From Candidatus Woesearchaeota archaeon (GTDB taxonomy: Archaea > Nanobdellota > Nanobdellia > Woesearchaeales > ARS49), in assembly GCA_003599055.1 (NCBI GenBank), contig QZIM01000012.1, positions 1 through 64,000 of the forward strand: a stretch of 64,000 bases of DNA, written 5' to 3'. Shown here piece by piece: positions 1 to 64,000 of the stretch (positions are counted from its first letter, which is position 1; each line of letters opens with the position of its first letter). Below the pieces are notes generated by a model. The model saw nothing but the letters and a program-made list of their open reading frames with translations. It had not been told where the DNA came from and searched no databases. The position numbers and the translations under genes were made by a program.

Positions 1-93
1 GGGCGCGTCGATTCCAAAGGTTTTATCGGGAAAGTGCGTAATTGCCATACGCCTGGGCGAAAGGGTACGCTATTTAAACGTATTGACAAGTAG
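1..93 (+). CDS. 3' end of an unidentified gene, cut by the window edge
   Basis: An open frame enters the window in frame 1 and ends at TAG 91-93, giving a 30-residue basic C-terminus that finishes GTLFKRIDK. Basic tails of this kind occur in ribosomal and nucleic-acid-binding proteins, but I do not recognise the family, and the short length makes even the coding call uncertain. The following HAD gene has its own TATA box, so the two are probably separate transcription units. Confidence 0.4.
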   Translation, partial: GRVDSKGFIGKVRNCHTPGRKGTLFKRIDK

Positions 94-162
94 TAACAAC
101 AACAGGGGAATTTTTGGAAAATTGCCGAAAATCTTTTAAATGAACTGCAAGGCACCTCGTCT

Positions 163-801
163 ATGGTTAAGGCAGTCTTATTTGACTTCTGGGGAACGCT
201 CGTGGAGAACGGGACGTATTCTCCGCTCAAGCAGAGCTATCGCATTTTGCGCGTGCGTGTCCCGTTCAGCCAGTTTGTCGAGCAGTTTGAGCGCGTTGTG
301 ATGACGAGCCAGTTTGAGGACCAGGCGCAGGCGTTTGAGGAGGCGTGCAAGAGTTTTAATGTGAACCCGCTTCCGATTATTATTGACCGCCTGATTGGAG
401 TTTGGAACAAGAACCGCTTGCTTGCAAAAGTGTATCCTGACACGGTGGATACGCTCAAGGCGCTGAAGGAAAAGGGCGTGAAGATTGCGATTGTGAGCAA
501 TGCGCCGCAGCACAGTGTCGAGCAGGTGCTTGAGCGGTTTCAGCTCACGGAACTGTTTGACGGTATTTTTGTAAGCCACGCGGAAGGCAAGTTGAAGACG
601 GACGGCTTGTTTGATGTCGCGTTGGAGAAGCTTGGGCTTTCCGCAGGCGAAGTCATTTCTGTTGGTGACAGCATTGAGACGGACATTCGCGGGGCGGAAA
701 TGGCGGGTATTGCGGGCTATCTGATTGACCGCCGAAATTCGCGCGAGTTCGAGAGAAAGATTGTTTCACTCAAGGAAATTCTTGATTTGGTGGAGGGGTG
801 A
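163..801 (+). CDS. HAD-superfamily hydrolase
   Basis: HAD hydrolase of 212 aa, expected to act on small phosphorylated compounds in the cytosol; the substrate cannot be read from sequence. Motifs occur in order: FDFWGTL at residues 7-13 (nucleophile Asp8), VSNAP at 111-115, conserved Lys near 143-145 and GDSIETDI at 168-175. The second Asp of the usual DxD, the general acid, is Trp10; this variant is known in some HAD lineages, so standard phosphatase activity is uncertain. A helical cap sits between motifs I and II. The TATA box TCTTTTAAAT (132-141) is about 26 bases before the ATG, implying a leaderless mRNA. The next two genes follow with overlaps, so all three to 1459 are likely one operon. 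Confidence 0.9.
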   Translation: MVKAVLFDFWGTLVENGTYSPLKQSYRILRVRVPFSQFVEQFERVVMTSQFEDQAQAFEEACKSFNVNPLPIIIDRLIGVWNKNRLLAKVYPDTVDTLKALKEKGVKIAIVSNAPQHSVEQVLERFQLTELFDGIFVSHAEGKLKTDGLFDVALEKLGLSAGEVISVGDSIETDIRGAEMAGIAGYLIDRRNSREFERKIVSLKEILDLVEG

Positions 802-803
802 AA

Positions 804-1046
804 ATGGAAGCATTTGTAATTCACAATGGGAAGCGGCGCAAGAGCCGCGGATTCAGTTGTAAGGAGATTGTTGAGGCAGGCCTTTCCTGCGAGGATACCT
901 GCGCGCTGAATGTGCGCTGGGATGCACTTCGCAGGTCAAGTTATAAGGAGAATGTTGAGGCGCTCAAAAAAGCAAAGACGGGAATGCCGGCAAAGGCAAA
1001 GCCGGCATCGAAACCTGCCGCGCCAAAGGCAGCCAAAGCGCAATGA
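804..1046 (+). CDS. rpl13e: Ribosomal protein eL13-like
   Basis: 80 aa. Residues 13-55 follow the eL13 pattern: a basic GKRRKSRGFS start, then EIVEAGLS, a turn, a basic WDALRRSS segment and ENVEALK. The tail is a low-complexity Ala/Lys/Pro stretch typical of ribosomal protein extensions. eL13 belongs to the large subunit in eukaryotes and some archaea. Start choice: ATG 804 lies 7-8 bases after GGAGGGGTGA, an excellent ribosome site overlapping the stop of the HAD gene; the in-frame GTG at 798 lies inside that site and is less likely. The HIT gene overlaps its end by 4 bases (ATGA). The family call rests on motif resemblance only. Confidence 0.7.
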   Translation: MEAFVIHNGKRRKSRGFSCKEIVEAGLSCEDTCALNVRWDALRRSSYKENVEALKKAKTGMPAKAKPASKPAAPKAAKAQ

Positions 1047-1459
1047 GCGATTGTGTTTTCTGTAAAATAATCCGTAAGGAGATTCCTGCGCAATTCGTGT
1101 ATGAAAATGACACGGTTGTTGCCTTTCTTGATATCAGTCCGGTAAACCCTGGGCATACCTTGGTTGTCCCAAAGGAACATCACGAGGACATCTTGTCAAC
1201 CCCTAATAGTATTCTTGCGGAGATGATGGTCGTAACAAAGAAAATTGCAAGTGCGGTTGTTGCCGCAACAAAGTCTGATGGGTTCAACATCGGCATAAAC
1301 ACAAAGCCCGCAGCAGGGCAGGTTATTTTTCACACGCACCTGCATATTATTCCAAGGCTGAGTTCTGATGGGCTCAAGCACTGGCCGCACCAAAATCTGG
1401 GAAAAGGGGAGATGGATGCAGTGCAGGCAGGAATTCGGGCGATGCTTGAGAACAAGTGA
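1043..1459 (+). CDS. HIT-family nucleotide hydrolase/transferase
   Basis: 138 aa histidine-triad protein of the Hint/HIT branch, which hydrolyses nucleoside phosphoramidates or dinucleoside polyphosphates. The catalytic triad motif HTHLHII is near residue 97; the N-terminus has the CVFCKII start with a CxxC pair that binds zinc in many HIT proteins, followed by the typical FLDISPVNPGHTLVVPK stretch. Full length for the family. The start overlaps the stop of the eL13-like gene in an ATGA, so it is translationally coupled as the last gene of this operon. A TATA box for tRNA-Met follows the stop. Confidence 0.93.
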   Translation: MSDCVFCKIIRKEIPAQFVYENDTVVAFLDISPVNPGHTLVVPKEHHEDILSTPNSILAEMMVVTKKIASAVVAATKSDGFNIGINTKPAAGQVIFHTHLHIIPRLSSDGLKHWPHQNLGKGEMDAVQAGIRAMLENK

Positions 1460-1512
1460 ACGGGCATCGGCACAACCTTTTTAAATCACTCCGCAGCCGA
1501 AGGCACAGCGTC

Positions 1513-1587
1513 GGCGGTGTAGCTCAGCCTGGTTAGAGCACCGGTTTCATAAGCCGGGGGTCGGGAGTTCAAATCTCCCCACCGCCA
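1513..1587 (+). tRNA. tRNA-Met (CAT), elongator type
   Basis: Cloverleaf with acceptor GGCGGTG/CACCGCC, discriminator A at 1587, T arm GGGAG-TTCAAAT-CTCCC, and anticodon arm CCGGT-TTCATAA-GCCGG (1541-1557) with anticodon CAT. The stem lacks the three G-C pairs next to the loop that mark archaeal initiator tRNA, so this is the elongator, or less likely tRNA-Ile2 (CAT before modification). No intron; CCA is not encoded. TATA box CTTTTTAAAT at 1477-1486. Confidence 0.9.
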
Positions 1588-1591
1588 TAAG

Positions 1592-2122
1592 ATGAACTAC
1601 GTTCGCGCGTTTTTGCAGGACCCGCTTGTGGCAACGATTGCGGGCACAAGCCCTATTGCGGCAAGGAAGATTGTGCGCGAGGCGAATCTTGGCTCTGCAC
1701 GGTGTGTTGTTGAATATGGTGCAGGAGACGGAGTTCTGACAAGGCACATCCTGAACGGCTTGTCTTCTGATGCAAGGCTGATTGCGCTTGAGACAAATGC
1801 GCGTCTTGCAGAAAAGTTAAGCGGCATACGTGATGAGAGGTTGACGGTATATCAAAGAAGCGCGGCGGATATTGAGGAAATAGTGTGCGGGCCGGTGGAT
1901 GTTATCGTTTCGGGAATCCCGTTCAGCCTGATTCCGCAAAAGGCGGCAATTCTTGATGCAGCGGCGCGCGTGCTTGCGCCAAACGGGCGTTTTGTGGCGT
2001 ACCAGGTGACTCCGCGGCTGTTTAAGGACTTGCGTGCCCGTTATGAAAAGGTCAGCGCGAATGTAGCGCCCATCAACATTCCTCCGCTTTTTGTGCTTAC
2101 GGGCGAGCGCCCGCTTCGCTGA
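1592..2122 (+). CDS. SAM-dependent methyltransferase, PmtA/KsgA-like
   Basis: 176 aa class I methyltransferase. Motif I VVEYGAGDGVLT lies at residues 38-49, the acidic end of strand 2 is ALETN near 69, and SGIPF near 108 fills the catalytic-loop position. The N-terminal FLQDPLV...IAGTSPIAARKIV and the overall layout match the phospholipid N-methyltransferase/rRNA-dimethylase-like group; lipid versus RNA substrate cannot be decided. The ATG is only 4 bases after the tRNA-Met 3' end with no promoter of its own, so it must be read from the tRNA promoter and freed by tRNA 3' processing. Its last 26 bases overlap the convergent lipoprotein gene. Confidence 0.85.
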   Translation: MNYVRAFLQDPLVATIAGTSPIAARKIVREANLGSARCVVEYGAGDGVLTRHILNGLSSDARLIALETNARLAEKLSGIRDERLTVYQRSAADIEEIVCGPVDVIVSGIPFSLIPQKAAILDAAARVLAPNGRFVAYQVTPRLFKDLRARYEKVSANVAPINIPPLFVLTGERPLR

Positions 2123-2960
2123 TGCCAAAGTGGAGCCCGCGGAAGCTTCTGAATAAGTCAGTGCCGGTTGCGCGTGCACCAATGACAACAGTATAATTGC
2201 CGGGCGGCAGGAGCGCAGTGTCTGTTCCAAGCGCGCGAACAAAGCAGCGGTTGGTTGCAGTCGGTCTTTTTTCAATGGGTGTTGCAAGAAGGTTGCCTGC
2301 GGTATCGCGAATTTCCACAAAGGCAAGTTCGCTTGCAAGGATGTGGGCAAAGAAGGTCACATTCATTGGGCGCGTGATTGAAAAGTCAATCCAGCGGTTG
2401 ATGTCCCAAGCGTCGTTGCGCGTGAGGCAGTTGAGTTGGGCGGGCAAAAGCACATTTTTGCCAACGTAGCTTTGCGGGATGCATTGGGAGTTTCCAAGGC
2501 AGCTGTTAAAGCATTTGGTGACGGTAAGGCCGGGAATGTTTTGTCCGGTGCAGGTTGCGTTTCGAACAAGGAGTGTCGGGCTTGCAAGTTCAAGTTGGCA
2601 CGCGCCGCGCTGGCAGCCGTACGTGCAGGCGTGGATGTTTGCAACCGGCTCATCATTTTGGCAGGTGTATTCGACAACCTGGCCAAGTGATATCAGTTCA
2701 TCATCAATTTTTGTGTTGAGGCATTCATCGCGAAGTATTTTTTCCGAAACGACGACTCCTGCAGTATGGGTATTGTTTCCGTCCGTGTCCGTGCACGAGG
2801 CAGGAGCAGGGGTTTGGATTTCAGGAGTGAATTGTGCGGGAGTTTGTGTTGCAGGAGGAATGAGCGGGGTTTCGATGGTGTAGTCTGCGGGAGGTGGTGC
2901 AAGGGTGACTGTTTGCGGGGCGCAGGCAAAGAGAAGGATGAGCAAAACGAGGCGTTTCAT
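2097..2960 (-). CDS. Secreted lipoprotein, unknown function
   Basis: 287 aa. Starts with a lipoprotein signal peptide: MKRLVLLILLFACA with a lipobox-like LFAC, so probably exported and lipid-anchored at Cys13. A Pro/Thr-rich linker (about residues 17-55) is followed by a Cys-rich region with around a dozen cysteines that likely form disulfides, and a C-terminal beta-rich half. No known domain recognised. The ATG at 2960 overlaps the upstream gene's TGA by one base (TGATG), so translation is coupled. Longer in-frame extension upstream is rejected because it would precede the signal peptide. Confidence 0.8.
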   Translation of the reverse strand: MKRLVLLILLFACAPQTVTLAPPPADYTIETPLIPPATQTPAQFTPEIQTPAPASCTDTDGNNTHTAGVVVSEKILRDECLNTKIDDELISLGQVVEYTCQNDEPVANIHACTYGCQRGACQLELASPTLLVRNATCTGQNIPGLTVTKCFNSCLGNSQCIPQSYVGKNVLLPAQLNCLTRNDAWDINRWIDFSITRPMNVTFFAHILASELAFVEIRDTAGNLLATPIEKRPTATNRCFVRALGTDTALLPPGNYTVVIGARATGTDLFRSFRGLHFGISEAGARP

Positions 2961-3403
2961 CAGTAGTACTCCGGTCCGAACAGGCTTGTTTGTCTTCGTT
3001 CGTGAAAGTATTCTTGTGCGCGCTGAAGCGTGCAAAATTCCGCAAATGTGCCATAGCAGGAGGGCACTGCGTCAAGCGCGTGTTCGAGGACAGGACCAAA
3101 GTTCCATTTTGAGCGGACTTTTCCCGTGGTATGGTCGTAGCGCCCAAAGTGGCGGATGTCGCCTCGTTCGGAATAGACGACGATTCCTGTTGCGCGCGAA
3201 GGGGTGCGCGGAATGCGTTGTATTGCTTCAATGAGCGGGACTGTTCCTTCAAGTCCGAGTGATGCGAGGACGTAGTGCCCGCAGTCGGTAAGTGGCGATG
3301 CGGCATCAATTATGTGAATTTCAAACTCGGCAAGCCCTGCCCAGTCTTTTTTTCGGAAAAGCCGTTCGATATGTTCTCGTTTGGCAGTGTGCGGAATCTG
3401 CAT
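2960..3403 (-). CDS. Conserved-looking hypothetical protein
   Basis: 147 aa soluble protein with no family I recognise. It has a charged helical start (residues 1-30), a hydrophobic central part and scattered His/Cys residues (HIID, CGHY, CYGTF, FCTL). It leads a two-gene unit with the lipoprotein that overlaps its stop codon. A TATA-like ATATTAAATAT (3425-3435 on the opposite strand) sits about 27 bases before the ATG, consistent with a leaderless start, and is back to back with the promoter of the next gene. Confidence 0.75.
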   Translation of the reverse strand: MQIPHTAKREHIERLFRKKDWAGLAEFEIHIIDAASPLTDCGHYVLASLGLEGTVPLIEAIQRIPRTPSRATGIVVYSERGDIRHFGRYDHTTGKVRSKWNFGPVLEHALDAVPSCYGTFAEFCTLQRAQEYFHERRQTSLFGPEYY

Positions 3404-3424
3404 AGGGCAAAAAAAGGCGAATCA

Positions 3425-3450
3425 ATATTTAATATGCGCGCTTTTAAATA
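3425..3450. promoter_or_regulatory. Divergent promoter pair
   Basis: Two TATA boxes back to back: ATATTTAATAT at 3425-3435 serves the leftward gene starting at 3403, and CTTTTAAATA at 3441-3450 serves the rightward gene at 3472. Each is 25-30 bases from its start codon, so both transcripts should be leaderless. Confidence 0.7.
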
Positions 3451-3471
3451 GAGGTTGGAGTTCACAGGAGT

Positions 3472-3912
3472 ATGATTCCTTATTTTCGTCAGGAAACCGA
3501 GTATACGTGCGGTAAGGCGTGTATGCGTATGGTGCTCGCTTCGCTCGGGATAATCAAGTCAGAGCAGGAGCTTTCTAAGTTTATGAGCAGGACAAAATAC
3601 GGCGGCACCAATAACGGCGACCTTGCACGGTGTGCAGAGTTGTTTCGGCTCAGTTATGTGGTGTCGCGAAACGGCAAGTTGCGTGATGTGCAGCGTTTGC
3701 AAAAGAAAGGGTATCGCGTGATTGTGGGGTTCACTGACCCGCTTGAGAAGGTCGGCCATTTTGCAATTGTGCGGAAGGTCACGGAAAAGTTTGTGTACTT
3801 AATTGATCCCTGGCACGGTCCAAAGCACAAGATGCCTCGGCAGTTATTCGTGCGGAACTGGAAGAGTATGTTTGAGTCCGATGAGGGATTTCTGATTGGG
3901 ATTAAGAAATAA
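3472..3912 (+). CDS. Papain-like C39-family peptidase
   Basis: 146 aa. The N-terminus PYFRQETEYTCGKACMRMVL is the C39-like pattern with oxyanion Gln, catalytic Cys13 in YTCG.AC, then GHFAIV with the catalytic His near residue 96 and IDPWHG supplying the Asp. C39 domains cleave double-glycine leader peptides in exporters; free-standing ones such as this are less understood and no signal peptide or transporter neighbour is seen. Leaderless start supported by the TATA box at 3441-3450. Confidence 0.85.
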   Translation: MIPYFRQETEYTCGKACMRMVLASLGIIKSEQELSKFMSRTKYGGTNNGDLARCAELFRLSYVVSRNGKLRDVQRLQKKGYRVIVGFTDPLEKVGHFAIVRKVTEKFVYLIDPWHGPKHKMPRQLFVRNWKSMFESDEGFLIGIKK

Positions 3913-3977
3913 TTGCATTTCGAATTGTCCAAATACGGGAGTCATTGAATGTTTTAAAAAAAGAAGAGAAAGAAAAG

Positions 3978-4091
3978 CGCCGCCGCCCGGATTTGAACCG
4001 GATACGGAAAATCACAGACTTCATCAGCGATTTTCCAACACCGGTTCACATCCTCGCCCCATCTGAAAAATGGACTTCGTCCTCGTCTTAA
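3978..4091 (-). repeat. tRNA-Ser 3'-end duplication with hairpin element
   Basis: In the direction of tRNA-Ser(GGA), starting just after its 3' end, lies an element that ends with a second copy of the T arm plus acceptor strand (3978-4001, matching 4092-4115), displaced by 114 bases. Before the copy sits AGGATGTGAAC, then a long hairpin GGAAAATC...GATTTTCC, then GTATCC. Almost the same element follows tRNA-Ser(TGA) at 41250-41360, and related ones follow tRNA-Glu and tRNA-Lys. Confidence 0.8.
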
Positions 4092-4175
4092 CGCCGCCGC
4101 CCGGATTTGAACCGGGAAATCCTTGCGGAAACGGGATTTCCAATCCCGCGCAGTACCAGGTTGTGCCACGGCGGC
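4092..4175 (-). tRNA. tRNA-Ser (GGA)
   Basis: 84-base class II tRNA: acceptor GCCGCCG/CGGCGGC, discriminator G, short D stem GCA/TGC, anticodon arm CGGGA-TTGGAAA-TCCCG with anticodon GGA, long variable arm with stem TCC-GCAA-GGA, T arm CCCGG-TTCAAAT-CCGGG. No intron. TATA box TATTTAAAT at 4205-4213, about 34 bases before the 5' end. Two promoter-bearing 5' fragments lie upstream and a 3' copy lies downstream. Confidence 0.95.
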
Positions 4176-4220
4176 AATATTTTTTTGTTTTTCTTAGGAA
4201 GGCGTATTTAAATGCTTGCA

Positions 4221-4316
4221 CGGGATTTCCAATTCCGCGTAGCCACAGAAATCCGCTGATTTCTGGGGTTCCGAAAACCGCAAGGTTTTCGAGATACCAG
4301 GTTGTGCCACGGCGGC
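4221..4316 (-). pseudogene. tRNA-Ser 5'-half fragment with hairpin insert, copy 2
   Basis: Repeats the first 22 bases of tRNA-Ser(GGA) exactly, then carries about 52 extra bases forming two hairpins, CGAAAACC-TTGC-GGTTTTCG (4272-4291) and CAGAAATC-AGCG-GATTTCTG (4246-4265). It then resumes with a tRNA-like anticodon arm (TTGGAAA loop, GGA anticodon) and stops before the variable and T arms. It cannot fold to a full tRNA. A TATA box TTATTTAAAT (4355-4364) precedes it. Confidence 0.8.
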
Positions 4317-4372
4317 AAAAATGATGCTGGCTGTGTTGAGTTTTTCAGAAGGGGTTATTTAAATGCTCTGCT

Positions 4373-4465
4373 GATTTCCGATTCCGCGCAGCCACAGAAA
4401 TCCGCTGATTTCTGGGGTTCCGAAAACCGCAAGGTTTTCGAGATACCGGGTTGTGCCACGGCGGC
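4373..4465 (-). pseudogene. tRNA-Ser 5'-half fragment with hairpin insert, copy 1
   Basis: Second copy of the same unit, displaced by 149 bases and identical over 4390-4467 except for one base in the D loop (CCGG for CCTG in tRNA sense). It keeps both hairpins (4395-4414 and 4421-4440). The anticodon loop is degraded (TCGGAAA) and the match ends right after it. Its upstream region, including TATA box TATTTAAAT at 4494-4502, nearly repeats the promoter of the intact tRNA-Ser(GGA), so promoter and 5' half were duplicated together. Confidence 0.8.
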
Positions 4466-4556
4466 AATATTTTTTGTTTTTCTTAGGAAGACGTATTTAA
4501 ATGCTTGTGCCGGATGAGCCGTCAGGTTTTTAAAATGGCGCAAGGGTGGCTTTTTT

Positions 4557-5105
4557 GTGCCGTTGATTCATTTTCCAAACGCGAAGATGGCTGCAAAAGC
4601 CCTGCATTGTATGCGTTGGTATACGGAGGTGAAGACTGTGCAGGGGGTTGCGTATCGTGTTCCGCACAGTGAATTGGTCGCGCTTGAATTTTATCGGGCG
4701 GAGAAGAGCTTGGCGTTTCGGGAAATCTGCGAGGACGAGTTAGAGGGGCTTATTGAGCAGTCTGAGCGCGGGCAGTACGAATCGTGGAAGGGAAAGATGT
4801 ATGATGAGGAGGTGGACCTTGCGCCGTTTCCGTATCGCCGATTAAAATTTTACGTCTCGCCGGGCGAACAGGAGGGTGTTGAGGAGATTTTGGCAGGGTA
4901 TGATTGTAATTGGGTGGATTCTTCGTTTCAGAGTTTGCAGGAGCGTCCGGGCGAGTTATGGTATTGTTGTGATTTGCACGTTCATAGGAATGGGGTTTCT
5001 AAGCTTGTTTCTGCGCTGGAGGCTGCAGGTATTTTGAAGGCGCGCGAGCAGCCGTTTCTTTATATATGGCCTGACCCGGACAGTAGAGAAAATAATTCAG
5101 TTTAA
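4557..5105 (+). CDS. Hypothetical protein
   Basis: 182 aa, soluble, no family recognised. It has an N-terminal mixed alpha/beta part, a central acidic stretch (residues 60-90) and CC/HVH residues near 142-148 (YCCDLHVH) that could bind a metal. GTG start at 4557 is chosen because TATA box TTTTTAAAA (4526-4535) is about 26 bases upstream; the first in-frame ATG (4587) would need an unusual leader. It is a single-gene unit between the tRNA-Ser repeats and the small ORF at 5216. Confidence 0.7.
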   Translation: MPLIHFPNAKMAAKALHCMRWYTEVKTVQGVAYRVPHSELVALEFYRAEKSLAFREICEDELEGLIEQSERGQYESWKGKMYDEEVDLAPFPYRRLKFYVSPGEQEGVEEILAGYDCNWVDSSFQSLQERPGELWYCCDLHVHRNGVSKLVSALEAAGILKAREQPFLYIWPDPDSRENNSV

Positions 5106-5215
5106 GAACTGGTGCCTAACTAATCTATCGACGGAAAACCGATTCACTGGACGCGCGCGGTCAGAAGATTATTATAGCGGATTTCCGAAAAATGGCCTTG
5201 CGGAGGTGGTTTGGT

Positions 5216-5296
5216 ATGGACGCACAAGCAAACATGCAGCCCAAGAAGAAGGGCAAGAAGATGGACCAGCAGACGCAAAACAACGGCTGCTGCTAA
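5216..5296 (+). CDS. 26-residue Lys-rich small protein ending in Cys-Cys
   Basis: Short frame MDAQANMQPKKKGKKMDQQ... ending NNGCC. GGAGGTGGT lies 5-13 bases before the ATG, one of the best ribosome sites in the window, and a T-rich terminator follows the stop at once, so this looks like a complete single-gene unit. Function unknown; the Lys cluster suggests RNA or membrane contact and the terminal Cys pair could bind metal or be modified. A possible TATA (ATTATTATAG, 5169-5178) lies upstream. The 110 bases before it hold nothing else I can name. Confidence 0.6.
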   Translation: MDAQANMQPKKKGKKMDQQTQNNGCC

Positions 5297-5318
5297 ATTG
5301 GCTCCACGCTTCTTCGGA

Positions 5319-5337
5319 TTTTTTTTCTTTTTTTGTT
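5319..5337 (+). terminator. Oligo-T terminator
   Basis: Run of T broken by single C bases (ATTTTTTTTCTTTTTTTG) 23 bases after the stop of the 26-residue gene, the usual archaeal oligo-T stop signal. Confidence 0.6.
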
Positions 5338-5418
5338 ATGCATTTTTGATTCTCTATCTGCGGTTAAAACAATCTTTACATACTCGCAATCTGTTCAGCG
5401 CCGAAAGGAGGGGGTAAA

Positions 5419-6282
5419 ATGACGAAACTTGCAGTGATTGGCGGTTCAGGTGTGGGTGACAGCGAGGTCTTTGAAGGGCTTGAGTGGAAGGCAGTGAACA
5501 CGGGAATTGGCTATCCGTTCGGAATCAGGGATGGTGTTGTTGAATATGTTGAGCGTCCCGACGGAGTTATTTTTATTCCGCGGCACGGCAGAACGAAGAA
5601 GTACGGGCCTGCACGCACGCAGTACGCGGCAAATATTGTTGCAGCATACGAGCTCGGCGCGCGGGCGATTATTGCAACAAGCGCGGTGGGTAGTCTCACC
5701 GACCGCATTAAAGTCGAGTCAGCAGTTGTTCCTGATGACTATATTGATGAGTCGGGAAGGGATTCAAATCTTTTTGGAAAGGGATTTATTGTGCACGTGG
5801 CTCCACGGCCGCCGTTCTCTCAGTCACTTCGCGACCTTGTCTGTGCTGCAGCAGGAAGCGTAGACTGGACCGGCGGATTTCATAACGGCGGAACCTATGT
5901 GACAATTCCGGGTGATTCTTTTGGGACAAATGCAGAGGGGCGCAAACGGGCGCAGTATGCGGATATTGTGGGGATGACTGCGTGTCCTGAGGCAAGTATG
6001 GCAATGCAGGCAGGGCTGCACTATGCGCTTATCGCGTTTCCGGTTGATATGGACTGTGATGCAAACCACGAAGGCGGGACAATTGAGATTATGCATCGGA
6101 TGCGGGATTCCGGAAATGTTAAGCAATTCTTTGACCGCGTGATTCCGGGGGCGCTCGAACTTGCGGGAAATCCTCCGCTGCTGCCGCAGCTTAAAGGGAA
6201 CATTATTCCGCATTCAACAGGGCAATGCGATACTGAACAATTGAAAAGATTGGCGGAAGAATTGAAGGCGAGGTATTGTTAG
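5419..6282 (+). CDS. mtnP: S-methyl-5'-thioadenosine phosphorylase
   Basis: 287 aa purine nucleoside phosphorylase of the MTAP branch; splits methylthioadenosine from polyamine synthesis into adenine and methylthioribose-1-phosphate. It has the N-terminal IGGSG phosphate loop, FIPRHGR near residue 51, ATSAVGSL near 93 and GMTACPEA...A near 190 that lines the purine pocket, followed by an acidic DMDCD in place of the more usual D.D motif. Start: GAAAGGAGGGGG sits 5-8 bases before ATG 5419. The gene has a leader rather than a leaderless start. It ends in a 4-base tail-to-tail overlap with sodC. Confidence 0.92.
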   Translation: MTKLAVIGGSGVGDSEVFEGLEWKAVNTGIGYPFGIRDGVVEYVERPDGVIFIPRHGRTKKYGPARTQYAANIVAAYELGARAIIATSAVGSLTDRIKVESAVVPDDYIDESGRDSNLFGKGFIVHVAPRPPFSQSLRDLVCAAAGSVDWTGGFHNGGTYVTIPGDSFGTNAEGRKRAQYADIVGMTACPEASMAMQAGLHYALIAFPVDMDCDANHEGGTIEIMHRMRDSGNVKQFFDRVIPGALELAGNPPLLPQLKGNIIPHSTGQCDTEQLKRLAEELKARYC

Positions 6283-6761
6283 CGAATGACTGCGCACGCG
6301 ATTCTCGCGCCGCTGTTGCCGGACGGGTCTGTTGCATAATCATCTGCGGCTGCGTGGATAATGAGTGAGCGTCCGCGCAGTTCTGAGAGTTTGGCAGGGA
6401 CGAGTATTCGTGCCTGTGCCGTTCCGTCAGGGCCTACCTCGATGTTTGGCAAATCGCCGATGTGGTGGCCGAGCGGGTTGTTGAACCCGTGCTCACGCCC
6501 TTCAGGGTTGTAGTGTGCTCCTGCAGTTGCAAAATCAGGGGCTTCGCACCGTCCTGTTTCGTGGACGTGCAGCCCGTGTGCTCCGGGGGTAAGAGAGTGC
6601 GCGACAAGTTCAATGGATGTTCCTTCTGAAGAGTCCGCAAGGCGCGCAGAGCCAAGGGAGAATCCTTGGGTGCTCAGGAGCGTAATTTGAATGGGTGCGC
6701 TCGTGCAGCTTGCAAGAAAGATAAGAATAAAGGTCAAAGAACTGCTAATGAATCGGTTCAT
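6279..6761 (-). CDS. sodC: Cu/Zn superoxide dismutase, lipoprotein form
   Basis: 160 aa. Dismutates superoxide outside the cytoplasmic membrane. The signal peptide ends in a lipobox (FLASC), so it is probably lipid-anchored. Metal ligands are intact: HGLHVHE, GAHYNP, and IHAAADDY near the C-terminus followed by GNSGARIAC, with the two disulfide cysteines. ATG 6761 is chosen over an upstream TTG because it begins the signal peptide and lies about 26 bases from ATAAAAAC (6783-6790). Cu/Zn SODs are rare in archaea, so bacterial origin is likely. Ends tail to tail with mtnP. Confidence 0.93.
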   Translation of the reverse strand: MNRFISSSLTFILIFLASCTSAPIQITLLSTQGFSLGSARLADSSEGTSIELVAHSLTPGAHGLHVHETGRCEAPDFATAGAHYNPEGREHGFNNPLGHHIGDLPNIEVGPDGTAQARILVPAKLSELRGRSLIIHAAADDYATDPSGNSGARIACAVIR

Positions 6762-6836
6762 GGCAAGGGCAAGCAAACGGTTGTTTTTATGTGTTTGGTA
6801 CGAAGTTTTAAGAATGAGTGAAGATTAGAATACGTT

Positions 6837-8192
6837 GTGAAAAAGAGGGTTTTTGATGTTGTGGTAATTGGTGCGGGCAGCGGGCTTGAGATTTCGTCGT
6901 ACGCTGCAGAGCAGGGTTTGAATGTTGCCGTAATCGAGCCGGGCCCGTTTGGCGGAACGTGCCTTAACCGCGGCTGTATTCCTTCAAAGATGCTGATTCA
7001 CGCGGCTGATGTTGCGCGAACAGTTCAGGAGGCGGGAAAGTTTGGTGTGAATGCATCGTTTAACGGTGTCGCGTGGAAAAAGCTGGTATCGCGCATTAAC
7101 GCGACAATTGGCCGCGATGCAAGGGGAATTGAGGCGGGAAATCGTTCTTCGAAGAACGTCACGGTATTTAAGGAATACGCGCAGTTTTTGGGGAAAGATT
7201 CTCTTTTGGTGGGAAAAGAAGTCATCCAAGGGAAGCGCATATTCATTTGTGCAGGCTCCCGCCCGTTTGTTCCCAAGATTCCGGGGCTCAAAGAGGTGAA
7301 CTATCTTACCTCGGATGAGGCGTTAAGATTGCCAAAACAGCCAAAGTCAATCATCATTATTGGCGGCGGCTATATTGGGTGTGAGCTTGCTCACTTCTTT
7401 GGTTCGCTCGGGACGAAAGTCACAATTGTTCAGCGCGGGAACCTCTTGATGGGCGCGGAAGATGGCGATATTGCGCGCAAGTTCACGCAGGTATATCGAA
7501 GAAGATTTACTGTTTTATTGAACACTGATGTGCTTGGCGTGCGAAAGCGCGGAAGGGAGATCGCAGTTGATTTAAAGAAAAAAGGAAAAAAAGCCACGAT
7601 TACAGGAGAACAGTTGCTTGTTGCGACCGGCAGGGTTCCGAATTCTGATGTGCTGAACGTGAAGGCAGCAGGAGTAAAGGTGAATGAGCGCGGATTTGTC
7701 GTTGTGGATAAGTATTTGCGGACGAGTGTTCAAAACGTGTGGGCTATCGGCGATATTGCGGGCGTTTTTATGTTCAAGCACAGCGCGAATTTGGAAGCGC
7801 AGTTCGCGGTTCAGAATGCGTTTGGGGAGAAGGTTCCTGTTGATTATGCGGCAATGCCGCATGCGGCATTCACAAACCCGCAGGTGGCAAGTGTTGGTGC
7901 AACTGAGGAAGAGCTTGCGCGCGAGAAGCGCAGATTCGTCAAAAATATTTACGAGTACAAGAATACAGGGTATGGTGCGGCGCTTCGTGAATCAGATGGT
8001 TTTGTGAAAGTGCTTGCTGAGCCAAAAACAGGTGCGATTTTGGGCTGCCACATCCTTGGCCCGCACGCAAGCATACTTATTCACGAGGTGATTGTGGCAA
8101 TGAAAGCAGGTCTTGGTGTTGAGGGCATCAGGCAGGCAGTGCACGTGCATCCTGCATTATCCGAGGTGGTGCAAAGAGCTTTTTGGTTCTAG
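6837..8192 (+). CDS. FAD-dependent pyridine nucleotide-disulfide oxidoreductase
   Basis: 451 aa, dihydrolipoamide dehydrogenase/mercuric reductase family. FAD-binding VVVIGAGSG at residues 8-16; redox-active CLNRGC at 42-47; NAD(P)-binding IIIIGGGYIG near 173; second FAD motif WAIGDIAG near 302; C-terminal interface motif HVHPALSE with the active-site His-Glu. All catalytic parts are present, so it reduces a disulfide or related substrate, but which one is unclear: no lipoyl complex genes are nearby. GTG start at 6837; TTTTAAGAA at 6804-6812 fits a leaderless mRNA. The small gene at 8203 follows after 10 bases. Confidence 0.88.
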   Translation: MKKRVFDVVVIGAGSGLEISSYAAEQGLNVAVIEPGPFGGTCLNRGCIPSKMLIHAADVARTVQEAGKFGVNASFNGVAWKKLVSRINATIGRDARGIEAGNRSSKNVTVFKEYAQFLGKDSLLVGKEVIQGKRIFICAGSRPFVPKIPGLKEVNYLTSDEALRLPKQPKSIIIIGGGYIGCELAHFFGSLGTKVTIVQRGNLLMGAEDGDIARKFTQVYRRRFTVLLNTDVLGVRKRGREIAVDLKKKGKKATITGEQLLVATGRVPNSDVLNVKAAGVKVNERGFVVVDKYLRTSVQNVWAIGDIAGVFMFKHSANLEAQFAVQNAFGEKVPVDYAAMPHAAFTNPQVASVGATEEELAREKRRFVKNIYEYKNTGYGAALRESDGFVKVLAEPKTGAILGCHILGPHASILIHEVIVAMKAGLGVEGIRQAVHVHPALSEVVQRAFWF

Positions 8193-8202
8193 GGGTGAAA
8201 AA

Positions 8203-8487
8203 ATGAAACAGGATTATGGTGAGTTTGACAAAGTTCATCGTGCTGCATCAGCAGTGCTTGTGTCTTTTCGGGCAAGGCCGTTTGAGAGCAGTCCTTTTGT
8301 GAAAGAGGGACTTTTGTATTGGCGGGTTGGCTGGCTTGGGCCGGCGAGCGAGGGGTCGCCGCTTTTTCAGTATGATGGAGTAATCGGAATTGCAGGAGAC
8401 CCTGTTGATGCGGTCGCGCTCAGGTCATTTGCGCAGGGTCTTGAGAAGAAAGTGGAAGAGACGCTAAAGCAGTATTCGGGAGAGTAA
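8203..8487 (+). CDS. Small hypothetical protein
   Basis: 94 aa, soluble, unrecognised. Contains an aromatic central strand (LYWRVGWLGP) and a Glu/Lys-rich C-terminal helix. GGGGTG lies 6-11 bases before ATG 8203 and the gene starts 10 bases after the disulfide reductase, so it is probably the second gene of that operon and could assist it, though nothing in its sequence says how. The frame is open further upstream but the ribosome site fixes this start. Confidence 0.7.
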   Translation: MKQDYGEFDKVHRAASAVLVSFRARPFESSPFVKEGLLYWRVGWLGPASEGSPLFQYDGVIGIAGDPVDAVALRSFAQGLEKKVEETLKQYSGE

Positions 8488-8540
8488 GCTTTTTATACAG
8501 ATTCCGCGTAATTTGCAGTATCAAAGGGGGTGTTTAACCT

Positions 8541-8852
8541 ATGGAAATGATTGGAAGATTGGCCTTTTTGGCAGGACTGGTAATTTCGGTTGCAGCAGGT
8601 TGGCTTGCACTCGGGACGACCGGAGCGCTTGTGCTTTTGGTCTTGGGTCTTGTTGTCGGGTTACTGAATGTGTCCGGCAAGGAGACCGGCCGCTTTTTGG
8701 TGGCGACAATCGTATTGATTGTGGCAGGCCTTGCGCTGCGTGAAGCGTTTGGTGAGACTGTTGCGCGCATTTTGACCGCGTACATCTCGTTCACGAGCGC
8801 GGCAGGCCTGGTTGTTGCAATCAAGGAAGTGTACAGCATCCAGCGTGATTGA
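8541..8852 (+). CDS. Small integral membrane protein
   Basis: 103 aa with three or four predicted membrane helices: about residues 5-38 (one or two), 47-68 and 75-95. The very short Gly/Ala/Leu-rich helices and lack of charged residues recall the small membrane proteins common in DPANN genomes. Promoter CTTTTTATA at 8489-8498; leader with AAGGGGGTG before ATG 8541. Followed by a strong T-rich terminator. Function unknown. Confidence 0.7.
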   Translation: MEMIGRLAFLAGLVISVAAGWLALGTTGALVLLVLGLVVGLLNVSGKETGRFLVATIVLIVAGLALREAFGETVARILTAYISFTSAAGLVVAIKEVYSIQRD

Positions 8853-8877
8853 ATTTTTCATTTTTTCTTTTTTTTTT
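8853..8877 (+). terminator. Oligo-T terminator
   Basis: ATTTTTCATTTTTTC followed by a run of ten T bases, immediately after the stop of the membrane protein gene. Confidence 0.65.
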
Positions 8878-8901
8878 GAATTTTTTTAAAAAAGAGCGCA
8901 A

Positions 8902-9435
8902 ATGATGAATCGTGTGTTTAAAATTGGTGACGTTTCAGGGGAGAATCGCATTTATCAGTGTTCTCGCTGCGGGAATTTGCACGCATTTTTGCAGGGGGAG
9001 GTTTTTTCCGCGTGCGCGGTGTGCGCGGGGAAAAAGCAGGAGTGGAAGCCAAAGAAAGAGCTGATTATCCGTACAAGGAACGTTGCTGCGGAAATTGAGC
9101 GAAGAAAGACTGCATTGGACAAGTTCTCCGACTGGCTGGTTTCCTCTTTTGGAACACCGTGGTTTTTGGTGTTTCATATTGTTTGGTTCGGGTTGTGGGT
9201 TATTGTGAATATGGGCTGGACGTCTTTTCCTGTCTTTGATGAGAATTGGGAACACTTGACGATGATTGTGTCGCTTGAGGCGATTTTTCTTGCAATTTTC
9301 ATCCTTATCAGCCAGAATCGTGCAGGTGAGACAAGTGAGCTTCGCTCCGAACTTGACTATCAGACTGATTTGAAAGCGGAAAAGAGGAGTGAGGAGATTT
9401 TGGCGCTTTTGCAGGCGCACGTGAAGCGGAAGTAA
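8902..9435 (+). CDS. DUF1003 membrane protein with N-terminal zinc ribbon
   Basis: 177 aa. Residues 19-41 hold CSRC...CAVC, a zinc ribbon. Residues 68-130 contain two membrane helices separated by a short loop (GTPWFLVFHIVWFGLW and EAIFLAIFILIS) and end with the DUF1003 signature SQNRAGETSELRSELDYQ followed by a charged helix. DUF1003 proteins are widespread small membrane proteins of unknown role. ATG 8902 or 8905 are both possible; the TTTTTTTAAAAAAG box (8881-8893) lies close upstream. Confidence 0.85.
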   Translation: MMNRVFKIGDVSGENRIYQCSRCGNLHAFLQGEVFSACAVCAGKKQEWKPKKELIIRTRNVAAEIERRKTALDKFSDWLVSSFGTPWFLVFHIVWFGLWVIVNMGWTSFPVFDENWEHLTMIVSLEAIFLAIFILISQNRAGETSELRSELDYQTDLKAEKRSEEILALLQAHVKRK

Positions 9436-9468
9436 GCTTTTTATAGGATGTTGTTCTTTTTGAGTGGT

Positions 9469-9840
9469 ATGAGATGGCTTGTGCTGTGTATGTTTCTTTT
9501 GGCTGCGTGTTCTGCGCAGGAGCAATTGCCGGTTGTTGCAACGGAAACGGTTGTTGTGGCAGGCGGCTGTGACGGTGCCCGCGGCCCGTCTGAATCGTGC
9601 GCAACCGATTGTGATTGCGCACGTCCCCTTTCTTGCCTGAACGGCGCCTGCAGGGCAACGAAGCTGCAGGAAGGCGATTTGTGTTCTGAAAATGCGCAAT
9701 GCGCGAGCAGGTATTGCACTGAGTCAGGCAGGTGCGGCGGTCCGGACGGCCCGAATTTGAGTTATTCGTGTGAAAAAGAGTGTAAGGACAGGTGGACGGG
9801 TGAGCCGCTTCCGTGCCATACGGTGTGCAGGGAAAGATAA
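9469..9840 (+). CDS. Cysteine-rich lipoprotein
   Basis: 123 aa. Signal peptide with lipobox LAAC at residues 13-16, then a short linker and about 14 cysteines in a pattern of closely spaced pairs (CDCARPLSC, CSENAQCASRYC, CEKECKD, CHTVC), suggesting a disulfide-stabilised extracellular domain. No enzyme motif. ATG 9469 is chosen because it begins the signal peptide and lies about 28 bases after CTTTTTATAGG (9437-9447). Confidence 0.8.
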   Translation: MRWLVLCMFLLAACSAQEQLPVVATETVVVAGGCDGARGPSESCATDCDCARPLSCLNGACRATKLQEGDLCSENAQCASRYCTESGRCGGPDGPNLSYSCEKECKDRWTGEPLPCHTVCRER

Positions 9841-9846
9841 GCTGCG

Positions 9847-10032
9847 TTAAAGCCGCACAAGCGTGTCTTTTGTGAATCGAAAACTCGCAAGCCCCATCAT
9901 TCCGCCCGTTGTTTTGAATTCAACGTGGACTTTGTCGCCCTGTACGTTGACGTGGTTGAGATAAACGGTTTCTCCGTATTGTTTTTCAAGCGCTTTGATA
10001 ACACGTTTTTCAAGGTCTTTTGATTCGGTCAC
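9847..10032 (-). CDS. Small hypothetical protein
   Basis: 61 aa with a Lys/Glu helix (residues 3-19) followed by three predicted beta strands. GTG start; GGCTTAAATCC at 10057-10067 (read leftward) is about 30 bases upstream, supporting a leaderless transcript despite the tiny size. Ends 6 bases from the lipoprotein gene, tail to tail. Not recognised. Confidence 0.6.
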   Translation of the reverse strand: MTESKDLEKRVIKALEKQYGETVYLNHVNVQGDKVHVEFKTTGGMMGLASFRFTKDTLVRL

Positions 10033-10179
10033 AAGAAAGCAAGAACGGCAGAAGGATTTAAGCCTGTCGGGATGCCTGAACGGTAAGCTTTTTAAACACT
10101 CTGCGTTCTGTCGGGATTGCCCGCGTCACCTGTCCGTGCCGAGCGTGCGGTTGCGTGACGACTCCGGGCCATCATATTC

Positions 10180-10254
10180 GCCGATGTAGTATAGTCCGGT
10201 CAAGTATTCGGCCCTCTCGCGGCTGAGACCCGGGTTCAAATCCCGGCGTCGGCA
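10180..10254 (+). tRNA. tRNA-Glu (CTC)
   Basis: 75 bases: acceptor GCCGATG/CGTCGGC, discriminator A, anticodon arm CGGCC-CTCTCGC-GGCTG with anticodon CTC, T arm CCGGG-TTCAAAT-CCCGG. The sequence around the D loop (TAGTATAGTCCGG) is typical of archaeal tRNA-Glu. No intron. The nearest TATA (GCTTTTTAAAC, 10087-10097) would give a leader of about 60 bases. Confidence 0.93.
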
Positions 10255-10262
10255 TACCTGCG

Positions 10263-10293
10263 GGAGCAGCGCTCCTGCGCCTTTTTCTTTTTC
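10263..10293 (+). terminator. Hairpin plus oligo-T after tRNA-Glu
   Basis: GGAG-CAGC-GCTCC hairpin followed by CTTTTTCTTTTTC, 9 bases after the tRNA 3' end. Confidence 0.6.
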
Positions 10294-10385
10294 TGGATTT
10301 GAACCCTTGGGTTCATTTCAGACTGAGCGCAGCGAAGGATGAAAACTCGAAAACCGCAGGTTTTCGTGCAATCCCGGCGTCGGCA
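10294..10385 (+). repeat. Hairpin element ending in a tRNA-Glu 3'-end copy
   Basis: Ends with AATCCCGGCGTCGGCAT (10370-10386), a copy of the last bases of tRNA-Glu displaced by 131 bases. Before it lie AAGGATGAAAAC, the hairpin CGAAAACC-GCA-GGTTTTCG (10348-10366) and TGCAATCC. This is the same arrangement as at the two tRNA-Ser loci and tRNA-Lys. It also contains GGATTTGAACCC (10303-10314), an inverted T-arm-like sequence. Confidence 0.75.
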
Positions 10386-10444
10386 TTTAACTTCAAGTGT
10401 AACGCCCGGCCCCGGCATTTATCTTTCTGTTCAATGCCTACTTT

Positions 10445-10465
10445 TGTAGCACTAAAAGTGCTACA
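10445..10465. repeat. Perfect 9-bp inverted repeat
   Basis: TGTAGCACT-AAA-AGTGCTACA near the left end of the island. It could be an RNA hairpin, an operator or a terminus for recombination; nothing in the sequence decides. Confidence 0.6.
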
Positions 10466-10574
10466 GGGCAATGGTTTTGGGAGTACCATTCAGAGCCACA
10501 AACCCTAATTATTACTATCAAAAAGTGACTATAAGGCAGAAAACTTTAAAAACCACGAAACGCATATACAGCGG

Positions 10575-10814
10575 ATGGCAGAAACATACATCGATTCAAA
10601 CGGGTATCGAAGGTTTACCAACTCTGGCAAACTCGTTTCACGCTGGGCAGCGGCAAAGAAAATAGGTAGGCCGCTGCGCTCACAAGAAGTGGTCCATCAC
10701 GGATTCGGTGGGAAACTCGACAATAGGCCTGACAATCTATGGGTGTTCAAGAACAACCAAGAGCACCTCAGGAAAAAGCACCGAAGCTTATTTAGCCGGA
10801 TTTTCGGCAGGTGA
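10575..10814 (+). CDS. HNH-type endonuclease-like protein
   Basis: 79 aa. EVVHHGFGGKLDNRPDNLWV followed by an H about 8 residues on gives the His-His...Asn...Asn...His spacing of small HNH nucleases of phages and mobile introns. An N-terminal YIDSNGYRRF strand pair and RWAAAKKIGRPL basic segment could contact DNA. Leaderless start supported by CTTTAAAAACC (10544-10554). It is first in the island. Whether it cuts DNA or is a decayed copy is unclear; the motif residues look complete. Confidence 0.75.
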   Translation: MAETYIDSNGYRRFTNSGKLVSRWAAAKKIGRPLRSQEVVHHGFGGKLDNRPDNLWVFKNNQEHLRKKHRSLFSRIFGR

Positions 10815-10823
10815 GAGAAATTT

Positions 10824-11342
10824 ATGCGAATCAGAAAATGCGTAGCTTGCAAGAAAGAATTGGACGAGCTTGAAGGATGCACGCTGCCTGTTGAAATGCC
10901 TGCCACCCCTTCATTCAACATGCCATCTGGCGGAGTGGAACTTTATTGTGAGTCCTGCTATGCTGACGTAATTGGTGAAACAGCTCTCAAAGAAGAGAGA
11001 ACTCGCGCTAAACTTAACCCCAAATCCATATCTCCGCTGGAAAAGTTAAGGAATCAAAACAAAGCTGCCAGTTATATCAGCCACGTAAGGACAGGAGATA
11101 ACGTTACGATCATAGGCTTCGTGGTTTCGACGATTTTTCACAAGGACTTCCCTGATCGGAAATTAAAAATGGCTTCTTGCGATGTGGAAGATGAAACCGC
11201 CAAGATAAAGCTGATTTTATGGAATGATATGGTGAACGCGGTGGAAACTGGCAAGTCATATCGCATAGAAGGTTTCGTACAAGAATACGATGGCAAAAAG
11301 CAAATAACTCGTGGTTATAAGGGAAAAATTCAAGAAATCTGA
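10824..11342 (+). CDS. OB-fold nucleic-acid-binding protein with N-terminal zinc motif
   Basis: 172 aa. CVACKKELDELEGC...CESC (residues 7-42) is a likely zinc site. Residues 83-170 form an OB fold of the RPA/aspartyl-tRNA-synthetase anticodon-binding kind: DNVTIIGFV, VEDETAKIKLILWN, KSYRIEGFV and DGKKQITRG are its strands. The role may be single-stranded DNA binding for the island. Starts 10 bases after the HNH gene and is probably co-transcribed. Confidence 0.7.
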   Translation: MRIRKCVACKKELDELEGCTLPVEMPATPSFNMPSGGVELYCESCYADVIGETALKEERTRAKLNPKSISPLEKLRNQNKAASYISHVRTGDNVTIIGFVVSTIFHKDFPDRKLKMASCDVEDETAKIKLILWNDMVNAVETGKSYRIEGFVQEYDGKKQITRGYKGKIQEI

Positions 11343-11392
11343 GTATAAACAAGCAAGCAAAATTTATCTACTCCAAAACCATAATTGTCCCC

Positions 11393-11506
11393 ATGAAAAA
11401 ATCACCTCAAAAGCGAGAACAAGTGATTTCCAAGATAGTTGAACTTCAAAAAGATCCTGAATTCATTGAGCAAATTAAGCGATTCATTCGTGCCACAACC
11501 CGGTGA
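11393..11506 (+). CDS. 37-residue basic small protein
   Basis: Frame MKKSPQKREQVISKIVELQ..., one amphipathic Lys/Glu helix ending IRRFIRAT-like basic residues (RFIRATTR). AAATTTATC at 11361-11369 lies about 28 bases before the ATG, matching the leaderless pattern of real genes here, which is the main support for it. Function unknown; a DNA-binding accessory of the island is possible. Confidence 0.5.
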   Translation: MKKSPQKREQVISKIVELQKDPEFIEQIKRFIRATTR

Positions 11507-11533
11507 TTTCCGCAACATTTATATATTAACACC

Positions 11534-11543
11534 GTATTAATAC
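11534..11543. promoter_or_regulatory. Palindromic operator candidate before the toxin-antitoxin genes
   Basis: GTATTAATAC, a perfect 10-bp palindrome, lies 18 bases before the antitoxin start, just after a TATA-like ATATATTAAC (11521-11530). Antitoxins usually repress their own operon through such sites. Confidence 0.5.
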
Positions 11544-11560
11544 GCACTTAGGTGATATTA

Positions 11561-11806
11561 ATGGTCCAAGCACTCATCGACATTTCAGAGCATTCGAACA
11601 GGATATTGAATATTTTGAAAGCTAAGTATGATTTGAAAGATAAGTCTGCTGCGATTAACTTGATGGCGGAGCAGTATGAAGAAGAGCTTCTTGAGCCTGA
11701 ATTGCGGCCTGAATACATACAGAAAATAGAGCGGATCCGGAAGACTTCCGCGTCTCGGACCTTCAAGGATATAAAGGAGTTACGCAGACATTTAGAGAAT
11801 GCGTGA
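11561..11806 (+). CDS. Antitoxin, archaeal DUF2683-like
   Basis: 81 aa. The pattern ALIDISEHSNRILNILKAKY, then LKDKSAAINLM, then LEPELRPEYIQKIERI is that of the short archaeal antitoxins paired with RelE/ParE toxins: an N-terminal strand-helix-helix DNA-binding part and a toxin-binding tail. AGGTGAT is 5-11 bases before ATG 11561, so the in-frame GTG 9 bases upstream is rejected. The toxin gene overlaps its last 8 bases. Confidence 0.85.
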   Translation: MVQALIDISEHSNRILNILKAKYDLKDKSAAINLMAEQYEEELLEPELRPEYIQKIERIRKTSASRTFKDIKELRRHLENA

Positions 11807-12068
11807 ATTTTCAGTAACTGACGACCTTCAGAAGATTCTCGTAAAAACCGAGAAGAAGGATAAGGTTCTTTATCTTTCGGTGATGAAGAAGATAGAGGAG
11901 ATAGTCTGCTGCGAGGATATTGACCACTACAAGAATCTTCGGGCGCCGATGCAGGAATTGAAACGCGTTCACGTTGGCTCTTTTGTGCTTGTCTTCGCCT
12001 ACGACAGACAGAAACACAAGGTCGAATTCATTGATTTTGACCACCACGACAAAATCTACGCGCACTGA
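11799..12068 (+). CDS. RelE/ParE-family toxin
   Basis: 89 aa. Matches the RelE/ParE fold: helical first half, then YKNLRAPMQELKRVHVG, SFVLVFAYD and VEFIDFDHHDKIY. These are the core strands, with a conserved Arg and a C-terminal His/Asp cluster. RelE toxins cleave mRNA on the ribosome; ParE types block gyrase; the DHHDKIY ending favours the RelE-like archaeal group. It overlaps the antitoxin by 8 bases, the usual coupled arrangement. Confidence 0.88.
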   Translation: MREFSVTDDLQKILVKTEKKDKVLYLSVMKKIEEIVCCEDIDHYKNLRAPMQELKRVHVGSFVLVFAYDRQKHKVEFIDFDHHDKIYAH

Positions 12069-12189
12069 TTTTGTACCCACATTGTCGCTACACGGTACTC
12101 GACAAAAATTTTATAGTTTCGTCATTTCATGACTTTTAAAATTTTGTGCTGGCAGAAAATGCCTGTAGGCACTGAACAGAGCTTTATAT

Positions 12190-12236
12190 GCCAAAGTTGA
12201 GCATTCACCCGCGGGTGGACCGCCCGGCCCCGGCAT
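12190..12236 (+). pseudogene. Degraded tRNA-like 3' remnant at right edge of island
   Basis: GAGCATTCACCC...CCCGGCCCCGGCA resembles the D-arm-to-acceptor run of a tRNA-Glu (compare AAGTATTCGGCC and CCCGGCGTCGGCA in the intact gene) but has no T loop and no matching 5' acceptor strand. Probably the far boundary copy left by integration. Confidence 0.35.
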
Positions 12237-12251
12237 CTTCTTTCAAAGAAA

Positions 12252-12719
12252 TCAAACTCCTTCTTCACACACCAAATCAAGCCATACTTCGCGTTGTTCA
12301 AATTCGCCAAATAACTCTTTCAGGTTGACCGTCGTGCAGTACAGCAATTTTGCTTTTTGCGGTTCGGTTTCGTCGTAGATTCCCCAGTGGAGTTCAAGGT
12401 CTTTGTCCCAGAGGTTCAGCGTGGTGTATTGGGTAAAGAGCGTAATCGAGTATTTTATCGGAAGCGTCCCGCCGCTGCCTACAATCTTCCCGTCATAAAG
12501 TGCGACTATGCGGTACGTCGGATGTTTGACGCCGAGTACGCGGTCGTCTTCGCGGTAGAGCGGGCTTCCGTCGGGTGCGCGAATGTCTCCCTGAAGATGT
12601 ATTGGCGGCTGGAAGGTGTCTGATGTTGGGCCGACGGAATAGATGAATGCGGGAGTGACGAGAGAGGCAAGTGCTGCAATGGAAACAATACTGACAACAA
12701 AAAGCACCGTCTTTTCCAT
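12252..12719 (-). CDS. Membrane-anchored extracytoplasmic protein
   Basis: 155 aa. One N-terminal helix (residues 3-25) acts as signal or anchor; the rest is beta-rich (repeated patterns such as YRIVALYDGKIVG) with no known motif. ATG 12719 is chosen because it starts the hydrophobic segment and TTAAAAC (12742-12749, leftward) is about 27 bases upstream; the longer frame would place unrelated residues before the signal. The other end lies 16 bases from the island boundary. Confidence 0.75.
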   Translation of the reverse strand: MEKTVLFVVSIVSIAALASLVTPAFIYSVGPTSDTFQPPIHLQGDIRAPDGSPLYREDDRVLGVKHPTYRIVALYDGKIVGSGGTLPIKYSITLFTQYTTLNLWDKDLELHWGIYDETEPQKAKLLYCTTVNLKELFGEFEQREVWLDLVCEEGV

Positions 12720-12790
12720 AGAGTGCGCGTGATTCTTGGCTGTTTTAATGCTTTCCAAAGAACTGCAGCAGGCGATGCTTTTTTGTGCAG

Positions 12791-13171
12791 TTATCTCACG
12801 TGCAACATACAAGCGTTCTCGATGCCTTCGTATTTTTGCCGCGTGTAGTCTCCGACTGCGGAAAGGATTGGTTGCGGGAGGGTAAAAAGTGCTTCTGCCC
12901 CGCCGAGTGCTTCAAACAGGGATGCATATGCCCTGTCTCTTTGGAGGCGCATTTTGACGAGCGGGTTCACGACTGCGTAGCCGTCTTTTGTTTCGCGTGC
13001 GGTTGTAAGGGCTGTTTCGCCCATTTCGTGGAGTTTGGCAAGTTCGGAAACGAACTTGTCAAGTCCGTTTCCTAATGTTTCTGCGGCGGTTGTTCTTCCG
13101 ATTCCGCGTGAGCCAAGGTATGCAAGGAAGCGTTCGCGTTCTGCGTTGATGTGTTGTTGGTTGGGTTCCAT
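12791..13171 (-). CDS. Hypothetical helical protein
   Basis: 126 aa, predicted almost all alpha helix, no membrane segment and no family recognised. Contains GSRGIGRTTAAETLGNG (residues 20-36), which superficially recalls helix-hairpin-helix turns. A TATA box at 13190-13201 shared with the divergent phosphoesterase gene gives a leaderless start. Confidence 0.7.
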   Translation of the reverse strand: MEPNQQHINAERERFLAYLGSRGIGRTTAAETLGNGLDKFVSELAKLHEMGETALTTARETKDGYAVVNPLVKMRLQRDRAYASLFEALGGAEALFTLPQPILSAVGDYTRQKYEGIENACMLHVR

Positions 13172-13187
13172 ATTGTGCGCGGAGCAG

Positions 13188-13201
13188 GGGTAATTTAAAA
13201 A
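13188..13201. promoter_or_regulatory. Shared divergent TATA box
   Basis: GTAATTTAAAAAGC reads as a TATA box in both directions, about 24 bases from the gene starting at 13171 and 24-33 bases from the rightward starts at 13219 or 13228. Confidence 0.65.
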
Positions 13202-13218
13202 GCTGACGGGGCATACCG

Positions 13219-14304
13219 GTGAATACGATGAAGCACATTCTTGTTTTTGGCGATATTGAGATGGGTGCGGGTACGGTAACGGATGACTTCATTAGTGATA
13301 CGGCCTTTTGCAGGGTCATCGATTCTTGGGCGAGGAGAAAAGGCGCGGTTGATTTGGTGCTGAATGGGGATACGTTCGATTTTTTGAAGGTAAATGACGG
13401 GGAGTATTCAAGCCGTATTACGGAGAAGATATCGCTAAGGCGTCTTGGGATGATTGAGCGGGCGCACGCATCTGTTTTTGAGAGCTTGAAGCGTTTTGCG
13501 GAAAAGAGAGGGAAGCGAATCGTGTTTATTATCGGCAATCACGACCAGGACTTGTTGTTTCCGAAAGTTCAAAGGCGGCTCAGGAGCAGGCTTGGCAGGG
13601 TGGTTTTTGCGGAGATGTATAAGTTGGGAGGGGTGCGTATCGAGCACGGCCATCATCACGATTTTTTGAATCGTTGGGAGCGGCCGTTCCGAATGCACGC
13701 AGGTGAGCGCGTGCTTAATGTTCCGTTTGGGAGCGCGGGAGTTCTTACGTCATATGTGAGGCTCAAGGAAGAGCATCCGTTTCTTGAGCGGATTCACACG
13801 CATCACGCGCTTTTTCAGTGGTATCCGAAGATGGTGCGCAAGCTGCAGATGAAGGGTTTTTGGCACGTCTCGCAGGTTTTGCGGGCAAAACTGTTTGATT
13901 CCACTCATCCGATTACGCATTTGCCGCGGGGTATTTTTAAGGAGTTGTACAAGCGTTGGCAGGAGAGTGATTGGAATGTTCCTGATATTTCAAGGTATGT
14001 GCGTTCCGCGGAATCTGCGCGAATTTATGTGCTCGGCCACCGGCACAAGTTCCGTGTTCGGGAGGGAAAAACAACCGTCATCTTGCCGGATACGTGGCGG
14101 GACGAGTACGTGTTGGATGGGCGAACGGGCAGGCTGTATCCGAAGGCGAAAAGGTATGTGCACATCATTGTCAAGGGACGGAAGCATTTTTGGAAGGTGG
14201 TGACCGTTCCGGTAAAAAGGAGCGTGTGGAGTTTTAAGGACGTGTTAAAGGATGAGCAAAAGTATCTTGGGCTTGCGGCAAAGGAGGAAAAAAGAGCGGG
14301 CTAA
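13219..14304 (+). CDS. Calcineurin-like metallophosphoesterase
   Basis: 361 aa, larger than the LpxH-type enzymes it most resembles. Metal-binding blocks in order: FGDIEMGAG (residues 10-18), LNGDTFDF near 46, IGNHDQD near 107, EHGHHHD near 140 and GHRHK near 273. The first block normally reads GDxHxG; His is Glu here. The substrate is unknown; archaeal relatives act on phosphodiesters and pyrophosphates. Start is GTG 13219 by TATA distance; ATG 13228, preceded by CCGGTGA, is an equally good candidate. It ends tail to tail with the DEAD-box gene, overlapping 4 bases. Confidence 0.85.
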   Translation: MNTMKHILVFGDIEMGAGTVTDDFISDTAFCRVIDSWARRKGAVDLVLNGDTFDFLKVNDGEYSSRITEKISLRRLGMIERAHASVFESLKRFAEKRGKRIVFIIGNHDQDLLFPKVQRRLRSRLGRVVFAEMYKLGGVRIEHGHHHDFLNRWERPFRMHAGERVLNVPFGSAGVLTSYVRLKEEHPFLERIHTHHALFQWYPKMVRKLQMKGFWHVSQVLRAKLFDSTHPITHLPRGIFKELYKRWQESDWNVPDISRYVRSAESARIYVLGHRHKFRVREGKTTVILPDTWRDEYVLDGRTGRLYPKAKRYVHIIVKGRKHFWKVVTVPVKRSVWSFKDVLKDEQKYLGLAAKEEKRAG

Positions 14305-15677
14305 TGCGAGTGTCTGAAGAATCGTTTTTGCGGTCGATGGGAGGGTTTTCCGTGTCCGGTGCGCGATTGTCCTGGTCTTGCGTGGCTTGGCCGCTCGGCG
14401 CCTTCAAATCTTCCGAAGGAGTCTGATTTTTGGCCGCTGAATTTTCCGCGGTTCTCAAACCTTCCGCCTTGTCCTTCGCGCGGTGCGCCCCCGAACCTGC
14501 GGGGACCTTTGCGGAAGTATGCGCCTTTTCTGAAGCGGTGTTCTTCTCGTTCGGGAACTTTTGGCGAGGCAACGCGTTCAAATTCAGGCAGGTTGGACTG
14601 GGGGATTGTTCGGTTTATGCTGCGCTGGATGCTGTTAAAATCGTGCTTGTCCTGAGGGGTTACAAAGATGACTGCCTTGCCTTCTGCGCCCGCGCGTGCG
14701 GTTCTTCCGATGCGGTGGACGTAATCGTCGGGTGTTTGCGGCAGGTCGTAGTTGTACACGTGCGAGATGTTGTCAATGTGGATTCCGCGCGAGGCAACGT
14801 CGGTTGCGACAAGGACGCCGACGCCGCGCTTGTGCAATTGTGCGATGACGTGCAGCCGTTTGCTTTGGGTGAGCCCTCCGTGGATGGGGGTGCTGTCGAT
14901 GTTTTGCAGGCGGAGCTGTTTTGCGATTTTGTCGCAGCCGCGCCGTGTTGCGCAAAAGACGATGGATATTGCGTTTTTGTCCTGCTTGAGAAGGTGGGCA
15001 AGGAGGGAGAATTTGTCCTGCGGGGAGACAAAGAGCGCTTCTTCGGTAAGGAGGCTGGTGTCCACGTGCACTTTGGTTTGGATGGCAACGGGCGAGTTCA
15101 TATATTTGTTGACAAGGGAGCGAAGTTTCGGGGAGAGCGTTGCGCTAAAGAGGAGTGTTTGCCGCTCTTTTGAGGTGAGCGAGATGATTTTTTCGACGTC
15201 GCGGATAAAGCCCATATCGAGCATGCGGTCTGCTTCGTCAAGGACGAGGTGCTGGACGGTGTGGAGTTTCATTCCGCGGGTGACCAAGTCAAGAAGCCTG
15301 CCGGGTGTTGCAACGACGATGTCTGCGGAGCGTACTGCCTGAAGTTGTGCGCCGATGCCGACGCCGCCAAAGACGGCAGTGATGCGTAAGGGCAGGTTGC
15401 GGGCAAATCCGCGGAGTGCATCGCTTACTTGGACGCACAGTTCGCGAGTGGGTGTTAAGATGAGTGCGTGGATTCCTTTGCCGTGCGGAACGCGGCTCAC
15501 GAGCGGAAGGCCGAATGCTGCTGTTTTTCCCGAGCCGGTTTGGGAGTGTGCAATGATGTCCTGGCCGCCAAGGATGAGAGGGATTGCTTTTTGCTGGATT
15601 GCAGTGGGTTCAGTGTAGCCAAGTGCGGATGCTGCCTTGACAACTGGTTCGGGAAGGTTCAGTTCGGAAAAGTTCAT
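14301..15677 (-). CDS. DEAD-box RNA helicase with RGG-like tail
   Basis: 458 aa, RhlE/CsdA-type. All helicase motifs are present: FSELNL..P Q motif with IQQKAIP, AHSQTGSGKT, PTRELC, ATPGR, DEAD, SAT, and in the second domain VFCATRR, TDVASRG and HRIGRTARAG. After residue 375 comes a low-complexity tail rich in Arg, Gly, Phe and Ser, the RNA-binding extension of bacterial-style helicases. Start: ATG 15677 is 28 bases from ATATTTTAGAG (15698-15709 leftward), so the ATG 15 bases upstream is too close to the promoter. Probably acts in RNA unfolding or ribosome assembly; not in an operon. Confidence 0.95.
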   Translation of the reverse strand: MNFSELNLPEPVVKAASALGYTEPTAIQQKAIPLILGGQDIIAHSQTGSGKTAAFGLPLVSRVPHGKGIHALILTPTRELCVQVSDALRGFARNLPLRITAVFGGVGIGAQLQAVRSADIVVATPGRLLDLVTRGMKLHTVQHLVLDEADRMLDMGFIRDVEKIISLTSKERQTLLFSATLSPKLRSLVNKYMNSPVAIQTKVHVDTSLLTEEALFVSPQDKFSLLAHLLKQDKNAISIVFCATRRGCDKIAKQLRLQNIDSTPIHGGLTQSKRLHVIAQLHKRGVGVLVATDVASRGIHIDNISHVYNYDLPQTPDDYVHRIGRTARAGAEGKAVIFVTPQDKHDFNSIQRSINRTIPQSNLPEFERVASPKVPEREEHRFRKGAYFRKGPRRFGGAPREGQGGRFENRGKFSGQKSDSFGRFEGAERPSHARPGQSRTGHGKPSHRPQKRFFRHSH

Positions 15678-15785
15678 TGTTTCACTCGTCATCTATTCTC
15701 TAAAATATGTTTCAAGGAATAGTAATTTGAATGCGCAGATTGCCCTTTATAAAGGTTTGCTTTTTGGGGCCGCAGGAGAACAGAA

Positions 15786-15968
15786 TCAGCCGTGTTTGTA
15801 GAGTTGGTAGATGGCAAGTGCGGCAAGGGCAAGTCCTGCAAGAAGGGAGAGCGCAAGGCCTGCGTCCGATGAGAGGAACTTGTCAAGGAACAGCCACGTG
15901 CTGCGAAAGATGAGAACTGAGGACAGGATAAGGAGAAGTTCCCAAAAGACGTGGTATTTTTGCGTCAT
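15786..15968 (-). CDS. Small two-helix membrane protein
   Basis: 60 aa. Two membrane helices (residues 9-28 and 35-56) separated by LDKFLSSDA. No ribosome site and only weak promoter signals, so support is mainly the clean hydrophobic pattern. Function unknown. Confidence 0.6.
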   Translation of the reverse strand: MTQKYHVFWELLLILSSVLIFRSTWLFLDKFLSSDAGLALSLLAGLALAALAIYQLYKHG

Positions 15969-16085
15969 GGGGGTTTTCTCTTGCGGGTGTTTCGCGCCCG
16001 GCGCAGCGTTCCGTTAAGGACCATGCCGAATGGAGCGTGCCGGCATTAATAATCATTACGTTTTAAAAAAACAAATAAAAAACAG

Positions 16086-16352
16086 CTAGTACACGCTGTT
16101 CCAGATTCGGGCAAATACCTGTCCAAGAAGGTATCCGAACGCAAAGGTCACTGCAAGCAACAGGAGTGCGCTCAGCGGGTGAAAGGGCAGAATCTGAAAA
16201 CCCATTGCAATATGGTGCAGTCCGAGCACCCAGGTTAAGAATTTTTGTACTCCCTGCGGGGCAATAAGCACAAAGAGCAGCCAAGCTGCGTGAATGAGTG
16301 CAAGAACGAAGCCAAACGCAAGGCCGGTTTTATGTGCGTCAAGTTTTTTCAT
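16086..16352 (-). CDS. Small membrane protein, DUF5676-like
   Basis: 88 aa, starting MKKLDAHKTGLAFGFVLALIH, with two long hydrophobic helices (12-34 and 60-83). It recalls the DUF5676 two-helix family of unknown function; this assignment is from memory of the pattern. GAGGTGAT is 5 bases before ATG 16352 (a second ATG precedes it directly). A TATA-like ACTTATAACT (16388-16397 leftward) lies upstream. The TAG stop is close to a T-rich stretch. Confidence 0.65.
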   Translation of the reverse strand: MKKLDAHKTGLAFGFVLALIHAAWLLFVLIAPQGVQKFLTWVLGLHHIAMGFQILPFHPLSALLLLAVTFAFGYLLGQVFARIWNSVY

Positions 16353-16402
16353 CATATCACCTCTTGTCACCGCTGATATCTTTTGCAGTTATAAGTGTTA
16401 TG

Positions 16403-17572
16403 TCAGTGCGCGGCTTTTCGGTCCGTCCCAAAGACTTGCTGTACGGCAAAGCTCAGGAGTGTGCTAAGGAGGCCGTACACAAGAAGTGATTCGTAGAGAA
16501 TCGGCTCAACCGAAAAGACGCTGTGCAGGATTTCCGCGATGACGAACGAAAAAAAGAGCGTTGGCAGAACGGATACCACAATGGTAAATGACTTGCGTGC
16601 GGGCTCGTTGAACCTGCGGTGGCGGTGGAAATACATGCTCGCGGCGCGAACCAGTAAGATTGCAATGCCAAGGAGCGAGCTGAATGCGATTGCGCGAAAC
16701 GGCAGGTTTGCGTCCGCAATCTGAAGGCCGATGGAAAAGAAGTAAAACGGTGCAAAGAGGATGGCAAAGAAGCTGAAGCCCTCGATGATTTGCTGTCCTG
16801 TTTCTACCGTCACGTGCTTGTAGTCCGGGCTTTTAACGATGTGGCGGACGAACCTGCGCGAGACAACGCCTGCAAGGAATGCGCCGACCAAAAAGTGAAT
16901 ACCGAGGAGTTCCGTGATGAATGCGCTGACAACGGCGACAACAAAGATGAAGCTGAACTCGTTGCCGACGATTGTGCTGAAGATGCGGTGGTACAGTTGG
17001 TGCAGGACGTGCGGCAGGACGGTAATTAATAGGCCGACGACCGCAAGCGAAACAGCCAATTCTGTCAGCTTATTGATTTTAAGGAAAATAAGGAGCAGGA
17101 AGATGGCCATAATCTCGCCGGCGATGGCTTTGCCCGCTATCCAGTTTTTGACGGCGCCGCTCTGTCCGCGAATGCCTGAGAAGATGTAGCTTGCGGATGG
17201 CGCGGTGAAGCCTAATGCCGCGATGAAGGATACAACGATTCCGGTTTGGTAAAAATAGCCGACTGCGGCGGCGATGATGCAGAGGACGAGAATGTGGCGG
17301 GCAAAGTTTTCGATAAAGAAGCGCCGGTTTCGCGCAATGAATTTTCCGTCAATTTCCATGCCGGAATGGACGAATAGCGTGATGATTCCGATGGTCCCGA
17401 TGATGCTCAGCGTATCGTCCCAGCGAAAGACATCCGGAAGGAAGATTCCAAGGAGGATGCCGAGCAGGATTTCTGTGATGGGAAAGGGAATGCGGTAGAG
17501 CCGGTACACTATTTTGGGGATGAAAAAGAGAATGATGAGTGTGAGGAGAAAGGTAAGAAGGACGTTTTCCAT
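16403..17572 (-). CDS. Cation/proton antiporter, CPA2 family
   Basis: 389 aa with about 12 membrane helices. The start (PFPITEILLGILLGIFLP, VHSGMEIDG) and central helices (GFTAPSASYIFSG; ITELLGIHFLVGAFLAGVV; FFFSIGLQ) match the KefB/NapA-type Na+(K+)/H+ exchangers. No C-terminal RCK/TrkA domain, so regulation would need a partner. CTTTAATAACC (17591-17601 leftward) is 25 bases from ATG. A second antiporter of the same family lies at 38600. Confidence 0.92.
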   Translation of the reverse strand: MENVLLTFLLTLIILFFIPKIVYRLYRIPFPITEILLGILLGIFLPDVFRWDDTLSIIGTIGIITLFVHSGMEIDGKFIARNRRFFIENFARHILVLCIIAAAVGYFYQTGIVVSFIAALGFTAPSASYIFSGIRGQSGAVKNWIAGKAIAGEIMAIFLLLIFLKINKLTELAVSLAVVGLLITVLPHVLHQLYHRIFSTIVGNEFSFIFVVAVVSAFITELLGIHFLVGAFLAGVVSRRFVRHIVKSPDYKHVTVETGQQIIEGFSFFAILFAPFYFFSIGLQIADANLPFRAIAFSSLLGIAILLVRAASMYFHRHRRFNEPARKSFTIVVSVLPTLFFSFVIAEILHSVFSVEPILYESLLVYGLLSTLLSFAVQQVFGTDRKAAH

Positions 17573-17646
17573 AAGCGGCGAAAGTGACGCGGTTATTAAA
17601 GCATTTGGTGCGAAACTCTTTTAAGTTGTCTGGATTTGGAAAAAGT

Positions 17647-18048
17647 ATGCAAGCGAACTTGTGTCCTGACTGTCTTTGTCCGTGTTTGGAAGTTGTTCTC
17701 AAAAAGGAGGGCAGGTATTCTTGCCCGTTGTGCGGCTGGCAGGGAAAGCTTGGCGGCAGGCCGCCCGTGTTTGTTTCGCAGGAGATGGAACGGGAAATGC
17801 AGGGAAAGCTCGCGCGAAAAAAGGCAGGGCAGTTGTATAACGTGCGCGTGTATGTTTCCACGCTGACCGCAAGGGGTGCAGGGCAGGTTGTCAAAGAGCT
17901 TATTTCGCTGTTTGGGAGCGAGCAGTATGCGGTTGATGGTGAGGGGAATCACCGGGTTTTGCGGGTTGAGTTGGGTGCAAAGCCGACGTCAATTTTTGTT
18001 GAGAAATTAAAGAAACTACAGGGCGTTATTGACGTGCAGGTTTTTTAG
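17647..18048 (+). CDS. Zinc-ribbon protein of unknown function
   Basis: 133 aa. N-terminus CPDCLCPC...CPLCGWQG is a zinc ribbon; residues 60-133 look like a small alpha/beta domain (YNVRVYVSTL, VLRVELG, GVIDVQVF) that could be ferredoxin-like. ATG 17647 fits: CTTTTAAG (17613-17620) is about 30 bases upstream. Single-gene unit. No reliable family call. Confidence 0.7.
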   Translation: MQANLCPDCLCPCLEVVLKKEGRYSCPLCGWQGKLGGRPPVFVSQEMEREMQGKLARKKAGQLYNVRVYVSTLTARGAGQVVKELISLFGSEQYAVDGEGNHRVLRVELGAKPTSIFVEKLKKLQGVIDVQVF

Positions 18049-18133
18049 GTGCACAGGACAAATGGTATGAACGTACCGCAGTGAATAAATGCTTAAATAG
18101 TCTTGTGCGGATGGTTTGCGCGAGGTGGTGTGA

Positions 18134-18520
18134 ATGGAAAAAAATCTTGCAAAGTATGGTCCGCTTCCGCTGCGCGTGATGCTGGGAGTTATTTTTCTCG
18201 TGCCGGGCGTAATGAAGCTGCTCGACCCAAGTATGCCGACGGGAATGTTGGCGGGTTTGGGCTTTCCTGCAGCCGCAGCGTGGGCGTGGCTCCTTATCGC
18301 AGTTGAGATTGTGGGCGGCGTGCTGCTGCTTGTTGGCTGGAAGATAAAGTATGCAGTCTTGCCCCTTATGGTGATTTTGCTGGTTGCAACCGTGCTCGTG
18401 CACATTCCGAGTGTTGCGCAAAACCCGCAGAATGTGATGGCGGTGCTGTTCCACGTGCTTGGTGTCGCGGGCCTTCTGAGCTTGTTCTTTACGGGCGCAG
18501 GCGCAGTTGCGATTGAGTGA
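18134..18520 (+). CDS. DoxX-family membrane protein
   Basis: 128 aa with four membrane helices. LPLRVMLGVIFLVPGVMKLLDP at the N-terminus followed by AWLLIAVEIVGGVLLLVG is the DoxX pattern. DoxX was first described as part of an archaeal thiosulfate:quinone oxidoreductase, but most members are of unknown function and often associate with redox or stress proteins; a nitroreductase lies convergent next door. CTTAAATAG (18091-18099) plus GAGGTGGTG before ATG. Confidence 0.85.
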   Translation: MEKNLAKYGPLPLRVMLGVIFLVPGVMKLLDPSMPTGMLAGLGFPAAAAWAWLLIAVEIVGGVLLLVGWKIKYAVLPLMVILLVATVLVHIPSVAQNPQNVMAVLFHVLGVAGLLSLFFTGAGAVAIE

Positions 18521-18543
18521 TTTTTTCTTATTTTCTTTTTTTT
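18521..18543. terminator. T-rich terminator between convergent genes
   Basis: TTTTTTCTTATTTTCTTTTTTTT directly after the DoxX stop. It overlaps the last base pairs of the convergent nitroreductase gene. Confidence 0.6.
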
Positions 18544-19141
18544 AGAAGAAAATATCTTCTTTGGAAAACCGTATTTTTGGCCGTTGTTCATCCGCAGCGT
18601 ATCCTATGGGCATCACTGCAGTCGGGATGAGATTTTTTGGCAGGTTGAGTATTTTTGTGTATGCTGCAGGGTCGAACCCTTCCATTGGGCAGGAGTCGAA
18701 TCCGAGGAATTTTGCGCCAAGAAGCCCGTTTTCAAGGGCAAGGTATGTCTGGCGTTGCGCCCAGGCGAGTTTTTGCGCATCATTCATTCCTGCAATAAAA
18801 GGAGTAATATAGCCCATAAGCGCAGTGACGCTCTCTTTTGGAACGCCTGCAAGGAGCATTGCGGATTCAAGTTTTTTTGCTACGGCAGCAAGGTCGGTGT
18901 TCGCGCAAAAGACAAGGACGTGGCTTGCTGTGCGTATCTGTTCTTGGTTCCAGCTTGCGGGAAAGAGCACGTCTTTGGTTTGCTGGTCGCTGATGATTTT
19001 GATTTTCCACGGCTGGAGGTTAAATGAGCTTGGCGCGTATCGGATAAGGTCAAGCAGTTCGTCAACGTGTGCGTGCGGAAGCGGTTTTCCGTTGAATTTT
19101 TTGGTCGCATATCTGCTCATGACGAGTTCTTTGAAGTTCAT
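18542..19141 (-). CDS. Nitroreductase-family FMN oxidoreductase
   Basis: 199 aa. SRYATKKFNGKPL and RYAPSSFNLQPWK are the FMN-binding start of NfsB-type enzymes; GFDSCPMEGFDPAAY near residue 147 and AVMPIGYA near 177 are the matching C-terminal landmarks. These are NAD(P)H-dependent two-electron reductases of quinones, nitro compounds or flavins. GGAGGAAT precedes ATG. A perfect inverted repeat sits between the TATA box and the start, so expression is probably repressor-controlled. Confidence 0.93.
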   Translation of the reverse strand: MNFKELVMSRYATKKFNGKPLPHAHVDELLDLIRYAPSSFNLQPWKIKIISDQQTKDVLFPASWNQEQIRTASHVLVFCANTDLAAVAKKLESAMLLAGVPKESVTALMGYITPFIAGMNDAQKLAWAQRQTYLALENGLLGAKFLGFDSCPMEGFDPAAYTKILNLPKNLIPTAVMPIGYAADEQRPKIRFSKEDIFF

Positions 19142-19164
19142 TGTAATTCCTCCGTCCCAGTTAA

Positions 19165-19190
19165 TATCGGATAACCGATACTATTTAATG
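19165..19190 (-). promoter_or_regulatory. TATA box with overlapping palindromic operator
   Basis: TATA box CATTAAATAG (19181-19190, leftward) abuts the perfect inverted repeat TATCGG-ATAA-CCGATA (19165-19180) that covers the expected transcription start of the nitroreductase gene. A protein bound there would block RNA polymerase. Confidence 0.7.
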
Positions 19191-19266
19191 GTTTCGGTTG
19201 GTGAATCAATAGGACCATTCTCAAATAGTAACAACTGTTTAAAAAGCAGAGAGACTGGGCAAACGT

Positions 19267-19836
19267 ATGGGCTGGGAAGAATCGTGGGAACTCATTATGG
19301 GGCAGTTCTGGGCGCTGGTTCGGGCGCCGTTGGACGTTCCTGAGTTATGGTGGGTACTCGCGCCGCTTATTGCAGTCACACTGATTATGACCTTGTACTT
19401 CGGAAAGTATTTCCGCGAGGAATTGGGCTGGAATACTGCGCTCGGGAACAGCGTTGTTCTGTTTTTTGTGGGGATTGACCTTTTGCGCACCCTTGTTCAG
19501 ATGACGGACTCGTTATATTTGCTTGCCCTGCACCCGATAAAAGTCGTGTTTATTCTTGCGGTGATGTGCGAGGCAATGCTGATGGCACGGCTTGCATTCC
19601 GGCACGCGATTCCGTCAAAGGTGATGTTTTTTATCGCGCAGCCCGTATCGGTAAACGTGCAGGCGTATGTTGCGGCGGTGATAGTGTACACAAACGCAGT
19701 GCCTGACCGGTTCCTGCTTGGTGCGGCAGTGTTGCTGTTTTTGGTCATTTTTGCCGCGTTGCGGGTTGTACAGGAGGCAGAGCATTTGCTCTACAGGTAT
19801 CATTTCAGGGGAGAGAAACGTGCGAAGAGCCGTTAA
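19267..19836 (+). CDS. Integral membrane protein paired with MscS
   Basis: 189 aa with about five membrane helices (27-46, 58-76, 83-104, 115-140, 152-170). No family recognised. CTGTTTAAAAAGC (19229-19241) lies about 29 bases before ATG. The mechanosensitive channel gene begins inside its 3' end (17-base overlap), so the two are translated together and may act in one osmotic-response unit. Confidence 0.75.
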   Translation: MGWEESWELIMGQFWALVRAPLDVPELWWVLAPLIAVTLIMTLYFGKYFREELGWNTALGNSVVLFFVGIDLLRTLVQMTDSLYLLALHPIKVVFILAVMCEAMLMARLAFRHAIPSKVMFFIAQPVSVNVQAYVAAVIVYTNAVPDRFLLGAAVLLFLVIFAALRVVQEAEHLLYRYHFRGEKRAKSR

Positions 19837-20758
19837 TTTGGGGGTGTTTGCGGGCGCTGCGCTTGCTGCGTTTTTGGTTGCGACGTGGTTTCCGCACCCG
19901 TCCTCGGAAAAGCTGTTCTATACGCTTGTTGCGCTTGTTATTTCATACGGTTTCTTCCGCGCGATTGTCGAGCCGCTCGTGGGCAGGAGGCTGAAGGATA
20001 ACAAGGCAAGGTATGGGTTTAGGAAATCGATTGCAATTGTGTGCTGGACGGTCTTTGGCATTGTCACCTTGCGCATTTGGATTATCAACCCGCAGGCGCT
20101 CCTTGTGGCATACGGTCTTGTTGGCGCGGGAGTTGCGGTTGCCCTGCAGGATTTATTCAGGAATTTTGTGGGCGGGATTATTATTTACGTGACAAACGTG
20201 TACCGCGCGGGCGACCGGGTAGAGATTAATCACGAGTATGGGGACGTGATTGACGTGGGGTTGATGTATACAACGTTTATGGAGATTAAGGAGTGGGTTG
20301 GCGGGGACCAGGCAACGGGCCGGCTTTGCGTGATTCCGAACGGGCATATTTTGTCGTACACGATTCACAATTATACAAAAGAGCACAGTTTTATTTGGGA
20401 TGAGCTGATGATTCCGATAACGTACGACAGTGATTTTGTGCGGGCGCGGGAGTGCATAACGCGGGTGCTGAAGGAAGAGACGGAAAAGCTCTCGGGCGAT
20501 GCCGTGCGGCAAATGGCGCATATGGAGCAGAAGTATTACTTTTCGCGAAGGGAAGTTGAGCCGATGGTGTTCCTTACGCTCACGGATAATTGGGTGCAGC
20601 TCAATGTGCGCTATATCACGAGTGTGCGTGAGCGCAGGTTTATGCATAACGCGGTCAGCGAGGGGATTCTGAAAGCGCTAAGGAAGGAAAAGAAGGTTAA
20701 GATTGCATCGCAGACCGTGAGCGTGGTTGGTTTTCCTGATGTGCGGCTAAAGAAGTAA
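19820..20758 (+). CDS. mscS: Small-conductance mechanosensitive channel
   Basis: 312 aa. Four N-terminal helices, of which the pore helix and following beta domain are clear: GAGVAVALQDLFRNFVGG, YRAGDRVEI and CVIPNGHILS match the MscS pore and middle-beta motifs; the C-terminal alpha/beta vestibule follows. It opens under membrane tension to release solutes. GTG 19820 is chosen because GGGGAGAG lies 5-12 bases upstream and it begins just before the first helix. Confidence 0.92.
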   Translation: MRRAVNLGVFAGAALAAFLVATWFPHPSSEKLFYTLVALVISYGFFRAIVEPLVGRRLKDNKARYGFRKSIAIVCWTVFGIVTLRIWIINPQALLVAYGLVGAGVAVALQDLFRNFVGGIIIYVTNVYRAGDRVEINHEYGDVIDVGLMYTTFMEIKEWVGGDQATGRLCVIPNGHILSYTIHNYTKEHSFIWDELMIPITYDSDFVRARECITRVLKEETEKLSGDAVRQMAHMEQKYYFSRREVEPMVFLTLTDNWVQLNVRYITSVRERRFMHNAVSEGILKALRKEKKVKIASQTVSVVGFPDVRLKK

Positions 20759-20815
20759 GCGCCACTGGACTTCTATCTATAAGCTTTATAAAGGGTTGCC
20801 GGAAACTTTTCAAAT

Positions 20816-22750
20816 ATGCAGTTTACCTTATCGTCGAAGTTCAAGCCGGCAGGAGGGCAGCCGCAAGCGATTAAGCTGCTCGTTGAGGGGCTAAAGAAGC
20901 ACCCGATGCAGACGTTGCTTGGAATTACGGGCAGCGGAAAGACGTTTGTGATGGCAAACGTGATTGAGCAGTATCAAAAGCCGACGCTCGTCCTTGCGCA
21001 CAACAAGACGCTTGCAGCGCAGTTGTACGCAGAGCTAAAAGAGTTATTTCCGGAAAACCGCGTTGAATACTTCATCAGCTATTACGACTATTACCAGCCG
21101 GAAAGTTATCTGCCGACCACGGATACTTATATTGAGAAGGATGCGCAGATTAATCAGCAAATTGAGAAAATGCGCCTGAAGGCAACGAGCAGTCTTCTTG
21201 CAAGAAGTGATGTCATTATTGTTTCCTCAATATCCTGTATTTACGGCCTTGGGGACCCGGGCGATTTTTCGCAATTGTCCGTCCTTTTGAAAAAGGGTGC
21301 GCAAATGAAAAGGCAGGACCTGATTTCTCAGCTGGTGAAGATGCAGTATGAGCGAAACGACCAAGCGGTTGAGCCGGGCAAGTTTCGCGTGCGTGGCGAT
21401 GTGATTGATGTGATTCCTGCATATGATGACCGTATTGTGCGCTGCGAATTGTTTGGCGACACGATTGACCGTATTGACGAGATTGACCCAATTACCGGCG
21501 AATTGATTGCAAGCGTGGATGAATTGCGCGTGTTTCCGGCAAAGCAGTTCGTCGTGGCGGATGAGAAGCAGGAGCGTGCAGTCGAGGCGATTAAGGAGGA
21601 GCTCAAAGAGCATTTGCCGACGTTGCCTCCGCTTGAGCAGGAGCGGCTTCGCCGCCGGGTGAAATACGACCTTGAGATGATGCAGGAAGTGGGCTATTGT
21701 CCCGGGATTGAGAATTACAGCAGGCATTTTGACGGGCGGGCTCCCGGAACGCCGCCGTTTTGCCTGCTGAACTATTTTCCGGATGATTTTTTGCTGATTA
21801 TTGATGAGAGCCATCAGACTTTGCCGCAGGCGCACGCAATGTACAAGGGTGATTTTGCGCGGAAGAAAAACTTGGTTGATTTTGGGTTTCGCCTGCCGTG
21901 CGCGTTTGACAACCGCCCGCTGAAGTTTGATGAGTTTGAGCAGTTTTTCCGGCACGTGATTTTTGTGAGCGCAACGCCTGCGGAGTACGAGCTGAAAAAG
22001 TCAGGGCAGGTTGCCGAGCTTATCATTCGGCCGACGGGACTGCTCGACCCATTGGTCGAGGTGCGTCCGATTCAGGGGCAAATAAAGGACCTGATTCGTG
22101 AAATCAATCAGGCGGTCAGGCGCGAGGGGCGTGTTCTTGTAACGACGCTCACGAAAAAGATGGCAGAGGACCTCACTGATTTTCTTTCAAAAGAGGGCAT
22201 TCGCGTGCGGTATATGCATTCGGAAATTGAGAGTTTGGACCGAATAGAGATTATCAGGCAGTTGCGCGCGGGCGAGTTTGACGTGCTTGTGGGGATTAAT
22301 TTGCTCAGGGAAGGCCTTGATTTGCCGGAAGTCAGCGTGGTTGCAATTTTGGATGCGGACAAGGAAGGGTTTTTGCGGAACGAGCGCAGTCTCATTCAGA
22401 CCATAGGCAGGGCCGCGCGAAATGTGGACGGGCGCGTGATTATGTATGCGGACGTGATGACAGAATCAATGCAGCGGGCGATTGATATCACGCGAAAAAG
22501 GCGCGCGGCGCAGGAAGAGTTCAATAGGAAAAGCGGGATTGTGCCGCGCCAGATTCAAAAGCCGGTTGCGCAAAAGACAAGGGAACTGAAGGGAATTAAG
22601 CATTTGTCCCGGTCTGATGTTTTGAAAAGGATTGCCGATATTGATGCGCAGATGCGAAGGGCTGCAGAGGAGCTTCAGTTTGAGAAGGCAATTGAGCTTC
22701 GGGATGCATTGCGGCTCTTGCAGGAACAGGCGGGTGACGCAAATGATTGA
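20816..22750 (+). CDS. uvrB: Excinuclease ABC subunit B
   Basis: 644 aa helicase of bacterial-type nucleotide excision repair; receives damaged DNA from UvrA and positions UvrC. Walker A GITGSGKT at 37-44, damage-clamping hairpin [19 protein letters not shown] near 97, DESH at about 330, helicase motif [11 protein letters not shown] near 526, and a C-terminal UVR helix pair (residues 605-640) that contacts UvrC. CTTTATAAAGG (20782-20792) is 29 bases before ATG, giving a leaderless operon mRNA. First gene of uvrBAC; uvrA overlaps its end by 8 bases. Confidence 0.98.
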
Positions 22751-25589
22751 CCGGATTATTGTGCGCGGTGCGCGGGAGCATAACCTCAAGAATATCACGG
22801 TTGAGATGCCAAGGGAGAAGTTCATCGTGATAACCGGCCTTTCCGGCTCGGGAAAGTCGACGCTTGCGTTTGACACGATTTATGCGGAAGGCCAGCGAAG
22901 GTATGTTGAGTCTCTTTCCGCGTACGCTCGGCAGTTTTTGGGGCTGATGAATAAGCCGGATGTGGACAGTATTGAGGGGCTGAGCCCTGCAATCAGTATT
23001 GAGCAAAAGACCACAAGCAAGAACCCGCGCTCAACCGTGGGGACAGTGACGGAGATTTATGATTATTTGCGCCTTTTGTTTGCGCGCGTGGGAACGATTC
23101 ATTGCCCGCAGTGTGACAGCCGAATTAAGCCGCAGAGTGCGGAAAATATTGTGAACCTCATTATGGCTGAGCCGGGAAAGGAGCTCTTGGTTTGCGCGCC
23201 CGTTGTGCGGAGTATGAAGGGGACGCACGAGAAGGTTTTCGAGGAATTGCAAAAGGACGGTTTTGCGCGGGTGCGCGTGGATGGGAAAGTGCTTCGCACA
23301 GATGATGCAAAGGCAGAAAAGCTCGGCCGGTATGAAAAGCATTGGATTGAGGCAGTGGTTGACCGCGTGAAAGTTGAAGAGGATAACCGGCACCGAATTA
23401 CTGAGGCGGTTGAGCAGGCATTGCATAAGGGAAAAGGGACTATCATTGTTGTTGATGCAAACGCGAAAAATGAGGGGAAGGAAATCAGCCGTTCTGCATT
23501 TGAGACGGTGTATTCAAGCTTTGGCGCCTGTCCAAACCACCCGCAGGTTGTGTTCGAGCAGCTTGAGCCGCGGATGTTCTCGTTTAACAGCCCGTTTGGC
23601 GCGTGCCAATCCTGCCTTGGGCTTGGCGAGCATATGGAGATTTCACCTGACCTGCTTATCCCGAATCCGGAGAAAAGTATTATGGACGGGGCGCTTGCAA
23701 TTTACGGCAAGATTGACCTGCAGTGGCGTGCGCAGCAAATCGCAGTGGTCGGCAAAAAGTTCGGCTTTGATGTGTTTATGCCAATCAAAAAGTTCACAAA
23801 AAAACAGTTGGATGTTCTTTTGTACGGGACAAAGGAAAGTATTTCGGGCAGGTGGAGTACGGGTGCAAGTATGCGGATGGATGATGGCTGGGAGGGCGTG
23901 ATTCCCCAGACAATGCGGCTCTATAAGCAGACGGAAAGCGAATGGAGGAAGGAAGAGATTGAGAAGTATATGACGGCAAAGCCGTGCCTTGCGTGTAAGG
24001 GGAGACGGCTTAAGGAGACGATTCTTGCGGTAAAGATTTTGGGAATGTCAATCATTGACGTGACTGATTTGAGTATTGAGCGCGCGGTCGGCTTTTTTGG
24101 CGCGCTGCCGAAAAAGTTAAGTGAAAAGGAGATGCACATTGCGCGGCAGGTGCTCAAGGAAATTGGTGACCGTCTTGGGTTTTTGCACAATGTCGGGCTT
24201 GGGTATCTCTCACTTTCGCGCAGCGCAAGGACGCTGTCAGGAGGGGAGGCGCAGCGTATTCGCTTGGCAACGCAGATAGGGGCGAATTTGATGGGTGTTC
24301 TGTATATTCTGGATGAGCCGAGTATCGGGCTGCACCAAAGGGATAATGAGAAGCTGATTCATACGCTGCACAAGCTGCGTGATTTGGGTAATACGCTGAT
24401 TGTGGTCGAGCACGATGAGGATACGATTCGCGCGGCAGACTACTTAATTGATATGGGTCCCGGCGCAGGCGTTGAGGGAGGCCATATTTGCGCAAAGGGA
24501 ACACCGGGAGAAGTGGAGAAGAACAAGGCGTCAATTACGGGAAAATATTTGAGCGGGCAGGTGAAAATAGAGGTGCCAAAGTTGCGCAGGGCGCCAAAAG
24601 AGTGGCTTTCAGTTATCGGCGCAGAGGAAAATAACCTGAAAAAAGTGACGGTGAAGTTTCCGACCGGGGTGTTGTGCGGGATTACCGGGGTGAGCGGGAG
24701 CGGAAAATCAACGCTGATGAACCAAACAGTAGTTCCGCTGCTCAAGAAAAAGTTCGGGCAGGTTCCGGGGAAGATTGGCGCGGTAAAGGACATCGTTGTG
24801 CCTGAATCGGTTGATAATGTTATTGTGATTGACCAGGACCCGATTGGGCGCACGCCGCGCTCAAACCCGGCGACGTACACAAAACTATTTGATGACATTC
24901 GGGAGATTTTTGCGGGAACAAAAGAGGCGCGCGCAAGAGGATACAGGGAAGGCAGGTTCTCGTTTAACGTGAAGGGCGGGCGTTGCGAGAAATGCCAGGG
25001 CGACGGCGTGATTAAAATCGAGATGAATTTCCTGCCTGACGTGTACGTTCCGTGCGAGGATTGCAAGGGCAAGCGGTACAATCGGGAAACGCTTGCAGTA
25101 ACGTATAAGGACAAGTGTATTGCGGACGTGCTCGAGATGAATGTTCTTGAGGCGCTTCGGTTCTTTGAGAATCACCCGTCGATTATGCGCAAGCTGCAGT
25201 TGCTTGCGGATGTGGGGCTAACCTACATTACGCTCGGGCAGAGTTCAACGACGTTGTCAGGAGGCGAAAGCCAGCGCATCAAGCTTACGCGGGAATTGGC
25301 AAAGTCAAGGAAGGGAAGCACGCTCTACTTGCTTGATGAGCCGACAACCGGGCTGCATTTTGAGGATGTGCGCAAATTGATTCTCGTGCTGAACCGGTTG
25401 GTTGATAAGGGAAACAGCGTGTTTGTGATTGAGCACAATTTGGACGTGGTAAAGTCCTGTGATTACGTGATTGATTTGGGTCCTGAGGGCGGTGATGCGG
25501 GCGGCGAGGTGATTGCAAAGGGAACTCCGGAAGAGGTGGCAAAGGCAGAGGGTTCGCACACGGGCAGGTTCCTGCGCAGGTTGTTATGA
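22743..25589 (+). CDS. uvrA: Excinuclease ABC subunit A
   Basis: 948 aa, full length. Two ABC ATPase halves: Walker [10 protein letters not shown] near residue 31 and GVSGSGKST near 645, signatures LSGGEAQR near 490 and LSGGESQR near 832, zinc modules CPQC, CPNH...C.SC.G and CEKCQGDG...CEDCKGKRY. It scans DNA for lesions and loads UvrB. ATG 22743 lies inside the end of uvrB; a longer open frame upstream lies wholly within uvrB and is rejected. uvrC starts in an ATGA at its stop. Bacterial-type genes, acquired by an archaeal ancestor. Confidence 0.98.
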
Positions 25590-27169
25590 TTGATTGGAGA
25601 ACGCTCCCGCAAAGCCCGGGGGTGTATTTGTTTAAGGGTACCAAAGGCGAAGTGATTTATGTCGGGAAGGCGGCGCGCCTGCGCGCGCGGGTGGCAAGTT
25701 ATTTTCAAAAAAGCGCGAAGTCGCCGAAGACAGAAGTGCTCGTGCGAAGCATTCAGGACATTGATTTTATCGTGGTGGGAAGCGAAGTTGAGGCGCTTTT
25801 GCTCGAAAATAAGCTGATTAAGCAATACTCGCCAAAGTACAACATCAGTCTGAAGGACAGTAAGACCTATGCATATATTTGCATAACGGACGAGGAATTC
25901 CCGCGGATTCTGACGGTACGGAAACGCGGAAAGAAAGGGACCTATTTTGGTCCGTACACGGATGGTTTTGCGCGCGTGCAGCTGATTGCCCTTGCCGTTC
26001 GGATTTTTCAATTGCGAGTATGTAAGACGATGCCCAAGCGTGCCTGCCTGAATTATCATATCGGGCTGTGCTCCGCTCCCTGTATACACAATGTAAGCAG
26101 GGAAGAATATCTGCGTCAAGTTGAGGGCGCGGTTCGTTTTCTGAAGGGCGACTCGGGTTGGGTTGAGGAGTTGCTGAGAAAGGAAATGGATGCGGCGGCA
26201 AAGTCACTGCAGTTCGAGCTCGCACTGGAAAAAAGAAGGCAGCTTGAGTCGCTTGAAGTTTTGCGGCAGCGGCAAAGTGTTGACCGGTATCGGGAGTTTG
26301 ATGAGGACGTCATTGCGTTTGTTGAGAACGGGGTGAAAGGATATGTTGAGCTTTTGGCGGTGAGGAAGGGAGTTATTTCAGGGAAAAAGCAGTTCACGTT
26401 TGAGTTGCAGGATGACTTGCTGCAATCGTTTATCAAGACGTATTATGCGGACACGGTTCCTCCGCAGGAGATTTTGCTGAGTGAGGCGTGTTGGGCGGAT
26501 GATGCGGAGAAGGCGTCAATTGAGCAGTATTTGGAGGAGTTGCACGGAAAGAACGTGCGATTGGGAGTTCCGCAACGGGGTGACCGCCTCGCGCTCATCG
26601 CCCTTGCCGAGAAGAATGCGCTTGCGCGCAGTGAGAATAAGGTTCTTGAGGAAATAAAGGAAAAGCTTCTCTTGCCGGGTTTGCCGGTCGTCATTGAGTG
26701 TTTTGATATGTCTAATCTTGGTCAGGAAGCGCTTGTTGGGGGAATGGTGCAGTGGGTGAACGGAAAGCCGAACAAGGCAGGATACCGCAGGTTTGCAATT
26801 AAGAGTTTCTCGGGAAAGAATGATGATTTTGCAAGTATGCGCGAGGTGGTGTTCAGAAGGTATCGGCAGCTGGTTCGCGAAAAGGCGGATTTACCTGATT
26901 TGATTATTGTTGATGGCGGGAGAGGGCAGCTTGAGAGCGCACTGTTTTCATTGAAAACGTTGGGGTTGAAAATCCCGGTTATCGCGCTGGCAAAGGAGCG
27001 TGAGGAGATTTATTTGCCGCACGAGCGCGAGCCGCTTCGGTTTAACCCGCAAGGTGAAATGATGCTTTTGCTGCGGGCGATTCGTGACAGCGTTCACCGG
27101 TTCGTGCTGAGCTACAACCGGAAGAAGCGAAGTATGCGTGTGCGTGATGAGATGTCGCAAGCTTCATAA
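25586..27169 (+). CDS. uvrC: Excinuclease ABC subunit C, lacking the C-terminal HhH domain
   Basis: 527 aa. GIY-YIG nuclease at residues 8-90 (PGVYLFKG, VIYVGKA, YFQKS), Cys-rich segment CLNYHIGLCSAPC near 152, UVR helix pair near 205, and the RNase-H-like 5'-incision domain (CFDMSNLGQEA, LIIVDGGRGQLESA, and the EREEIYLP stretch). Bacterial UvrC goes on after the HRFVLSYNRKKR segment into a DNA-binding double helix-hairpin-helix; here the protein stops 14 residues later. DNA binding for 5' incision would have to come from elsewhere. Overlaps uvrA by 4 bases. Confidence 0.95.
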   Translation: MIDWRTLPQSPGVYLFKGTKGEVIYVGKAARLRARVASYFQKSAKSPKTEVLVRSIQDIDFIVVGSEVEALLLENKLIKQYSPKYNISLKDSKTYAYICITDEEFPRILTVRKRGKKGTYFGPYTDGFARVQLIALAVRIFQLRVCKTMPKRACLNYHIGLCSAPCIHNVSREEYLRQVEGAVRFLKGDSGWVEELLRKEMDAAAKSLQFELALEKRRQLESLEVLRQRQSVDRYREFDEDVIAFVENGVKGYVELLAVRKGVISGKKQFTFELQDDLLQSFIKTYYADTVPPQEILLSEACWADDAEKASIEQYLEELHGKNVRLGVPQRGDRLALIALAEKNALARSENKVLEEIKEKLLLPGLPVVIECFDMSNLGQEALVGGMVQWVNGKPNKAGYRRFAIKSFSGKNDDFASMREVVFRRYRQLVREKADLPDLIIVDGGRGQLESALFSLKTLGLKIPVIALAKEREEIYLPHEREPLRFNPQGEMMLLLRAIRDSVHRFVLSYNRKKRSMRVRDEMSQAS

Positions 27170-27191
27170 ATGCGGAGCGTATTGATATCCT

Positions 27192-27845
27192 GTGCTGGTT
27201 CAGTTTTGTGCGCCGTATGGGCAAGACGGGGATGCGGAAAGTCTTGATGAGGATTATCGTATTTCTGTTGCGTGTTTGGAAGACCGGTATCCTTCATCGG
27301 AACTTCTGGGAGACGGATTGCTTTCAGCGCCGCTTGAGGGGGTTTGGGAGTTGCGCGCCTTTCGGGACGGAGAGGGAAATACCGGCTCGCTTGTTCGGGT
27401 GCGTGCACGCATTGATGGTGGCCAAAGAGGGCTGCGGTCTTCTCTTGGGATTGGTGATTTTGGCAGGGGCGGGTCTGTTGATACGTATCAGGTTGATGCA
27501 AAAGGAGAGCTTGGTGAAGAGCTTGAGCTGATGGTTCGTTCGCTGTATGAGGCGGGCGCGGGGTATGACGAGGTTTCATCGCACGATTTTGAGGTGCGGG
27601 CACGAAGAGCTATCCATCCCCGCGTGAGGATGGATTTTTTCCGAAGGGCTGCGGAGCTTGAGTTTGCAAAGGGGCCGTTGAGAAATAATGAGCGGTTTGC
27701 AGCGCTTCTTAATGAGTGTCAGCTGCAGAGAGAATATGTGTCATCACTTGCGGGACTGGCGCACGACTCGCTTGTGGGCGTGGTTCCGTTTTATGCAAAT
27801 GCGCTTGCACGGCTGGCGCACTGGATTGCAAAATCAAGGAAGTAG
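27192..27845 (+). CDS. Hypothetical protein
   Basis: 217 aa soluble protein, not recognised. An acidic N-terminal half (residues 1-110) is followed by a helical, Arg-rich C-terminal half (PRVRMDFFRRAAELEFAKG and later). GTG 27192 has CTTCATAAATG (27160-27170) about 27 bases upstream, so a leaderless start is likely; that TATA lies in the last codons of uvrC. It may be a separately controlled gene rather than part of the uvr operon. Confidence 0.65.
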   Translation: MLVQFCAPYGQDGDAESLDEDYRISVACLEDRYPSSELLGDGLLSAPLEGVWELRAFRDGEGNTGSLVRVRARIDGGQRGLRSSLGIGDFGRGGSVDTYQVDAKGELGEELELMVRSLYEAGAGYDEVSSHDFEVRARRAIHPRVRMDFFRRAAELEFAKGPLRNNERFAALLNECQLQREYVSSLAGLAHDSLVGVVPFYANALARLAHWIAKSRK

Positions 27846-27853
27846 GGAAAAAA

Positions 27854-28126
27854 TCAGCGGTACGCGGTTTCGCATCGCGCGTGGCAATAGCTGGTTCCGT
27901 CAAGGGCGAGGTCTGAACGCGCGTTGCATTCTGCTTTGCAGCGGTCAAGGGATGAGATAATCCACGCGGGCTGCTGGAGTTCTGGTTGAGAAACCGGCAC
28001 TGCCGCAGGCTCTTCTGAAACGATTGCGGCAGGTTCTTCAGGAAGCGGGATGGAAAGAAGCATACTGAGCGCAACGAGCGCGACAAGGGCAACAACGCCA
28101 AGAACGGTCACCTGTCCTCTTTTCAT
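27854..28126 (-). CDS. Pilin-like or secreted small protein with class III-type signal
   Basis: 90 aa. Begins MKRGQVTVLGVVALVALVALS: a short basic stretch, then Gly-Gln and an uninterrupted hydrophobic helix. This is the form of archaeal type IV pilin (class III) signal peptides, cleaved after Gly by the prepilin peptidase. A Pro/Glu-rich linker and a C-terminal domain with four cysteines (DRCKAEC, YCHARC) follow. ATG 28126 chosen to begin the signal; GTTTATAAC (28149-28157 leftward) is 27 bases upstream. Confidence 0.7.
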   Translation of the reverse strand: MKRGQVTVLGVVALVALVALSMLLSIPLPEEPAAIVSEEPAAVPVSQPELQQPAWIISSLDRCKAECNARSDLALDGTSYCHARCETAYR

Positions 28127-28209
28127 AAGGGGCAAGTGGTGAATCCCTGTTATAAACCTTTCTCTCGTGTGCAGTATGATTTAAAAAGCGAAGTCTGTTT
28201 TTTTGTCTG

Positions 28210-30135
28210 ATGGAGTTCAAAGGACTGACGCTGGACGATTTTCAGGTTCGGGCGATTGAGGCAATTGAGCAGAATCACAGCGTGGTTGTTTCCGCGCCGA
28301 CCGGTTCGGGCAAGACGTTGATTGCGGATTACATTATTGATAGGGATATCAAAAAAGGGGTGCGCGTGATTTATACTGCTCCGATTAAGGCGCTCTCAAA
28401 CCAGAAATACCGCCAGTTTTGCGAGCAGTTCGGGGAGGAAAATGTCGGGATGCTGACGGGCGATACGGTGAAGAACCCGCGCGGCCTGATTTTGGTGATG
28501 ACAACGGAGATTTATCGCAATATGGTGATGGTTCGCGACCCGGTGATTGATGAGACGAGTTATGTGATTTTTGATGAGATTCACTATATCAATGATATTG
28601 AGCGCGGGTATGTGTGGGAGGAGAGCGTTATTTTTTCTCCCGAGCACATTCGGCTGATTTGCCTCTCAGCAACGATTCCGAATGCAGAGCAGTTCGCAAA
28701 GTGGATTGAGTCGATTAAGAAACACAACGTGCGTGTTATTCGCCACGACGTGCGGCCGGTTCCGCTGGAGGTTCGGTTTTTTGATACGGAGCTTGGCGTG
28801 ACGTCATTGCGGGCGATTAAGGAGGTTGCGGACATTCCTGATTATCGTCACGTGCGCCAAGGCAGGCGGGAGCGAAGGCCGCGCGTTGAGCCGCCGTCCC
28901 ATCTTGATTTGATTCGAAAGGTGCGGCATCAGGTTCCGATGTTGTTTTTTGCGTTTTCGCGCCTTGGCTGCCAGCAGCGCGCAGAACAGTTGGCAAAGCT
29001 TAAGCTGTTCACTCCTGACCCTGAAGTGGTTGAGTTCGTGCAAAGGAAGCTTCGCGAGGCGCCGCAGGAGATTGGCCATCTTGCAACGGCAAAGATGCTC
29101 AGGCATTGTTTGGGGCAGGGGATTGGGTTCCACCACGCAGGCCTCCTGCCGCTCCTAAAGGAAATTGTTGAGGAATTATTCGGGATGGGCAAGATTAAGG
29201 TTTTGTATACAACGGAAACGTTCGCGGTCGGGATTAATATGCCTGCAAAGGCGGTTTGTTTTGAGAGTTTGCGCAAGTTTGACGGCAGGGACTTCCGATT
29301 GCTGGACAGCAAGGAGTTTTTCCAGATTGCGGGGCGGGCGGGCCGCAGGGGAATTGATAAGGAAGGGTTTGTGTACATAATGCTGAACCGTTTTGATTTT
29401 GATTATAAGCGGATGAATGAGATTACGACGCGTGATGTGACGCCGATTCAGTCGCAGTTTAAGATGAGTGTGAATACGGTGCTGAATATGATTAAGCGGC
29501 ACACGCCTGCGGAGGTTGATGTGCTTTTGCGGCTTAGTTTTGATTCGTATCAAAAGCACGGTGACCGGTTTGATAAGGTGCAGCAGCACGAGGCGCATTT
29601 GATGTTTAACAAGTATGTGAAAAAGCTTGAAAAACTGGGATACTTAAGCGGGGGGCAGCTTACGGAGAAGGGTGAATTTGCCGCGCTGATTTACGCCGAC
29701 GAGATTATCACGGGCGAGGTTTTCGCAACGGATTTTTGGAGGGGCCTGACGCCGTATCAGGTGCTGCTGATGTTTGCCTGCATTTGTTTTGAGGGGAAGC
29801 GGACCGAATTCCGAAAGAAATTTCCGTCAGGGGACGTGCACCGCCTGCGTGACCTCATAAAGGCGGCGCCGGTGATTAAGGATGACCCTCGGTTCAAGGA
29901 GCTTGACCATATGACTGCGCTGTTCCATCCGGTGTACCACGATGCAACGTTTTTTGAGATTTTGGACAATACGAGTATGCTTGAGGGCGACATTATTCGT
30001 TTTTTCCGCCAGATTGCGGACCGTTTGCGCCAGGTAAGTATTGCCACGCCGCATCGTGAATTGCAGGACCTGTTGGGAAAAGCGTCGCACAAGCTTGACG
30101 TGTGCTTGAAGGATATTGATGTTCTTGGGGACTAG
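28210..30135 (+). CDS. Ski2/Mtr4-like superfamily II helicase
   Basis: 641 aa. Q-motif-like LDDFQVRAI, Walker A APTGSGKT near residue 29, YTAPIKALSNQKYR, MTTEIYRNM, DEIH near 121, SATIPN, then AVGINMPAKAVCFE and QIAGRAGRRGID in the second RecA domain, followed by a winged-helix/ratchet region. Resembles the exosome-associated Dob10/Ski2 group of RNA helicases, so RNA degradation or processing is the best guess; Hel308-type DNA helicases are more distant. ATTTAAAAAGC (28180-28190) supports a leaderless ATG. Confidence 0.93.
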   Translation: MEFKGLTLDDFQVRAIEAIEQNHSVVVSAPTGSGKTLIADYIIDRDIKKGVRVIYTAPIKALSNQKYRQFCEQFGEENVGMLTGDTVKNPRGLILVMTTEIYRNMVMVRDPVIDETSYVIFDEIHYINDIERGYVWEESVIFSPEHIRLICLSATIPNAEQFAKWIESIKKHNVRVIRHDVRPVPLEVRFFDTELGVTSLRAIKEVADIPDYRHVRQGRRERRPRVEPPSHLDLIRKVRHQVPMLFFAFSRLGCQQRAEQLAKLKLFTPDPEVVEFVQRKLREAPQEIGHLATAKMLRHCLGQGIGFHHAGLLPLLKEIVEELFGMGKIKVLYTTETFAVGINMPAKAVCFESLRKFDGRDFRLLDSKEFFQIAGRAGRRGIDKEGFVYIMLNRFDFDYKRMNEITTRDVTPIQSQFKMSVNTVLNMIKRHTPAEVDVLLRLSFDSYQKHGDRFDKVQQHEAHLMFNKYVKKLEKLGYLSGGQLTEKGEFAALIYADEIITGEVFATDFWRGLTPYQVLLMFACICFEGKRTEFRKKFPSGDVHRLRDLIKAAPVIKDDPRFKELDHMTALFHPVYHDATFFEILDNTSMLEGDIIRFFRQIADRLRQVSIATPHRELQDLLGKASHKLDVCLKDIDVLGD

Positions 30136-30137
30136 GA

Positions 30138-31268
30138 TTAGAGCCCGTGCAGTTTGCGCGCATCAAATGACACGACGGCGACATCCTGTGCAGCGTCCGT
30201 AATTATCTGCGCGGCAATGAGTTCCGCAGGTATCCTGCCTTCAGGTCCTGTGAAAAAGTATTGGATTCGCGAATCGAGTTCGGAAATGAGCCGTGTCCTG
30301 TCTTCTTCGGTGAGCCGCACAGGGGCGTGTTCAAGCGGATAGTCTGCAAAGACCTGTGCAACAGAGCGGTTGCGTGCAAGAGTCAGGTTAAGCTGGGGCA
30401 GTGCGCCTGCCTTGCTGAATTCTGAGAGGATGGTTTGCCCGCCGTCGTGGTTGACAATGCGCATGCCGAGCGAGTCGTAGAGGAATTGCGGCACGCGCGC
30501 GATATCGAGCTTGTCCGGTTCTCCGGGAGGGGAGAGCGGGAGGAGTATTTTGTCGATTCCGCCGGCAAGGGGATATTTGCCTGCGCGTTCCCTGATTTTT
30601 TGAGCGCCTGATTCGCTGGTGAGAACGTATGCCTCAATGGGTGTTCCGTCAGGGTGCGTTTCATAAAAAATGCTTGCTTCAAGGATGTCACGTGTTCCGG
30701 GACGGTGTTCTCCTGAGCCGGTAATCACGATTTGTGCGGGGTACTTGCGACCTGAAAGGTAGCCGAGTTTTTGCCATTCCTCGCGCTGCCGTGCGATTTT
30801 TGCGGCAAGGTTTGGGTCTGCGGCGCGAAGGTGCGGCCAGTTTGCCGGCCCGTATGGCTGCCAAAGGTATCCTTTGTGTCCGTCGTGCGGGACTCCTTCT
30901 TTTGCAACCGTGGTCGAGCCGACCATAACCGCATCAGAAACACCGTATTGGAGGGCAAGCCGGTATGCGTCGACGGCGTTGCCGTTTGCGATAAGCCAGC
31001 CGCCGTCTGCGCCCTTTACGTTAAAGGCCCAGTGTTTTGCATCGGAGAAGGAGGTTGGGTTTCCAATCCACGCTTCTTTTGCCGGGCGCAGGACGAACAT
31101 GCCGACGATTGAGGCGCGCTTGGTGTTCTGCGGGTCCTCAACGAGTGCAAATGTTCCGTTCTCGTGGTACTGTTGAAGTTCAGGGGTGAGCGGCAGCTGG
31201 ACTGCCGCGTGGCTCTTGTTTTCGTATACGGTCTTTTGCGCAAGTGTACTGGTCATTTTATCCCCCAT
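30138..31268 (-). CDS. RibD C-terminal/dihydrofolate-reductase-like protein
   Basis: 376 aa. Landmarks of the RibD_C reductase fold: a GNPTSFSD segment, GVSDAVMVGSTTV, PAQIVITGSGEH and, near the end, NHDGGQTILSEFSKAGALPQLNLTL, matching the GG-rich NADPH-site loop and the 'DE L.L' strand of that fold. It is longer than usual, with an insertion around residues 130-185, so the substrate may not be a riboflavin intermediate; no other rib genes are nearby. AAGATTTATATAG (31289-31301 leftward) fits ATG 31268; ATG 31256, preceded by GGGGGAT, is an alternative. Confidence 0.6.
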   Translation of the reverse strand: MGDKMTSTLAQKTVYENKSHAAVQLPLTPELQQYHENGTFALVEDPQNTKRASIVGMFVLRPAKEAWIGNPTSFSDAKHWAFNVKGADGGWLIANGNAVDAYRLALQYGVSDAVMVGSTTVAKEGVPHDGHKGYLWQPYGPANWPHLRAADPNLAAKIARQREEWQKLGYLSGRKYPAQIVITGSGEHRPGTRDILEASIFYETHPDGTPIEAYVLTSESGAQKIRERAGKYPLAGGIDKILLPLSPPGEPDKLDIARVPQFLYDSLGMRIVNHDGGQTILSEFSKAGALPQLNLTLARNRSVAQVFADYPLEHAPVRLTEEDRTRLISELDSRIQYFFTGPEGRIPAELIAAQIITDAAQDVAVVSFDARKLHGL

Positions 31269-31321
31269 TTCGTCCCTTTTAAGTGGAATCGCACTATATA
31301 AATCTTTTCCCAAATCAGGCG

Positions 31322-32374
31322 CTAATAAAACCCGCTCGGCGCATACTCGATGCCCTTGCAGCCTGCGTGCACGACTTTGTAATCCTCATACGTTCGGCGG
31401 TACGCAGTATAGGCGTCGCGGTATTCAGCGTAGTCTTTGGGGTCGCGTGATGCTGCTGCGCGTGTTTCAAGTTCTTTCATGCGTGTCTCGGAAATAGTCA
31501 GGTTTTCTGTTGCATCGGGAAGGTCTGCGCAGAATCCTCTGCGGGCCACTTCTTTGCGCAGGTTGTCTGCAGCGCGGGTGTATGCGGTTCCGTTGGTAAT
31601 CGGTATCACGAGCGGTTGGCTTGCAAGGCTGATGTTTCCTGAGAGGAGTTGCGGTGCAACGCCCGTGGCTTCTGCGGCAGTGGTTTCAACGTAGCAGTAG
31701 CCGGAGAGGTAACTGCTGTCAATTTTGGGGCATTGAAGGCCTAAACTCATATGGTTTTCATCATCAAAAAGGAAGAGGGCGACGCCGTAGCCGAATCGTG
31801 CAAGGATTTTTGCCGCAAGAAGGGTTTTGTCGCTGCAGACTCCTGTTTGGTCAAAGAGTGTTTGGTACGGGTAGCGTACTTGGCGGTTCGGGTTTTCAAG
31901 GCCGGCGTAGTCGTAGGGGAGTGTTTGGACAAACGTGATGACGAAGTCGGCAAAGTCGTCGTTGCTGAATTTTTTTTCCTGTTTTGTTTTGTTGAGGTAG
32001 GTGATAAGTTCGTTAAATCCTTCTGTTTCATTGAGTGAAAGGACGGTGACGTAAATTTGTTCTTGCCAGTTGGAAGGAAGCGCTCCGCGATAGGTGATAA
32101 CGCGGGGCTGGTTTTGGTAGTGTTGGTTAATGCTGGTGTAAAGCGGCAGCGTGACTGAGTATGTTTCTTTTTTGAATTTCCACGTAAACGCCTTAGAGTC
32201 AAGTCCTGTTTTTTGCGGAAGGGGTGGTGCTTGCAGGGCGGGCAGCAGGGGTGTTTTTTGCGCGTCCTGTGCGGGAGGATGAGCGGGCTGCGAAACAGGT
32301 TCCGGCTGTGCGATGAGCTGCGGAGTTTGCGTGCAGGCAATGCAGAAAAGCAAAAGGAGTGTTCCCCACTTCAT
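31322..32374 (-). CDS. Lipoprotein with transglutaminase-like domain
   Basis: 350 aa. Signal peptide MKWGTLLLLFCIACT with lipobox IAC, Pro-rich linker, then a transglutaminase/protease-like core: GVCSDKTLLAAKILARFG (catalytic Cys), FDDENHMSLG (His) and a following Asp-containing strand. Such exported domains may remodel or cleave cell-surface proteins. CATATAAACGG (32394-32404 leftward) is about 26 bases from ATG 32374; the frame is open further upstream but begins with no signal. Confidence 0.8.
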   Translation of the reverse strand: MKWGTLLLLFCIACTQTPQLIAQPEPVSQPAHPPAQDAQKTPLLPALQAPPLPQKTGLDSKAFTWKFKKETYSVTLPLYTSINQHYQNQPRVITYRGALPSNWQEQIYVTVLSLNETEGFNELITYLNKTKQEKKFSNDDFADFVITFVQTLPYDYAGLENPNRQVRYPYQTLFDQTGVCSDKTLLAAKILARFGYGVALFLFDDENHMSLGLQCPKIDSSYLSGYCYVETTAAEATGVAPQLLSGNISLASQPLVIPITNGTAYTRAADNLRKEVARRGFCADLPDATENLTISETRMKELETRAAASRDPKDYAEYRDAYTAYRRTYEDYKVVHAGCKGIEYAPSGFY

Positions 32375-32457
32375 AAATGGGCAGTCACGGGCGCCGTTTA
32401 TATGCTTTATCGTGATTGTGTCACTACGTTTAAATACTAAGCAGGGTAAAAAAAGGT

Positions 32458-32904
32458 ATGCGAAGGCACGTCCCGTGGACGCATATGCCTCTTGAATGGG
32501 CGTTACAGCTTCTTGATGAGAATGAAAAGGCGTTGCGTAAGCTGGAGAAGGAACGGGCGGCACGCGGGAAAAGAGTAAAAGCGTATCGTTCATTATGTCA
32601 TTTGTTTCAGGAGCGATATCAGCCTCTTTGTTATCAGACGGAATGCACGCGCGGTTTGCAGGTCGGTTTTGACCCGACCGGGCGGGATGAGGAGTGTGCG
32701 GAAGTGACCGGTGTTCCGTTCAACATTTTGCCGTCGGGCTTGCAGTTACGTCCGTATGAGGGCGCGAAAGGATGGACTCAGGAAACGTTGTCGATTCCGT
32801 TGGAGAGAATTGTGTGCGTCGGCGTGATTGATTTGGTCGTGCCGGTTGCCCGGCCTGTCCATCCGTCGTATGCCGCGTGGGCAAATTCAGGAAATGTTGC
32901 CTAG
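32458..32904 (+). CDS. Hypothetical protein
   Basis: 148 aa. A Lys/Arg/Glu helix (residues 13-45) precedes a beta-rich C-terminal half with no motif I know. Four Cys are scattered through the middle (CHLF, CYQTEC). CGTTTAAATAC (32427-32437) is 26 bases before the ATG. Ends tail to tail with the TlpA-like gene, overlapping by 4 bases. Confidence 0.7.
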   Translation: MRRHVPWTHMPLEWALQLLDENEKALRKLEKERAARGKRVKAYRSLCHLFQERYQPLCYQTECTRGLQVGFDPTGRDEECAEVTGVPFNILPSGLQLRPYEGAKGWTQETLSIPLERIVCVGVIDLVVPVARPVHPSYAAWANSGNVA

Positions 32905-33953
32905 CCGAATGTAAACGTGTACAGTTCGAATCCTTTTCCGGTAACGTCAAGCGTCAGGTCGTAAGTTCCGTATTCTTTTTCCATTGCAACCGGGTACAGG
33001 TCGCTCGATGATGTGCGGAATTGTTCGCGTTGTTCGCCGTTGAGGTACGTCGTGACGTTACTTGGGCCGCCCGCGACAATGTTTGCATTCTTTGCAGTAA
33101 ATTGAAGGTGAACTTTGCCGGTGTCGCTCTCAAGCCGGACGTGGTCTTTGCCGACGGTCCAGGTTCCCTCAAGGTAGACGTTGTTTGGCGTTCGCTCGGC
33201 AGCTGCGAAATAAGTGATTGTTTTTCCGTGCGGAAGGCCTTCGGGTGAGCCGAAGTTTCCGCGTGTGAATTCTGAGCCGAGATAGATTTCAGGGGTTCCG
33301 ATTTGTCGGAAGTTTACTGTCGGGGCGTTAATGGTTGAAAGTTCAAGCGGCATTGCCAAAGAGATTCCAAGCCGTTCTTGGCGTTCTTGGAGGAGTTCCT
33401 GGATTTTCCGTTCGGTTTCGTCGTATGCGCCTTCTCCGATGTGGTCGTAAGCGATATATCCGTCGATGTCAATGAGGTATTTGCGCGGCCAGTAATTGTT
33501 TCGGAACGCGCGCCAGGTTGCGTGGTCGTTGTCAAGAACAACAGGGTACTGTATGCCCCATTTTTCAACTGCGCGCGCAACGTTTGCCGGGTTTTTTTCA
33601 AAGTCAAATTCAGGGGAGTGGACGCCGATGATTTCAAGGCCGAGGTCTTTGTATTTTTCGTGCCACGCGGTAATATAGGGGAGTGTGCGCTGGCAGTTGA
33701 TGCAGCTGTACGTCCAAATGTCGACAAGAATGACTTTTTTGCCGACAAGTTCGCCAAGAGTGATGTTTTGCGTGTTCAGGTATGCTGCGATTCCGGCAAG
33801 TTCAGGGGTAAGAGTGCCGCTTTTCTGGACGGCAGGAGTCACGGTTTCAACCGTTCCGCGAGGGCGCGGCTCCTCAAGGTAAATGATGAAAACGCCTGTC
33901 AGAAGGAGCGCGGCAATGAGCAGTGTTGTTCTGCGTGTTTTTTTCTTTTTCAT
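32901..33953 (-). CDS. TlpA/DipZ-like exported thioredoxin
   Basis: 350 aa. One N-terminal anchor helix (residues 8-25), then a TlpA-type thioredoxin fold with active site SCINC near 84, GVHSPEF, and the YWPRKYLID cis-Pro region, followed by a beta-sandwich domain (residues 215-350), as in the DipZ C-terminus. It would pass electrons from CcdA to disulfides outside the membrane. Overlaps ccdA by 4 bases (ATGA). Last gene of a five-gene operon that starts with an ArsR-type regulator. Confidence 0.92.
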   Translation of the reverse strand: MKKKKTRRTTLLIAALLLTGVFIIYLEEPRPRGTVETVTPAVQKSGTLTPELAGIAAYLNTQNITLGELVGKKVILVDIWTYSCINCQRTLPYITAWHEKYKDLGLEIIGVHSPEFDFEKNPANVARAVEKWGIQYPVVLDNDHATWRAFRNNYWPRKYLIDIDGYIAYDHIGEGAYDETERKIQELLQERQERLGISLAMPLELSTINAPTVNFRQIGTPEIYLGSEFTRGNFGSPEGLPHGKTITYFAAAERTPNNVYLEGTWTVGKDHVRLESDTGKVHLQFTAKNANIVAGGPSNVTTYLNGEQREQFRTSSSDLYPVAMEKEYGTYDLTLDVTGKGFELYTFTFG

Positions 33954-34648
33954 CGAAGGAGCACCTCGCTAAGGATGCCAAAGTTTGCAATGAGGGCGAG
34001 TTTGCCCGTGAACACCAGTGCGCCGAGAATGACGATGATGATTCCGACGACGGTGTTGAAGTATTTGAGGAAGTGCCCGTTTCGCTCAAGGAGTGAGAGG
34101 AATTGCCGTGCAAAGAGTCCGACGAGGAGGAACGGAAGGCCAAGTCCCAGGCTATAACTCAACAGAAGGACAAGGCTCGAGCCGGGCTGGCTTGCAGCAA
34201 GCGCCAAGATAGTGCCTAACACTGCTCCAACGCACGGTGTCCAGCCAACTGCAAACGCTGCACCGAACACAAAAGAGGTAACGGATTTGCTTTTGAACCG
34301 CTTTACTTTGAGCTTGTGCTCTGTTTCGAGGAATTTGGGCTTGATGAGGCCAAGCAGGTAAAACCCAAAGAAAATGATGATGACTCCTGCAATGCGGCCA
34401 AGCCAGATTTGCACGTCGTATGCAACGTTGGAAAGGAAGCTGTTAAGCAAGACGCCAAGGGCGGAAAAGACCGCGCTGAAGCCAAGGACGAACAGGAAGC
34501 TGTGCCAAAAGAGAACCCACCGCGAGGTTTGCTCGATGCGCGCTCCTGCAAGGTATCCGAGGAATGCAGGGACGAGCGGCAGCACGCACGGCGCTAAAAA
34601 GGAAACAAGGCCTGCCAAAAATGCAATAAAAATGGTGACCTCAGCCAA
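33950..34648 (-). CDS. ccdA: CcdA-type thiol:disulfide transmembrane protein
   Basis: 232 aa, six membrane helices. The redox cysteines are in FLAPCVLPLVPAF (helix 1) and GWTPCVGAVL (helix 4), the pair that carries electrons across the membrane. TTG start: the site GGAGGTGA lies 6-13 bases before TTG 34648, inside the end of the preceding thioredoxin gene, and no ATG is suitably placed. With the two thioredoxin-like neighbours it forms a complete export path for reducing power. Confidence 0.95.
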   Translation of the reverse strand: MAEVTIFIAFLAGLVSFLAPCVLPLVPAFLGYLAGARIEQTSRWVLFWHSFLFVLGFSAVFSALGVLLNSFLSNVAYDVQIWLGRIAGVIIIFFGFYLLGLIKPKFLETEHKLKVKRFKSKSVTSFVFGAAFAVGWTPCVGAVLGTILALAASQPGSSLVLLLSYSLGLGLPFLLVGLFARQFLSLLERNGHFLKYFNTVVGIIIVILGALVFTGKLALIANFGILSEVLLR

Positions 34649-35324
34649 GGGAGTTCACCTCCGTGACAAATCGCGCAGCATCCCACGCTTCGGGATTTTT
34701 GAGGACGATTTGCCCGTCACGCAGGACGATTTTTGTGTGCTGATACGCAATTCCGTACTTGCGTGCAAGGGCATTGTGCTCGTCGGTTGTCATACTGTCT
34801 TTATACGGAATCTTAAAGCCGATGACGTTCGGGTTATCAAGCTGTTCAAAGCCTGCAATAAGTTCAGGTTCTTGTTTTTGGCACACCGGGCACCATTCTG
34901 CGCTGAATTCAAGATAGACAAGTTTTCCTTCTTCAACGGACTTCTCAAAAAGGGCGCTATCCCACAGGTAATATTTTGAAATGTCTCCGCCGATGGATTT
35001 TGGCTCTGCCATCCTGCTGCCCTCTTCATCCGGTTTATGCATGGTTTCAGTGTCTTGAACCATCAGTGAACCAGTGCGCGTCATCGTGTCGTTGTTTTCC
35101 GTCACGACCGGTTGGATCATTTTGTCCTGCATTGGTTCATCTTTTTGCATCGAAGCGGAGTCTTCGGCTGAAGTGGTTTTTTCCATCGTTGAATCAGGCA
35201 AGGGTTCTTTTTCCGTCATTGTGCCAAGGGGTTCTGCAGGTTCTGCCGGCGCAGCGGCAGGCGTACCGGGTGTGCACGCAATAAGCAGTGCGAACATTGC
35301 TATCGCTATGTATTGATGTTTCAT
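34641..35324 (-). CDS. Thioredoxin-domain lipoprotein
   Basis: 227 aa. Signal peptide with LLIACT lipobox (Cys17), then a long low-complexity linker rich in Met, Thr, Glu, Pro and Asp (residues 20-115), then a thioredoxin fold with EWCPVCQ near 150. The Met-rich linker (many M-T/M-E/M-Q pairs) is unusual and might bind copper. GGAGGAAACA precedes ATG 35324. It lies between a membrane protein and ccdA, so it is a likely CcdA partner on the outer face. Confidence 0.9.
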   Translation of the reverse strand: MKHQYIAIAMFALLIACTPGTPAAAPAEPAEPLGTMTEKEPLPDSTMEKTTSAEDSASMQKDEPMQDKMIQPVVTENNDTMTRTGSLMVQDTETMHKPDEEGSRMAEPKSIGGDISKYYLWDSALFEKSVEEGKLVYLEFSAEWCPVCQKQEPELIAGFEQLDNPNVIGFKIPYKDSMTTDEHNALARKYGIAYQHTKIVLRDGQIVLKNPEAWDAARFVTEVNSLG

Positions 35325-35338
35325 GGTTGTTTCCTCCG

Positions 35339-35623
35339 TCAGGTCCACGATATGAAGCTAAGGACCGCAAATGCAATGGTTTGAATGAGCGTGATGACAA
35401 AGACGTGAACGCCGACCATATCGACGTAAAATGCCATATTGGTCAGGTAAAAATAGAGCGATGTTGCGTAGTGGGCTAAGAACGCAAGCGTGAACAAGAG
35501 AAGGCCCAGGCTGAAATTGCTGCGCAGGCGAAGGAAGTTTCGCCCGTAAAGCCAAGTAAGCAGTATGAGCAACAAAACATTAAGCGCGGTTAATGCGCAG
35601 GTTGCCTGCATAAGTAATTCCAT
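35339..35623 (-). CDS. Three-helix membrane protein in the redox operon
   Basis: 94 aa with three membrane helices (residues 7-26, 36-58, 68-90). No family recognised. GAGGTAG before ATG lies at the end of the regulator gene. Its place between an ArsR-type regulator and the thioredoxin/CcdA genes suggests a role in that pathway, perhaps sensing or channeling; the helices contain His and Tyr but no Cys pair. Confidence 0.75.
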   Translation of the reverse strand: MELLMQATCALTALNVLLLILLTWLYGRNFLRLRSNFSLGLLLFTLAFLAHYATSLYFYLTNMAFYVDMVGVHVFVITLIQTIAFAVLSFISWT

Positions 35624-35629
35624 AGTGTT

Positions 35630-35935
35630 CTACCTCGCGTGTTCCTTTTTATTGCTTTTCCCAAATCTGTTCCAGATTTCCTCAAAGTCGTTCCAGTACG
35701 GCTGAGCTTCTTCGCTGACAAAGTACACTGCCCCGTAAGATTCCCGATTGACTGCCGTGACTGCGTGATTGTCTGAGAGGACGCGAAGGTGGTGCTGTAT
35801 TGTTTTGTAGTCGCAGTGAAGTTCCTGCGCGAGTTGGTGGGCGTTGCGCGGGCGTTCCCGAAGGGCAAAGAGGATGCGCGCGCGGGTTTCTCCGCCGCGT
35901 GTTCCGGCAAGCAGGTACCAAAGGATGTTTTTCAC
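35630..35935 (-). CDS. ArsR-like winged-helix regulator
   Basis: 101 aa. GETRARILFALRERPRNAHQLAQELHCDYKTIQHHLRVLSDNHAV is split here as helix 1, the helix-turn-helix (HQLAQELHCD, KTIQHHLRVL) and the wing of an ArsR/MarR-type transcription factor. A single Cys in the recognition region (ELHCDY) could sense redox or metal. GTG start with CTTTTAAAACC (35960-35970 leftward) about 29 bases upstream. Leads the operon and probably controls it. Confidence 0.88.
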   Translation of the reverse strand: MKNILWYLLAGTRGGETRARILFALRERPRNAHQLAQELHCDYKTIQHHLRVLSDNHAVTAVNRESYGAVYFVSEEAQPYWNDFEEIWNRFGKSNKKEHAR

Positions 35936-35970
35936 AAGCGAAAGAAAAGCGGGCGGTTTTAAAAGGTTGC

Positions 35971-36367
35971 TGAATGTGCGGGCAAAAGAGAACCCTCACT
36001 TTTTGGTCTTCCCGAATTGAAAGAAAAAATCTGCCCGTAAAAAAATGGGCGCCATCAGTCCTTGTATTTCAGACTAAAAGAGCGGGCGAAGGCAGAGGGC
36101 AAGTGTGGATTGACAGATTCTGCAATGAGTTCAGGAGCACACGCCTGTGCAGTGTATGCGTTTTCGGCAAAGACCGAAAAAGGCGCGCTCCTTCCAAACG
36201 CAACCGGGGAAGGATTGGCTGTGCTGGTCAGGTGATGGGAATTTATTTACCATAGTTCTAAGGCGCAGCATTACTTGAGTATTTGCGCCGCATCAACACG
36301 CCGTCTCGCATTTTGAGCTGGCCAAACACAAACAAAATAGGCGATAAAAGTATTGACGACAGAGAAA
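35971..36367. other. Gene-free interval with hairpins and weak coding signal
   Basis: About 400 bases with no convincing gene. One frame is open for some 65 codons to TGA at 36233-36235 but has no start near a promoter. Hairpins: TTTTCGG-CAAAGA-CCGAAAA near 36166 and GGAAGG paired with CCTTCC near 36200. The stretch ATTTCAGACT followed by GAGCG and GCGAAGG (36066-36092) resembles part of the tRNA-Glu downstream element (10315-10339). Possibly a decayed gene or element. Confidence 0.4.
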
Positions 36368-36400
36368 ATCTTTAAAGATTATCCATAAATCTTTAAAGAT
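36368..36400. promoter_or_regulatory. Twin palindromic operators
   Basis: The perfect 12-bp palindrome ATCTTTAAAGAT occurs twice, at 36368-36379 and 36389-36400, with centres 21 bp apart (two helical turns). Both contain a TATA-like TTTAAA. This spacing puts two dimers on the same face of DNA; the AbrB-domain protein encoded just downstream is an obvious candidate ligand. Confidence 0.7.
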
Positions 36401-36437
36401 AGAAAAATTGAGCTGTCCCGGGAATACGCATAGCGCT

Positions 36438-37265
36438 ATGAAAGAGAGAAAACTGCAGGAAATCGGAAAATCATTATTGGTGACGGTTCCGAAGAGTTGG
36501 GCAGACGAGTTGAATCTCAGGAAAGGCTCGCCGGTAAGGATGTCCGTGACCGACCGGGGTGCGCTGATGATTTCTCCGGAGTTTGTGAGCGCAAAGGAAA
36601 GGAAGGGCGCGCGCATTGCATTTGACGCAAGCGGAGAGCGCAGGTTTTTCCGTGAGTATTTCGGCGGCGCGGATAGAATAATTATTGACCTTAAAGAAAG
36701 GGCAAGGGCTGACTTGCAGTCTTTTCTGGGCGGATTTATGAACGTGCAGGTTGTTGAAGAGAGCGAAAAGAGAGTTGTGATAAAGTTGTTTCCGGTGGAT
36801 GAGTTTTCAATGGAAGAATGCCTTGCACGGATGCATTTCTTGTCTTTGGGCCTGTTCGATGAAGCTGCCAAAGGTTCGGCATATGCAGTCAGGGACTCAC
36901 TTGAGGGGTCGCTGACGAAGTTTTATTATTTGCTGGTGTTGCAGGTGCGCGGGTTCCTTTCGGAAGGAAGGTTTGCAAGCGCACGAGTGCCGCTGATTCG
37001 CGCAATGGATATGCGGATGGTTGCGGAACGTATCGAGCGTATGGCGGATATTCTCAAGAGGGCGCAGTTGCGTTCGTGGGAAGCGCGGGAGTTGGAATTG
37101 GTAAAACAGTTTTACGTGCGCGCGTTTGGCTGTTTTCGTGATGAAGAGTTTGATGCAGCCGTGCCGGTTTGGGCAGAAGAGCGCGCATTGCGCAAAAGAA
37201 TTCAGTCCGTACAAGGTATGCAGTTGTTGCGCTTGGCAAAGGAGATATCTTCATTTGTCCGGTGA
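36438..37265 (+). CDS. AbrB/SpoVT domain fused to PhoU-like domain
   Basis: 275 aa. Residues 4-50 are a swapped-hairpin AbrB DNA-binding domain (RKLQEIGKSLLVTVPKSWA, LRKGSPV). The rest is a helical bundle of the PhoU type (long helices from about 100 on). Archaeal AbrB-PhoU fusions are linked to phosphate regulation, but no phosphate transporter is nearby. A TTG further upstream is rejected; ATG 36438 begins at the domain. The twin palindromes upstream suggest self-regulation. Last 15 bases overlap the convergent phosphatase gene. Confidence 0.85.
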   Translation: MKERKLQEIGKSLLVTVPKSWADELNLRKGSPVRMSVTDRGALMISPEFVSAKERKGARIAFDASGERRFFREYFGGADRIIIDLKERARADLQSFLGGFMNVQVVEESEKRVVIKLFPVDEFSMEECLARMHFLSLGLFDEAAKGSAYAVRDSLEGSLTKFYYLLVLQVRGFLSEGRFASARVPLIRAMDMRMVAERIERMADILKRAQLRSWEARELELVKQFYVRAFGCFRDEEFDAAVPVWAEERALRKRIQSVQGMQLLRLAKEISSFVR

Positions 37266-37889
37266 GCGTGCTGAAAGCAAGTGCGCACAGTCATTGTACG
37301 TGTGCAGGTGGAATTCTTCCCCGTCATAGGTGAACGTGCTGATTCCGGTGTTGTTCAGCTTTATTTTCCAGTAAAGGTGTGCGGGAAATTGTAAGACGTG
37401 GTGAAGAAATGTGCGGATTGCGTTCCCGTGGCTGAAAAGTGCGTACCGTCCTTCCTTGCCGGGCCGGATGAATTCACGGTCAATATAGGCGATAACTCTT
37501 TTCTCAACGTCTGCCATACTTTCGCCATTCGGAAAACGAAAGTTCCACGGGTCTTCATCGATTACTGCGCGGGTTTCAGGCGTGTACACGTCCTCAATTC
37601 GTTTGCGTTCGGCGTCGCCTTGGCTTCGCTCAAGAAGTTCCGGGGCGAAAATCAGTTCTTTTGTGTAGGCGAGCGTGCCTGCAACTGTTCGTGCAGTATC
37701 GTATGCGCGTACTGCCGGGCTCGTGTAAATGCCGTCAAAAATGCGTTCCTCACAAAGAAGCCGAAACGCGAGTTTTTGTGCCTGTTCTCTTCCTGTTGGC
37801 GTGAGGGAAACGTGGTTTTGCTGTCCGCCGATTTCCTGTTTCAGGTTTGCTTCGCTTTGCGCGTGGCGGATAAGGATAAGTTCAAGCAT
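37251..37889 (-). CDS. Histidine phosphatase (phosphoglycerate mutase-like)
   Basis: 212 aa. Catalytic RHAQSEAN at residues 8-15, second Arg in YTSPAVRAYDTA near 61, acidic residue in the SQGDAE stretch, and the second catalytic His in FSHGNAIR near 152: all present. Members remove phosphate from sugars, alpha-ribazole phosphate or proteins; the substrate here is open. AAATTTAATTTT (37905-37916 leftward) lies about 22 bases upstream. Overlaps the AbrB-PhoU gene tail to tail by 15 bases. Confidence 0.9.
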   Translation of the reverse strand: MLELILIRHAQSEANLKQEIGGQQNHVSLTPTGREQAQKLAFRLLCEERIFDGIYTSPAVRAYDTARTVAGTLAYTKELIFAPELLERSQGDAERKRIEDVYTPETRAVIDEDPWNFRFPNGESMADVEKRVIAYIDREFIRPGKEGRYALFSHGNAIRTFLHHVLQFPAHLYWKIKLNNTGISTFTYDGEEFHLHTYNDCAHLLSARSPDK

Positions 37890-37909
37890 AAGAAAAGGGA
37901 AAAGAAAAA

Positions 37910-38476
37910 TTAAATTTTTCCGACCAGGTCCATACCGGGCTTGAGTGTCTTTTCACCGGGCTGCCAGCTTGCAGGACAAACCATGCCGGGGTTCTTCTCA
38001 ACGAATTGTGCTGCTTTCAGCCTGCGCATAATTTCGTGAACGGACCTGCCGATGCTGTTGTCGTGGATGTCGTAGCTGCGCACGACTCCTTTTGGGTCGA
38101 TAATGACTGTGCAGCGTTGCGAGAGCCCGTCTTCTGCAATGAGTGTCCCGTATGCAGTGCATACGGTGCGGGTTGGGTCTGCAAGCATTGGGTACTTGAT
38201 TTTTTTGATGGTTGGGCTGTTGTCTTTCCACGCCTTGTGGACGAATGCAGTGTCCGTGCTGACAGAGACAATTTCCGTGTTCATTTTGCGGAACTGGTCG
38301 TAATTGTCTGCAAGTTCACCAAGTTCTGTTGGGCAAACAAAGGTGAAGTCCGCGGGATAGAACGCGAGGATGACCCATTTGCCGCGAAGGCTTTTGAGGC
38401 CGAGTTTGACCGTGCGGTCGTTCACAAATGCCTCTGCGGTGAATTCTGGTGCTGGTTTTCCGACGAAGTGGCTCAT
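37910..38476 (-). CDS. Peroxiredoxin, AhpC/Prx1 type
   Basis: 188 aa two-Cys peroxiredoxin that reduces hydrogen peroxide and alkyl peroxides in the cytosol. Peroxidatic Cys in ADFTFVCPTELGEL near 50; resolving Cys in MVCPASW near 169, with the full C-terminal tail. AGGAGGGAAT lies 4-13 bases before ATG 38476. Unlike most genes here it has a leader of roughly 40 bases from the TATA at 38524-38535 (CTTTATATAT leftward), suggesting strong or regulated translation. Confidence 0.95.
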   Translation of the reverse strand: MSHFVGKPAPEFTAEAFVNDRTVKLGLKSLRGKWVILAFYPADFTFVCPTELGELADNYDQFRKMNTEIVSVSTDTAFVHKAWKDNSPTIKKIKYPMLADPTRTVCTAYGTLIAEDGLSQRCTVIIDPKGVVRSYDIHDNSIGRSVHEIMRRLKAAQFVEKNPGMVCPASWQPGEKTLKPGMDLVGKI

Positions 38477-38599
38477 GGTATTCCCTCCTGACAATAATAG
38501 AACTACTTGTGAGGGAATATGAGTGATATATAAAGATAGTGGTTCTTGAAGAGAATGCTTTTAAAGTCGCCTGCATTGCAAAAGTGAAAAGAGGTTGAG

Positions 38600-39781
38600 A
38601 TGAACGCGCTGGCGACCGTGCTTATTTGTGTGACTGTTATGTACTTGTTTGGTGAAGTGTTGCGCCACCTGCGCATCCCGCGGGTCGTAAGCCACATCAC
38701 CGCAGGGATTATTTTGGGGCTTCCGCAGGTTCGCCCGATTGTTTTTTCGGCGGAAAGCGGGTGGCTGGTTCAGTTTTTTGCAGATGTGGGCGTGATTTTG
38801 CTTTTGTTTTTTGTCGGGCTGCAGATTGATTTGCATAAGTTCAGGGACGCGCTTCCGACGTCTCTTTGGATTTCGGTGTGTAACACGCTGTTTCCTTTGG
38901 TGACGGGGTTTTTGGTGACGCATTATGTTTTCGGGCTCGCGCGGTATGCTGCGCTTATTGTCGGTATTTGCTTGAGCGTGAGTGCAACTGCGCTGGCGTT
39001 TGACTTGCTGGCAGAATTGGGCAAGTTGAGGACAAGATTGGCAACGTTTATTGTGAGCGCAGGCACGTTTGACGATATTGTTGAGATGTTTTTGGTTGCG
39101 GGAGTTTTTACGGTCCTTGAAACAACGGTGAAGCGTATCGGGGTTTTTGAGCTTGCCGTGAACGTGTTTATTTTTGCAGCGGTTATTTTCGCGTTCCGGT
39201 TTTGGCTCATCCCGGTTATTCTGAAGAGAATTGAGGGGCAGCCCGAGCACGCGCAGTTGTTCACGGGCGCGCTGATTATTACCCTGCTTATGGCAATTCT
39301 TGCGGAGTATTTGGGCATAAGCGCGATGATTGGCGCGTTATTTAGCGGGGTGATGATGCGCCAGGTGCTGCTCAACCCGGGCCATAAGCCCTGGGAGCGG
39401 ATGGAAATTACGCACTCAATTCACACGCTGGCATTCGGGCTTTTTGTGCCGTTTTTCTTTTTGATGATTGGCCTGCAGACGGACGTTCTTGCAATCGGGG
39501 AGAATTTATGGTTCGGCGCTGCAATCACTGCAATTGCAATTCTTGGCACGGTTCTGGGAAGCGCAGTCGGATATTATGTTACGCACAAGAACTGGACGGA
39601 AGGGCTCGTCATTGGTTGGGCGATGAACGCAAAAGGAGATACTGAATTGGTTATTGCGCAGCTTGCGCTTTCCGTGGGCGCGATTTCGCAAGAAGTGTTC
39701 AGCAGCCTGATTTTTATGGCAGTGGTCTCGACGCTGATAAGCCCGCTCGTTCTGAAACGTCTTGTTGTGAAATACGTGTAA
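38600..39781 (+). CDS. Cation/proton antiporter, CPA2 family (second copy)
   Basis: 393 aa, about 12 membrane helices. LRIPRVVSHITAGIILG, LLFFVGLQIDLHKF, SAGTFDDIVEM (ion-site Asp), GISAMIGALFSGVMM and FFLMIGLQTD are the family landmarks. It differs from the gene at 16403 by having the Asp-Asp pair of helix 5 (FDD), typical of electrogenic Na+/H+ exchangers, where the other has a Pro-rich SAPS-like stretch. GAGGTTGAG before ATG; GCTTTTAAAG at 38558-38567. Confidence 0.93.
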   Translation: MNALATVLICVTVMYLFGEVLRHLRIPRVVSHITAGIILGLPQVRPIVFSAESGWLVQFFADVGVILLLFFVGLQIDLHKFRDALPTSLWISVCNTLFPLVTGFLVTHYVFGLARYAALIVGICLSVSATALAFDLLAELGKLRTRLATFIVSAGTFDDIVEMFLVAGVFTVLETTVKRIGVFELAVNVFIFAAVIFAFRFWLIPVILKRIEGQPEHAQLFTGALIITLLMAILAEYLGISAMIGALFSGVMMRQVLLNPGHKPWERMEITHSIHTLAFGLFVPFFFLMIGLQTDVLAIGENLWFGAAITAIAILGTVLGSAVGYYVTHKNWTEGLVIGWAMNAKGDTELVIAQLALSVGAISQEVFSSLIFMAVVSTLISPLVLKRLVVKYV

Positions 39782-39827
39782 CTCGAGGCGCGATAAGATT
39801 AATAATCGGCCGCGTATGAGAAAACGT

Positions 39828-41123
39828 ATGGTTCGGTTCCTCACGCCGGTAAAGCGTATCGCGATTCCCGTGTACGGTCCGGTGGATACCTCGGAAGTTT
39901 GGCCGATTATTGACACGCAGGCATTCCAAAGGATGCGCCGGATTAAGCAGCTGGGAATTGCCGATATGGTATTCCCGGGAGCAGTGCATACCCGCTTTGA
40001 GCATATGATTGGGGCGTACGAACAGTGCCGCAAGTATGCGCAGGAGCTTGTACGCAAGGGAATGTTAAGCCAAGAGGAAGGGTTTGCGTGCGAAGTCGCA
40101 GCGCTCCTGCACGATGTCGGTCACGGCCCGTATTCTCATTTGATTGAGGATGTTCTGCGTGTTTCAAAGAGCAGGTTCAAAAGTCACAACGAGCACACCG
40201 CTCACGTGATTAAAGAGCTGCTCTCAGCGGCGATTATTGCAAGCGGGGCAGACCCTGAATTGGTGCTTGATATTGTCAACAAAAAAAATCCGCTCTCGCA
40301 GCTCGTATCTCATAAGACGATTGGCGCGGATAAGGTTGCGTACATTACGGTTGACCAGCACCACACCGGGTACCCTGCAAGTCCGCTTATGACTGCTGAT
40401 TTGGCGAAGAATTTGATTTTTCGAAGGGGCGTTTTGGGAACGGATGAGCGGATGAAGGAGAACCTTGTCGCGCTGCAGCGGTTTTATTTTACGATGTATA
40501 GTGAGGTGTATTTGCGTAAGCAGATTAATGCAGTCCAGCGCGTGTTTGAGCGGGCAGTGCAATTGGCGCTTGATGCGGGCGCGATTCACGCGGATAACGT
40601 GTGGCAAATGACGGATGACCAGTTGGTTGCAGGCCTTACTGCTATTGAAGGCCCGTGGAAGCGGGCGGCAAATGAATTGTTTTTCGGTCATCGGAATCTG
40701 CTCAAGGCAGCAGTTGTTCTTCGGCCGCCGAGCGAGGAAGGGAAGGAAATTGTGGTGGGAAAGCCGATTCGGACGCTTGCGCTCGCGTCGGGAAAGCTCT
40801 TTGAGCACTATGCTGATCCGAGGAATGTGCTGCGCGCGGAAAAGGCGTTGGCAGACCGTTTCAAAGTCGGGCTTGAAGAGGTCGGTTTTTGTCGGGTTCC
40901 CGCGCCAAGTAAGCTGGTTCCGCAGGACGTTCAGCTTTTTGACCCCTTGGGAAACCAGACGATGACTCTTTTTGAGAAGTATCCGAAGCACCGCCAGAGT
41001 ATGGAGGAGCTTGCATCAGAAGTGACCGCGTTCAGAGTTATTGTCGCAGAGAAGCACCGAAAAATGTTCTCGGAAGCAGCAGAGCAGGTGTGCGACATTT
41101 TATATCGGGAAGCAGGGATTTAA
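39828..41123 (+). CDS. HD-domain phosphohydrolase, SAMHD1/dGTPase-like
   Basis: 431 aa. HTRFEHMIG, then LLHDVGHGPYSH supply the HD metal ligands, followed by SHNEHT and the DQHHTGYP region typical of SAMHD1-like dNTP triphosphohydrolases, which trim deoxynucleotide pools. ATG 39828 is preferred because AGATTAATAATC (39797-39808) would then be 26 bases upstream; ATG 39816 is too close. Single-gene unit ahead of tRNA-Ser(TGA). Confidence 0.9.
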   Translation: MVRFLTPVKRIAIPVYGPVDTSEVWPIIDTQAFQRMRRIKQLGIADMVFPGAVHTRFEHMIGAYEQCRKYAQELVRKGMLSQEEGFACEVAALLHDVGHGPYSHLIEDVLRVSKSRFKSHNEHTAHVIKELLSAAIIASGADPELVLDIVNKKNPLSQLVSHKTIGADKVAYITVDQHHTGYPASPLMTADLAKNLIFRRGVLGTDERMKENLVALQRFYFTMYSEVYLRKQINAVQRVFERAVQLALDAGAIHADNVWQMTDDQLVAGLTAIEGPWKRAANELFFGHRNLLKAAVVLRPPSEEGKEIVVGKPIRTLALASGKLFEHYADPRNVLRAEKALADRFKVGLEEVGFCRVPAPSKLVPQDVQLFDPLGNQTMTLFEKYPKHRQSMEELASEVTAFRVIVAEKHRKMFSEAAEQVCDILYREAGI

Positions 41124-41165
41124 CCCCAAAAGCTTTTAAAATGGTTCTGTGGACAGGGTTTGTAT

Positions 41166-41249
41166 GCGGCCATGGCACAATCCGGTACTGCGGCGGTCTT
41201 GAAAACCGCTTTCCGAAAGGATATCCCGGTTCAAATCCGGGTGGCCGCG
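41166..41249 (+). tRNA. tRNA-Ser (TGA)
   Basis: 84-base class II tRNA: acceptor GCGGCCA/TGGCCGC, discriminator G, anticodon arm GCGGT-CTTGAAA-ACCGC with anticodon TGA, variable arm stem TTTCC-GAAA-GGATA, T arm CCCGG-TTCAAAT-CCGGG. No intron. TATA box CTTTTAAAA at 41133-41141, 29 bases before the 5' end. Confidence 0.95.
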
Positions 41250-41360
41250 TCGGCAAGGACAGAGACCTTTCCACAAAAACAACAAGGATGCGAACGGGTT
41301 GGAAAATCGCTGATGCAGTCGGTGATTTTCCGTATCCGGTTCAAATCCGGGTGGCCGCGT
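41250..41360 (+). repeat. tRNA-Ser 3'-end duplication with hairpin element
   Basis: CCGGTTCAAATCCGGGTGGC and the following CGCGT recur exactly 110 bases downstream (41336-41360) of the same bases in tRNA-Ser(TGA) (41226-41250). Between lie AAGGATGCGAAC, the hairpin GGAAAATC...GATTTTCC (41301-41331) and GTATCC. The hairpin part is nearly identical to the one after tRNA-Ser(GGA), yet the tRNA 3' end in each copy matches its own neighbour, as expected for insertion into the tRNA T arm. Confidence 0.85.
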
Positions 41361-41407
41361 ACATAAGGACAACATCCTGCCAAGAGAATTAATACTGAGG
41401 AAGAAAG

Positions 41408-42049
41408 TCAATCTATTTTCTTCCCAAATGACCGGTCGCCCGCATCGCCAAGTCCGGGGACGATGTACCCTTTGTCGTTGAGTTCATCGTCAAGGGCGGC
41501 AAAATAGATGTGGTCGCGCGGGACGAGCCCTTCTACTTTTCGAACGCCGGGAGCTGCCGCGATTGCGCTGCAGACGTAAATTTCGCGCGCTCCCCTGTCT
41601 TGTACGGTGCAGACGGCATCACATATGCTTCCGCCGGTTGCAAGCATAGTATCGCAAATGATTGCGGTTTTTCCTTCAAGGTTGGGGAGTGCAAGGTAGG
41701 TTGTTTTTGGCTGCAGGGTTGTTTCATCGCGCATACTGCCGATAAAGCCGGATTCTGCGTTGGGAAATGCATCTTGAAGCCCTTGATAAAGGGGGATTCC
41801 CGCGCGAAGGATTGTGATGAGGACAGGGTTTTGCTCAAGAGGATAGTGGATTGCTTCTTTACCGAGGGAAGTCTTTATCCTTGTTGGGGTTGAGGTGAGT
41901 TGTTTTGAGATTTCATAGCCAAGGAATCGCCCGATTTCAGCAAGGGCGAAGCGAAACGCAGGCGACGGTGTCGAGGGGGCTCTTATGGTGATAACGAGTT
42001 CTTCAAGTCGTGGAGTTGCCATATTGTTCGCCGCGATTGAGAAGTTCAT
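41408..42049 (-). CDS. upp: Uracil phosphoribosyltransferase
   Basis: 213 aa. Converts uracil and PRPP to UMP in pyrimidine salvage. PRPP-binding loop DTMLATGGS near residue 132, LRAGIPLYQG near 82, and the uracil-specific C-terminal GYIVPGLGDAGDR near 194. Full length. The start region has no clear ribosome site; MATPRL at residue 10 is another possible start. Single gene next to the tRNA-Ser element. Confidence 0.95.
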   Translation of the reverse strand: MNFSIAANNMATPRLEELVITIRAPSTPSPAFRFALAEIGRFLGYEISKQLTSTPTRIKTSLGKEAIHYPLEQNPVLITILRAGIPLYQGLQDAFPNAESGFIGSMRDETTLQPKTTYLALPNLEGKTAIICDTMLATGGSICDAVCTVQDRGAREIYVCSAIAAAPGVRKVEGLVPRDHIYFAALDDELNDKGYIVPGLGDAGDRSFGKKID

Positions 42050-42125
42050 AATGATTATGGTACTTGAGGCGCGGTGATCGAGCCGCAGCGTAAGATTAAT
42101 AAGGGTTCAGGACACGGAATATCTA

Positions 42126-42650
42126 ATGAAAAAGAAGGTGCGTAAATTCCCGTGGGCAGTAGTTGGCTACCTGCTTGCACTGCTGTTTTTTTCATACGTG
42201 GGTTATTCGGTGTGGTATTACTATGCGAATTACGAGAACGTGGAAGAGTTCGAGGTCTGTTATGCGGACCGATGCATAAAGGCATATCACACTCATTTTA
42301 CTTTGCTCGTTGATATTTGCGGGGAGCGTTTGCATTTGCCGCTCGAGCACGGCCCGCTGGACAATATGCACACGCACAAGGAGGCAAATTATTTGCATTT
42401 CCACGAGCGAATCGAATATGACCCCGCAACCGGAAAGCTCTTTGACGAGTCTCCGTTTATTTTGAAGACAACGATGGATATTTTTGATATCAGGTTCAAC
42501 GGGTCGTGCCTTGGGAAGTACTGCAATGGCGACGTATGTCCAAGCGGGAAGCCGGGACGGGTTTCAATGACGGTGAACGGCGAGCCGAGCAATGCATTTG
42601 AAAGCTATCGCTGGCACGATGAGGATGTTGTGCGCGTGAAGTTTGAATAG
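42126..42650 (+). CDS. Membrane-anchored His-rich extracytoplasmic protein
   Basis: 174 aa. One N-terminal helix (residues 11-34) anchors an outside domain with clustered His: YHTHFTLL, PLEHG, MHTHKE, YLHFHE, plus six Cys (CYADRC, CGE, CLGKYCNGDVC). The His/Cys pattern suggests binding of copper, zinc or iron. AGATTAATAAGG (42091-42102) is about 29 bases before ATG. It begins a run of membrane and thiol/metal genes up to the ZIP transporter, so a role in metal or redox handling outside the cell is plausible. Family not recognised. Confidence 0.75.
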   Translation: MKKKVRKFPWAVVGYLLALLFFSYVGYSVWYYYANYENVEEFEVCYADRCIKAYHTHFTLLVDICGERLHLPLEHGPLDNMHTHKEANYLHFHERIEYDPATGKLFDESPFILKTTMDIFDIRFNGSCLGKYCNGDVCPSGKPGRVSMTVNGEPSNAFESYRWHDEDVVRVKFE

Positions 42651-42693
42651 GGAAACCAAAATATATTTATAAGATGAATGCGTAACACTTTTT

Positions 42694-42810
42694 ATGGCTA
42701 AGAAAAAAAGAGGAAAGACAACAAAGCGGGCCGCGAAGAAATCGGTGCGAAAGTCGGCTCGCAAAAAAGCACCCATGCGCAAAAAGCGCATGGTGTGCGA
42801 GTTCTGCTGA
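42694..42810 (+). CDS. 38-residue very basic protein ending CEFC
   Basis: Frame MAKKKRGKTTKRAAKK..., about half Lys/Arg, ending MVCEFC. ATATTTATAAG (42662-42672) lies 27 bases before ATG, the normal leaderless spacing, so I take it as real despite its length. The composition suits DNA or RNA binding, like the basic tails of histone H1 or ribosomal proteins; the terminal C-x-x-C could hold zinc with a partner. The CcdA-like gene starts 13 bases later. Confidence 0.65.
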   Translation: MAKKKRGKTTKRAAKKSVRKSARKKAPMRKKRMVCEFC

Positions 42811-42822
42811 AAACCGATTCTT

Positions 42823-43629
42823 ATGAGCGAGATTAATCTTCCCATTATTGTTGGCGCTGCCTTAATTGACGGTATTAACCCGTGCGCTTTTGGTGTTCTG
42901 ATTTTTATGCTTGCCTATCTTGCAAAGACTGCTTCGCGGGCAAAGATGCTCGCAAACGGGCTCATTTACATTTTCTTTGTCTTCCTCACGTATCTTGCCT
43001 GCGGTTTGATTTTGCTGCCGGTTATTCGCTCACTTGCGGGCTTTTCCGTGGTAAGTTATTATGTGATTGCAGGGCTTGTTGGCCTTGCAGGGCTTTTGGA
43101 GATTAAGGACTATTTTTGGTACGGCAAGGGGTTCTCGCTCACGATTATTCCGGGTGAGGCGGAACGGATTAAGCAGTATACGAAAAAGGTGGGGGACAAG
43201 TGGTACACGTCTGCGTTTTTGGGGACGTTTGTTGCGCTGGTTGAATTGCCGTGCACGGGTGCAGTGTATCTTGCCGTTCTTGCGTTAATGTCGCTCAGCG
43301 GCGTTACGGTTTCAAACGTGACGTTTTTGGTTGTTTATAACCTGATTTTCGTGCTTCCTTTGGTAATTATCCTTTTTGCGGTCTACAAGGGCGCGCATTG
43401 GAAGAAGTTTGAGCATTGGAGACAAAAGCACAAGGGACTTATGCGCCTCTTTACGGGCGTTTTGCTGCTTGTGCTCGCTATTTGGATGGTTGAGTTCACG
43501 ATGACGGAGAGCATTCAGCTTCCGAAGATGACGCTGGTTTCATCAGTGCTGATTGTTGTCGGTCTTGCACTGATTGTGTTCATCAAGCACATTTTTGAGA
43601 AGAACGGGAGAAGGAAGCACCATGAATAA
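42823..43629 (+). CDS. CcdA-like membrane thiol transporter
   Basis: 268 aa, six or more membrane helices. DGINPCAFGVLIF in helix 1 and VELPCTGAVYLAVL in the middle carry the two redox Cys of the DsbD/CcdA superfamily, but the flanking residues differ from the classical ccdA at 33950, so it is a separate subfamily. Likely moves reducing equivalents or acts with metal/thiol carriers. Short gap after the basic gene; the 45-residue gene overlaps its stop. Confidence 0.85.
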   Translation: MSEINLPIIVGAALIDGINPCAFGVLIFMLAYLAKTASRAKMLANGLIYIFFVFLTYLACGLILLPVIRSLAGFSVVSYYVIAGLVGLAGLLEIKDYFWYGKGFSLTIIPGEAERIKQYTKKVGDKWYTSAFLGTFVALVELPCTGAVYLAVLALMSLSGVTVSNVTFLVVYNLIFVLPLVIILFAVYKGAHWKKFEHWRQKHKGLMRLFTGVLLLVLAIWMVEFTMTESIQLPKMTLVSSVLIVVGLALIVFIKHIFEKNGRRKHHE

Positions 43630-43759
43630 TCAGACGCTTGCGTTTTTGAACGTGCTTGCCTTGGCGCTTTTGTTCCTGCCGTTTGTCCCGTGGAATGGCC
43701 GGATTGCACAGGTCCTGATTTTGGTTGTTGCAGTTGTGCTGTTTCTGAAGAAAAGATGA
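43622..43759 (+). CDS. Small two-helix membrane protein
   Basis: 45 aa, MNNQTLAFLNVLALALLFLPF then NGRIAQVLILVVAVVLFL: two hydrophobic helices and a KKR end. Starts inside the end of the CcdA-like gene (overlap of 8 bases), so it is translationally coupled and may be an accessory subunit. Unknown family. Confidence 0.6.
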   Translation: MNNQTLAFLNVLALALLFLPFVPWNGRIAQVLILVVAVVLFLKKR

Positions 43760-43807
43760 GCGAATGACAAAAAAAGGGGTCTCCTGAAGTTTTCACAAAA
43801 AGGCGCA

Positions 43808-44560
43808 TCACTCAACAAGGAGAATGAGCACCATAACTCCTATGCCGGCAAGGAATGCGAGGACTTGAAGGAGGCTTTCCTTGACTGCAACGCTTTTGTG
43901 GAGTTCGGGAAGAAGGTCCGTGCAGGCGATGTAGATGAAGTTGCCTGCGGCAAAGGGAATGAGGAATGCCGTGACGGCGGTTGTTTGGTGTAAAGTGAGG
44001 GCGACGACCACGCCAAGGACCGCAACAAGGCCTGAGAGGAAATTGTAGAAAAGTGCTTGAGCCCGTTCAAATCCGCCGTGGATGAGGACGCCGAAGTCTC
44101 CGATTTCTTGGGGGATTTCGTGGAAGATGACGGCAAGCGTTGTTGAAATGCCGACAGGGATGCTGACAAGGTAGCTTGCGCCGATGATAAGCCCGTCGAT
44201 AAAATTGTGGACGCCATCACCAATGAGGTTCAGGTAGGCAAACGGCTGTGGCCGCGCGTGGTGGTGTCCTGCAGTGCACTTGTGCAAATGGCAGTGGCGC
44301 CAGATGATTTTTTCGATGATGAATGAAATGATGATGCCAAGCAAAATGTAAAGAGAGACGGAGAATCCAAAGCCGCTTTCAGAGACCGCTTCAGGCAAAA
44401 GGTGGATGAATGCATCGCCAAGGAGCCCTCCTGCGCTGAAGCTGACAAGGTATAATACAATGCGCTCAAGTTTTTTTGCCTGAACGGCAAATGTCCAAAG
44501 CCCGATAAATGCGACTGCACTGACGAGAATGACACTGAGAAGAGGATATGCCCACTGCAT
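43808..44560 (-). CDS. ZIP-family metal transporter
   Basis: 250 aa, eight membrane helices. The His-rich loop CHLHKCTAGHHHARPQ between helices 3 and 4 and the metal-site helices HNFIDGLIIGAS and VIFHEIPQEIGD are diagnostic for ZIP transporters, which import zinc, iron or manganese. ATG 44560 chosen because CTTTTTATACC (44580-44590 leftward) is 26 bases upstream. It lies close to the His-rich protein and CcdA-like gene, on the opposite strand. Confidence 0.93.
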   Translation of the reverse strand: MQWAYPLLSVILVSAVAFIGLWTFAVQAKKLERIVLYLVSFSAGGLLGDAFIHLLPEAVSESGFGFSVSLYILLGIIISFIIEKIIWRHCHLHKCTAGHHHARPQPFAYLNLIGDGVHNFIDGLIIGASYLVSIPVGISTTLAVIFHEIPQEIGDFGVLIHGGFERAQALFYNFLSGLVAVLGVVVALTLHQTTAVTAFLIPFAAGNFIYIACTDLLPELHKSVAVKESLLQVLAFLAGIGVMVLILLVE

Positions 44561-44715
44561 TGGTTTATAAAAGATGGATAGGGTATAAAAAGGTTGGGGT
44601 GCAAGAAAGCGTAAACATTCCAAGTATTTCTTGCAAGCGTTCTTTAATTAGAAATATACAAGAAATCATATGAAGAAAAGTTTAAATACTAACGTAATAA
44701 CAAGAGTTATAACAA

Positions 44716-44982
44716 ATGCCTGAACTGGATGCATTCAGGAAGAGCGCAGAAATCACGTTTGACCCGCACGTATTCATACGGCAGGGCGAACGGCATTTTG
44801 ACATCGATTTCGTTGTCCTCACCGTGCGAACGGGCAGCATCGTGGAAGAAAAATCAGAGCTTCCAAGAAAAGCCTGTTTCAGCAGGTATCACGGAAAGGA
44901 ACGAAAAACGTACTTTGTTATCGTCCACATTCATCAGGACTTCATGGAGGTCAAAACAGTATGGCTCACGAAAGGAAGATAA
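44716..44982 (+). CDS. Putative toxin, DUF4258-like
   Basis: 88 aa. DPHVFIRQGERHFDIDFVVLT, then TGSIVEE, then a KTYFVIVHI and MEVKTVW strand pair, which follow the DUF4258 arrangement (His/Arg-containing N-terminal helix, Gly turn, two beta strands) within the RelE-like fold. TTTAAATAC (44683-44691) is 29 bases upstream. The following gene, a zinc-ribbon plus AbrB protein, overlaps it by 22 bases, the toxin-first arrangement seen in MqsRA/HigBA systems. Toxicity is inferred from context only. Confidence 0.6.
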   Translation: MPELDAFRKSAEITFDPHVFIRQGERHFDIDFVVLTVRTGSIVEEKSELPRKACFSRYHGKERKTYFVIVHIHQDFMEVKTVWLTKGR

Positions 44983-45278
44983 AATGCGACTGCGGGCGCA
45001 CGCTCGAAGAGAAAGAAGTCATAATAGAACGTATTCAAACTCCTGCACTCGTCTGCCCGAATTGCCAGTTTAGGACGCTTACAGTTGAGCAGGCAAAAAC
45101 GTTCCAAAAACGCCTAGAATTCCACCGGGCAATCGACCAGCAAAAGCAAATCATCAGAATAGGAAACAGCATGGGCATCACATTGCCTGAAAAATTGAAG
45201 GACTTTGGACTTAAAATCGGTCACAAAGTGAAGCTTGAGGCAATTGATGAGAAGTCGTTCAGGGTTGAGTTGGGTTGA
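44961..45278 (+). CDS. Putative antitoxin: YgiT-type zinc finger plus AbrB domain
   Basis: 105 aa. CDCGRTLEEKE...CPNCQFR (residues 9-37) is a YgiT/MqsA-like zinc finger; residues 63-103 form an AbrB/SpoVT DNA-binding hairpin (QIIRIGNSMGITLPEKL, IGHKVKLE, FRVELG). MqsA-type antitoxins combine a zinc domain with a DNA-binding domain to neutralise the toxin and repress the operon. It overlaps the upstream gene by 22 bases. Confidence 0.7.
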   Translation: MAHERKIKCDCGRTLEEKEVIIERIQTPALVCPNCQFRTLTVEQAKTFQKRLEFHRAIDQQKQIIRIGNSMGITLPEKLKDFGLKIGHKVKLEAIDEKSFRVELG

Positions 45279-45291
45279 AAAATAAGAAAAA

Positions 45292-45603
45292 TCACGCGTC
45301 AATCATTTCAATTTCGATGTTGAGCCCGTCTGGGACCGGGATTCTCATAACAAGGCGAAGTGCGCGTTCGTCAAGGCCAAGGTCAATCATTCGCTTGTGC
45401 ACTCTCATCTCATAGCGTTCCCAGGTTGCCGAACCGCGTCCGCCGGGTGCACGTCTTGTGGCAAGTTTTAGTCTCTTCGTGGGAAGAGGAATTGGTCCGC
45501 GCATTTGCACGCCGGTCTTATCAGAAATATCTTTGATGAAAGCACAAGTTGTATTCAACTTGTCGATGTCTACACTTGCCAGTTTGATGCGTGCTTTTTG
45601 CAT
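45292..45603 (-). CDS. rps10: Small-subunit ribosomal protein uS10
   Basis: 103 aa, full length. ARIKLASVDIDKLNTTC, MRGPIPLPTKRLKLATRRAPGG and the RVHKRMIDL stretch are uS10 hallmarks. It follows the EF-1A gene by 25 bases on the same strand, the conserved archaeal tuf-rps10 pair, and is probably read from the EF-1A promoter. Confidence 0.98.
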   Translation of the reverse strand: MQKARIKLASVDIDKLNTTCAFIKDISDKTGVQMRGPIPLPTKRLKLATRRAPGGRGSATWERYEMRVHKRMIDLGLDERALRLVMRIPVPDGLNIEIEMIDA

Positions 45604-45628
45604 GGGAAAAAAACAAAATAAATTTGTT

Positions 45629-46909
45629 TTATGCCTTCTTTACGAGGTCGATGCACATGCCGGCCGCGACGGTGTTTCCGGAGTCGCGAACAGCGAAGCG
45701 CCCAAGCGGTGGGAACTCCTTGACCTTTTCGATGACGAGGGGCTGCATTGGCTTGAATTTGACAACTGCAGCGTCGCCGTTTTTGATAAAGTCAGGGTGG
45801 TCTGCCAAGGTTTCGCCCGTTGCAGGGTTGATTTTCTTGACAATTTCGGTAATCTGGCAGGCGACCTGTGCGGTGTGGATGTGGAACACCGGGGTGTAGC
45901 CGACCGTGATGACCGACGGGTGGTTGAGTACGATGACGTTTGCCGTGAACTCAACTGCAACCGTTGGCGGGTTGTCTGCGGGGCCGACGACGTCTCCGCG
46001 CTTGATGTCTTTCTTTTCAACACCGCGCACGTTAAAGCCGACGTTGTCTCCGGGCTCTGCTTCCTGCTGTTGCTCGTGGTGCATTTCGACGGTTTTGACT
46101 TCGCCGGTAACTCCTTTTCCTGCAGGACCGGGCATAAAGATAATCTTTTGGCCAATCTTGAGGATTCCGGTTTCAACTTTTCCGACCGGAACGACGCCGA
46201 TGCCCGTGATGTTGTACACGTCCTGAATGGGCAGTCGAAGCGGCAGGTTGGTTGGCTTTTCCGGAATCGTAAGTGCATCGAGCGCTTCAAGGAGCGTGGG
46301 ACCGGTGTACCAGGGCATGTTGCCTTGTTTCTTGACAACGTTTTCGCCGGGGTATGATGCAATCGGGACAACTTGGACTGCGTCTACTTTGTAGCCGACG
46401 CTCTTGATGAGGTCCTGTGCTGCCTTTTTGGTTGCTTCGAACTTTGCCTGGTCGTACTTGTTGAGGTCCTGCTTGTTGCAGGCAACGATGATTTGGCTGA
46501 CGCCAAGCGTCTTGCAAAGGAATGCGTGTTCCTTGGTTTGTGCCTGGACTCCTTCGGAGCCGACAACGATGACTGCTGCGTCCGCTTGGGATGCGCCGGT
46601 AATCATATTCTTAATGAAGTCCTTGTGTCCGGGTGCATCAATGATGGTGTAGTCGTATTTTTGCGTGCTGAACTTCTTGTGGGAGAGGTCGATGGTGACT
46701 CCGCGTTCTCGCTCTTCCTTAAGTGAGTCCATAACGAATGCGAATTCGAATCCGCCCTTACCGAGTTCTTCTGCTTTTTCTTTGAGCTTGCGCATGGACT
46801 GTTCGTCGACTGCGCCGGCATCGAAAAGGAGACGTCCGACAGTGGTGGATTTGCCGTGGTCAACGTGACCGACGAAAACGATGTTCAGGTGTGGTTTTGC
46901 TTTTGCCAT
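45629..46909 (-). CDS. tuf: Elongation factor 1-alpha
   Basis: 426 aa GTPase that brings aminoacyl-tRNA to the ribosome. G1 GHVDHGKST near residue 13, switch I with RGVTID, G3 DAPGH near 92, G4 NKQD near 148. The archaeal/eukaryotic form is recognisable from [12 protein letters not shown] and the [15 protein letters not shown] start of domain 2. AAGGAGGGGTATACC precedes ATG, with the TATA box GTTTATAAAC about 58 bases from the start, so this highly expressed gene keeps a leader and ribosome site, unlike its leaderless neighbours. Confidence 0.99.
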
Positions 46910-46916
46910 TGGTATA

Positions 46917-46977
46917 CCCCTCCTTATTAAGTAGTATAAGGTATGTTCGGGAGTGTCAAGGGGTGGTTTATAAACAT
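46917..46977 (-). promoter_or_regulatory. EF-1A promoter and leader
   Basis: TATA box TGTTTATAAACC (leftward, 46965-46976) followed by a leader of about 30 bases containing AAGGAGGGG (46918-46926), one of the strongest ribosome sites in the window. Confidence 0.7.
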
Positions 46978-47096
46978 TTCTGTTTTGCGCGCGTGTGCAG
47001 GCACGCGTGTTTTCTTCTGTTTACACTACTCTTGAATACTGACGGTCGCAAGAATTATATAGCGGGAAAGTGGCGCAAAGAGAGGAGGGATAAACT

Positions 47097-47294
47097 ATGG
47101 CAAAGAAAAATGAGGCAACGCGATTACAACAGGTGAAGGCGCAGGTGAGCGCGCTCAATGATAAACTGCACGATGTGAGCGACCAGACGCAGGAATATAT
47201 CAGCGAGCATCCGGTGAAGTCTACTGTGACTGCGTTTGCAATCGGGATGGTTGCGGGCGCAGTGCTTATGAAACTGTTGGAGCGCCGCCAATGA
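47097..47294 (+). CDS. ElaB/YqjD-like (DUF883) membrane-anchored protein
   Basis: 65 aa. Helical N-terminal half with repeated polar heptads, then EYISEHPVKSTVTAFAIGMVAG, the DUF883 signature, and one C-terminal membrane helix ending ERRQ. In bacteria these proteins tether ribosomes to the membrane in stationary phase. GAGGAGGGA lies 6-14 bases before ATG. It pairs with the next gene as YqjD-YqjE do. Confidence 0.85.
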   Translation: MAKKNEATRLQQVKAQVSALNDKLHDVSDQTQEYISEHPVKSTVTAFAIGMVAGAVLMKLLERRQ

Positions 47295-47563
47295 TTGAGA
47301 AGCTCGCCGAAGGGTTTGCGCACGGGCTTTCTGCAGGCGTCATCGGTGAAGTAAAGTCGCAAATAGAGAAGGAAGCTGCGCGTGCAGTGTCGCGTGCGAA
47401 AAAGACCGTTGTTCTTTTTGTTTTGCGAGTGGTCTTTCTTGTTCTTGCGGTTGTAATGGTAATGACCGGGTTTGCGCTGCTTGGCGCAAAGTATATTGGG
47501 CTTGATGTGATGCTGCTGTTAGTGGGCGGCGTGCTGTTTTGCGGATTCCTCTTGCTCAAGTAA
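47291..47563 (+). CDS. YqjE-like two-helix membrane protein
   Basis: 90 aa. Amphipathic N-terminal helix (residues 1-38, rich in Glu, Lys, Ala) followed by two membrane helices (41-65, 70-90). The layout fits YqjE/holin-III-like partners of YqjD. Start overlaps the YqjD-like stop in an ATGA. The last 45 bases are antisense to the end of the AI-2E-type gene, the longest tail-to-tail overlap in the window. Confidence 0.75.
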   Translation: MIEKLAEGFAHGLSAGVIGEVKSQIEKEAARAVSRAKKTVVLFVLRVVFLVLAVVMVMTGFALLGAKYIGLDVMLLLVGGVLFCGFLLLK

Positions 47564-48568
47564 GAATTCGTGCCGTTGGAGTGCGCGCAGGTAATCATAG
47601 AGGCCGGTGAAGATTATTCTGCTGATGACATAAAGGGGAATTGCAAGGATAAGCCCAAGAGGGCCAAGGACTTCTCCTCCGATAAGGGTCACAATGACGG
47701 CGATGAGCGGGTGGACGTTCACGTATTTTGAGACGAGCCACGTTTGCAGGAGTGCGTTGTCAATGAGTTGTGCAATGAATATGACAAGGAGTGAGAGCCC
47801 AATGAGTTTTCCGCTGCCGAATGATATCGCAATGAGCGCCACGGGAACAATGCTCAAAAGCGGGCCGATGTACGGGATGATGTTCAATGTGCCGGCAAGG
47901 ACGCCTAAGAAGAGTCCCTGCGGAAGGCCGATGAGCCAAAATCCTGCTGCCTGGATAACTATCATAATGAGGGTTTCAAGGGATTTTGCGGAGACGTAGG
48001 TTTTGATGTGGTCAACAATTTGGTGAACGACTGTGGTCGTGACTTCAAACTGGTTGTTTGGGATTGCCTGGGAAAAAAGGAGCGATAGCTCTTTTCTCGT
48101 TGCAAGAAGGGTGACGGTGATGATGGGAATGGTAATGAGCGCAGTGAGAATGCTGCCGGATAAGGCGAGTATGCTCTGCACAATGGCAGTCATTTCTGCG
48201 CGGCTTCGTTCGCCCAGTCCTTTGATGAAGGGGTTTGCTTCTTCAAAGAGTGCAACGCGTTCTCGAACTCCTTCAAGGAATTGCGGGAACTGTTGGCCGA
48301 ATCCCTGGATTTGCTCAAGAAGGGGAAGGCTCACGTAAAGAAAGAATGCGACAAAAACTGCCGTGCCTCCGAGTCCTAAGACGACTTGCGCTTGTTTTTG
48401 GCTAAGCCCTTGTCTGCGAAGCCAGTCAAGCATTTGGTCAATGATGAGGAACAGGGTGAATCCTGCAGCAACGGTGAGCGTGATGAATGCAAGGGTGTAG
48501 AGAAGGTATCCGACTCCGATAAGGAGGGCGGTTCCGATGGCGAATTTTGTGGCAAAGGAGAGTTTCAT
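47519..48568 (-). CDS. AI-2E/PerM-family transporter
   Basis: 349 aa, about eight membrane helices in the 2-4-2 pattern of PF01594. A large loop lies after helix 3, and LFLGVLAGTLNIIPYIGPLLSIVP and GGEVLGPLGLILAIPL are the family landmarks. Members export quorum signals or act as Na+/H+ exchangers; no function is certain. Coupled (ATGA) to the upstream cNMP-binding gene. Confidence 0.92.
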   Translation of the reverse strand: MKLSFATKFAIGTALLIGVGYLLYTLAFITLTVAAGFTLFLIIDQMLDWLRRQGLSQKQAQVVLGLGGTAVFVAFFLYVSLPLLEQIQGFGQQFPQFLEGVRERVALFEEANPFIKGLGERSRAEMTAIVQSILALSGSILTALITIPIITVTLLATRKELSLLFSQAIPNNQFEVTTTVVHQIVDHIKTYVSAKSLETLIMIVIQAAGFWLIGLPQGLFLGVLAGTLNIIPYIGPLLSIVPVALIAISFGSGKLIGLSLLVIFIAQLIDNALLQTWLVSKYVNVHPLIAVIVTLIGGEVLGPLGLILAIPLYVISRIIFTGLYDYLRALQRHEFLLEQEESAKQHAAH

Positions 48569-49041
48569 TTGCGTTCGTTGCTTGCGCGCAGTCGTTCTGC
48601 AAGGATGCGTGAGAGGTTAAGGAGCAGTTTGTTGCCAAGGCGCGGGTGGTGCTTGAGGATGCGGTCAAGGTCGTGTTTGAAGAGGCAAAAGAGCGTGGAG
48701 TCTTCTGCGACGTAGGCGGTTGCGCTGCGGACTCCTTCAAAGACTATGGCGAGTTCGCCAAAGAACATTCCTTGGCCGAGAGCGGCAAGGGTGATGTGCC
48801 GTCTGGGGTCGTGCCTTTCGATGTTGATGGTTCCGCGAAGGATGACGTAGAGTGCGGAGCCGGGGTCGCCCTGGAAGAAGACGTGTTCACCCTGTTTGAA
48901 TGTCCTGATGTTGTTGCGTTGGGCAACAACGTCAAGCTCGCGCGAGGTGAGGTCTTTGAAGAGGAGTGTTTTTGAGAGTTCTTTCTTGAGCCGGTTGTGG
49001 TCCGGGCTTCCGAAGATGTACGCATAGAGTTCTTGCATCAT
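48565..49041 (-). CDS. Cyclic-nucleotide-binding domain protein
   Basis: 158 aa. One cNMP-binding beta barrel at residues 28-140: FKQGEHVFFQGDPGSALYVIL, then GMFFGELAIVFEGVRSATAY with the phosphate-binding loop (FGELA...RSATA). No helix-turn-helix follows, unlike Crp. It is co-transcribed and overlaps the AI-2E-type transporter by 4 bases, so it probably regulates that transporter, a pairing I have not seen described. CTATTTATC (49060-49068 leftward) is about 26 bases from the start. Confidence 0.9.
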   Translation of the reverse strand: MMQELYAYIFGSPDHNRLKKELSKTLLFKDLTSRELDVVAQRNNIRTFKQGEHVFFQGDPGSALYVILRGTINIERHDPRRHITLAALGQGMFFGELAIVFEGVRSATAYVAEDSTLFCLFKHDLDRILKHHPRLGNKLLLNLSRILAERLRASNERK

Positions 49042-49125
49042 TCCCCCAATACTACCACTGATAAATAGTAACTATGCTTATAAAGGTTTCGGTAGTTTTA
49101 TGAGAATGGCACACCTTAAGCCCCT

Positions 49126-49389
49126 ATGCTTACGCAGGAACAGGTAAACGCAGTATTTGCGCAGCTTCGAATAATTCATAAGGCGCATTGGAAGGCGCCG
49201 AAAGTCGAGGATGTTAAAAAAGAGATAGCGCAAAAAGGAGCATTCCTGTTTCTCATCGGAAAAGACCCGTATGTGGCACAGGTACGAATAACAGAAGACA
49301 CAATTTCTTATGAAGTGAATCCTGCATTACCTGAACGGATGAGAATGCAGGCAAATGATATGAAAAGAAGGTTTGAGCGCCTGTTTTGA
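49126..49389 (+). CDS. Small hypothetical protein
   Basis: 87 aa, soluble alpha/beta protein with an amphipathic start, a central FLFLIGKDPYVAQVRI strand pair and a Lys/Arg/Met-rich C-terminal helix. AGTTTTATGAG (49092-49102) is about 29 bases before ATG, supporting a leaderless gene. No family recognised. Confidence 0.65.
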   Translation: MLTQEQVNAVFAQLRIIHKAHWKAPKVEDVKKEIAQKGAFLFLIGKDPYVAQVRITEDTISYEVNPALPERMRMQANDMKRRFERLF

Positions 49390-49395
49390 GCAATC

Positions 49396-49935
49396 CTATT
49401 TGCGGTATTGTGCGCGCTCTTCGAGTATTGCCGCATAAAGGCCGCTTGGTGAATGGTATGTAAAATTGATGCTTTTGATTTTGATTGGCGTGCCGTCAAC
49501 AAGGCAGGCTTTCTCTTCCCTTTGGAGTTCACTGCCGTTCACAAGTGTGCCCTTGGGCGACATATTCTGCAAAATCCAGTTGCCTCCTTCCTGCAAAAGG
49601 ATTGCCGCAAGTTTGGAGACGTGCCCGTGGTCGAGAAAAATATCGTTGTTGGGTGAACGGCCGACAGTAATAAACGCAAATGCGTTGTTTGCTTCCGGGT
49701 TTTTCTGAACACGGTACACCGGCCGTTCAAAGGCCTCATAGGGACGGAATTCTCCGCTTTCATCCGAAATAGTGTCAAATTGGCGAATGGTGCGCCCAAC
49801 CGTTCCCAGCTTCTGTCCTTTTCCGTTGAGTTGCATAAGGACCGGCACCGTGAGCTTTTCGCGCGCAAGGAATGTATCAAGGCCGTCTCCTTCGTGAAAT
49901 CTGACCAGGTAGTCGCCGAATTTTTGCAATTGCAT
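49396..49935 (-). CDS. FHA-domain protein
   Basis: 179 aa. The C-terminal two thirds is a forkhead-associated domain, a phosphothreonine-binding module: FITVGRSPNNDIFL, HVSKLAAILL, NMSPKGTLVNG and the YHSPSG strand. FHA proteins read Ser/Thr kinase signals; no kinase is in the window. ATG 49935 is chosen because ATTATAAAC (49957-49965 leftward) is 27 bases upstream, while the GTG 12 bases before it would be too near the TATA. Confidence 0.88.
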   Translation of the reverse strand: MQLQKFGDYLVRFHEGDGLDTFLAREKLTVPVLMQLNGKGQKLGTVGRTIRQFDTISDESGEFRPYEAFERPVYRVQKNPEANNAFAFITVGRSPNNDIFLDHGHVSKLAAILLQEGGNWILQNMSPKGTLVNGSELQREEKACLVDGTPIKIKSINFTYHSPSGLYAAILEERAQYRK

Positions 49936-49979
49936 GAAATGAACCACTGAACAGTAGTTTATAATTCTTGCGGCAAAAA

Positions 49980-50471
49980 TTAGCGCGTGGTGGTGAATCT
50001 ATCCCCCTCAATATGAAAGGGCCGGTTATCATCCGCAGTCATTTCGCTGTGCACGACTTTTCCTAAAAAAAGCATTGAGTCTCCTGTTTCTTTTGATTCG
50101 ATAACTTCGCATTCAAGCCATCCGATGGCGTGCTGCAGGGCAAAGCAGTCCACTAATTTTTCGCACGGGGCAGGGTGAAGCCCGATGGTTTCAATTTTGT
50201 CGCTGAATTCTCCGCTGACCGTCATTGCGTGCAATGCTTTTTCAGCCATTTTGTACGGGATGAAGTTGACGACAAATACCCTGCTCTCTTCAATGATTTT
50301 TGCGCCCATAAGGTTTTTGTTGACAAAGATTGCGTAAAGGGGCGGGTGGCTGCTTGCGGGAGAGTGCCACGTGAGCGGCAAGATTTCATCAAGTTCTGTT
50401 TCCCTGCCGAGAACAAGGTGTTTTCCCCTGCACGTGATAAGGGCAACCTGGCGCGGGTTATAGATTAGCAT
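49980..50471 (-). CDS. Flavin reductase-like FMN-binding protein
   Basis: 163 aa. PRQVALITCRGK, LTWHSPASSHPPLYAIFV and FVVNFIPYKMAEKAL match the FMN-binding split-barrel of flavin reductase-like proteins, which use NAD(P)H to reduce FMN or riboflavin. Start overlaps the end of the HAD gene by 7 bases, third gene of a three-gene unit (DUF1189-like, HAD, flavin reductase). Confidence 0.85.
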   Translation of the reverse strand: MLIYNPRQVALITCRGKHLVLGRETELDEILPLTWHSPASSHPPLYAIFVNKNLMGAKIIEESRVFVVNFIPYKMAEKALHAMTVSGEFSDKIETIGLHPAPCEKLVDCFALQHAIGWLECEVIESKETGDSMLFLGKVVHSEMTADDNRPFHIEGDRFTTTR

Positions 50472-51112
50472 TGCAAAAACTCCCAAACGCGCGCGTCATC
50501 AAGCTGTTTGACGATGAGGTCTGCGAGGCGCAGCTTGTGTGCGGGAAAGCTGTTGGTGACGGCAATGCAGCGCATTTTTGCGCGCTTTGCCGCTTCGACG
50601 CCGGCAATGCTGTCTTCAATAACAACGCATTGGGCGGGCGTGCAGCCGAGCTGCGCGCACAGTTTGCGGTACACTTCCGGTGATGGCTTGTGGGTGCGGA
50701 CGTCTTCGCGCCCGAGTATCTTGTGAAATGCCCGGCGAAGTCCTGTTTTGCGCAGGACTGCTTCGTATTCTTGTTTGCTTGATGACGTGGCGAGCCCCAC
50801 ACGATATGTGCCGCGGCAGCGCGAGATGAGTTCTTTGACGCCGGGAAAGACCGGAATGGTTTTCTTGCGCATAATGTCGACAACGATTTTTCTTTTTTCT
50901 TTGCCCATACGCGCGATGGTGCAGCGCATTTTTTTCCTGTGGCATACGTCTTTGATAATGTGTTCATCAAGCCTGCCGAAGATTTCCGCAGTGTCTTTTT
51001 TTGTGAGCCTGATTCCGTATCGTTTGAAGAGTATGATAAACGCTTGGACGTGATAGGGTTCTGAATCGCACAGGACGCCATCCATGTCAAAAAGGACGGC
51101 ACGGCAGTTCAT
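50465..51112 (-). CDS. HAD hydrolase, beta-phosphoglucomutase-like
   Basis: 215 aa. FDMDGVLCDSEPYH (residues 8-21) with both catalytic Asp, TSSSKQEYE near 110, HKPSPEVY near 140 with the Lys, and EDSIAGVEAAKRA near 163. It is a complete sugar-phosphate phosphatase/mutase-type HAD, unlike the Trp variant at 163. Coupled to both neighbours by short overlaps. Confidence 0.92.
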   Translation of the reverse strand: MNCRAVLFDMDGVLCDSEPYHVQAFIILFKRYGIRLTKKDTAEIFGRLDEHIIKDVCHRKKMRCTIARMGKEKRKIVVDIMRKKTIPVFPGVKELISRCRGTYRVGLATSSSKQEYEAVLRKTGLRRAFHKILGREDVRTHKPSPEVYRKLCAQLGCTPAQCVVIEDSIAGVEAAKRAKMRCIAVTNSFPAHKLRLADLIVKQLDDARVWEFLQC

Positions 51113-51885
51113 TTCTTGCGTTTCTCCTCAACTTGGCAGCCGATGATGCATACGGCAGTGAGAATGGCAAAGAGCGCGAGCGTGATGATGTAAATGTTGA
51201 GGCCGACAAATCGGAAGGGAAGGGGCAGAAGGTATGCGGTCGTGAGTGCTGCGCTGACCGTTTCAATAAGGAGGATGGGGACGATGGTGTGCGAGCAAAT
51301 GTTGAGCATTTGTTTCCATTTGAGCCGGTACCTGCTCAAATCAAAGATGATGTACCAGAGCGTGGCAAAAAGGAGTACCATAAGGAAATATTTGAGGAGG
51401 CTGCGCAGGTAGAGAAGGAGCGCAACGCCGGGCATCATTAATAAGATGAGCAGTGTGATGAATCGGGAGACCGGTGCTCGGTATTCGGATGGTTCCTTAA
51501 TGTGGTCGCGGTCAACTGTTTTGATACCGAAGAATCGGTATTTGATGGTGTCTTTGTCTATGACGAATGTTTCTTTGGTGAGGCTTACGTTGTTGTTGAG
51601 GTCAACGACGAGCCAGGGGTTTGTGCGGGGAATGGTGATGCGGTCTGTTTGCGTCACGTTGCCGGAGAGGGAAAACGTGCTGAATTTTCCAAGTTCGTCC
51701 TCGATATGCCCTTTGAGGAAGGCAAGTTTTGGAAGGAAGATGATTCCTGCAAGGAGGAACGCAACAAGGAGCATTTTGCAAAGGAACGAGAAACTCTTGT
51801 GGAACGGCTGTTCGGAGAGTTGCTTGTAGCGCGGCGGGTAGAATGTCCAGATGAGTTCTCGGACGAACGGGGGAAGCTGCACCAT
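51109..51885 (-). CDS. DUF1189-like membrane protein
   Basis: 258 aa. N-terminal PPRYKQLSEQPFHKSFSFL followed by one membrane helix, a loop of about 100 residues outside the membrane (with FVIDKDTIKYRFFG), and four C-terminal helices. This is the DUF1189 layout of unknown function. ATG 51885 chosen: GTATAAATAG (51911-51920 leftward) is about 30 bases upstream; the frame is open much farther but runs antisense through the neighbouring zinc-ribbon gene. Confidence 0.8.
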   Translation of the reverse strand: MVQLPPFVRELIWTFYPPRYKQLSEQPFHKSFSFLCKMLLVAFLLAGIIFLPKLAFLKGHIEDELGKFSTFSLSGNVTQTDRITIPRTNPWLVVDLNNNVSLTKETFVIDKDTIKYRFFGIKTVDRDHIKEPSEYRAPVSRFITLLILLMMPGVALLLYLRSLLKYFLMVLLFATLWYIIFDLSRYRLKWKQMLNICSHTIVPILLIETVSAALTTAYLLPLPFRFVGLNIYIITLALFAILTAVCIIGCQVEEKRKK

Positions 51886-51961
51886 TTTTTTAATACTGCG
51901 GGGAGCAAAGCTATTTATACATTTCGGGCATATCTTTAAGGAGAGCCTGCGCTCATTGCAT

Positions 51962-52303
51962 ATGGGACAATACACTTGCTCAAACTGCGGAAAGGAATAT
52001 GCTGTTCCGCCCAAGGCGTGTTCGTGCGAGCGGTCTTCCGGGCCTGATTTTTCTGAAAATGTTGAGTTTGCGCTCGTGGGCGATGACGTGGTGTCAATTT
52101 CCGCAAAGGAGTATTCTGCGCTGAAGAAATTGTCAGGGCAAAATCCAAAAGAAGATGATTTTCGGCTGGTGCGGACGCGCTCACGGTGGGGTGTTGAGAC
52201 TGCGGATGTTGCGCACGATGATATTCGTTTGACAAAGGAAGAGTTTGAGCGCTGTAAGGCGTGGTTGCGGGACCGCCGCAAGATTCAGGGCGAACAGAAG
52301 TAA
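51962..52303 (+). CDS. Zinc-ribbon protein
   Basis: 113 aa. MGQYTCSNCGKEYAVPPKAC followed by CERSSG gives a CxxC...CxC ribbon at residues 6-23; the rest is a charged alpha/beta region. Such proteins may bind RNA polymerase or ribosomes. CTTTAAGG (51934-51941) is about 25 bases upstream. Last 19 bases overlap the convergent methyltransferase gene. Confidence 0.75.
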   Translation: MGQYTCSNCGKEYAVPPKACSCERSSGPDFSENVEFALVGDDVVSISAKEYSALKKLSGQNPKEDDFRLVRTRSRWGVETADVAHDDIRLTKEEFERCKAWLRDRRKIQGEQK

Positions 52304-52761
52304 ATGATGTCGTGCTGTTCTTCAATTCGTTTGCGCACCGTAAGGTGTTTTTGTATTGTTCGCTCAACATCAGGGAGTTTCTTGCTTTTCTTAAGGCAGG
52401 TAATCACGACGTCACGTTTTGCAACGCGTGCGATTTCCGCAATTCCTTTGTCGATGTCGTCAAAGTTTTGGACTGCCGTGAGTGAAATGACAACGTCAAA
52501 TGACTTGTCAGGGAACGGGAGTGATTCTGCTTTGCCGACCTGTGCGGGAACGGGTGATTGTTTGACAAGTTCTGCCGCTGGGTCTATTCCTTGTGCGTTG
52601 CAGGGAAAGAGGGCTGTTATTTTTCCCGTGCCGCAGCCGACGTCAAGAAGCGTGTCTGTTTTTTTCAGGGACAATTCCTTGAGGATGATTTCCGCCTTGC
52701 ATTTTTGTTCTTCGAAGTGAAGTTCATCGTATCCGGGCGCGATTTCATCGTAATAAGTCAT
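52285..52761 (-). CDS. Class I SAM-dependent methyltransferase
   Basis: 158 aa, UbiE/Methyltransf_11 type: LLDVGCGTGK near residue 39, GIDPAAELV, ESLPFPDKSFDVVISL near 80. Short, with no recognisable substrate domain. It shares a two-way TATA (52779-52791) with the divergent zinc-ribbon gene. Confidence 0.88.
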   Translation of the reverse strand: MTYYDEIAPGYDELHFEEQKCKAEIILKELSLKKTDTLLDVGCGTGKITALFPCNAQGIDPAAELVKQSPVPAQVGKAESLPFPDKSFDVVISLTAVQNFDDIDKGIAEIARVAKRDVVITCLKKSKKLPDVERTIQKHLTVRKRIEEQHDIIYFCSP

Positions 52762-52778
52762 AATGGCAGGTCGTACGA

Positions 52779-52791
52779 TAAATTTTAAAAG
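52779..52791. promoter_or_regulatory. Two-way TATA box that decides the start of the zinc-ribbon gene
   Basis: AAATTTTAAAAGC is 26 bases from the methyltransferase start (52761, leftward) and 29 bases from ATG 52814 (rightward). The rightward frame is open back to ATG 52763, but that codon lies on the wrong side of the promoter. Confidence 0.6.
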
Positions 52792-52813
52792 CGTAGCGGA
52801 AGTGGGGCTTGCA

Positions 52814-53248
52814 ATGGCCCTGAAATATCCTGAATCTATGGATGAGTGCGTCTATTTTACAAGCAGGGCAGTTGACGCAGGATATGTCAAGTGTTGGGTT
52901 TTCCGTGAAGATTGCCCAAAATGCAAAAAAGCAAAGATGGGAAAGCCGCGGGATGAGAAGACCGGCGCGGTGAAGATTCGCGCAAAGGAGTACATTTGTC
53001 CTGCGTGCAACTATACGGTGGAAAAGACGGAATACGAGGATACGTTAACGGCAAATATTGCCTACACGTGCCCGCACTGTAAGGCAAAGGGTGAGACGCA
53101 AATTCCGTTTAAGCGCAAGTCATTTGAAGGCGTCAAGGCATTGGTGTTCTTGTGCGACAAGTGCAAGGGAAAGATACCGATTACAAAGAAAATGAAGGCA
53201 GTTGGCAAGAAGGGCGAAGAAGCCGATATGGATGACGACGATATCTGA
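52814..53248 (+). CDS. Multi-zinc-ribbon protein
   Basis: 144 aa with the start chosen from the TATA box. Three pairs of cysteines of zinc-ribbon type (CPKCKKAKMG, CPACNYTVE, CPHCKAKG, CDKCKGKIP) and a Lys-rich, then Asp-rich tail ending MDDDDI. It is a likely RNA- or RNA-polymerase-associated factor; no known family. The next small zinc-ribbon gene starts in a TGATG at its stop. Confidence 0.75.
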   Translation: MALKYPESMDECVYFTSRAVDAGYVKCWVFREDCPKCKKAKMGKPRDEKTGAVKIRAKEYICPACNYTVEKTEYEDTLTANIAYTCPHCKAKGETQIPFKRKSFEGVKALVFLCDKCKGKIPITKKMKAVGKKGEEADMDDDDI

Positions 53249-53379
53249 TGGTTCATACTGCTGATTCTCAGGCGAAATACAAGTGTAAGAAGTGCGGCTC
53301 AGGCCACGTTGACCTTGTTGATGACAAGACGGTTATGGTGTGTTTTGATTGCGGGTTTGAATGCCCGGTAAAACAGTAA
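53248..53379 (+). CDS. 43-residue zinc-ribbon protein
   Basis: Short frame with YKCKKCGSGH and VCFDCGFECP, a complete four-Cys ribbon. It overlaps the preceding gene by one base (TGATG), so it is translated with it, and shares the all-Cys zinc style. Possibly a subunit of the same complex. Confidence 0.75.
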   Translation: MVHTADSQAKYKCKKCGSGHVDLVDDKTVMVCFDCGFECPVKQ

Positions 53380-53413
53380 GATTTAAATCTGACAGAAAAG
53401 TCCACACTAAACA

Positions 53414-54019
53414 GTGATGAAAATGGCAGAGTATGCTGAGGTCCAAAAAATGTATGCACGGGCGCGCGCGCACGGGTATGAACCGCTGGTGAGAGCGCAT
53501 CCGCTCTACGGGACGCTCGATGTGGTTCTTGTCTGTGATGATTCAAAGAGTGCGGGCGAACTGGCAGAAGGTGTGCTTTCTGCAACTGCATTGAGGGCGC
53601 TGTTGGATGATGACGATGCGCGAAGAGGCAGGCTCTGCCAAAGGTTCAGTCTCAGCGGGTATCCGCTAACCCAAGGAGATGATGAGCTTGCGCGGCTGGG
53701 CAGGGGCTTGCTCAATGACGAGTCAGGAACTGTTCATCCCTGGCATCTTCTTGCCTGCCAAAGAGTGTATGCGGCATATCAAAATGTGAATCCTGAAATC
53801 TTTGCACCGATTCTTGCGGTTGCCCCTCCTGATTTTTTCAGAAGGGAAGTATACGAATTGCTCTGCCCGCCGATGGTCACGCCAAAGATGGTTCAGGGCC
53901 TTGGGTTTGTTGTGCTTAACCCAAAAAAGAGCGAAGAGCAAAAAATTGAATATCAGAAGGCGCGCAGGGCCGAAGATGTTCCTGAGTTGCGAGATTTCGC
54001 TGCAAAGGTTAATAAGTGA
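53414..54019 (+). CDS. Hypothetical protein upstream of metG
   Basis: 201 aa, soluble, predicted mostly helical after a beta-rich start (TLDVVLVCDD). The second half (PEIFAPILAVAPPDFFRREVYEL) has no family I know. AGATTTAAATC (53380-53390) is 27-30 bases before GTG 53414 or ATG 53417. metG begins 21 bases after its stop, so the two are likely one transcript. Confidence 0.7.
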   Translation: MMKMAEYAEVQKMYARARAHGYEPLVRAHPLYGTLDVVLVCDDSKSAGELAEGVLSATALRALLDDDDARRGRLCQRFSLSGYPLTQGDDELARLGRGLLNDESGTVHPWHLLACQRVYAAYQNVNPEIFAPILAVAPPDFFRREVYELLCPPMVTPKMVQGLGFVVLNPKKSEEQKIEYQKARRAEDVPELRDFAAKVNK

Positions 54020-54039
54020 GTGTTGGGCAAGAGAACGCA

Positions 54040-56046
54040 ATGCCAAAAGAGAAGTTCTACATCACAACGGCAATTGATTATCCGAACGCAAGGCCGCATA
54101 TCGGGCACGCGTATGAGAAGATTGTTGCGGATATGATTGCAAGATGGCATAAGCAGGCAGGGCGTGATGTTTTTTTCTTGACGGGAACGGACGAGCACGG
54201 GCAGAAGATTGAGAAGACGGCAAAGGATGCGGGAAAGCCGCCCAAGCAGTTTGTTGATGAATTGTCTGAAGAGTTCAAAAGGATGTGTTCTTTGCTGGGC
54301 GTTGAATACTCCGGTTTTATCCGTACAACGGATAAGAAGCACGTGAAAACTGCTCTTGACTTGTTTCAGAAAGCAGAGCAAAAGGGCGTGATTTACAGGG
54401 GGGAATACCGCGGCCTGTATTGTGTTGGCTGCGAGGCATTCTATACGGACAAAGACCTGGTTGACGGGCAGTGTCCGACGCACAAGCGGCCGGTTGAAGA
54501 GGTGAAAGAAGAGAGTTATTTCTTTAAGTTGGGTGCATTCCAAGAGCGGCTCATAACTCATATTGAGCAGCACCCTCATTTCATCCTGCCTGAGGCGAAG
54601 CGGCACGAGATTTTGAATCGGCTCAAAGAGCCGCTTCGGGATTTGAGTGTGAGCCGAACGTCGTTTAAGTGGGGAATTCCTCTGCCGAATGATAAGAAGC
54701 ACGTGATGTACGTTTGGTTTGATGCCTTGACAAATTATTTAAGCGGAGTCTCGTACCCTTCGGCAAAATTCAGGAAATACTGGCCTGCGGATTGCCATCT
54801 TATCGGCAAGGATATTGCGTGGTTTCATTGCGTGATTTGGCCGGCGATTCTGATGGCAGGGGATTTGCCGCTGCCAAGGACCGTGTACTGTCACGGCCAT
54901 CTGACGATTGCGGGGCAGAAAATGTCAAAATCGCTTGGGAACGTGGTTGACCCGATAAAAGTTGTTGAATCATACGGAAGCGACCCTCTTCGTTTTGTGC
55001 TTTTGCGGGACGTTCCTGCAGGTTCAGACGGTGACTTTTCTGAGTCTGCATTAATTGACCGGAATAATGCAGAGCTTGCGGATGCGCTGGGCAATTTAGT
55101 GCAGCGCTCGCTCACGCTGGTAAACAAGAATTTTCAGGGAAACATTCCTGTGTGCGGCAAGCTCACAGAGGTCGACAATGAACTTATCGCGCACATTCCT
55201 GATTGGAAAGCGCTCGACGATTTAATGCAGAACTATCGCTGGTCGCAGGTTGTTGACCAAATTTGGCAGTACATTAACCGGTGCAATAAGTATGTGAATG
55301 ATACGGAGCCGTGGAAGCAGGCAAATGATGCGGAGCGGTTGGGAACGATTCTTTACCTGTTAATCGAGAATTTGCGCATCATCACTATTTTTGTAGCGCC
55401 GATTATTCCCAAAAGTGCGGAAAAGATGGCGCAGCAAATCGGATTGCCGATGGGCAAATTAAGGGATGCGAAGTTTACGAAGAAGACAAAGGGAAGGGTG
55501 AATGCGCCGGAAGTGCTTTTTCCGAAGTTCGCGCAAAAAACTGCAGTCGCAAGCGAAAGCGTAATTATGCCGGGGCCTTTGGACGCATTCGGAAAGCTCA
55601 ACCTGAAAGTTGCGCGAATCATTGGCGTCGAACTGCACCCGAATGCGGACAAGCTCTACGTGTTACGGCTGGATTTGGGAAAGGAGCAAAGGCAAATTGT
55701 TGCAGGAATGCGCGAGCATTACAAAATTGACGAGTTGGAAGGGAAACTCATCGTGCTCGTGAGCAATCTGAAGCCTGCGCTTTTGCGCGGCGTGGAAAGC
55801 CAGGGGATGATGCTTGCTGGTGAAAAGGATGGAACCGTGCGTGTTCTCGAGCCGCGCAATGCAGAGCCGGGCGATTCGGTAACGATTGAGGGCATAGTGC
55901 CAAATCAGGGCCAAATTACTATTGAGGATTTTCAGAAGGTCGTGATGACCACGAAAAATCAGGTTGCCGTATGTGACGGGAAACCGTTGAAAACGCACGC
56001 AGGGCCTGTTGGGGTCGAGCTTGGTGATGGGGCAAAAATCAGGTAA
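54040..56046 (+). CDS. metG: Methionyl-tRNA synthetase with C-terminal tRNA-binding domain
   Basis: 668 aa. Charges tRNA-Met. HIGH appears as PHIGHAY near residue 17 and KMSKSLGN near 300; the connective peptide holds a CVGCEAFYTD...C zinc knuckle. After the helical anticodon domain comes an EMAP-II/ARC1-like OB fold (residues about 560-668: LKVARIIGVELHPNADKLYVL) that strengthens tRNA binding; in many archaea this is a separate protein. ATG 54040 is preferred over GTG 54016, which overlaps the previous stop. The DUF1461 gene starts inside its end. Confidence 0.96.
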   Translation: MPKEKFYITTAIDYPNARPHIGHAYEKIVADMIARWHKQAGRDVFFLTGTDEHGQKIEKTAKDAGKPPKQFVDELSEEFKRMCSLLGVEYSGFIRTTDKKHVKTALDLFQKAEQKGVIYRGEYRGLYCVGCEAFYTDKDLVDGQCPTHKRPVEEVKEESYFFKLGAFQERLITHIEQHPHFILPEAKRHEILNRLKEPLRDLSVSRTSFKWGIPLPNDKKHVMYVWFDALTNYLSGVSYPSAKFRKYWPADCHLIGKDIAWFHCVIWPAILMAGDLPLPRTVYCHGHLTIAGQKMSKSLGNVVDPIKVVESYGSDPLRFVLLRDVPAGSDGDFSESALIDRNNAELADALGNLVQRSLTLVNKNFQGNIPVCGKLTEVDNELIAHIPDWKALDDLMQNYRWSQVVDQIWQYINRCNKYVNDTEPWKQANDAERLGTILYLLIENLRIITIFVAPIIPKSAEKMAQQIGLPMGKLRDAKFTKKTKGRVNAPEVLFPKFAQKTAVASESVIMPGPLDAFGKLNLKVARIIGVELHPNADKLYVLRLDLGKEQRQIVAGMREHYKIDELEGKLIVLVSNLKPALLRGVESQGMMLAGEKDGTVRVLEPRNAEPGDSVTIEGIVPNQGQITIEDFQKVVMTTKNQVAVCDGKPLKTHAGPVGVELGDGAKIR

Positions 56047-56620
56047 GCGTTTCGCGGCAAATGCCGTGATTTGCGTGTTGTTTTGTCTTTCGCTGTCTTT
56101 GCTGGTTTTGTTGACGGACCCGTTTTTTACGTTTTTTTTACTGGAAGATGGCGCGGTTCAGGTCACGAGGGAGTATCTTGGGTATGTGTTCTTGGCGGGC
56201 GCGCTTCCGGAAGTATTTGCACCGGATGAGGCAAGCCATATGCGGGACGTTGCGTGGCTGCTAAGGTCAGTGGTGCTTGTTTTTGTTTTGTGCAGTATGC
56301 TGCTCATAATGTGGGTTCAAAAGGGCGAGTGGGAACGGATAGGAAAGGCAGCAAGTGTTTTTTTCGCAGGGTGTGCAGGAATTGCCGTGCTGGTTCCGTT
56401 TGACATCGTATTTCGCTGGTTTCACGTGTTGTTTTTCCCGCAGGGGAATTGGATGTTTCCTGCAGGCAGCACGCTGATTCAGTTCTATCCGCAGGAGTTT
56501 TTTGCACGGTATGCTGCTGCCTGGCTTGCGCACGCGGTTTTGGTAAGTGTATTGATATGGCAGGCGGGAAAGGTGCTCGGTGAAGGGCGGTTGCAAAAAA
56601 TACGCAATCGTAACCACTGA
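56027..56620 (+). CDS. DUF1461 integral membrane protein
   Basis: 197 aa, four membrane helices (12-32, 84-104, 119-140, 166-186). FRWFHVLFFPQGNWMFPAGSTLIQFYP is split in two across the loop: FHVLFFPQGNW then FP..S.LIQFYPQEFF is the DUF1461 signature. ATG 56027 sits in the metG end behind GGTGATG; the ATG 18 bases upstream is less well placed. Function unknown. Confidence 0.8.
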   Translation: MGQKSGKRFAANAVICVLFCLSLSLLVLLTDPFFTFFLLEDGAVQVTREYLGYVFLAGALPEVFAPDEASHMRDVAWLLRSVVLVFVLCSMLLIMWVQKGEWERIGKAASVFFAGCAGIAVLVPFDIVFRWFHVLFFPQGNWMFPAGSTLIQFYPQEFFARYAAAWLAHAVLVSVLIWQAGKVLGEGRLQKIRNRNH

Positions 56621-56712
56621 TTTTTATCTATACTTCTTACTATGGAAATGCTTTAATATCGTTTCCCATCGGGGAATGGTAACAAACGATAACTCGCAAA
56701 GGGGGATTTACT

Positions 56713-57912
56713 ATGAACAGACTCAGCATAACCGCATTGGTGCTTCTCATATTCATCGTTGCGTGCGCTCCGGCATTGCCTGCACGAAACCAGACGATGA
56801 ATGCAACAGAGCCTGTTGTTGTGATGAATGAGACAGAAGAAGTTCCGGTGCCTGTTGAGCAGGTTCAGGAAGAGAATGAGACGGTAAGCGAGCCCGCACC
56901 GAACTTGCAGGATGTTCCGCGCAAGGAAGTGGTTGAGGGTGAGACTGTGAGTTTCCCGAATTTGCGGGCGGTTGACCCTGATGGGGACCCGATTGAGTAC
57001 ACGTTTAGCGCGCCGCTTGATGAGAAGGGTGTTTGGAGAACAAAGGATGGGGATGCAGGAGAGCATCTTATCACGATTACTGCATCAGACGGGACGAATA
57101 CGGTGACGCAGCAGGTGCTTATTGTTGTTCAGCCAAAGAACAAGCCGCCCATAATCGAGCTTGAAGAGCCGGTTGAAGTAAGCGAAGGTGAAATGCTGAC
57201 GCTGAATCCGACGGTATCCGACCCTGACGGGGACAATGTGACGCTGTCATATTCGGGCTGGATGACGTCAAATGTGAAGAATGTGTCTTTTGACGATTCA
57301 GGATTGCACAAAGTCATCATTTCCGCAACGGACGGGAAAGCGGTGACGACAAGAGAAGTTATCGTGTCTGTTGAGAACGTGAACCGTGCGCCGACCATTT
57401 TCGACCTTGACCCGGTTACGGTAAAGGAAGGTCAGCGCGTGATTGTGAAGCCCGCTGGCAAGGACCCTGATGGTGATACGGTTCGTTTTGAGTTTGAGGA
57501 ACCTATTGGCCCTAACGGAACGTGGAATACGGAAATCGGGGATGCGGGCGAGTACGAATTGCTCGTCATTGCAACTGATGGCGAGCTGACTGCGGAAACG
57601 CTGGTAAGCGTGTTTGTTGAAGCGGTGAACAAGCCGCCGACAATTGAGCTTGCAAGCCCGATTGAAGTGAACGAGGGCGACCAAGTCGTTTTAGAGCCAA
57701 TCATCTCTGACCCTGAGGGTGATGAGGTGCGCGTCTCGTATTCGGGCTGGATGAGCGCGAACACGCGTTTGACCACGTATGATGATGCGGGCAACCACAA
57801 GGTGACTATCACCGCGCGTGACACGGCGGATAACGAGGCTCGCCTTGAGGTTATTGTTGTGGTAAACGACCTGAACCGTCCTCCGATATTCGGAGCAGGA
57901 AGCTTCAATTAA
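56713..57912 (+). CDS. Lipoprotein with tandem Ig/cadherin-like repeats
   Basis: 399 aa. Signal peptide with lipobox VACA (Cys18), an Asn/Glu/Thr-rich linker with several N-x-T glycosylation sites, then four repeats of about 85 residues (starting near 70, 143, 228 and 313). Each has an EG opening, VDPDGDP or similar acidic loop typical of calcium binding, and a VxVENVNRAP-like boundary. Repeats 2 and 4 share SYSGWM and DD.G.HKV..TA, so they arose by duplication of a pair. Probably an adhesion or surface protein. GGGGGATTT before ATG. Confidence 0.88.
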   Translation: MNRLSITALVLLIFIVACAPALPARNQTMNATEPVVVMNETEEVPVPVEQVQEENETVSEPAPNLQDVPRKEVVEGETVSFPNLRAVDPDGDPIEYTFSAPLDEKGVWRTKDGDAGEHLITITASDGTNTVTQQVLIVVQPKNKPPIIELEEPVEVSEGEMLTLNPTVSDPDGDNVTLSYSGWMTSNVKNVSFDDSGLHKVIISATDGKAVTTREVIVSVENVNRAPTIFDLDPVTVKEGQRVIVKPAGKDPDGDTVRFEFEEPIGPNGTWNTEIGDAGEYELLVIATDGELTAETLVSVFVEAVNKPPTIELASPIEVNEGDQVVLEPIISDPEGDEVRVSYSGWMSANTRLTTYDDAGNHKVTITARDTADNEARLEVIVVVNDLNRPPIFGAGSFN

Positions 57913-57929
57913 TTTTTTATTTCTTTTTT
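57913..57929 (+). terminator. T-rich terminator
   Basis: TTTTTTATTTCTTTTTTG shortly after the stop of the repeat lipoprotein, before GGTGAT and the next start. Confidence 0.5.
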
Positions 57930-57950
57930 GGTAATTTATTGGTGATTGTA

Positions 57951-58304
57951 ATGGATGAACGGGCGCTCTATTTTGACAATGGTGAATTGCAGGGCAACTA
58001 TCAGAAGAGTCTGCTGCATATGGAAAGTGACGGGCAAATCATCGGCATTCGCCAGTTGTCTCTTGATGCAGAGTTATTCGATGACGGGACGCAAAAAGTG
58101 TGCCCGTATGCGCTTGAGATTCGTGTGAAAGTAGGTGTTTCTGTTGACGTGTTTCGTTTCAGCGATGCCGAGACGGTGAGCGGGTTGTTCGGCAAGTTAG
58201 GGGCAAAGACGTTTGATGAGTTGCTCGGAAAGGCAGTTTCGGTGCATTATGATGCGGCGCGCACTCCTCCGTTGCGCGCGATTTCTGTGCCGCGGCAAGA
58301 ATGA
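57951..58304 (+). CDS. Small hypothetical protein
   Basis: 117 aa, soluble, beta-rich first half (FDNGELQGNYQK, EIRVKVGVSVDVFRF) and a helical end. It has a pair of DD/FDD acidic residues but no motif I can name. GGTGATTGTA precedes ATG 57951. The membrane protein gene overlaps its stop in an ATGA, so the two are coupled. Confidence 0.65.
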   Translation: MDERALYFDNGELQGNYQKSLLHMESDGQIIGIRQLSLDAELFDDGTQKVCPYALEIRVKVGVSVDVFRFSDAETVSGLFGKLGAKTFDELLGKAVSVHYDAARTPPLRAISVPRQE

Positions 58305-58693
58305 TGCAGCCAAGGACAAGAATGAGAGAAAACCTGCAGGGCGTGCTGCGCGCGCTTTTTCCTTCTGCAGCAGTTCTTGCAGTTCATTTTGTCCTGTGGC
58401 CGTTTGGCGTGTTTGACGTGTTTCCTTGGCTTGATGTGCCGATGCATTTTTTTGGCGGAGTTGCAATCGGGATTTTATTTTCCGCAATCACGCCGAAAGT
58501 GCGCGGGCGCGCAGGGTTTGTTATGATTTTTTGTTTTATTACTGCGCTTGGCTGGGAAGGGTTTGAGTTATGGCTTGACCCGTTTGTGGAAACAGTTATG
58601 CAGCCCGGCATTTTTGACACGATTAAGGATTTGGTTCTGGGAAGTCTTGGCGCGGTTATCGTGCTTCTTTGGCGTCGATTCCGAGAGTCTTGA
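58301..58693 (+). CDS. Small membrane protein, VanZ/DUF2238-like
   Basis: 130 aa, four membrane helices. PWLDVPMHFFGGVAIGI and FDTIKDLVLGSLGAVIVLL resemble the H-x-x-G and TxxDxxxxxxG landmarks of VanZ/DUF2238-type proteins; the match is approximate. Translationally coupled to the gene before it. Last 38 bases are antisense to the regulator gene. Confidence 0.65.
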   Translation: MMQPRTRMRENLQGVLRALFPSAAVLAVHFVLWPFGVFDVFPWLDVPMHFFGGVAIGILFSAITPKVRGRAGFVMIFCFITALGWEGFELWLDPFVETVMQPGIFDTIKDLVLGSLGAVIVLLWRRFRES

Positions 58694-59309
58694 GCTTGCG
58701 GTGGAGTGTTTCAAACCGAAGGCCGATTGCGCGTGCGGTTCGTGAGACGTTTCCGCGGAACTGCGTGAGCGCCTTGCGGAAATATGCGTCTTCAAATTCG
58801 TGTTCTGCTTCTTTGAGCGTTTTTGGTGTTTCGGGAAGTGTCTGAATGATGTCTTCGGAAAGGGCGGGCGCGTAGCGCTGGAATGCTTCATACTTGCGGG
58901 GGTTGAGCGCGGGCTTGTAGGTTTGGAGGCTGTGTTCAATGATTCCAAGGACGTGTTGTTTTGCGTATTGTTTTGCCGTGAGTGTTTCACGCAGGCGTTG
59001 GACGTCTATTTTTTGCTTCGCGACAATGCGGTGGACGCTTCTGCGGTCAACGCGTGCGACGCGCGCTGCGTCTTCAACGTTTCCGGAATTGAGCTGCAAA
59101 AGGCGCGCGATGTACTGGTGTTTGAATTTGCGTTTTGCGGTTTTGAACGGGATGGCGATGTCTATTTCAAAATCAAGAATAGCGCTTTTTTTGAGCCGGT
59201 CCGAGATGTCTGTTTCGAGTTCAGCGATGGTGATGCCAAGGTTCTTGTGCATTGCAGTCTCGAGGAGGGGCTTTATTTTTTGGTCGATGATGTGTTCCAA
59301 TTCATCCAT
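58656..59309 (-). CDS. Regulator with two Fis-type helix-turn-helix domains
   Basis: 217 aa. Two HTH_8/Fis-like segments: residues 68-110 (HQYIARLLQLNSGNVEDAARVA, then RRSVHRIVAK) and 172-214 (DAYFRKALTQFRGNVSRTARAI, then FETLHRKLKTLGI). Both carry the G-N-x-x-x-x-A-R pattern of NtrC C-terminal DNA-binding domains. The central sigma-54 ATPase is absent, as expected in an archaeon, so it probably acts as a repressor or architectural protein. ATG 59309 chosen: CTTTATATATTC (59330-59341 leftward) is 27 bases upstream. Confidence 0.85.
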   Translation of the reverse strand: MDELEHIIDQKIKPLLETAMHKNLGITIAELETDISDRLKKSAILDFEIDIAIPFKTAKRKFKHQYIARLLQLNSGNVEDAARVARVDRRSVHRIVAKQKIDVQRLRETLTAKQYAKQHVLGIIEHSLQTYKPALNPRKYEAFQRYAPALSEDIIQTLPETPKTLKEAEHEFEDAYFRKALTQFRGNVSRTARAIGLRFETLHRKLKTLGIDAKEAR

Positions 59310-59412
59310 ATGACCATAATGTCGCACTCTTGAATATATAAAGGTTATGATGGAAATGTCGCACTACGTGCCGCAAGGAGACTTTCCTGAGAAAGAAATA
59401 CAATAGAATAAG

Positions 59413-59597
59413 CGGGCCGCGAGGATCACGAAAATACTCCTGTATTTTCGAGAACCCAAAAATGCAGGCATTTTTGTGTCTTTCCCGCAGCGAAGGGAAA
59501 GTTTCCGAAAACACGCGAGCCAAATCGAGCGGGTTTTTGGAAGGTCAATCCCCTTAATGAACAATCCGAACAAAAACGAAGTGCGATAGAAGAAAAG
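59413..59597 (-). repeat. Hairpin array ending in a tRNA-Lys 3'-end copy
   Basis: Downstream of tRNA-Lys three hairpins lie in a row: CTTTCCC...GGGAAAG (59480-59501), CAAAAATGC-AG-GCATTTTTG (59457-59476) and CGAAAATAC-TCCT-GTATTTTCG (59429-59450). The last runs, in tRNA sense, into TGATCCTCGCGGCCCGCTT (59411-59428), a copy of the tRNA-Lys 3' end displaced by 185 bases. Same arrangement as at the two tRNA-Ser and the tRNA-Glu loci. Confidence 0.7.
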
Positions 59598-59633
59598 CGG
59601 GCCGTGAGGGGATTGAACCCTCGACCACCCGAT

Positions 59634-59669
59634 ATCGCCTTGCAGCGCTTGCGTTTGGCAAGCCCGCAG
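59634..59669 (-). other. tRNA-Lys intron 2 (canonical 37/38 site)
   Basis: 36 bases forming a GCTTGC-CAAAC-GCAAGC hairpin. TCTT of the anticodon loop can pair with AAGG near the 3' splice site, a relaxed bulge-helix-bulge. The exact boundary could shift by one or two bases because of the repeated AT at the 3' side. Confidence 0.8.
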
Positions 59670-59676
59670 TAAGAGT

Positions 59677-59702
59677 CTCACCAAATTCCGTAAAGGAATC
59701 TA
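59677..59702 (-). other. tRNA-Lys intron 1 (non-canonical 30/31 site)
   Basis: 26 bases with a textbook bulge-helix-bulge: exon CACC pairs with intron GGTG (4-bp central helix), flanked by 3-base bulges CGT and AGA each cut after the second base, with intron stem AGATTCC/GGAATTT and outer pairs GAG/CTC. Confidence 0.85.
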
Positions 59703-59710
59703 CGGGTGCT

Positions 59711-60376
59711 CTACCGCTGAGCTAACGGCCCATGAGTCGTGACCCGTTTGCATCGATTTAAATACCTTTCTACGTGATACGGGTTGCTGGGACGAACAAT
59801 CGCCATAAAGCGCGCAATGTCTTCTTGACGCGTTATCCGTAAAACAGATGTGTTTTTTTCACGAATTATTGTGTTTGAACCTATTCCCGCTAAAAACAGT
59901 ATCTCTTTGACTTGTTGAAGAAGGCGATATCCTTCGAGCTTAAATTGAACAACTAAGGAGTCATAAATTCTTGTGTGCCCTTTGTATTGTCGAGAGTACC
60001 TGCGATACACTGAGCCATCAGTATCAAAAATTCCGCGAACGCATGCAATAGAATGCGGAAGAGATGTTCTGATTTGTTGAGGAATCAGAAGATTTCGTTT
60101 CTTTCCGACAGGGAAACCAAGACCGTAAAGGAAGTCAAAGACGGTTTGCCCCATCACAAGTACAAGAGCGCAACGGGAGTGACGTTTATACAAATAGCCA
60201 TCAGATGAAAAGTACGCGCGAAGAATCGGGCGAAGAACCGTTTGATAGTATGCGTGGTCATTCAAGAGATGGCCGGTCAGTACAGCTACTCGCCTGCTTC
60301 TGCCTCCGCTAACGAATGAAGAAAGACAACCATCACCAAGCATTGCACCATAGAGTTCAGAAAGGGACGTATCCAT
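59711..60376 (-). CDS. LAGLIDADG homing endonuclease overlapping tRNA-Lys
   Basis: 221 aa. Two LAGLIDADG helices: LSELYGAMLGDGCLSS (residues 5-20) and CVRGIFDTDGSVYRRY (near 112), each with the catalytic acid, so the single chain forms the active pseudo-dimer. It lies upstream of tRNA-Lys on the same strand; its last seven codons (GPLAQR and stop) are the first 21 bases of the tRNA gene, and the codons for YLN contain the tRNA's TATA box. CTTTTTAAACC (60398-60408 leftward) gives a leaderless ATG 27 bases on. It is not inside an intron but next to an intron-bearing tRNA. Confidence 0.92.
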   Translation of the reverse strand: MDTSLSELYGAMLGDGCLSSFVSGGRSRRVAVLTGHLLNDHAYYQTVLRPILRAYFSSDGYLYKRHSRCALVLVMGQTVFDFLYGLGFPVGKKRNLLIPQQIRTSLPHSIACVRGIFDTDGSVYRRYSRQYKGHTRIYDSLVVQFKLEGYRLLQQVKEILFLAGIGSNTIIREKNTSVLRITRQEDIARFMAIVRPSNPYHVERYLNRCKRVTTHGPLAQR

Positions 60377-60520
60377 AAGTTCACACGCACTTATTGGTTT
60401 AAAAAGCGCGCGTCAGAGCCAGTCCAGTGAAAAATACGTTTCCCCGTACACAATCCTTATATGGGCTGCAATGAGTAGTCTTATCGGAAAACCACCGGTT
60501 TGGTGGCTTGAGGTGATATG

Positions 60521-60775
60521 ATGGCAAAGAAGATGGCTATGAAAATGGATATGATGTGTCCGCAGTCGCAGTGCGGTCCGAAGTGTCTTTTGCTTGGCTT
60601 GATTGCGGCAGTGCTTGCGGCAGGCGGTTTGTGGATGCTTGTTGGCGGCGCGCGTATGCAATGGGCAGGGCTTCCGTGGAAGTCTGTTCTGGTTTGGTAC
60701 ACGGGCGGTTTCCTTCTTTGGTGCGTTGCAAAATGCGCAAAGATGAAGGCGTGCGGAACCTGTAACCGAATGTAA
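60521..60775 (+). CDS. Small Cys-rich two-helix membrane protein
   Basis: 84 aa. Met/Lys-rich start (MAKKMAMKMDMM), then CPQSQCGPKC, a membrane helix (20-42), a second helix (52-70) and a Cys-rich end KCAKMKACGTC. The Cys and Met clusters on both sides of the membrane suggest metal binding. GAGGTGAT lies 3-10 bases before ATG 60521 (another ATG directly precedes). ACCACC...GGTGG inverted repeat (60491-60506) lies just upstream. No family recognised. Confidence 0.7.
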   Translation: MAKKMAMKMDMMCPQSQCGPKCLLLGLIAAVLAAGGLWMLVGGARMQWAGLPWKSVLVWYTGGFLLWCVAKCAKMKACGTCNRM

Positions 60776-60777
60776 TA

Positions 60778-60803
60778 TTTTTTCTTTTTTACTCTATTTT
60801 TTC
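60778..60803. terminator. T-rich stretch between convergent genes
   Basis: TTTTTTCTTTTTTACTCTATTTT after the small membrane gene; it also covers the stop codon of the convergent gene. Confidence 0.5.
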
Positions 60804-61745
60804 CGTGATTTGTTGGAGTTCAGAAAGGCGTTCTTTTGCAAATGATGGCGCGTCCACCGGAACGGTGGATTGTCCGCGAAGGTGCGCGTTTTCGGATATG
60901 TGGTAAAGCAGGTTGAAATAGTCGTAGTGTTCGCCAAGGGTTCGCGCGTCTGCAGGTTCGAGAAGAAGCCCTTGTTCTGCAAGGTACGTAAGCCTGTCGC
61001 GGGTGTTTGCCGGCATTTGAAGGACTGCTCCTTTGGTTTCAAAGTAGTTGCGCTCTCCTTTGCGGGCGTGTTTCATAAGGCCGCGGGCGATTGCGTATTG
61101 GACAAGGCGAAGCGGTCCTGCCTTAAATGAGAGGTGGTGGTTTTCCGGATCGAACGTCGCAATTCCTTCTTCAAGGTCGAAATGGCGGATTGGTTTTCCT
61201 TTGTACGTTTGTTTTCCGTTGCTTGTGGCAATGCGTTTTGCTTCTCGGGTCTTGTCTGAGACGCGTTCGAGGAGGTGTTTTCCTTCCGGGCCAATCCATT
61301 CTTCAACAAGCCTGCTTTTTGCAAGGTCGAGTGCTGCGGCAGAGCCGTATACGAGTGTGCTGTCCGTGACGCGCGTTGGGAAGATGCGCTGGGGGTTTTC
61401 TGCGTACTGGTTTATGCCGGGGCGGTCAACGTTTTTGCAGTCAAGTTCGTGCCAGAAAGTTTCGGGTGCGGATTGGATGAGGAAAGTGAGTTTTTGGAGG
61501 GTGCGGGTTGGGATGGCTTGTTGTGTGTGGTACACGCAAAATTCAATGGGTGATGCAGGGCTTTTTTCGTATCGCCCGTCACTGCCAAGAACGGCGATGG
61601 ATGTTTCGGGAAAGTCCCGCGCAAAGAGTTCTTCAAGCGTAAGCCGTAGGCGTTCGTGCACTTCTTTATTGTAGGCAGCAAGGTCGCGAGTGTATTGTTC
61701 AACGGACCGGGAAGGGGGCACGTATGGCGGCAGCGTGAAGTTCAT
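60789..61745 (-). CDS. Nucleotidyltransferase-like protein A (GlnD/DUF294-like)
   Basis: 318 aa. VLGSDGRYEKSPASPIEF near residue 53 has the GS..R.E start of Pol-beta nucleotidyltransferases, but where GlnD/DUF294 enzymes have S-D-x-D it reads S-P-I-E, so the second metal ligand may be lost. A central RHFDLEEGIATFD and LSFKAGPLRLVQYA recall the helical domain of GlnD. It is a paralogue of the next gene (same HFDL.EGIA and KAGPLR). Function open: an inactive or altered uridylyl/adenylyltransferase. Leaderless: CTTTAAATAG (61769-61778 leftward). Confidence 0.6.
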   Translation of the reverse strand: MNFTLPPYVPPSRSVEQYTRDLAAYNKEVHERLRLTLEELFARDFPETSIAVLGSDGRYEKSPASPIEFCVYHTQQAIPTRTLQKLTFLIQSAPETFWHELDCKNVDRPGINQYAENPQRIFPTRVTDSTLVYGSAAALDLAKSRLVEEWIGPEGKHLLERVSDKTREAKRIATSNGKQTYKGKPIRHFDLEEGIATFDPENHHLSFKAGPLRLVQYAIARGLMKHARKGERNYFETKGAVLQMPANTRDRLTYLAEQGLLLEPADARTLGEHYDYFNLLYHISENAHLRGQSTVPVDAPSFAKERLSELQQITEKIE

Positions 61746-61790
61746 AGGGGCAAATTGCAGCGAAATACTATTTAAAGCTATTGGAAGTAT

Positions 61791-62759
61791 TTACTTTTGA
61801 GGGACAACCAACTCGTAACCGAATATGGAGCAAAGGTCAGAGAGCCGTTCACGGACTTCCCGTGCATCAAACAGTGTTTTCCTCTCGCCAATCTGCCAGT
61901 AACGGATTTGGCTTTGGTGATATGCGGCAAGGGCAAAGAAATACGTATCTTCAACGGTCTTGCGCTGTTGTTCGGTAAACGGGAGCACTCCTTGCTCGGA
62001 AAGGAATTCGAGGCGAAGAGGAATCGACGCAGGCGAGTCAAGAAGAATGCGTCGCGCGGTTGCCTCATCGGTTGTTCGTGCAGCGCCGAGTGATTCGCGC
62101 AGCGTGCGCACTTGTGTGTAGCGAAGGGGTCCTGCCTTAAGCCCGAGCAGTTTTTGTGCAGGGTCGTAATAGGCGATTCCTTCGTTAAGGTCAAAGTGCT
62201 GCAGCGTGGTTTCCTGGTTGAATTTTTGTTTGCCGGTTTTGATGACTTCACGGAAGTCGCGCACGCGGTTTTTGAGGGAGTGAAGGACGTCTTTTCCCGC
62301 AGTGCCGCGCAGTTCAGAAAAGAGCTTGTCTCGCGCAGCAGCAAAAGTGGTTTGGTCTCCGTGGAGCGGTGCTGCATAGAGGAGCCGGCCGGGGAAGTTT
62401 TTGCGCCGCTCGTTGTTGAAGCGGTACATATCATCAGTGTCGATGTTCTTGACTTCAATGAGGTCTTCTGCGCAGTTCTCATCGCCGGCAGGGGTTCGCT
62501 GTAGTCCGGAAAGGAGGGAAAGCGGCCGGGTTGCGGCAGCGTTGTCTGCTCGGTCTTTGATGAGGATTGTTTCAATGTTTGACCCAAGGCCTGCTTCAAG
62601 GCGCGCGTGGCTGCCGGTGATGGCAACGCTGACTCCGCGAAGTTGCCCAAGTTCCAGGGAAAGCCCTTGCCTGAATGCGGCAAGTTTGGACTCGTTTTCA
62701 GCGCGCAGTGCTTCTGCATACGTTCGATAGTCCTGCGTGAATGGGTTTGGGTCAGCCAT
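61791..62759 (-). CDS. Nucleotidyltransferase-like protein B (paralogue of A)
   Basis: 322 aa. ITGSHARLEAGLGSNIETILI near residue 46 again has GS..R.E, but S-N-I-E in place of S-D-x-D. QHFDLNEGIAYYD and LGLKAGPLRYTQV mark it as a paralogue of the neighbouring gene; overall identity looks low outside these blocks, so the duplication is old. A TATA-like TTTATAAAATAT (62782-62793 leftward) is about 27 bases from ATG, so each copy has its own promoter. Confidence 0.6.
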   Translation of the reverse strand: MADPNPFTQDYRTYAEALRAENESKLAAFRQGLSLELGQLRGVSVAITGSHARLEAGLGSNIETILIKDRADNAAATRPLSLLSGLQRTPAGDENCAEDLIEVKNIDTDDMYRFNNERRKNFPGRLLYAAPLHGDQTTFAAARDKLFSELRGTAGKDVLHSLKNRVRDFREVIKTGKQKFNQETTLQHFDLNEGIAYYDPAQKLLGLKAGPLRYTQVRTLRESLGAARTTDEATARRILLDSPASIPLRLEFLSEQGVLPFTEQQRKTVEDTYFFALAAYHQSQIRYWQIGERKTLFDAREVRERLSDLCSIFGYELVVPQK

Positions 62760-62895
62760 AAGAGGGAGAATTTCCTTATATTTTATAAATATAACCCTGC
62801 AAAAGTGGCAAAAACCGAGCGGGCAAAAGTTCCCGTAAGCTTTATAAACCCGCGTTCACAAGAAATGCACGGGAGAGAAAAAGGAAGAAAAACGT

Positions 62896-62937
62896 ATGAT
62901 GGGTTTTTTCTCACCTAATAATAGGTGTTTTCAATGA
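62896..62937 (+). CDS. Possible 13-residue leader peptide before rnp2
   Basis: ATGATGGGT... runs 14 codons to a TGA that overlaps the rnp2 ATG (ATGA), and its codons span the hairpin that covers the rnp2 ribosome site. The position suggests a coupling peptide; it may equally be chance. Confidence 0.3.
   Translation: MMGFFSPNNRCFQ
62912..62927 (+). promoter_or_regulatory. Hairpin sequestering the rnp2 ribosome site
   Basis: CACCTA-ATAA-TAGGTG, a perfect 6-bp hairpin whose right arm contains AGGTG, the ribosome site 6 bases before the rnp2 ATG. The transcript from TATA GCTTTATAAACC (62839-62850) would carry a leader of about 60 bases, long enough for such control. Confidence 0.6.
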
Positions 62938-63302
62938 ATAGACAGAGACCAAGGCTGAGGCCTATTTTACCGACCTTAAAGGAGAAAAAGCGCTATTTGG
63001 CCTTTGAAATACTCTCTAACGGAAAAATGAAGGACTTTTCAGACGTTTCTCGCGCAATTTGGGGCTCTTTATTGTCCTTTGTGGGAACAAGAGGCGCAGG
63101 AGAGATGGGCGTCATTATGATACCGGAAAAATACAATGCCAAACGGCAGCGGGGATTGATTCGCGTCGCGCATACCGGGCTGGATACGTTAAGGGCATCG
63201 CTTGCGCTCGTGCAAAAGGTTGGCGATGACGATGCAATCGTGCGCAGTTTGGGCGCGAGTGGAATTTTAATGAAAGCACACAAGAAGTTTGTGGAGGGGT
63301 AA
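62934..63302 (+). CDS. rnp2: RNase P protein component 2 (Pop5/Rnp2)
   Basis: 122 aa. RPRLRPILPTLKEKKRYLAFEIL is Pop5-like at the start (split here as RPRLRPILPT and KKRYLAFEIL), followed by the ferredoxin-like alpha/beta core with GLIRVAHTGLDTLRASL. It binds the catalytic core of RNase P RNA for tRNA 5' processing. It is followed 4 bases later by psmA, the start of the archaeal exosome superoperon. Confidence 0.85.
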   Translation: MNRQRPRLRPILPTLKEKKRYLAFEILSNGKMKDFSDVSRAIWGSLLSFVGTRGAGEMGVIMIPEKYNAKRQRGLIRVAHTGLDTLRASLALVQKVGDDDAIVRSLGASGILMKAHKKFVEG

Positions 63303-63306
63303 AAAA

Positions 63307-64000
63307 TGGTGAAACGAGAAGATGATGGAATGCAGACACCGCACGCAATGATGGGGTATGACCGCGCAATTACGATGTTTTCACCTGACGGCAGGCTGCT
63401 GCAGGTTGAGTACGCAAAGAAGACCGTTCGTCAGGGAAGCACGGCAATCGGCCTTACCTGTGCGGACGGAATCGTGCTTATTGCGGACAAGCGCATCGTG
63501 GACAGGCTGGTCATTCCCGAAAGCGTGGAGAAGATTTTCCAAATCGATGACCACCTTGCGGCAACCGCAAGCGGCATCTTAAGCGATGCCCGTGTTCTTA
63601 TCGAGCGCGCGCAGCTGCGGGCGCAGCAGCACAAGGTAACGTATGACACGCCGGTTGATACCGTGACGGTCGTAAAGGACATTTGCGCGCTCAAACAGGT
63701 GTGCACGCAGTCAGGCGGGCTTCGCCCCTTTGGCGTTTCGGTTATTATTGCAGGAATTGATGCGGACGGGCCGAAATTGTTTGAGACTGACCCGACCGGG
63801 ATTTATTTCCAGTTCCGTGCGACCGTCATCGGTGAGGGCGAGCAGGAAATTGAGGAAATCCTGGGCCAGGAGTACAGTGAGAAGCTCACGATTGAGGAAG
63901 GGCTTAAGCTTGCGCTTGGCGCACTGAACAAGGTGCTTGACAAGAATTTCAATGTTGACCGTGTTGATGCGGCATACATCACGAATGAAGAACGGATGTT
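63307..64000 (+). CDS. psmA: Proteasome alpha subunit (runs off the window)
   Basis: First 231 residues. MMGYDRAITMFSPDGRLLQVEYA, split here at FSPDGR, is the alpha-subunit N-terminal helix H0 that gates the chamber, followed by KKTVRQGSTAIGL and DKRIVDRL; later SGGLRPFGVSVIIAG and ETDPTGIYFQ are typical alpha. Forms the outer rings of the 20S proteasome. GAGGGGTAAAA lies 4-9 bases before ATG, overlapping the rnp2 stop. SBDS and exosome genes would be expected next. Confidence 0.97.

Follow-up and report, generated by a model that had tools for sequence, protein, structure and literature searches.

Transfer RNA genes are the classic landing sites, and the fragile spots, of microbial chromosomes. 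The attC sites of integrons are imperfect palindromes, with two stems, an unpaired spacer and a variable loop, and integron cassettes stand in tandem arrays. In the open full text searched, partial tRNA copies are mentioned solely as remnants left by integrated elements (PMC9897764, PMC3119063), inverted triplications are confined to large copy-number variants (PMC10766186), and template switching has been found to homogenise the arms of inverted repeats (PMC8604942). Here we consider short repeats downstream of archaeal tRNA genes that a preliminary description had judged to be undescribed; in keeping with that judgement, no description was found in the open literature searched, a scope that leaves subscription journals outside.

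The window, by which we mean the whole 64,000-nt stretch analysed, belongs to a Woesearchaeota genome (G000) of 1.15 Mb in 26 contigs, 88.7% complete, and comparisons were run on stretches around tRNAs. The 3' ends of four tRNA genes had been reported to recur downstream, and the coordinates and sequences of these copies hold on re-inspection (Table 1). The copies end 114 nt (Ser-GGA), 131 nt (Glu), 110 nt (Ser-TGA) and ~186 nt (Lys) after the tRNA; the first three are clean, and the Lys copy, shorter, gapped and below the ungapped threshold used genome-wide, is the weakest case. This tRNA-Lys, which carries an intron and scores 49 bits against Rfam, is overlooked by ARAGORN. No 3'-end copy lies downstream of tRNA-Met (1513-1587). 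A hairpin of the form (C/G)GAAAA..TTTTC(C/G) is indeed present directly 5' of each of the four copies, as had been claimed. Perfect hairpins number 29 in the window and cluster near tRNAs, 9 of them falling within 350 bp of one, including the anticodon stem of tRNA-Ser itself; the remaining 20 are about the chance number (12-23).

Table 1. Positions of the repeat units in the window, and of matches to a tRNA-Ser-like RNA outside it
Locus	Feature	Position	Strand	Basis
tRNA-Ser(TGA)	intact tRNA; first forward copy supplied by its 3' third	41166..41249	+	
tRNA-Ser(TGA)	decayed inverted T-arm copy (AGGATGCGAACGG)	41285..41297	+	
tRNA-Ser(TGA)	hairpin hp2 GGAAAATCGCTGATGCAGTCGGTGATTTTCC; core also at Ser (three), Glu and Gly of the genome	41301..41331	+	
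tRNA-Ser(TGA)	second forward copy, T arm and acceptor 3' strand (family D16)	41334..41371	+	
tRNA-Ser(GGA)	intact tRNA	4092..4175	-	
tRNA-Ser(GGA)	hp1 GGAC-GAA-GTCC, C-GAA-G triloop in tRNA sense	4072..4082	-	read directly
tRNA-Ser(GGA)	inverted T arm AGGATGTGAACCGG	4041..4054	-	
tRNA-Ser(GGA)	hairpin hp2 GGAAAATCGCTGATGAAGTCTGTGATTTTCC	4006..4036	-	
tRNA-Ser(GGA)	second forward copy of 3' end	3978..4004	-	
tRNA-Ser(GGA)	5'-half copy, then two hairpins and anticodon arm (D3, D4)	4293..4316	-	
tRNA-Ser(GGA)	another 5'-half copy of the same kind	4442..4465	-	
tRNA-Glu(CTC)	intact tRNA	10180..10254	+	
tRNA-Glu(CTC)	hp1 hairpin GCGGGAGC-AGC-GCTCCTGC	10260..10278	+	read directly and fold
tRNA-Glu(CTC)	inverted T arm GGATTTGAACCC, clean	10295..10306	+	
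tRNA-Glu(CTC)	hairpin hp2 CGAAAACC-GCA-GGTTTTCG, C-GCA-G triloop	10348..10366	+	
tRNA-Glu(CTC)	second forward copy AATCCCGGCGTCGGCA	10370..10385	+	
tRNA-Lys	tRNA with intron	59598..59731	-	Rfam
tRNA-Lys	inverted T arm AGGGGATTGACCTTCC	59539..59554	-	
tRNA-Lys	four-hairpin chain; hp2 proper 59429-59450	59429..59540	-	
tRNA-Lys	second forward copy ATCCTCGCGGCCCGC, gapped, weakest case	59412..59426	-	
tRNA-Ser-like RNA	match outside window	L356:984-1102		
tRNA-Ser-like RNA	match outside window	L350:1026-1144		
tRNA-Ser-like RNA	match outside window	L350:1818-1934		
tRNA-Ser-like RNA	match outside window	L353:1012-1129		
tRNA-Ser-like RNA	match outside window	L352:997-1112		
tRNA-Ser-like RNA	match outside window	L355:1005-1117		
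tRNA-Ser-like RNA	match outside window	L351:1006-1123		
tRNA-Ser-like RNA	match outside window	L351:1704-1818		
tRNA-Ser-like RNA	match outside window	L354:1044-1157	-	

The four cases are part of a genome-wide pattern. With a covariance model, 40 tRNAs above cut-off were found in the whole genome, 41 with the intron-bearing Lys, and in 22 of the 41 a copy of the gene's own 3' end (last 32 nt, ungapped score of at least 13) lies ~40-220 nt downstream. Taken over this genome, several genera of its family and Haloferax, the distance is ~40-250 nt. As a null, 3' ends were set against remote flanks that belong to other tRNAs; only 1 of 267 such pairings reached that score, which rules out coincidence as the source of the four cases. 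Adding Lys and, by eye, the Gly tRNA at C8:24546 would bring the total to 24 tRNAs. The units measure ~65-230 bp, hold no genes and can form tandem arrays, with three units of ~97 bp at the Pro tRNA at C1:120393 and two at the Pro tRNA at C1:140163.

Read in tRNA sense, the intact tRNA is followed by a short flank with a first hairpin (hp1), then by the acceptor and T arm in inverted form (..GGATTYGAAC), one or more further hairpins (hp2), and a second forward copy consisting of GTTCRAATCC and the acceptor. We read this forward-inverted-forward layout directly in ~25 units; the inverted arm is decayed in many, so that the full layout is visible in only part of them. Scanned for such triplets, the window yielded three clusters, each of them at tRNA-Ser(GGA), where ten shuffles gave 0-1, and among 283 tRNAs the gene's own inverted match beat the best of ~300 cross-pairings in 50, being decayed in others. 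The tRNA-specific part of the inverted acceptor and T stem matched its own tRNA in 8 of 42 Woesearchaeota units (1.3% of cross-pairings) and, as a weaker signal, in 5 of 42 from Haloferax (2.8%).

The repeats do not stop at the tRNA. The inverted copy often runs on into the flank, flank-only complementarity exceeded that of 95% of shuffles in 16 of 43 units, and the flank after the tRNA shared 7.05 and 7.93 identities of 18 with the flank after the copy, as against 5.29 and 5.45 in cross-pairs. At tRNA-Ser(TGA) the similarity of the second forward copy extends 12 nt beyond the tRNA end into the flank. The units display what defines an inverted triplication: a pair of direct copies enclosing an inverted one, palindromic junctions (hp1 and hp2) at both axes, some haloarchaeal hp2 not being hairpins, and repeats that reach through pre-existing flank as far as the axis (L316/L277, L311/L285; partially in old units). 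Simple insertion into the T arm, as first proposed, misses two of these points, the inverted tRNA 3' third within the unit and the passage of the repeats beyond the tRNA end. The motif AGGATG.RAAC noted before the hairpins does occur at the two Ser loci, but there it is the decayed inverted T arm (GGATTTGAAC), and it was rejected as an independent signal.

Upstream of tRNA-Ser(GGA), at 4200-4500 on the minus strand, are two copies of the promoter and 5' half of this tRNA with hairpins inserted after the D loop, and the copy nearer the gene has promoter-like sequence of its own upstream. Comparable 5'-half copies lie upstream of other tRNAs (L033, L040, L045, L067, L099, L114).

A tRNA 3' fragment as a direct repeat is also what an ordinary att scar would leave, once a virus or plasmid integrated at the tRNA had been deleted. 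Archaeal integrases do use tRNA 3' ends, and partial tRNA copies are known from them (PMC9897764, PMC3119063); moreover, Haloferax larsenii has a 3.6-kb element with units at its flanks. We nevertheless consider such scars a very improbable origin of the units, which are short, occur at half of all tRNAs in a constant forward/inverted/forward layout, hold neither integrase nor mobile cargo between their repeats, being free of genes, and include an inverted arm that integration does not predict. As a general cause att scars were rejected, given that the two integrase genes of G000 adjoin a tRNA-Thr and a tRNA-Gly that are both unit-free and that the carrier genome G004 has no integrase. The two G000 tyrosine recombinase genes, beside tRNA-Thr (L042, C11:5285) and tRNA-Gly (L046, C4:19741), probably mark ordinary integrated elements. 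The Haloferax larsenii stretch (L145:1-3760) contains a short integrase-like N-terminal ORF and has a 5'-truncated tRNA-Glu at its right end; an att site inside a unit was rejected for it, since the repeat spans the truncated tRNA-Glu together with the unit.

Units were found at many tRNAs of a genome of the same genus (G001) and two of the same family (G009, G004). The strict pattern GATTYGAACT..AGTTCRAATC occurs in 3 of 279 genomes of the phylum, all from this Woesearchaeota family, and in 109 stretches over 85,462 prokaryote species genomes. A tRNA lies no more than 500 bp upstream of 42 of the 48 matches from haloarchaea, two 'Euryarchaeota Ods' MAGs and Woesearchaeota, compared with 3 of 61 in all other lineages; the expectation that matches adjoin tRNA 3' ends is borne out for nearly all matches in the carrier lineages. 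Of the six exceptions, three (L141, L145, L169) have tRNA remnants beside them, L213 has a partial tRNA-Gly, L216 falls at the end of the stretch examined, and L212 shows only short repeated acceptor-like ends. The family is not restricted to DPANN archaea; it also occurs in haloarchaea, where the units have the same anatomy as in Woesearchaeota. Searches of phages with one 91-bp haloarchaeal query gave no match, and a plasmid search for units returned bacterial tRNA genes only. Outside the carrier lineages, an alphaproteobacterial MAG (L160:5340-5670) has, downstream of a tRNA-Arg gene, a long inverted copy of that gene's 3' end together with its terminator, and may be a bacterial example. 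The palindrome pattern also occurs several times per genome in Candidatus Gracilibacteria (L163, L166, L177, L192, L207) and Mediterranea (L134, L135, L151); these palindromes, off tRNAs where checked, are probably unrelated repeat families.

Copies no more than 700 nt downstream were counted at 32 of 54 tRNAs in Haloferax gibbonsii and at 24 of 50 in H. sulfurifontis, both counts being upper bounds because a few matches are merely neighbouring duplicate tRNA genes. Empty sites, predicted for relatives by the preliminary description, exist at orthologous tRNAs of two Haloferax species, where filled and empty sites differ by ~117 bp at Lys and ~98 bp at Glu, and likewise at a Ser locus. At the Haloferax tRNA at C11:624989 (pair L316/L277) 208 bp are inserted, the direct repeat reaches tens of nucleotides beyond the tRNA, and that piece of flank is mirrored by the inverted arm; no other single locus speaks as clearly for fold-back copying.

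The hairpins very often have a characteristic loop. Triloops of the form C-GNA-G close 20 hairpins of Woesearchaeota units where 0.23 are expected. Within 250 nt downstream of the tRNAs we counted 30 such loops against 3 and 2 in control windows at the same loci, with 30 in tRNA sense and 6 antisense; the Haloferax figures are 18 against 4 and 5, with a weak strand bias (18 sense, 11 antisense). GNA and GNNA loops make extraordinarily stable DNA mini-hairpins, GCGAAGC melting near 78 C (PMC4686876), and because this extra stability is known in DNA, the loop type points to, although it does not prove, single-stranded DNA as the acting form.

Layout, loops and tRNA specificity can be brought together if the units are triplications born at tRNA 3' ends by fold-back (snap-back) template switching, the likeliest of the readings considered, to which we give even chances. 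The tRNA-sense single strand would fold at a hyper-stable C-GNA-G hairpin just 3' of the tRNA, the polymerase would then copy backwards through acceptor and T arm, and a second fold-back would return synthesis to the tRNA end, from where copying would proceed into the original flank. The functional tRNA would be left intact and the scar tolerated, repeated events would build tandem arrays, and the inverted arm and acceptor part would decay afterwards. Hairpin stems would stay paired because template switching between the arms homogenises them, so that the stems could change together without selection. Hairpin cores might occasionally spread to other tRNA loci with the same T-loop motif. Among the units examined, no fresh event with perfect arms was found, and the choice of tRNA genes and the restriction to certain lineages are beyond what fold-back explains.

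The hairpin part had been described as shared and the tRNA end as local, which is true of some cores across different tRNAs. One core, GGAAAATCGCTGA..TTTTCC, is common to three tRNA-Ser genes, a tRNA-Glu and a tRNA-Gly, and a related core lies at a tRNA-Leu; a second, TTGGCCAAGCCCA..GGGTTGGACTGAG, recurs at L033 and L044 (L033 and Pro). In haloarchaea another hairpin type has the form GAACTAC-GCGAGAC-(GAGCGAAGTGA)-GTCTCGC-CATCGAGTTC, in which the flanks are constant and both sides of the stem change together, as in GCGAGAC/GTCTCGC, GCAAGAC/GTCTTGC, AAATCC/GGATTT, AAACGC/GCGTTT and AACCGC/GCGGTT; this compensation in hp2 was read by eye, with two stem subtypes out of register in the alignment. 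A common haloarchaeal hp2 (GGGAGCGAAGCGAACG..) is purine-rich, with no clear self-complementarity by eye; this, like the weak sense bias of the Haloferax loops, counts against fold-back.

Cores that recur at different tRNAs are not predicted by simple local fold-back, and it was not unreasonable to consider instead a gene-less cassette, moved by a recombinase that is supplied in trans and works on single-stranded DNA in folded form. The recombination site, akin to integron attC, would then be built from the stem GGATTYGAACT/AGTTCRAATCC, a spacer left unpaired, another stem and a variable loop, and tRNA T loops would be the target. The constant haloarchaeal flanks (GAACTAC.., ..CATCGAGTTC) beside co-changing stems, the cores common to different tRNAs and genera, the tandem arrays of ~100-bp units and the presence/absence polymorphism are all consistent with such a cassette. 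Against it, the ends of the units are particular to each host tRNA, of which they hold an inverted copy, the repeated sequence carries on into the flank, and the R' box reads GTTCRAA rather than GTTRRRY. Nor can a mover be named: carrier G004 has no PF00589 tyrosine recombinase, carriers G000, G003 and G306 have no PF01797 Y1 transposase, and none of the recombinase families tested is common to all carrier genomes, although an enzyme of another kind, or one of the host, may be involved. Movement of the IS200/IS605 type (PATE/REP) was rejected, three carriers lacking the Y1 transposase. Compared with integrons, every unit has GTTCRAAT in place of the R' GTTRRRY and R'' RYYYAAC boxes, and G004 carries units without any PF00589 integrase. 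Compared with MITEs, constant terminal inverted repeats and a short constant target duplication are missing; unit ends depend on the tRNA, and the length of the repeat is not constant, in one pair extending tens of nucleotides past the tRNA. The preliminary description of a tRNA-associated non-autonomous family is accordingly right in that the units are gene-less, hairpin-bearing and tRNA-linked, but no site-specific enzyme can be tied to them. Because the spread of hairpins across tRNAs needs hairpin movement, we place fold-back copying no higher than an even prospect and retain the cassette as a tentative alternative, itself rather unlikely. That the units are a new minimal form of gene-less mobile DNA, single-stranded hairpin cassettes parasitising tRNA T loops in haloarchaea and one Woesearchaeota family, with the tRNA end rebuilt at each insertion, arrays formed and some host enzyme as the mover, seems to us doubtful.

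Given that the units keep a constant orientation just downstream of the tRNA, and that stem pairing is maintained despite sequence change, they might alternatively act as RNA, the read-through transcript of the tRNA folding into an acceptor/T-arm minihelix whose extended arm recruits a processing or binding protein. We regard this as improbable: about half of the tRNAs have no unit, orthologous tRNAs differ in this respect between Haloferax species, hairpins also occur within tRNA 5'-half copies, and the loops are of the DNA-stable GNA type. Known RNA families were rejected, since Rfam matches nothing but tRNA over the units.

While looking for T-loop hairpins in tRNAs, we came upon a dispersed tRNA-Ser-like RNA of ~119 nt, with nine matches in this genome (Table 1) and relatives in seven genomes of the same family and one of the order. 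It has class II tRNA arms, an anticodon-like loop of varied sequence and a conserved T-loop hairpin insert, GGGTTCAAAnACCTTnCGGT..TTGAAAnTCCC; 11 of 23 pairs show compensatory changes, and RNA fold z-scores are -6.4 and -4.1. Its sole Rfam match is a sub-threshold one to tRNA. Several copies end ~110-150 nt after unrelated housekeeping genes. In addition, the L051:1501-1600 region (G000:C10:24213-24286, minus strand) holds a tRNA-Lys(TTT)-like gene with a hairpin inside the T loop, which might represent a T-loop intron, a pseudogene or an RNA whose T arm is unusual; no separate intact copy of this tRNA-Lys(TTT) was seen in this incomplete genome.

If about half of the tRNA genes of model archaea such as Haloferax carry units, then either a frequent tRNA-directed mutational process or a minimal mobile element is at work there, hidden by gene annotation. 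Fold-back copying at tRNA genes would become directly testable in a tractable archaeon, and many 'partial tRNA' calls otherwise ascribed to lost viruses would be accounted for.

With the partial tRNA copies of integrative elements (PMC9897764), including Haloquadratum prophages (PMC3119063), the units share a repeated 3' fragment downstream of the tRNA; they differ in having no 9-50 kb element or integrase, and in the inverted copy and hairpins that separate their forward copies. The PATEs, MITEs and small mobile repeats of Haloquadratum are likewise short and non-coding with palindromes near their ends, but are dispersed and tied to transposons (PMC3119063), whereas the units here lie only by tRNAs and include local tRNA sequence. 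The imperfect palindrome, two stems with unpaired spacer, variable loop and tandem arrays are those of attC; the units are nevertheless without genes or a demonstrated IntI, their box departs from GTTRRRY and their ends are tRNA-specific. In layout the units resemble the inverted triplications of ODIRA and fold-back template switching (PMC10766186, PMC8604942), which have the same forward-inverted-forward order and palindromic junctions. In contrast to ODIRA, the present units are ~100 bp rather than kilobases long, lie always at tRNA 3' ends, and at about half of the tRNA genes, have C-GNA-G loops at their axes and are archaeal.
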